From Deltaproteobacteria bacterium (GTDB lineage: Bacteria; Desulfobacterota; Desulfobacteria; Desulfobacterales; JAFDDL01): a stretch of 16,809 nucleotides of DNA. The notes under the pieces were generated by a model that saw nothing but the letters and a program-made list of their open reading frames with translations, was not told where the DNA came from and made no database searches. Shown here in pieces: positions 1 through 16,809 of this stretch. The position numbers and the translations under genes were made by a program. Numbering within the stretch: position 1 is the first letter of the stretch; the number at the start of each line of letters is the position of its first letter. Location: NCBI GenBank assembly GCA_019310865.1, contig JAFDDL010000034.1:1-16809 (forward strand), given 5' to 3'.

Positions 1-1
1 G

Positions 2-1261
2 ATTGCCTTTCAAACGGCCTATCTCAAAACGCATTATCCAGTTGAGTTTATAGCAGCACTTTTGACCAGTGAGCTGAATAACTCCGATGCCGTGGTTAAA
101 TACATCACCGAATGTCGTAAACATCATATCGAGGTGCTGCCACCGGATATCAACGAAAGTGGCCTGGAATTTACGGTTAAAGACGGGAAGATTCGCTTTG
201 GGCTCGTGGGCGTCAAGAATGTGGGTGAAGGGGCCATCGAATCGATCATCGGCGTCCGTGAAGGCAATGCCGGCGAGCCGGGCGGCGACTTCTCGTCCCT
301 GTTTGATTTTTGTGAGCGTGTTGACCTGAGAAAGGTAAACAAACGGGTTCTGGAAGGCTTGATCAAGTGCGGGGCCCTGGACACCACCGGTGCGAAACGA
401 AGCCGGATGACCGCTGCGCTGGAAGATGCCCTCGAATATGGCCAGCGTGTTCAAAAGGAACAATCCGATCCGCAGATGGGGCTGTTCGATATGGGCGGCG
501 GCAAAGGCGCTCCCATTAACCAGCCGCAGCTGCCCAATATCCAAGAGTGGGACGACCGATTGCGGTTGGCCAACGAAAAAGAATCCCTTGGTTTTTATGT
601 CTCCGGACACCCGTTGGGTCGGTTTGAGAGCGCCATCGATAAATTTGCCAATGCCGATACCGAGTCGATTCATGAGCTTGCCGACGGTGCGGCGGTTCGA
701 CTGGGAGGCCTGGTGGCGGCCATAAAGGTGATTCGTACCAAAAAAGGCGACCTCATGGCCTTTGTCACCCTGGAAGATCTTCACGGCGGTGTGGAAGTGG
801 TTGTCTTTTCATCCACCTATGCCCAGGCAGCCGACCTGTTGGTGGAAGACAATGCCGTTTTCATTCAGGGCCAGATTCAAAAGGATGAAAACACCGTCAA
901 GATCATCGCCGATCAGGTGGTAACCATGGATCAGGCCGAAGAGACCTGGACGGCAACGGTTCACATCAAGCTGGACATCAACAAGACGGACCGGGATCTG
1001 CTGATTGAGCTGCGAGAGGTACTTGAAAACCATACCGGCGGGTGCCAGGCCTTTATTTGTCTGGCGGATTCGGATCGATCGGAGGTACTGATTCAACTTG
1101 CCGGATCGCTTCGGCTCCAGGCCGGGCAGGACCTTCGGCAGGATATCAAACGACTGGTTGGCTATGATGCAGTGGATACGATTTGCGCGGTGGCAAAAAC
1201 CCCGGTAAACGGAAACGGGCGGGAACGGTATCGAAAGGGACGAAATGGAAATGCGAGATGA
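2..1261 (+). CDS. dnaE: DNA polymerase III alpha subunit, C-terminal part (5' end outside window)
   Basis: This is the C-terminal third (419 residues visible) of the replicative DNA polymerase III catalytic subunit, which is normally about 1150 residues. The frame is open from base 2, so the gene starts upstream of the window. The first visible residues (AFQTAYLKTHYPVEF) match the conserved finger-region segment of DnaE. They are followed by the IRFGLVGVKNVGEGAIESI segment and the helix-hairpin-helix region around VNKRVLEGLIKCGALD. The linker RLANEKESLGFYVSGHPL leads into an OB-fold at about nt 690-935 (VRLGGLVAAIKVIRTKKGDLMAFVTLED split across the fold), then the C-terminal tau-binding-type region. 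The polymerase active-site aspartates and PHP domain lie outside the window. The 3' end overlaps the next gene by 17 bases, which implies co-transcription. No sign of disruption is seen. Confidence 0.96.
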   Translation: MAFQTAYLKTHYPVEFIAALLTSELNNSDAVVKYITECRKHHIEVLPPDINESGLEFTVKDGKIRFGLVGVKNVGEGAIESIIGVREGNAGEPGGDFSSLFDFCERVDLRKVNKRVLEGLIKCGALDTTGAKRSRMTAALEDALEYGQRVQKEQSDPQMGLFDMGGGKGAPINQPQLPNIQEWDDRLRLANEKESLGFYVSGHPLGRFESAIDKFANADTESIHELADGAAVRLGGLVAAIKVIRTKKGDLMAFVTLEDLHGGVEVVVFSSTYAQAADLLVEDNAVFIQGQIQKDENTVKIIADQVVTMDQAEETWTATVHIKLDINKTDRDLLIELREVLENHTGGCQAFICLADSDRSEVLIQLAGSLRLQAGQDLRQDIKRLVGYDAVDTICAVAKTPVNGNGRERYRKGRNGNAR

Positions 1262-2636
1262 TGCAATACCGGTTTATGCAGTGCTTCTGGCCGGTGGGTC
1301 GGGTACACGGCTGTGGCCCGTTTCCCGGGAACTGTTCCCCAAACAGCTGGTGAACTTTTTCGGCAATCAATCACTACTTCAGCACACGGTGGAACGGCTT
1401 TCGCCGCTGATTGATTCGGATTGCTTTCGAATTGTATGCGGCCAGGAGCATTACTACGAAGTCGAGCGGCACATGGCCAATATCGGTTTGCCGCCTGCGG
1501 GTATGATATTAGCGGAACCCTGCGGCAGGAATACGGCGCCGGCGATTTTGCTTGCACTGCTCGATATTATGCAAAAGGTCGGCGATGCGGTTATCTGCAT
1601 ATTTCCGGCCGACCATGTCATTAAGGATAATGCCGGGTTTCACGATAAGCTTCGATCGGCCGTTTGCCTCGCTCAACAAGGCTTCGTGGTGACCTTCGGG
1701 ATTCGGGCCGATTATCCGGAAACCGGATACGGTTACATAGAAGGCGGTGATGCGGTGCAGGACAGCGCCCTTCGCATTGCCCGGTTTGTCGAAAAACCGG
1801 ACCGCAAGACCGCCGAAGGATATCTTGCTGCGGGCAATTATTTTTGGAACAGCGGAATGTTCGCCTTTAAGGCATCGGTGATGCGATCGGAATTCGAAAC
1901 GCACCAGCCGGCGCTGATACAGGCATTGGAGCGACTGATAGCCGAACCCGGTGGCCTGACGGCGGACGGGTACGGTGAACTGACCAATATTTCCATCGAT
2001 TACGCCATTATGGAAAATACGGATAAAGGCGTCGTGTTGCCTTCCGGTTTCGGGTGGAGCGATATCGGAACGTGGAAATCGTTGTTTGATTTTCTTCCCA
2101 AGGACGAGAACAACAACGTGCTGGACGGTGATGTGATTGCTGAAAACACCCGTAACTCCTTTATCATGGGATACCACCGCCTTGTGGCTGTCAATGCGCT
2201 GGACAATTTGGTGGTGATCGACACACCGGACTCGGTGTTTGTGTCCGACATCGGTGCAAGCCGCGATGTGAAGACCATTGTGGGACAACTGAAAAGAATC
2301 GGTCGGGAAGAGTATCACCATCATCGGATGGTACATCATAAATGGGGGGCGGTAACCTTGCTGGCCAAAGGGGCCACCCATGACGTGGAACAGCGCATCG
2401 TTTACCCGAGTCGGTCCTGCGGCATCGAATCCGCGAACGCTGCCGGCGTTTGCAATCTGACCGTGGTCGAAGGCGATGCAAGTATAACCACCACTCAGGG
2501 TCATCGGAAATTAAGCGCCGGTGAATCTATGACCATCAAAGACGAAGACGGTGTGCGTGTGGAAAATATTGGAAAAACCGATCTTCAGATTATCCTCACC
2601 CGAATTTCGGACATCAATACAGGAGAAATAACCTGA
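1245..2636 (+). CDS. manC: Mannose-1-phosphate guanylyltransferase (GMP/PMI-type) with degenerate isomerase domain
   Basis: This enzyme makes GDP-mannose from mannose-1-phosphate and GTP in the cytoplasm, for polysaccharide or O-antigen synthesis. The nucleotidyltransferase domain (about residues 10-290) is complete: AGGSGTRLWP at 16-25 with FPKQ at 31-34, EPCGRNTAPA at 91-100, PADH at 121-124, FVEKPD at 181-186 and NYFWNSGMF at 198-206. Length (463 residues) fits the bifunctional ManC/AlgA/XanB family. The C-terminal cupin (about 355-455) keeps the HHKWG entry segment and overall spacing. It lacks the usual QMHHHRAEHW metal-binding stretch and the later PAGVPH histidine, having SANAAGVCNL and KDEDGVRV there. 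The isomerase half is therefore probably inactive. Start is ATG 1245 inside dnaE, with an AAGGGA ribosome site at 1235-1240; ATG 1251 (third codon) is an equally credible start. The next gene begins 1 base after the stop. Confidence 0.93.
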   Translation: MEMRDDAIPVYAVLLAGGSGTRLWPVSRELFPKQLVNFFGNQSLLQHTVERLSPLIDSDCFRIVCGQEHYYEVERHMANIGLPPAGMILAEPCGRNTAPAILLALLDIMQKVGDAVICIFPADHVIKDNAGFHDKLRSAVCLAQQGFVVTFGIRADYPETGYGYIEGGDAVQDSALRIARFVEKPDRKTAEGYLAAGNYFWNSGMFAFKASVMRSEFETHQPALIQALERLIAEPGGLTADGYGELTNISIDYAIMENTDKGVVLPSGFGWSDIGTWKSLFDFLPKDENNNVLDGDVIAENTRNSFIMGYHRLVAVNALDNLVVIDTPDSVFVSDIGASRDVKTIVGQLKRIGREEYHHHRMVHHKWGAVTLLAKGATHDVEQRIVYPSRSCGIESANAAGVCNLTVVEGDASITTTQGHRKLSAGESMTIKDEDGVRVENIGKTDLQIILTRISDINTGEIT

Positions 2637-2637
2637 C

Positions 2638-3774
2638 ATGAACGTACCGCTGCTCGATCTCAGTCAACAGTATCAGACTATTAAAGAAGAAGTTCTGTCC
2701 GTGACAGCCGAAATATTTGAATCCCAGCGTTTTATCCTCGGACAACAGGTTGTGTCCCTTGAAGAAAAGATCGCCGCCTACTGCGGTGTTAAAGACGCGG
2801 TTGGGGTTTCTTCCGGAACGGACGCCCTGCTCATTGCGCTCATGGCGGCAGATGTGGGCAGCGGTGACCTGGTGATTACAAGCCCCTACTCATTTTTTGC
2901 AACCGCCGGCACCGTTGTTCGAGCCGGCGCCAGGCCGGTTTTTGCAGACATTGATCCGGAAACCTACAATATCACTCGGCAGAGCATTGAGTCGTCCTTT
3001 GAAAAACTGTCGCCTGAAGATAAGAAACGGGTCAAGGCAATCATACCGGTTCATCTATATGGTCAATGCGCTCAGATGGACCCGATTCTCGAATTCGCCC
3101 AATCGCTTGGCCTGGTGGTCATTGAAGATGCAGCCCAGGCCATCGGCGCCCAATACAAAGGCGCCCGGGCTGGGGCCATGGGTGATTATGGCTGCTTTTC
3201 GTTCTACCCGACCAAAAATCTGGGCGCTTTCGGCGACGGTGGCATGGTGACCGTTAACGATTCGAAATTATCCGAGAAGTTAAAGCATCTTCGGGATCAT
3301 GGTTCACATCCCAAATACTATCACCAGATCGTGGGGGGCAATTTTAGACTTGACGCGATACAGGCCGCCGTTGTGCAGATCAAGCTCAAGTACCTGGATG
3401 ACTGGACCCGCTCCCGACAGGAAAATGCCCATAAATATCGGCAGTTTTTCGAACAAGCCGGGTTGTCCGGGCGCGTTGGATTGCCCATTGAACGGGAAGA
3501 GCGGCATATATACAATCAGTTTATCATACGCGTTGACGACTCGCATCGGGATTCGCTGTGCGAATTTTTATCGGAAGCCCAAATCGGTACGGAAATTTAT
3601 TATCCGCTACCACTTCATCTTCAGAAATGCTTCTCGAACCTCGGCTGCATCAAGGGGGATTTTCCGGAATCGGAATCCGCCGCCCGGCAAACGCTTGCGC
3701 TGCCCGTCTACCCGGAACTGGCCGAAGACCAGCTGGCCTACGTTGTCGAAAAAATAAAAGCGTTTTATTCTTAA
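2638..3774 (+). CDS. DegT/DnrJ/EryC1/StrS-family sugar aminotransferase (WbpE-like)
   Basis: This is a PLP-dependent aminotransferase that transfers an amino group to a keto-sugar nucleotide during synthesis of an amino sugar for a surface polysaccharide. The 378-residue length fits the DegT/StrS family. Visible family hallmarks are the N-terminal NVPLLDLSQQY segment, the cofactor-phosphate loop SSGTDALLIAL (58-68), the PYSFFATAGTV segment (83-93), VIEDAAQAIGAQYKG with the cofactor-ring Asp (161-175), and FYPTKNLGAFGDGG (189-202) with the Schiff-base lysine at K193. The C-terminal YPLPLHLQKCF segment is also typical. It follows manC by one base and has an upstream AGGAGA ribosome site within the manC 3' end (about 2621-2626), so the two are co-translated. 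The exact sugar substrate cannot be read from sequence. WbpE (3-keto sugar) is the closest style, but ArnB/WecE-type activities remain possible. Confidence 0.92.
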   Translation: MNVPLLDLSQQYQTIKEEVLSVTAEIFESQRFILGQQVVSLEEKIAAYCGVKDAVGVSSGTDALLIALMAADVGSGDLVITSPYSFFATAGTVVRAGARPVFADIDPETYNITRQSIESSFEKLSPEDKKRVKAIIPVHLYGQCAQMDPILEFAQSLGLVVIEDAAQAIGAQYKGARAGAMGDYGCFSFYPTKNLGAFGDGGMVTVNDSKLSEKLKHLRDHGSHPKYYHQIVGGNFRLDAIQAAVVQIKLKYLDDWTRSRQENAHKYRQFFEQAGLSGRVGLPIEREERHIYNQFIIRVDDSHRDSLCEFLSEAQIGTEIYYPLPLHLQKCFSNLGCIKGDFPESESAARQTLALPVYPELAEDQLAYVVEKIKAFYS

Positions 3775-3798
3775 ATAGTGTCCATTCAGAATTGGTAG

Positions 3799-3916
3799 CT
3801 TACGGTTCAGGGCAAGGCCGCAGCATTTTTTCAACCGCAAGCATAGTAAGCCTATCGGAGTCTTCGCTTACCTCTGAGGATTGAAAAAATGCTCGAACGC
3901 CGCCCTGGGACGTAGG
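3799..3916. repeat. 118-bp imperfect palindrome between convergent genes (possible bidirectional terminator)
   Basis: The arms are a perfect 12-bp inverted repeat (GCATTTTTTCAA at 3823-3834, TTGAAAAAATGC at 3881-3892). They extend outward through imperfect pairing to the CAGGGC/GCCCTG hexamers (3808-3813 and 3902-3907) and a further partly paired segment to 3799/3916. Inside is a second stem, GTAAGC/GCTTAC (3846-3851 and 3866-3871). The element fills most of the 173 bases between the stop of the aminotransferase gene (plus) and the stop of the metallo-hydrolase gene (minus), where a two-way transcription terminator would be expected. It could also be a dispersed repeat; its copy number cannot be judged here. 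Confidence 0.6.
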
Positions 3917-3947
3917 AAAGCGAGTTTGCGAGACTCCGGGATGCCAG

Positions 3948-4958
3948 TCATGGATGGGCACTGCTAAACGCTTCGGCAGCTTCTTGGTAAAGCAAGTCCG
4001 CCATCCCGGTGTAGCGCGGAGAGAAGTGAAACAGGGTGTATTGCTTTACCTTTGCCTCTTTGGCGATGTGTCCGGCAATTCTTGCGGTCAAATGCCGTTT
4101 TTCATGCGCAATGGCGCGGTCTGCATCCAGAAATGAGGCTTCAATATATAGATGATCCGCCCCCATTGAAAAGGGGATTATCTTTTCGAGATTCTTCAGA
4201 TGACCGGCGACGTCGGCAATATAAACGATTTCCTGCCCCGGGGTGATTTGGGCGATTTCATCGGACAGAGCCCCCAATTTGAATACCCGATCTGTTTCGG
4301 TCTCGTTGGCGTGCCGGGCAATAAAATCGCTTTCCAGGTCCTGACCGTTATAGAGCGCCTGCTTGAAGTCACGAATCCATGGCCCCACCGTTAACCCAAG
4401 CGGTGCCAGTGCCTGCTTGCGTATGTTGATATGAAACCGTTCCTTGAGCCGGAACGCCAGGCAGCCGATTTTATGATCCAGAATCACCGTTTCGATCTTC
4501 AAAATGGGCTCTTCGTGTATTGTGGGGGTAAAGGGCTCTCGCCGCGGCGGATTTCGCGCAATAAATCGATCCGCGCACTCGTATACCTGTATCAGCCGGC
4601 AGTCCGGTCTGGCCTCAACGGCGCAAATGGACAATCGGTTGGTATAATGGTCCACAAGATTCCATGTGTAGCCGGACAGCTTTCCCTCGATCTTTTCCAG
4701 AAAACCCTCGGGCCCGAAAAGCGATAGCCGCCGTTCCCGGCCCAGCATCACTCGAAGCAGATGATCAAAACCGATAAAATGGTCCATATGGGTATGGGTG
4801 ACAAAGACATGGGTGATTTTCAGGATATCGCGGGTCGAAAGCGTGACAATATCACCGAGGTCAAATAGGATGGCGCGGTTTTCAAAGAGGAACTGTACGA
4901 ACAGCGCCGGATCGTGAAAGGGGTCGTTGACGAGCTTTGGGTGAAACGTCGGGCGCAT
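3948..4958 (-). CDS. Metallo-beta-lactamase-fold hydrolase, ribonuclease Z-like
   Basis: This 336-residue cytoplasmic protein belongs to the metallo-beta-lactamase superfamily and most resembles the RNase Z (tRNA 3'-processing endonuclease) branch. The zinc motif is THTHMDH at residues 54-60 (HxHxDH), followed by FIGFDHLLR as in RNase Z. Other family-like segments are FGPEGF (81-86), a LDHKIGCLAFRL segment like the RNase Z LDHxxxCxGYR, a VYIADV segment with the bridging Asp, YIEASF, and a C-terminal FHFSPRY resembling the HxSxRY end of tRNase Z. Whether it processes tRNA or another phosphodiester is not shown; a second canonical RNase Z elsewhere would make a different substrate likely. The start ATG (4958) overlaps the stop of the upstream 140-residue gene as TGATG, so translation is coupled. 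The gene ends just before the palindrome. Confidence 0.85.
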   Translation of the reverse strand: MRPTFHPKLVNDPFHDPALFVQFLFENRAILFDLGDIVTLSTRDILKITHVFVTHTHMDHFIGFDHLLRVMLGRERRLSLFGPEGFLEKIEGKLSGYTWNLVDHYTNRLSICAVEARPDCRLIQVYECADRFIARNPPRREPFTPTIHEEPILKIETVILDHKIGCLAFRLKERFHINIRKQALAPLGLTVGPWIRDFKQALYNGQDLESDFIARHANETETDRVFKLGALSDEIAQITPGQEIVYIADVAGHLKNLEKIIPFSMGADHLYIEASFLDADRAIAHEKRHLTARIAGHIAKEAKVKQYTLFHFSPRYTGMADLLYQEAAEAFSSAHP

Positions 4959-5380
4959 CAGGCCGGGATATATTTGCTGACTTGCTTATGGATACAATAG
5001 TATATTTCTTCATCGGATCCAAAAATATCGATAACATCCTTATGGTTGATGACGGTTTCCAGTACGAATGCCGTAATGTATAAACTGACGATGTTCGCAT
5101 TGTTGATCAGGTGCCGGATTGGGGCGATGGAATAATCAACATCGAAATCTTCGGCCCGTCCAAGGACCTCTATGCACGATTGCAGCTGATCTTGCAATGA
5201 CGTTTTATTGGTTGTTTCAACGAGTTTGTTTTCCACAAGCTTCATGGAAATTGAATTGGCAAGCGGTTCCACACAGTCCCGGGTGGCGTCGATTGAACGT
5301 CGTCTGGCGAACTCCTTGGATGATTCGATCTTGGATAAAATGCTTGCCTCCCGCGTGCTGGGCCGAAAGACTTTTGCCAT
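4958..5380 (-). CDS. Hypothetical protein of 140 residues, coupled to the RNase Z-like gene
   Basis: I do not recognise this family. The product is a soluble 140-residue protein with no signal peptide or membrane helix. It has a basic N-terminus (MAKVFRPSTREASILSKIESSKEFARRRS) and a mixed helical body. A hydrophobic stretch around NANIVSLYITAFVLETVI is too interrupted for a membrane span. The C-terminus carries FGSDEEIYYCIHKQVSKYI. The helical pattern would suit a small regulatory or adaptor protein, but this is only impression. A GAAAGG ribosome site sits 8 bases before ATG 5380. Its TGA overlaps the ATG of the metallo-hydrolase by one base (4958), so the two proteins are probably made together and may act together. 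Codon use resembles its neighbours. Confidence 0.72.
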   Translation of the reverse strand: MAKVFRPSTREASILSKIESSKEFARRRSIDATRDCVEPLANSISMKLVENKLVETTNKTSLQDQLQSCIEVLGRAEDFDVDYSIAPIRHLINNANIVSLYITAFVLETVINHKDVIDIFGSDEEIYYCIHKQVSKYIPA

Positions 5381-5485
5381 AGTTGTGCCTTTCTATTTTT
5401 TTAACAGCATAAAAGAACAGTGTACATTCACATCAAACGCAACATTTAGCGGCAATGCGTTCGAAATGCAAGGGGAAAAAACAAA
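5381..5485. other. Intergenic gap within the minus-strand cluster
   Basis: These 105 bases lie between the wecB stop and the start of the 140-residue gene. On the minus strand the gap opens with a T-rich stretch just after the wecB stop. It contains a small hairpin with 6-bp arms (AACGCA at 5436-5441, TGCGTT at 5456-5461), and is A/T-rich close to the next gene. It could hold a weak terminator or a second promoter, but no convincing -35/-10 pair was found. Confidence 0.35.
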
Positions 5486-6574
5486 TTATCCAAAACGGTG
5501 CTTAATGGACTGGACGATTCGCTCGGCCGTCTTGCCGTCCCACAACTCAGGTGGGTGTCTTTTCTCGGTTGCACCGGACATTGCGGAAGTAACAGCGGTT
5601 TCCAATGCCTCAATTTTGCACAGTTTATTGGTGCCTTTTTCAATGGTAATCGGTCTCTCCGTATTGGGACGCAACGTGAGGCAGGGGATTCCCAGATAGG
5701 TGGTTTCTTCCTGAAGGCCCCCGGAATCGGTGATGACCAGGCCGGCGTGAAACACCAGGTTCATAAACCGTATGTAGTTCAGCGGGGGCATCATCAATAA
5801 TTTCGATTCGGCTTGGAGCGTTGCCATGAGATTGTTTTTTTCAAGATTGTTTCGAGTTCGCGGATGCACCGGAAATACGAGGGGAAACCGACGGGACACG
5901 TTAATAAGCGCTTCACACAGGCTCTTGAGGGTATCGGGCGGATCCACATTTGCCGGCCGGTGAAGGGTGACCAGGCCGTAATTGCCCGGTTCAAGGTTCA
6001 ACTCCTTGTGGTATGCGTCCGCTTCAATGGGTTCCCTGAGCATTTCAAGGGAATCGATCATGATATTGCCGACGCGCTCAATTTTTTCTTGGGAAACGCC
6101 TTCACGGAGTAAATGGGCATCGCCGTCCGGTGACGGCGTCCATAAAAGATCAGCGAGGGTGTCGGTAACGAGCCGATTGATTTCTTCGGGCATGGTTCGA
6201 TCAAACGAACGAAGACCTGCTTCAAGATGCGCCAGGGGTATCAGCAATTTGGCGGCAACCAGGGACACGGCGACCGTTGAATTAACATCACCGACCACAA
6301 CGATCAGATCCGGTTGTTTCTCCAAGGCCGCCTTTTCGTAAGCGATCATGACCTGGCCCGTTTGCTCGGCATGCGTGCCGCTGCCCACGCCCAAGTGGAT
6401 ATCCGGCGGCGGCAGGCGCAGGTCCGTAAAGAACGCATCCGACATGTTCAGATCATAATGTTGACCGGTATGCACCAGCAGGGGGTGCGCCCAGTCTTTT
6501 TCCTTCAGGGCATGATACAGTGGGGCGATTTTCATGAAGTTGGGACGAGCGGCAGCTATCAGATGGATGATCAT
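5486..6574 (-). CDS. wecB: UDP-N-acetylglucosamine 2-epimerase (non-hydrolysing)
   Basis: This enzyme interconverts UDP-GlcNAc and UDP-ManNAc in the cytoplasm, providing ManNAc-type precursors for surface polysaccharides. Length (362 residues) is normal. Family motifs in order are AARPNFMKIAP (8-18), HTGQHYD (35-41), VVGDVNST (93-100) with the catalytic-region Asp 96, HLEAGLRSFDRTMPEEINR (116-134) with Glu 118 and Glu 132, TLHRPANV (203-210) with His 205, and TDSGGLQEE near the C-terminus for UDP binding. The HRPxNVD form marks a common WecB-like subfamily rather than the HRREN form of enterobacterial WecB. An AGGAG ribosome site lies 7 bases before ATG 6574. The gene starts 18 bases after the stop of the mechanosensitive-channel gene and so probably shares its transcript, separate from the other sugar genes here. 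Confidence 0.95.
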   Translation of the reverse strand: MIIHLIAAARPNFMKIAPLYHALKEKDWAHPLLVHTGQHYDLNMSDAFFTDLRLPPPDIHLGVGSGTHAEQTGQVMIAYEKAALEKQPDLIVVVGDVNSTVAVSLVAAKLLIPLAHLEAGLRSFDRTMPEEINRLVTDTLADLLWTPSPDGDAHLLREGVSQEKIERVGNIMIDSLEMLREPIEADAYHKELNLEPGNYGLVTLHRPANVDPPDTLKSLCEALINVSRRFPLVFPVHPRTRNNLEKNNLMATLQAESKLLMMPPLNYIRFMNLVFHAGLVITDSGGLQEETTYLGIPCLTLRPNTERPITIEKGTNKLCKIEALETAVTSAMSGATEKRHPPELWDGKTAERIVQSIKHRFG

Positions 6575-6592
6575 TATCGTGCTCCTATTTTT

Positions 6593-8071
6593 TTATATTC
6601 CGAAAAACTGTTTGATCCGGTTGATGAGTGTTTGGGAACCGCCGGCATCATCGGCCGAGTCTTTGATGATGATACCCTTATCTTTCTGTCTATCGAACAT
6701 GACCTGCCCGATTTGTTCCGAAATATGCGGATTGGAGATCATCACTGTAGAAAACACGTCCTTGTCGATGACAACCAACGATGTATCTTCAACTGCCCGG
6801 ATGGTGGCGGTCCGCTCATATCCCGTGAGCAGGCTGATTTCGCCGAAAAAATCACCCCGGCGCATGGTGGACAGCAGTTTCAACTGCTTGCTCTCATCAA
6901 CCTTCATGGCTTCACAGGCCCCCGAACGAATGATGTACATCGAATCGCCGGAATCGCCTTCTTCAACGATGAGTTCCTCATTTCCATAAACCTCGATGCC
7001 GACTCGGCCGGCCAGGTCGGATATCTCGGTGTCCGACAATGGGGCCAAGATCGGTACGTTGGCAAGCATCTGTTCGATCTCGGATCGCAGGGCCTCATTT
7101 TGCTCCTTTGCAAATTTCCGCTCGATGTGTCCATGAAAAACATCCCGAATGGGGAAGGGGATGCGAATATCGTTTCTTCTGAGTGCATACCAGAGTTGTC
7201 GATTGATATCGGCATTGATCTGGGGTTCCTGAGCATAGTTCTTATGCCAGTAGCGTATTTCGTAAGTAATGGCGAAATCACCGAATTCGTTGAGCCGAAT
7301 ATTCGGCCGGGGTCGTTTCAATACCCGGGGATGCTGACGGAGCACATCCTTTAATACCGCCGCGACCTTATTGGGCGGGGCGCCATATTCCACACCGATG
7401 TAAATTCGGGCGATTTTCTTCCGTGTCGGTTTGGAATAGTTGCGAAATGTGCTTGATGCCAAAACGGCATTGGGGATGTAAACCAGAACCTGTTCACGGG
7501 TGAGCACCTGGGTTGATTTCCATGAAATACCGACCACGCGCCCCTCATGATCGTCAAAGCGAATCCAATCTCCGATGCTGAAGGGATTCTCGGCCTGTAT
7601 GATCAAGCCCGAAAAAAAATTGCTCAAGGTCGTCTGGGCCGCCAGACCAATTACGACGGTCAATACGGCGGATGTGGTCAGGAGACTGGCCAGATTAACG
7701 TTGCTTCGAAACCGCAAGACAATCAGCAGCAGAATGGCGAAGCTGATAAACAATATAAAATCACGGGTGATTTTCGGCAGGCTGCCTTTGCCGTCCCTTA
7801 GCTGGGGAGGAATTTCAAACACAAGCCAGAAAACCACGCGCGCCAAGGCCCAGGCAAGAAATAATTCAGAGGCGATCCGGAAATACCGGGGCCATTCACC
7901 GGACCATGGGAATTGATACAGAAATTGAGAGATGAGGCCGAACAGAAAGTAGCCCACCAGAAAAAATAATGGAATTGCCGGCAGCATTTTGGAATTTTTT
8001 GCCGCAACCAGGTAGCCGGCAACCAGAATGGCACCCAGCAACATGATCCAAGAAAAAGTGACCGTTTCCAT
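6593..8071 (-). CDS. MscS-family channel with C-terminal cyclic-nucleotide-binding domain (bCNG type)
   Basis: This is an inner-membrane channel of the small-conductance mechanosensitive superfamily, carrying a cyclic-nucleotide sensor. In 492 residues it shows about four or five membrane helices (roughly 8-26, 32-52, 62-86, 103-121 and a pore-lining 127-158). A canonical MscS beta-domain follows: NFFSGLIIQAENPFSIGDWI at 151-170, VLVYIPNAVLASSTFRNYS at about 195-213. A cyclic-nucleotide-binding domain spans about 340-455. Its phosphate-binding cassette FFGEISLLTG...ERTATIRA (408-426) retains the ribose-binding Glu 411 and phosphate-binding Arg 420. Such fusions are known as bCNG channels; many gate on cAMP and respond weakly or not at all to tension. 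I chose ATG 8071 because a strong GAGGAGG (complement of 8082-8088) precedes it; an in-frame ATG at 8101 would place that site inside the coding region. It is divergent from the cyclase gene and upstream of wecB. Confidence 0.93.
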   Translation of the reverse strand: METVTFSWIMLLGAILVAGYLVAAKNSKMLPAIPLFFLVGYFLFGLISQFLYQFPWSGEWPRYFRIASELFLAWALARVVFWLVFEIPPQLRDGKGSLPKITRDFILFISFAILLLIVLRFRSNVNLASLLTTSAVLTVVIGLAAQTTLSNFFSGLIIQAENPFSIGDWIRFDDHEGRVVGISWKSTQVLTREQVLVYIPNAVLASSTFRNYSKPTRKKIARIYIGVEYGAPPNKVAAVLKDVLRQHPRVLKRPRPNIRLNEFGDFAITYEIRYWHKNYAQEPQINADINRQLWYALRRNDIRIPFPIRDVFHGHIERKFAKEQNEALRSEIEQMLANVPILAPLSDTEISDLAGRVGIEVYGNEELIVEEGDSGDSMYIIRSGACEAMKVDESKQLKLLSTMRRGDFFGEISLLTGYERTATIRAVEDTSLVVIDKDVFSTVMISNPHISEQIGQVMFDRQKDKGIIIKDSADDAGGSQTLINRIKQFFGI

Positions 8072-8357
8072 ATTCCCGCGACCTCCTCTATCAGAAAACA
8101 AAACCCGGCAACCGTGTGATACACGTCGACGTTTCGAGGTTGATTGTAAGATTTTACATTAATACGTGCCATATCGGTCTGTCAATGCGAGTTGCGGTTT
8201 TTTCCGAGCCCCTATATCTGCTCGATTGACTGGTTATTATATGTATGATATCAATTCATAAACTCGGTTTGTTTTTTAAATTGGGCGCTTATGTGCGAAC
8301 CCGAATCACCCGATTGTGCTTATTGCCTTTGAATCTGAAACGAGAGCGGAATGAGTG
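8072..8357. promoter_or_regulatory. Divergent intergenic region with small dyads between channel and cyclase genes
   Basis: This 286-base non-coding region must hold the promoters for both divergent genes. Visible dyads are CGTGT-GAT-ACACG (8113-8125), the 10-bp palindrome ACGTCGACGT (8123-8132) overlapping it, TGTAA-GATT-TTACA (8145-8158) and TGATATCA (8246-8253). The first three lie within 90 bases upstream of the channel gene and are candidate operators. None matches the Crp consensus (TGTGA-N6-TCACA) as a whole. Confidence 0.45.
8226..8254 (+). promoter_or_regulatory. Candidate sigma-70-type promoter for the cyclase gene
   Basis: TTGACT (8226-8231, one mismatch to TTGACA) is followed after 17 bases by TATCAA (8249-8254, four of six matches to TATAAT), about 104 bases before the cyclase start. 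The spacing is ideal and the region is A/T-rich. The -10 match is weak and overlaps the TGATATCA dyad, so this is a tentative call. Confidence 0.35.
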
Positions 8358-9857
8358 ATGGCCAACAAGATCATACCGAAGAACCTGTTTGGATATCGAG
8401 GCCCTGAAAGACGCGAGGGTGACGAACGACGCAAGAGCTTGCAGCCCATCACCACTGCGGATCTGCGCAGTGGGAAAGACCGGCGCGATAGGAGGCGGCT
8501 GCCCATATTCGCCAAACTGTCGATCCTGTCTGCATTGCAGATGTTACTGGTGGTTTCCATTATCAGCCTGACAATGCTGGCAAAGCAAAAGCAACAATAC
8601 ATCGATCAACTCATTGATTTCGGTGTCGATATTGTGAAGATTGCCGCCCACAATTCCCCGGATAAGCTGCTCAGCGAAGAGGAAGTGTCTTTATTCCAAT
8701 TGGTTAAGGATATATCGGAAAACGAGCAGGTCCGATTTGCCATGATTGTTGATACCCGCAAGCGAATCGTGGCCCATAGCCAATTCGAACGGGTTAATAC
8801 GACCTACTCCCCCCCGGAAAACCTGGAATTGATCGACGAAAGAGATGAAACGACGATCAGTAGCTTTACGGACGGTGGGGAGCCCTTGCTGCATTTCAGG
8901 CAACCGATTACCTATCAAAAACTGCAGGTTGGTATAGTGGTATTGGCCCTGACCCAGCAGACCCTATTTGACACAATCCGCGAAGCAACTATCTTTATTT
9001 TGGTGTTAACGGTTGTCATCCTCGCGATTGGATTGGCAACCAGCGTGTTTGTGAGCTTGTACTTTTCCCGGCCGATTGTTGAATTAAAAAAGAGCGCCCA
9101 GGTGCTTGGCAGGGGTAATTTTTCATATCGGCTGAACATCAACCGTAACGATGAACTTGGGGATTTGGGAAAGGCCTTCAATCAGATGGCCGCAGGCCTG
9201 GGTGAGCGCGAGTTGATTCGTGAAACCTTTGGTAAATATGTTTCGCCGGAGATACGCGACCGGATTCTCTCCGGTGACATACCCTTAAACGGCGAGCGGC
9301 GCGAAGCGACCCTGCTTTTTTCAGATCTACGGGGGTTTACGGCCTATGTGGAAAAAAATGAGCCCGAGGAAGTCATCCAGAGCATGCGAGCCTATTTCAG
9401 CGTCATGGAAGCGGCCATCAAGAAACATGGCGGCCTGGTGCTCCAGTATGTCGGCGATGAAATTGAAGCGGTTTTCGGGATTCCCATCACCGTGGGTGAC
9501 CATGCTGAAAGGGCCATGCTGGCGGCCCTGGACATGCGCCAGGCGTTGATCGATCTGAACCGAGAACGCGCCGCGTCCGATTTGCCGCCGTTTAAGCACG
9601 GTATTGGAATCTATACCGGCAAGGTCCTTGCCGGCAATACGGGCAGTGACGAGCGCCTGTCGTATACCCTGATCGGAAATACCGTCAATCTGGCATCACG
9701 CATTCAGGGTATGACCAAAGAGATTGGATGGGACATTCTCGCTCACGAAAGCACCCTTGAGCGAACTACCCGTCCCTTCAACGTTGTTAAGGAAGACCAG
9801 CACAAGGTCAAAGGATATTCCAAATCGATCATCGTTTACCGGCTGATCGGGGATTAG
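8358..9857 (+). CDS. Membrane-bound class III adenylate/guanylate cyclase with HAMP domain
   Basis: This inner-membrane signalling enzyme makes a cyclic nucleotide, most likely cAMP. The 499-residue protein has an Arg-rich cytoplasmic N-terminus with repeated RR motifs (GPERREGDERRK, GKDRRDRRR), a first membrane helix (about 53-74), a periplasmic sensor region (about 75-208), a second helix (about 210-235), a HAMP linker (SRPIVELKKSAQVLGRGNF onward, about 237-290), and a catalytic domain (about 314-499). Both metal Asp residues are present (FSDLRGFT, D323; YVGDEIEAVFG, D367), as are the purine-contact Thr 437 in YTLIG and transition-state Asn 444/Arg 448 in VNLASR. The position usually held by the purine-selecting Lys is Gln 363 (LQYVGD). 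ATG 8358 follows GAGCGGA; a GTG at 8355 is the alternative start. The TAG stop overlaps the first base of the following palindrome. It is divergent from a cyclic-nucleotide-binding channel, its likely effector. Confidence 0.92.
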   Translation: MANKIIPKNLFGYRGPERREGDERRKSLQPITTADLRSGKDRRDRRRLPIFAKLSILSALQMLLVVSIISLTMLAKQKQQYIDQLIDFGVDIVKIAAHNSPDKLLSEEEVSLFQLVKDISENEQVRFAMIVDTRKRIVAHSQFERVNTTYSPPENLELIDERDETTISSFTDGGEPLLHFRQPITYQKLQVGIVVLALTQQTLFDTIREATIFILVLTVVILAIGLATSVFVSLYFSRPIVELKKSAQVLGRGNFSYRLNINRNDELGDLGKAFNQMAAGLGERELIRETFGKYVSPEIRDRILSGDIPLNGERREATLLFSDLRGFTAYVEKNEPEEVIQSMRAYFSVMEAAIKKHGGLVLQYVGDEIEAVFGIPITVGDHAERAMLAALDMRQALIDLNRERAASDLPPFKHGIGIYTGKVLAGNTGSDERLSYTLIGNTVNLASRIQGMTKEIGWDILAHESTLERTTRPFNVVKEDQHKVKGYSKSIIVYRLIGD

Positions 9858-10016
9858 GATCGGGAACGAAATAAATTGGACGAAGATTGCGAAGGATTTA
9901 GGTTCGTATTCAAGGCGCGTTAAAGGTTGCATACTATACGTATGTGGGCTTTAACGCAACGCCGAAGACGGACCTAAAGACGAGCAATATCGTTCAAGTT
10001 ATTTGGTTCACGATCC
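9857..10016. repeat. 160-bp near-perfect palindrome (MITE-like or structured repeat)
   Basis: The two halves pair along nearly their whole length around a centre at 9937. The outer arms run from GGATCG (9857-9862) to CGATCC (10011-10016) and share about 26 of 34 positions. The inner arm GCGTTAAAG (9917-9925) pairs perfectly with CTTTAACGC (9949-9957). The tip is CATAC-TATAC-GTATG (9930-9944). Both ends are flanked by TTA (9854-9856 and 10017-10019), compatible with a 3-bp target duplication, although three bases can match by chance. It contains no gene. It begins on the last base of the cyclase stop codon and ends 23 bases before the deacetylase start. It may be a miniature inverted-repeat element, a REP/BIME-like repeat, or a terminator for the cyclase gene. 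Confidence 0.8.
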
Positions 10017-10038
10017 TTACAATTTAAGGAGACCGGCG

Positions 10039-11061
10039 ATGCAAAAGAATCGACTTTCACTACGGCCGGGTGCTGTATGTGTCATGGGGCTGTTCATGCT
10101 CGTTGCCCTGGTGACGATCGTCCCCCAGGTTATGGGCGCAGGTTCGGCGGGGGATACTATTTCCTATCGTTCGGCCGATTATGTGATCCACCGGCTTCAA
10201 GAAGGTGAAACTTACGCCTTGCTGGCCCAATGGTACCTGGGCAATTCCAATGAAGCCTGGCGTATAGCCGCGGCCAATGAGGGTAAACCGCTTCTGAATA
10301 ACCGGTATGTGGTCATTCCCTTAAAGCAGATCAATCTGGGCGGTCTGACAGCGGAAGGGTACCAGACCATACCGATTCTATGTTACCACCGGTTCGGAAA
10401 ATCCTGCCGGTCGGTGTTGTGTATGCCCGCTGACGTGTTTGACCGTCAATTGCAATACCTAAAGGATCAGGGGTTTCAGTCCATATCGCTATCCATGCTG
10501 CATGATTTCATTAAATTCAAACGCGACTTGCCGCCCAAATCGGTTATCATCACCATCGATGACGGCTACCGATCCGCGTTCGACATTGCATACCCCATTT
10601 TAAAAAAACACGGATTTACAGCCACATATTTCGTCTATACGGACTTTGTCAGTGCGACGCGAAGCGCCATGAATTGGGATCAACTGCGCCGGATCAAGGC
10701 CGATGGCTTTGAGATCGGGTCCCACACACTGACCCATGCGGATCTGACAAAACCCAAACCCGGTGAAAACCGCAATGCCTATCTGAAGCGCATCAAACAT
10801 GAGCTGGCGCAATCCAAAACGATTATCGATGAGAAACTCAAGCAGGATACCCGTTTCATTGCCTGGCCTTTTGGTAATTCCAATCCGGGCGTGGAAAAGC
10901 TCAGCGAAGATGTCGGCTATGCATTTGGTCTTTCGGTCAGGCGGGGCAGCAATGCGGTTTTCACCGATCCGCTTGCCTTGAATCGAGACCAGGTTTTAAG
11001 CCGGAAAATAGAAAAATTCGCCACCAGACTCAAATCTTTTAAGGAATCCGAATTGAGGTAA
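10039..11061 (+). CDS. Secreted polysaccharide deacetylase (NodB/PgaB-like) with N-terminal LysM-like domain
   Basis: This predicted exported or membrane-anchored enzyme removes N- (or O-) acetyl groups from a polysaccharide. The 340-residue product has a signal peptide or anchor at 1-34 (hydrophobic 12-30, ending VMGAGSA). A LysM-like segment lies at about 47-95 (DYVIHRLQEGETYALLAQWYL, ending RYVVIPL), and a carbohydrate esterase 4 domain at about 110-300. Metal residues are visible: ITIDDGY (D174/D175) and SHTLTH (H229, H233). The third motif is WPFG (276-279), as in PgaB-like enzymes, rather than RxPY. The C-terminal RRGSNAVFTDPLALNRDQVL segment recurs in this LysM-deacetylase subfamily. 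ATG 10039 has AAGGAG at 10026-10031; an in-frame TTG at 10003 lies inside the palindrome and is rejected. The next gene starts 7 bases after the stop, indicating an operon. Confidence 0.88.
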   Translation: MQKNRLSLRPGAVCVMGLFMLVALVTIVPQVMGAGSAGDTISYRSADYVIHRLQEGETYALLAQWYLGNSNEAWRIAAANEGKPLLNNRYVVIPLKQINLGGLTAEGYQTIPILCYHRFGKSCRSVLCMPADVFDRQLQYLKDQGFQSISLSMLHDFIKFKRDLPPKSVIITIDDGYRSAFDIAYPILKKHGFTATYFVYTDFVSATRSAMNWDQLRRIKADGFEIGSHTLTHADLTKPKPGENRNAYLKRIKHELAQSKTIIDEKLKQDTRFIAWPFGNSNPGVEKLSEDVGYAFGLSVRRGSNAVFTDPLALNRDQVLSRKIEKFATRLKSFKESELR

Positions 11062-11068
11062 CTTGAAC

Positions 11069-12196
11069 ATGAAGTCATACACGGTTGTTTTGATTCTCGT
11101 TGGGATGATGTGGATGACGGGCTGTGCGACGACAACGCCGCGACGGGTTAGCCAGAAAACCCTTGATAAGGAGGCCGTCCAATTATATGCCGGCTTTATC
11201 CAGTCCGCCAAAAGCCATGCCGAAAGCAACAACTACCGAGAAGCGCTGGAATCTTATAAGCTGGCGTTGACCGTAAAGCCCAACGACAACGCCGCTCTGG
11301 AGGGCCGTCGTCAGATGGAGAATATGGCCGCGCGTAAAGCGCAGGAATATTATCAGCAGGGACTTCGGTTAAACAAACAGGGCAAGTATGCATCGAGTCG
11401 CGAACGGTTCATGGCCGCATTGCGCCTGAAGCCCGACTACGGCGATGCGCTGGAAATGCTGACCCGCCGGCAGCGGATTCAAGTGACCGATTATGTGGCG
11501 CACACCATTGCGCCGGGGGAAAACCTGAGCATCGTGGCCAAGAAATACTACGGTGATTACAAGCAGTTTAAAGCCATCGCCGAGTTCAACGAACTCAAGG
11601 ATGCAACCCAGATTCGGGTCGGCCAAATGGTAAAAGTACCGCGGGTTGACACCTTGCCGTTTAACGCTGATCCATCCATAATCGTGTCGGCCTGGTCCCC
11701 CGAGGAGACGGATTCCGAAGCGACCGACGAGATGGTCGATCAGGTCGCCATTTACCGGGATCAGGGCATGGCGCTTTTCAAAGAGGCGCGCTACGAAGAG
11801 GCGGCCTATGAGTTTAATAAGGTGATCAGCAGCATACCCGATGATACCGGTGCAAAACAATACCTGTCACGCTCCTATTTTCGTATGGGGGAATCGGTTT
11901 TCCAGAAGCAGCAATACATGCCCGCAAAACAGCTTTTTCAACAGGCGCTGACCCAGGATCCCAATTGTCCGAAATGCAGTAAATTCATCGACAAATGTGA
12001 GACAAAATTCATAGCGGTTCACTACAACAAGGGGGTCACCTTTTTTGAACAGGAGCAGCCCAAGGATGCCATTACCGAGTGGCGAAAAGTAGAAGCGATT
12101 AATCCTGGTTACAAGCAGGTGACCGCCTTAATTCGGAAAGCGGAGACCATTTTAAAAAATCTCGATGCAATTTTGAAGATGGGCGGCCGTAATTAA
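11069..12196 (+). CDS. TPR- and LysM-containing lipoprotein
   Basis: This is a predicted outer-membrane or periplasmic lipoprotein (375 residues). The N-terminus MKSYTVVLILVGMMWMTGC is a lipoprotein signal peptide with lipobox MTGC and acylated Cys 19. Two TPR blocks (about 35-122 and 225-350; for example NYREALESYKLALTVKPN, RYEEAAYEFNKVISSIPD, YMPAKQLFQQALTQDPN) flank a LysM domain at 141-192 (DYVAHTIAPGENLSIVAKKYY, ending GQMVKVPRV). TPR lipoproteins such as AlgK scaffold polysaccharide export and modification complexes, and LysM binds GlcNAc-containing glycans. It could therefore link the deacetylase and acetylation machinery to the cell wall or polymer; this role is inferred from architecture and context. 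C300, C303 and C310 form a C-x2-C-x6-C cluster in a TPR turn. ATG 11069 is preferred because GAGG lies 10 bases upstream; TTG 11063 is too close to it. Confidence 0.85.
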   Translation: MKSYTVVLILVGMMWMTGCATTTPRRVSQKTLDKEAVQLYAGFIQSAKSHAESNNYREALESYKLALTVKPNDNAALEGRRQMENMAARKAQEYYQQGLRLNKQGKYASSRERFMAALRLKPDYGDALEMLTRRQRIQVTDYVAHTIAPGENLSIVAKKYYGDYKQFKAIAEFNELKDATQIRVGQMVKVPRVDTLPFNADPSIIVSAWSPEETDSEATDEMVDQVAIYRDQGMALFKEARYEEAAYEFNKVISSIPDDTGAKQYLSRSYFRMGESVFQKQQYMPAKQLFQQALTQDPNCPKCSKFIDKCETKFIAVHYNKGVTFFEQEQPKDAITEWRKVEAINPGYKQVTALIRKAETILKNLDAILKMGGRN

Positions 12197-12232
12197 CGCC
12201 TCTACAATGAGCCGGTTCAGGTTATTTCCCAG

Positions 12233-13660
12233 ATGATCTTTTCCAGCACCCTGTTTCTGTTTGCGTTTCTTCCGGCGGTACTGGTCTGCTATTATGGCCA
12301 AAAAATACTGTCACCGGTCGGACTGCGAAACGCAATACTTCTTTTTTTCAGCTACCTTTTTTATCTGCATGGCGCGACCGATTTCCTTCTGGTCCTGATT
12401 GTTTCCACCTTACTAGACTTTATTCTGGGTCTATTCATGGTGCGCCATGCCTATTTTAAACGGCTGTGGCTGCTTTTCTCGCTGGTTTTGAACCTGGGCC
12501 TTCTGGTTTACTTCAAGTATGCGAATTTTTTTGTAACGGAACTCAATGCGATCTTCCCGCATGTGAGCTTATCCGCCATCCATTGGGAGCATGTGCTGCT
12601 TCCCATCGGGATTTCTTTTTTCACGTTCCAGAAACTCAGCTATATCATCGATGTCTACCGCGGCAAGAGCCGCCCGGCGTCAAACATGATCGACTTCGCA
12701 CTTTACATCGCCATGTTTCCCCAACTGATTGCCGGCCCCATTGTCCGTTTCGGGCAAATCCGAGATCAACTGAAAATCAGACGCGAGTCGTGGAATGCCT
12801 GTTTTCATGGCATTCTGCGGTTTTGCTGGGGGCTGGGCAAGAAGGTGATGATTGCCGATTCCTGCGGCCGGATTGCGGATGTGGTTTTCAGTATGCCGGT
12901 TTCCCTGCTGGATACCAAAACGGCCTGGCTCGGCGCAATCGCATACGCCCTGGAGATCTATTTTGACTTTTCAGCCTACTCGGATATGGCCATCGGGCTT
13001 GGATTGCTGTTTGGTTTCAGGTTGCCTGAAAACTTCCAGCGACCCTATTCAGCCATCAGTATTCGGGATTTTTGGCGCCGCTGGCACATGACCCTGGGCC
13101 AATGGTTCCGGGATTATCTCTATATTCCACTTGGGGGCAATCGCGGCGGAATCGTGAGGACCTGCATGAACCTGTCGATTGTCTGCGTTCTTTGCGGATT
13201 GTGGCATGGTGCCGGTTGGACCTTCGCGTTATGGGGGATTTATCACGGCGGTTTTATGGTGATTGAGCGGTTGGGTGGCCTGCGGGATCGCTCGCCTGGA
13301 AAATACATTGTCCTGCGTCGCGGCGCAACCTTATTGATCGTTATCATCGGATGGGTGCTCTTTCGCTCCGAAACCCTTACGGGTGCCTTGGGTTATCTGG
13401 GGGCCATGGCAACCCTCACCGATCTACCCATGACCTACGAATTGAAAAGCGTACTGAATCATCGCAACCTGTTTTTCATGGCAATGGCGCTGCCTGTATT
13501 CTTTCTGCCGGGCGATTTTTCGCTGCTGCAACGCTTCACGCGCACAAACGATCGGGTGCTGCAATTTTCGGGTATCGTATTCATCCTGATATTGCTGCCG
13601 TATTGTGTCGGGTTGATGCTGGGCGATGTGGAGAGTTCGTTTATATATTATCGGTTTTAG
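12233..13660 (+). CDS. MBOAT-family O-acyltransferase (AlgI/DltB-like)
   Basis: This integral inner-membrane protein (475 residues, about 10-12 helices) is predicted to pass acetyl groups from a cytoplasmic donor to the periplasm for polysaccharide O-acetylation. It starts MIFSSTLFLFAFLPAVL, the usual AlgI N-terminus. It contains the family landmarks LLPIGISFFTFQKLSYIIDVYRG (split at 122-144), FPQLIAGPIVRF (162-173), EIYFDFSAYSDMAIGLG (241-257), RDFWRRWHMTLGQWFRDYLYI (278-298) and CGLWHGAGWTFALWGIYHG (321-339). The last holds the catalytic His 325; His 285 lies in WRRWH. Length matches AlgI. It follows the lipoprotein gene by 36 bases with only a weak ribosome site and precedes the AlgJ/AlgX-like gene by 3 bases, the usual AlgI-AlgJ pairing. 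No lesion is seen. Confidence 0.93.
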   Translation: MIFSSTLFLFAFLPAVLVCYYGQKILSPVGLRNAILLFFSYLFYLHGATDFLLVLIVSTLLDFILGLFMVRHAYFKRLWLLFSLVLNLGLLVYFKYANFFVTELNAIFPHVSLSAIHWEHVLLPIGISFFTFQKLSYIIDVYRGKSRPASNMIDFALYIAMFPQLIAGPIVRFGQIRDQLKIRRESWNACFHGILRFCWGLGKKVMIADSCGRIADVVFSMPVSLLDTKTAWLGAIAYALEIYFDFSAYSDMAIGLGLLFGFRLPENFQRPYSAISIRDFWRRWHMTLGQWFRDYLYIPLGGNRGGIVRTCMNLSIVCVLCGLWHGAGWTFALWGIYHGGFMVIERLGGLRDRSPGKYIVLRRGATLLIVIIGWVLFRSETLTGALGYLGAMATLTDLPMTYELKSVLNHRNLFFMAMALPVFFLPGDFSLLQRFTRTNDRVLQFSGIVFILILLPYCVGLMLGDVESSFIYYRF

Positions 13661-13663
13661 AAG

Positions 13664-14380
13664 ATGAAAAAACTACTCTGCCTGATATTTTTCTGCATAA
13701 TCATTTCACCATTCGTTATGTGGATCGGTGGCCTCGATGTGGAGACACCCATTAAGCGTATGGAACTCCAACCCCCCCCCCTTCAAGGACGCGCCTTGTT
13801 TGATAAGGCCTATCACCGGGCGGTGAATCGCTATTTTACCGACAACTTCCCGTTTCGAAGTCTGCTGAGATATGTTTCAAACCTTGCAGACTACCGGATT
13901 TTTTCAACCTCCAATGCAAAACAGGTTTATGTGGGCGCAGACGGCTGGCTCTATCCGGAAAAATCGATCAAACGGCTCTATAACTACACGGATTACGATC
14001 CGGCCGACATTGAGCGATTGGTGCTGACCCTCTGCGCGCTGGAACGTATCGTCACTGCCACCGGCCGCCGATTCTATTTTGTTATGGTGCCTGAAAAGGC
14101 AAGCATTTATCCTGAGTTTACGGGAATCGATCCGAGCGTTGCCTCACGAAACCCCAGTTCATGCGAGCGGTTATGCCAATATGCGAAGATATATGGCTTA
14201 GAGAGCCTTCTGCGGGCGGATCGGCCGCTTCTGGCCGCAAAGGGAGATGCCGGGCTGCTTTATGATAAGACGGCCACCCATTGGAATGCGATGGGCGCAA
14301 AGGTTGCAGCCGAATTTATCCAAAGCCGCGTTTTTCAATCGGAGCCTCGCTTTGTTGGGATTTACCAGGACCAACGATGA
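13664..14380 (+). CDS. AlgJ/AlgX-like SGNH O-acetyltransferase, N-terminal part (cut by frameshift)
   Basis: This frame encodes the N-terminal part of a periplasmic, membrane-anchored AlgJ/AlgX-type transferase that would receive acetyl groups from the MBOAT protein and place them on polymer. The 238 residues comprise an N-terminal anchor (1-22), a NRYFTDNFPFRSLLR segment, GADGWLYPEK (91-100), MVPEKASIYPEF (141-152) and LLYDKTATHWNAMGAKVAAEF (split at 198-218). The last is the DxHW motif, but the Asp is Ala 204 (His 206 kept). The frame then stops at 14378-14380 without the nucleophile block. That block (GYGDSF) continues in the next frame at 14433-14452, so the coding sequence carries a +1 shift near 14331. 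A C10 tract (13772-13781) lies in codons 37-40. The start 3 bases after the MBOAT stop indicates coupling. It is a broken gene unless the frameshift is programmed or a sequencing error. Confidence 0.82.
   Translation: MKKLLCLIFFCIIISPFVMWIGGLDVETPIKRMELQPPPLQGRALFDKAYHRAVNRYFTDNFPFRSLLRYVSNLADYRIFSTSNAKQVYVGADGWLYPEKSIKRLYNYTDYDPADIERLVLTLCALERIVTATGRRFYFVMVPEKASIYPEFTGIDPSVASRNPSSCERLCQYAKIYGLESLLRADRPLLAAKGDAGLLYDKTATHWNAMGAKVAAEFIQSRVFQSEPRFVGIYQDQR
13772..13781 (+). repeat. Poly-C tract (C10) in coding region
   Basis: Ten consecutive C bases lie within codons 37-40 of the AlgJ-like gene, just after its membrane anchor. Long G/C homopolymers are typical slipped-strand sites in surface-polysaccharide contingency genes. 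At length 10 the reading frame is maintained across the tract. Confidence 0.9.
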
Positions 14381-16502
14381 TGTGCCGGTGCGATATTTTC
14401 TGGGACCGACCCGGATGAATCTGCCAATTGGAATCGGTTACGGCGATTCGTTCATGGACAATCTATCTGTCTATCTGGCCCGGAATCACAGGCGCCTTGA
14501 CGTCATACGAACCGGGCATATTCCGTCTCGGAAGCACGGTGAAGACCTGCGCAAATCCGATATCATATGGATTGAACGTTCGGAATCGGACTTGATCGGT
14601 CTTGATATCGATATCGATACGATTTATTCCCTATTTGAGCCGGAGGCCGAAATACCGGACCGGATCCCCGTGGATCTGGGTGCCTTGGATCCCGTAAAGG
14701 GCATCTCGATGCAACGCGGGGCCGGCAGCGTCACAGTAAAATCCATGGGTGCACATTCGTTTTTCGAGCTTCCCCTGTCGGCTGCTTCTGAATCGGCTTC
14801 TTCTGAAAAGGATGTATTTCGTGTGCTGCACCTGACCGTAACGGCGCTCTATGCGGATTTTATGACGGTTCAATACACATCGGATCACCCCATAACATTG
14901 AAGCGGCCATTAAAGCCCGGCCCCAATGATCTTTATTTGCCACTGCCGAGTTCCCGAAGTTTGACCGTGAAAATTTTCCCCGGTTCCCGGGCCGGTGTGC
15001 TCACGGTGCATTCCGCAGAGATCATGGTCTTTTACGATGGATACGGGAAGCAGGAGATACCGGAACAAACCGGCTTGCCTGGCCAAGATGAAATCCAGGT
15101 CGCAAGCCGTGCTCTCAATTTGAATCAAGTGGAAACGAGGGTTAAAGAATTCGAAACGACGCCGAACGTGAAGGTGGATGAAAGTTTTGCGGCCGGTTTG
15201 AAATTGTCGGATTATGAGGATGGGCGCATTTTTCAACGCCGCGGCCATGCGGCCGATATCATTGTCTCGGGCCGGTACAACGGTCCGCCGACCGTGATCG
15301 AAGCCCGGGTGATACGCGATGAAGCAACTGATCCGGTTGTGGCCTGGTCCGCCATCGATGCCCAACCCGAAAACGGCATTTTTGTGGGTGTTTTACCGGA
15401 CGTGCCCCAGGGGGGATGGTATCATATTCAAATTCGCAGCAAAGACAATCCCCGTATCTCAGATGCCGGAATCAGTAGATGGGGCGTGGGTGTTTTGGCA
15501 GCCTGCCTGGGCCAGTCCAATATGAAGGAGTGGTTTCATGCCGGTGAAGATTTAACGGCCGATCCACTGCTTCGCATCTATGGGCAAGGCGGCTGGACAC
15601 CACCGGGCATTATCGGAAATGGTGCCATCGCATTTGGAAACACGATGGTCGCTCGCTTGGGTATTCCGGTTGGATTGCTCGATTTTTCCGTAAACGGGTC
15701 CGGTCTGAGAAAAGAGGCCGATTGGGGAACCGGGTTTTGGGAGGATCGCTTACCCGGGGGCATATACGATCAATTTGTCAGTGGGGTGACCGACGCAGGC
15801 GGCGCCCTGGAATTTGCCGTCTGGACCCAGGGCGAAGCCGATGCTGCCAGGGGATCGGTGACCGAAGGAGAATACCGGGACTCCCTTGAAAGTTTTATTA
15901 CAAACCAGATAAGAACCGACATAGAAAACGCATCGGAATCCCCCAATCTGCCCTTTCTGGTGGTGATGATGGTCAAACGGCCCGGGGGTAAAGACGCCCC
16001 CCACCAGGCCATTCGAAACGCAATGCGACAGGTGACCGAAACCGTCGCCGATTGCTATCCGGCGGCCACCACACTGGATCTGCAAAACCAGGGCCGGCAG
16101 CACCTGGCGCCCGAAGCTTACATCACCCTGGGCCGGCGGGTCGCCCAGAGCGCTTTATATACCCTGGGAATGGCGGATTACCATCGGGGCCCATCGGTCG
16201 AGAGCGCGCTGCAACGAGATGCGCATCAATTGCAAGTCCGATTGCACCACCGGGGTGGGACGGATTTCACGCCCGATTCCGGGCTCACGGGTTGGACGGT
16301 CATTGCAGAGGGTAAACCGGTGCCCGTTTCCAAGGTGTATCGGCATGATTCGCAAACAATTCGGATAGACCTTGCGCGGCCAGTGAACAAACCCATCCGT
16401 ATCCGGTATCTATATGGCGCCATGCCGGATGCCGGCCGAGCGGTTCGGGACAATTCAGACATGCGACTGCCGTTGGAAGAATTTGAAATTGAAATTAAAT
16501 AA
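14247..16502 (+). CDS. C-terminal part: SGNH nucleophile block, beta-rich linker and sialate O-acetylesterase-like domain (frameshifted continuation)
   Basis: This frame (open from about 14247; the meaningful part starts near 14335) continues the AlgJ-like domain: VRYFLGPTR, then IGYGDSFMDNLSVYL with nucleophile Ser 68 of this frame (nt 14448-14450), and SDIIWIERSESDL. It is followed by a beta-rich stretch (about 130-415). A second SGNH-type domain of the sialate O-acetylesterase family follows: GQSNM (422-426, Ser at nt 15516-15518), VWTQGEADA (525-533) with Glu 530, and QHLAPEAYITLGRRVA (618-633) with His 619. A C-terminal immunoglobulin-like module ends near LPLEEFEI. There is no ribosome site at its first Met, so independent initiation is unlikely. 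Joined to the upstream frame it would be a protein of about 945 residues, which could both add and remove acetyl groups on the same polymer. Assignment of the esterase family is firm; its substrate is unknown. Fragment status depends on the frameshift. Confidence 0.82.
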   Translation: MPGCFMIRRPPIGMRWAQRLQPNLSKAAFFNRSLALLGFTRTNDDVPVRYFLGPTRMNLPIGIGYGDSFMDNLSVYLARNHRRLDVIRTGHIPSRKHGEDLRKSDIIWIERSESDLIGLDIDIDTIYSLFEPEAEIPDRIPVDLGALDPVKGISMQRGAGSVTVKSMGAHSFFELPLSAASESASSEKDVFRVLHLTVTALYADFMTVQYTSDHPITLKRPLKPGPNDLYLPLPSSRSLTVKIFPGSRAGVLTVHSAEIMVFYDGYGKQEIPEQTGLPGQDEIQVASRALNLNQVETRVKEFETTPNVKVDESFAAGLKLSDYEDGRIFQRRGHAADIIVSGRYNGPPTVIEARVIRDEATDPVVAWSAIDAQPENGIFVGVLPDVPQGGWYHIQIRSKDNPRISDAGISRWGVGVLAACLGQSNMKEWFHAGEDLTADPLLRIYGQGGWTPPGIIGNGAIAFGNTMVARLGIPVGLLDFSVNGSGLRKEADWGTGFWEDRLPGGIYDQFVSGVTDAGGALEFAVWTQGEADAARGSVTEGEYRDSLESFITNQIRTDIENASESPNLPFLVVMMVKRPGGKDAPHQAIRNAMRQVTETVADCYPAATTLDLQNQGRQHLAPEAYITLGRRVAQSALYTLGMADYHRGPSVESALQRDAHQLQVRLHHRGGTDFTPDSGLTGWTVIAEGKPVPVSKVYRHDSQTIRIDLARPVNKPIRIRYLYGAMPDAGRAVRDNSDMRLPLEEFEIEIK
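14331..14380 (+). other. Probable +1 frameshift site between the two halves of the AlgJ-like domain
   Basis: The reading frame of the AlgJ-like domain changes from frame 2 to frame 3 between THWNAMGAKVAAEF (ends about 14318) and the GYGDSF block (14433-14452). The T5 run at 14331-14335 is the likeliest place. Removing one T reads through as VFNRSLALLGFTRTNDDVPV with no stop. The frame-2 stop TGA is at 14378-14380. The cause may be a real mutation, an assembly or sequencing indel, or less likely programmed frameshifting. Confidence 0.7.
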
Positions 16503-16574
16503 CCAGATGCCTCCATTTCAATGACGGCCTGGGGCTGAGTCATGGTCATAAACCGTCTGGGTTCACTCTTGCCG

Positions 16575-16586
16575 GGCTTTAAAGCC
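16575..16586. repeat. 12-bp perfect palindrome GGCTTTAAAGCC
   Basis: This short palindrome lies 73 bases after the esterase-fusion stop in an otherwise featureless gap. It extends by one further pair (C16573/G16588) past a mismatch. It has no loop and no T-run immediately after it, so it is weak as a terminator; it may be an operator for the following gene. Confidence 0.35.
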
Positions 16587-16729
16587 GGTTGATAAAATTG
16601 ATTGTGTTCCTTTTCAGAATGGGATATCAGGCAGACATCCGAAAAGTCAGTAAGCGGCTCGAGCGAAACGGGCGATAAGACACTGAATTAGTTCAATCTT
16701 TTTAACAACACAGTAGAGAAGAGGTCATT

Positions 16730-16809
16730 ATGCTGAAAACAAATGAAAAACAAGTCGTTGAGTTTCTGTTGCAATGCCAACCCGGTCCCCCCAGGATCCG
16801 GCCGGGATG
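16730..16809 (+). CDS. Start of an unidentified gene (truncated by the window end)
   Basis: Only 26 codons are visible, beginning [21 protein letters not shown] good ribosome site (GAAGAGG at about 16718-16724) lies 5 bases before ATG 16730, and the frame stays open to the window end. The 227-base gap upstream suggests its own promoter, although no clear -35/-10 pair was found. The visible residues are too few to name a family. Confidence 0.6.

Follow-up and report, generated by a model that had tools for sequence, protein, structure and literature searches.

A family of proteins from sulfate-reducing Desulfobacterales joins two SGNH domains in one chain, an AlgJ/AlgX-like domain at the N terminus and a CE20/SASA-type esterase module at the C terminus, of which the latter, as judged from the alignments, holds the only conserved nucleophile of the fusion. 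This suggests that the job of the AlgJ half has passed to the esterase-type half. We consider that there is an even chance that the AlgJ half acts as a docking pseudoenzyme, with the CE20/SASA module as the catalytic partner of the MBOAT encoded next to it; the two genes would then make up a surface acylation cassette of Desulfobacterales.

As can be seen in Table 1, the window (the whole stretch of 16,809 nt that was analyzed) carries an MBOAT gene followed by the two pieces of such a fusion. The original prediction placed both SGNH domains in one extracytoplasmic-type polypeptide adjoining the MBOAT, with a frameshift between the halves in the window. Both parts are borne out: the AlgJ/AlgX-like and SASA halves occupy two frames in the window, and a single open frame spans both halves in all 18 loci that reach the fusion N terminus. 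PF16822 and PF03629 are found together in one chain in 111 of the 119 listed relatives (here and in all counts of 119, the non-window proteins among the best 120 of 352 matches), although part of this evidence for one-chain conservation rests on two short SASA-half patterns. The finding that had been named as fatal to the prediction, halves that are always separate genes, is contradicted by these relatives. An intact fusion is carried, for instance, by Desulfosarcina widdelii (L020), an environmental sulfate reducer whose genome is complete.

Table 1. Features of the window.
Feature	Position	Strand	Basis or remark
MBOAT gene, 475 aa, AlgI/PatA type	12233..13660	+	PF03062 8.1e-23
C-terminal FIYYRF of MBOAT, fits FXYXXF acyl-tyrosine shuttle motif	13640..13657	+	sequence
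N-terminal piece: first half of AlgJ/AlgX-like SGNH domain	13664..14380	+	PF16822 1.3e-12
KTATHWN, counterpart of AlgJ signature (R/K)TDTHW; His kept, Ala for catalytic Asp	14267..14287	+	
Reading-frame break	14345..14354	+	~20 loop residues missing relative to P0002
GDSF, counterpart of AlgJ nucleophile motif; Ser kept in window	14442..14453	+	
CBM-like beta sandwich, limits approximate	14652..15039	+	equivalence to P0002 350-473
CE20/SIAE-like esterase module, its SGNH core flanked by N- and C-terminal beta domains	15180..16502	+	
GQSNM, block I with nucleophile Ser	15510..15524	+	Ser in 119/119 listed relatives
WTQGE, block III	15822..15836	+	
DLQNQGRQH, block V: His kept; Gly for canonical Asp at H-3	16077..16103	+	

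The Pfam search upheld both domain assignments, AlgJ/AlgX-like (PF16822) and SASA (PF03629), the window scoring 48.5 bits against PF16822, for which the curated cut-off is 26.5. The N-terminal piece starts with a hydrophobic segment that, judged by eye, is an anchor or signal, and it shares 39% identity with residues 1-227 of the relative P0002. In a PDB search, a profile made from 26 fusions matches AlgJ (4o8v, E 4.2e-7), and the fusion alignment profile also gives a weak match to 2apj (E 0.14); the lone C-terminal frame found no match there, and the NCBIfam search returned no family for either half. The SASA/CE20 half agrees with PF03629 both by profile and by predicted fold. One alignment of the family (A2) takes in 71 of the 120 listed proteins. 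Some of the relatives are named "sialate O-acetylesterase" in the database.

The break in the window falls within the AlgJ-like domain, between its catalytic motifs, and the full-length protein is probably not made from this copy, save in the case that an error of sequencing or assembly produced the break. A programmed frameshift is disfavored by the single frame seen in 18 of 18 loci and by the missing residues relative to P0002. That ORF1 and ORF2 of a split gene each yield a protein of their own, one per half, is scarcely credible: both frames are long, and TTG at 14355 or GTG at 14382 could start ORF2, but the cut sits inside one domain, the ORF2 product would be without signal or anchor, and the other loci have one frame.

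As for the AlgJ-like half, its active site is degenerate throughout the family. According to excerpts of PMC4148444, the catalytic residues of Pseudomonas putida AlgJ are D190, H192, and S288, alginate is no longer O-acetylated in vivo when P. aeruginosa AlgJ carries D193A or H195A, and AlgJ proteins have the signature (R/K)TDTHW and a signature I (hydrophobics-P-x-K). With the catalytic columns placed by aligning the family profile to AlgJ 4o8v, the complete Asp/His/Ser triad occurs in none of the 119 listed relatives and in none of the 18 loci; the single columns hold their catalytic residue in 1 of 116 (Asp), 9 of 116 (His), and 1 of 119 (Ser) of these relatives, Ser being replaced in the other 118. 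None of 8 further fused loci has the triad, but several are letter-identical to L001-L021 and apparently come from the same genomes, so they were not counted. Within the AlgJ domain, column entropy lies at the 86th percentile for His and the 78th for Ser, and only at the 50th for Asp. The window itself has both His and the Ser of the G-x-S motif (GDSF; this Ser is present in 1 of the 119 listed relatives), with Ala in the Asp place (A-T-H, hence no D-x-H), in a domain that is interrupted in frame. This retention of Ser and His, together with that of His in a few listed relatives, was considered against our explanation. Signature I is present (VMVPEK in the window), its Pro and its Lys each occurring in 113 of the 119 listed relatives, with 5 of the remaining ones being gaps, and the Trp, Asn, and Gly that flank the degenerate site are near-invariant in the fused family.

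Unfused PF16822 proteins served as a control (matches with a locus, that is, 30 of 47 listed rows plus matches from 8 genomes), and 16 of the 20 unfused loci have both Asp and His at the aligned place, as judged with a profile from 18 rows chosen for having D-x-H and with an alignment that does not cover L048, L054, and L055. L032 and L053 hold Asp and His, the next residue in L053 being Pro, not Trp. L049 has Val in the Asp column and keeps His, its D-x-H-[WFY] regex match being off-site, and the regex match of L044 likewise falls outside the catalytic place.

These counts bear directly on the boldest part of the original prediction, that one chain could both write and erase O-acetylation. 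Two SGNH domains in one conserved chain beside an MBOAT, as well as the Ser and His of the window's AlgJ half, speak for it. However, we rejected the idea on the AlgJ triad counts and now hold it to be very improbable: no listed relative or locus has a complete AlgJ triad, the window is broken inside this domain and has the very Asp-to-Ala change that puts an end to acetylation by AlgJ (PMC4148444), and the presumed eraser half is atypical, with Gly for the block V Asp.

In contrast to the drifting AlgJ columns, the active-site blocks of the CE20/SASA module are highly conserved. The GQSN letters of block I are found in 119 of 119 listed relatives, as are the Gly and Glu of block III, where Gln is present in 114, and block V has both His and a Gly at H-3 in all 119, this Gly being found also in 21 of 21 loci. 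At the block V place, 47 of 51 less close SASA relatives carry Asp, and the block V Asp of the canonical DxxH (DxH in CE20_II) is lacking in the window and the fused family. A site of this kind, with Gly for Asp, may be a weak one. The loss of the Asp throughout was considered against our explanation, together with L017, the sole locus noted to have lost the block III Glu. Both this invariant substitution and the lost AlgJ triad would fit a protein in which both SGNH halves are inactive and which binds polysaccharide or acts as a structural scaffold for the MBOAT that it surrounds. We find this unlikely, since a working Ser-His site in the CE20 half is the simplest reason for its Ser, Glu, and His to be invariant in the 119 listed relatives when the AlgJ columns drift.

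The partner that such a site would serve is encoded next door. An MBOAT homolog lies directly upstream of the fusion in all 18 loci that reach its N terminus, at a distance of 5-8 nt in 15 loci and 103-206 nt in 3, measured up to the place aligned with fusion residue 1. FIY[YF][RK]F closes the MBOAT in all 18, and FIYYRF does so in the window, matching FXYXXF, which PMC12148441 presents as the acyl-tyrosine shuttle motif of MBOATs. These loci show two marks of an MBOAT-SGNH relay, an MBOAT beside an SGNH gene and a C-terminal FXYXXF; a third, a partner nucleophile that accepts the acyl group, would fall to the conserved CE20 Ser. In the published model (PMC12148441), it is the neighboring SGNH protein to which the MBOAT's acyl group goes. 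By analogy with PatA, the MBOAT would take acetyl from acetyl-CoA and load it on the Tyr in its FIYYRF tail. The N-terminally anchored AlgJ-like pseudo-domain and the CBM-like domain would, to judge from fold similarity in a model with a mean pLDDT of 66.4, dock on the MBOAT and hold the polysaccharide, and the GQSN Ser of the CE20-like module would accept the acetyl group and hand it to the polymer, thereby taking over the AlgJ role in an esterase-derived domain. More tentatively, and with somewhat less than even confidence, we propose that the CE20/SASA module became the acetyl acceptor of the MBOAT shuttle, turning from hydrolase into O-acetyltransferase by means of a Ser-His site with Gly for Asp, and that the AlgJ site decayed to a docking pseudoenzyme.

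The main competitor to this scheme is an editing esterase, in which the CE20/SASA half would trim or proofread the polymer, the AlgJ half would be a dock or binding module, and either the MBOAT itself or a further SGNH protein would add the acetyl. Possible partners were sought in 8 genomes, several of them drafts (G007 has only 1.9 Mb). PF16822 is confined to the fusion in 7 of 8, a single PF03062 MBOAT, beside the fusion, is found in 7 of 8, and DltD in none. PF13472 (GDSL) proteins, which could serve the MBOAT and were considered against our explanation, are present in 4 genomes and absent in 4. In the searches for DltD, PF13472, and PF16822, no such protein besides the fusion was found in G004, G005, G007, and G008. 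An editing esterase would thus leave the MBOAT without a transferase in these 4 genomes, unless another SGNH family, such as DHHW, is involved or the genome is incomplete. Pfam absences are no proof, since the SASA profile, which matched 7 of 8 genomes, missed the G008 fusion although the fused frame is present there (L010). Because the sole MBOAT in 7 of 8 genomes adjoins the fusion, we regard the editing esterase as less probable, at roughly one chance in three, and prefer a CE20/SASA module that would act as O-acetyltransferase, although the sequence of the module fits transfer and hydrolysis alike.

The fused proteins form one clade with support of 100/99 in a tree of 56 rows, which followed a first tree of 55 rows (F_windowN, F_L011, U_L062, and U_L069 dropped, 5 rows added). 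Asp, His, and Ser are all kept in 5 of 5 members of the closest unfused AlgJ-like group, whose status as sister depends on the midpoint root. A single gain of the fusion is consistent with this tree, without being proven by it. The 221-aa fragment P0244, outside the tree, belongs with this unfused group by identity (72%). In the 55-row tree the window's N-terminal piece pairs with the long-branched L011, so that its Ser and His may have been either retained or regained. In a sample of the phylum, the fusion profile matched 25 of 395 genomes and the C-terminal half was found only in G002 among them, which makes the fusion rare across the phylum.

In this clade the SGNH domain expected to receive the acyl group is degenerate, the same domain is intact in the nearest unfused group, and an esterase-type SGNH fold is attached. 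The clade is consequently a natural experiment on what an MBOAT requires of its partner. It also allows one to test directly if a polysaccharide acyltransferase can arise from an esterase scaffold. It further calls for caution in annotation, since a simple "sialate O-acetylesterase" label, or an acetyltransferase assignment by Pfam match, may mislead for these proteins. Literature searches by title and abstract start, with bioRxiv preprints and most subscription papers outside their scope, found no description of an AlgX-SASA fusion.

The locus resembles the PatA/PatB, AlgI/AlgJ, and DltB/DltD pairs in having an MBOAT with an FXYXXF end followed by an SGNH protein with a hydrophobic N terminus, and the N-terminal half of the fusion is predicted to have a PatB1/AlgJ-like fold. 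Unlike in these pairs, the AlgJ triad is incomplete (119 of 119 listed relatives) and there is an extra CE20/SASA-type SGNH module. Like AlgJ itself (4o8v; PF16822), the fusion keeps signature I and the Trp of signature II, but the catalytic D, H, and S are largely replaced in the fused family and a CE20 module is added at the C terminus. Compared with CE20 esterases and SIAE (7kmm, 8f9o, 9h4u; PF03629), the block V Asp is Gly in all 119 listed relatives, and the module follows a pseudo-AlgJ domain in the same chain and has an MBOAT as its partner. OafB is a two-domain acyltransferase of the AT3-SGNH type. As in AT3-SGNH proteins such as OatA (PMC12148441), a membrane acyl relay would be coupled to an SGNH catalyst, whereas here two SGNH domains are fused together and the membrane part is provided by an MBOAT of its own.

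The original prediction had joined an AlgJ/AlgX-like domain and a sialate-O-acetylesterase domain in a single chain, and the motifs and coordinates that it gave for this fusion in the window are correct. On P0002, an intact fused relative of 949 aa, residues 1-227 align with the first of the two frames and residues 250-948 with the second, starting at that frame's residue 36. The frame break therefore falls inside the AlgJ-like domain, with the D-x-H motif on one side and G-D-S on the other, and about 20 residues are absent there relative to P0002.

Features in the window and at related loci
Feature	Position	Strand	Basis or remark
140-aa protein adjoining RNase Z-like gene	window 4958-5380	-	no NCBIfam match
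MscS-type channel with C-terminal cyclic-nucleotide-binding domain	window 6593-8101	-	domain matches
sCache-HAMP adenylate/guanylate cyclase	window 8355-9857	+	domain matches; divergent from the channel gene
Polysaccharide deacetylase (PF01522), then LysM-TPR protein	window 10003-12196	+	domain matches
MBOAT gene	window 12233-13660	+	upstream of the two overlapping frames
First frame, 238 aa	window 13664-14380	+	PF16822 ALGX match, profile positions 1-133 of 268
Second frame, 751 aa	window 14247-16502	+	PF03629 SASA match
Ser/Thr kinase, PP2C phosphatase and FHA-cyclase genes	L010:3837-8218		upstream of the MBOAT-fusion pair
Fusion with altered CE20 module	L017:9063-12278		block-III Glu = Ala (QGAADAAR)
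Nearest unfused AlgJ-like protein	L088:7611-8759 and L059		Asp/His/Ser present; behind MBOAT

The fusion holds up and is conserved among relatives. A protein search with the C-terminal frame as query returned 352 proteins (E<=1e-3), and in the best 119 of these, the window's own product excluded, PF16822 and PF03629 occur together in 111, SASA only in six and ALGX only in two. Scanning genome contigs gave 21 fused loci, titled as members of the Desulfobacterales (including Desulfobacteraceae, Desulfosarcina and Desulfatitalea) or as Deltaproteobacteria, two species, Desulfosarcina alkanivorans and D. widdelii, being represented by complete chromosomes. The fusion N terminus is covered in 18 loci, contig ends cutting L012, L015 and L021, and in all 18 the two halves form one open frame with an MBOAT homologue directly upstream, at a spacing, counted up to the position that aligns with residue 1, of 5-8 nt in 15 and 103-206 nt in three. 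This pair is constant while its flanking genes differ between loci (a gyrase A gene lies upstream in L018 and L020, and a GPAT_C acyltransferase gene downstream in L020), and the two genes therefore behave as a cassette.

A profile of 26 diverse fusions matched the solved AlgJ structure 4o8v (E 4.2e-7), aligning AlgJ T-D-T-H-W against t-s-t-y-W in the fusion family. According to a passage in PMC4148444, the corresponding Asp and His of P. aeruginosa AlgJ are required for alginate O-acetylation in vivo. Among the best 119 of the 352 relatives, the catalytic Asp is present in 1/116, the His in 9/116 and the Ser in 1/119; the complete triad is found in none of these 119, nor in any of the 18 fused loci. 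Ranked by variability over 200 columns of the domain, the His and Ser columns stand toward the variable end (86th and 78th percentile), with the Asp column at the 50th. The window itself (K-T-A-T-H-W and G-D-S-F) keeps Ser and His, with Ala for Asp. Judged by these alignments, the active site of the AlgJ-like half appears to have been lost in the fusions. The neighboring Trp, Asn and Gly are conserved, as is the P-x-K of the first AlgJ signature, so the fold of the domain still seems to be under constraint. Replacement of the block-III Glu in the CE20 module of one locus, L017, is possibly further decay.

As a control we took 20 unfused PF16822 loci from the cassette genomes and from genomes of the order (match in 37/194 of the latter). 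Asp and His are both at the aligned place in 16 of the 20, three are not covered, and L049 is without the Asp. When the fusion profile was searched across 395 genomes of the phylum, the closest unfused match was an AlgJ-like protein at E 5e-55 (P0240, record Deltaproteobacteria bacterium GWB2_55_19), the next unfused one scoring 1.7e-28. The MBOAT directly before it ends FIYFRF, and in the surrounding 16 kb frames of at least 100 aa lack a GQSN string, while tblastn with the SASA portion of the second window frame found nothing. In all five sampled proteins of this nearest group (P0240-P0244) the motifs read D-S-H-W and A/C-D-S-F, so the Asp/His/Ser triad is intact. A tree built from 56 AlgJ domains unites the fused rows in a single clade (support 100/99), beside which stand four of the five, the fifth, a fragment, being left out. 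Triad loss goes with fusion. The simplest history would start from an MBOAT-AlgJ pair whose triad was live, followed by a single gain of the CE20 module and then decay of the original site.

Of eight genomes that contain the cassette, seven encode a single PF03062 MBOAT and no PF16822 protein apart from the fusion; the exception, G003, carries an unfused AlgX protein with DSHW as well as a second MBOAT. DltD was found in none of the eight and a PF13472 protein was not found in four, absences that depend on genome completeness (G007 is only 1.9 Mb). Near the cassette, a deacetylase homologue occurs in 9/21 loci and LysM-TPR in 6/21. The kinase, PP2C and FHA-cyclase set upstream of the MBOAT in L010 hints at phospho-regulated polysaccharide acylation. 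L004 and L008 have frames of similar length to these genes, compared by length alone. In the window, the cyclase may supply the ligand of the adjoining MscS-type channel.

A passage in the SGNH superfamily review (PMC9487903) describes most SASA proteins as having no appended domain, a small fraction carrying glycosyl hydrolase domains, and our literature search (titles and abstract openings) found no paper describing an AlgX-SASA fusion. The window MBOAT ends in FIYYRF, six residues that match the FXYXXF acyl-shuttle motif; as reported in PMC12148441, the Tyr of this motif is auto-acetylated in PatA, and an acetyl-Tyr peptide is able to donate to PatB. FIY[YF][RK]F is present in the MBOATs of all 18 loci, in which three His (H285, H325 and H338) are invariant, and the cassette MBOAT thus looks competent. 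We file the fusion as a variant, apparently new, of the MBOAT-SGNH acylation systems.
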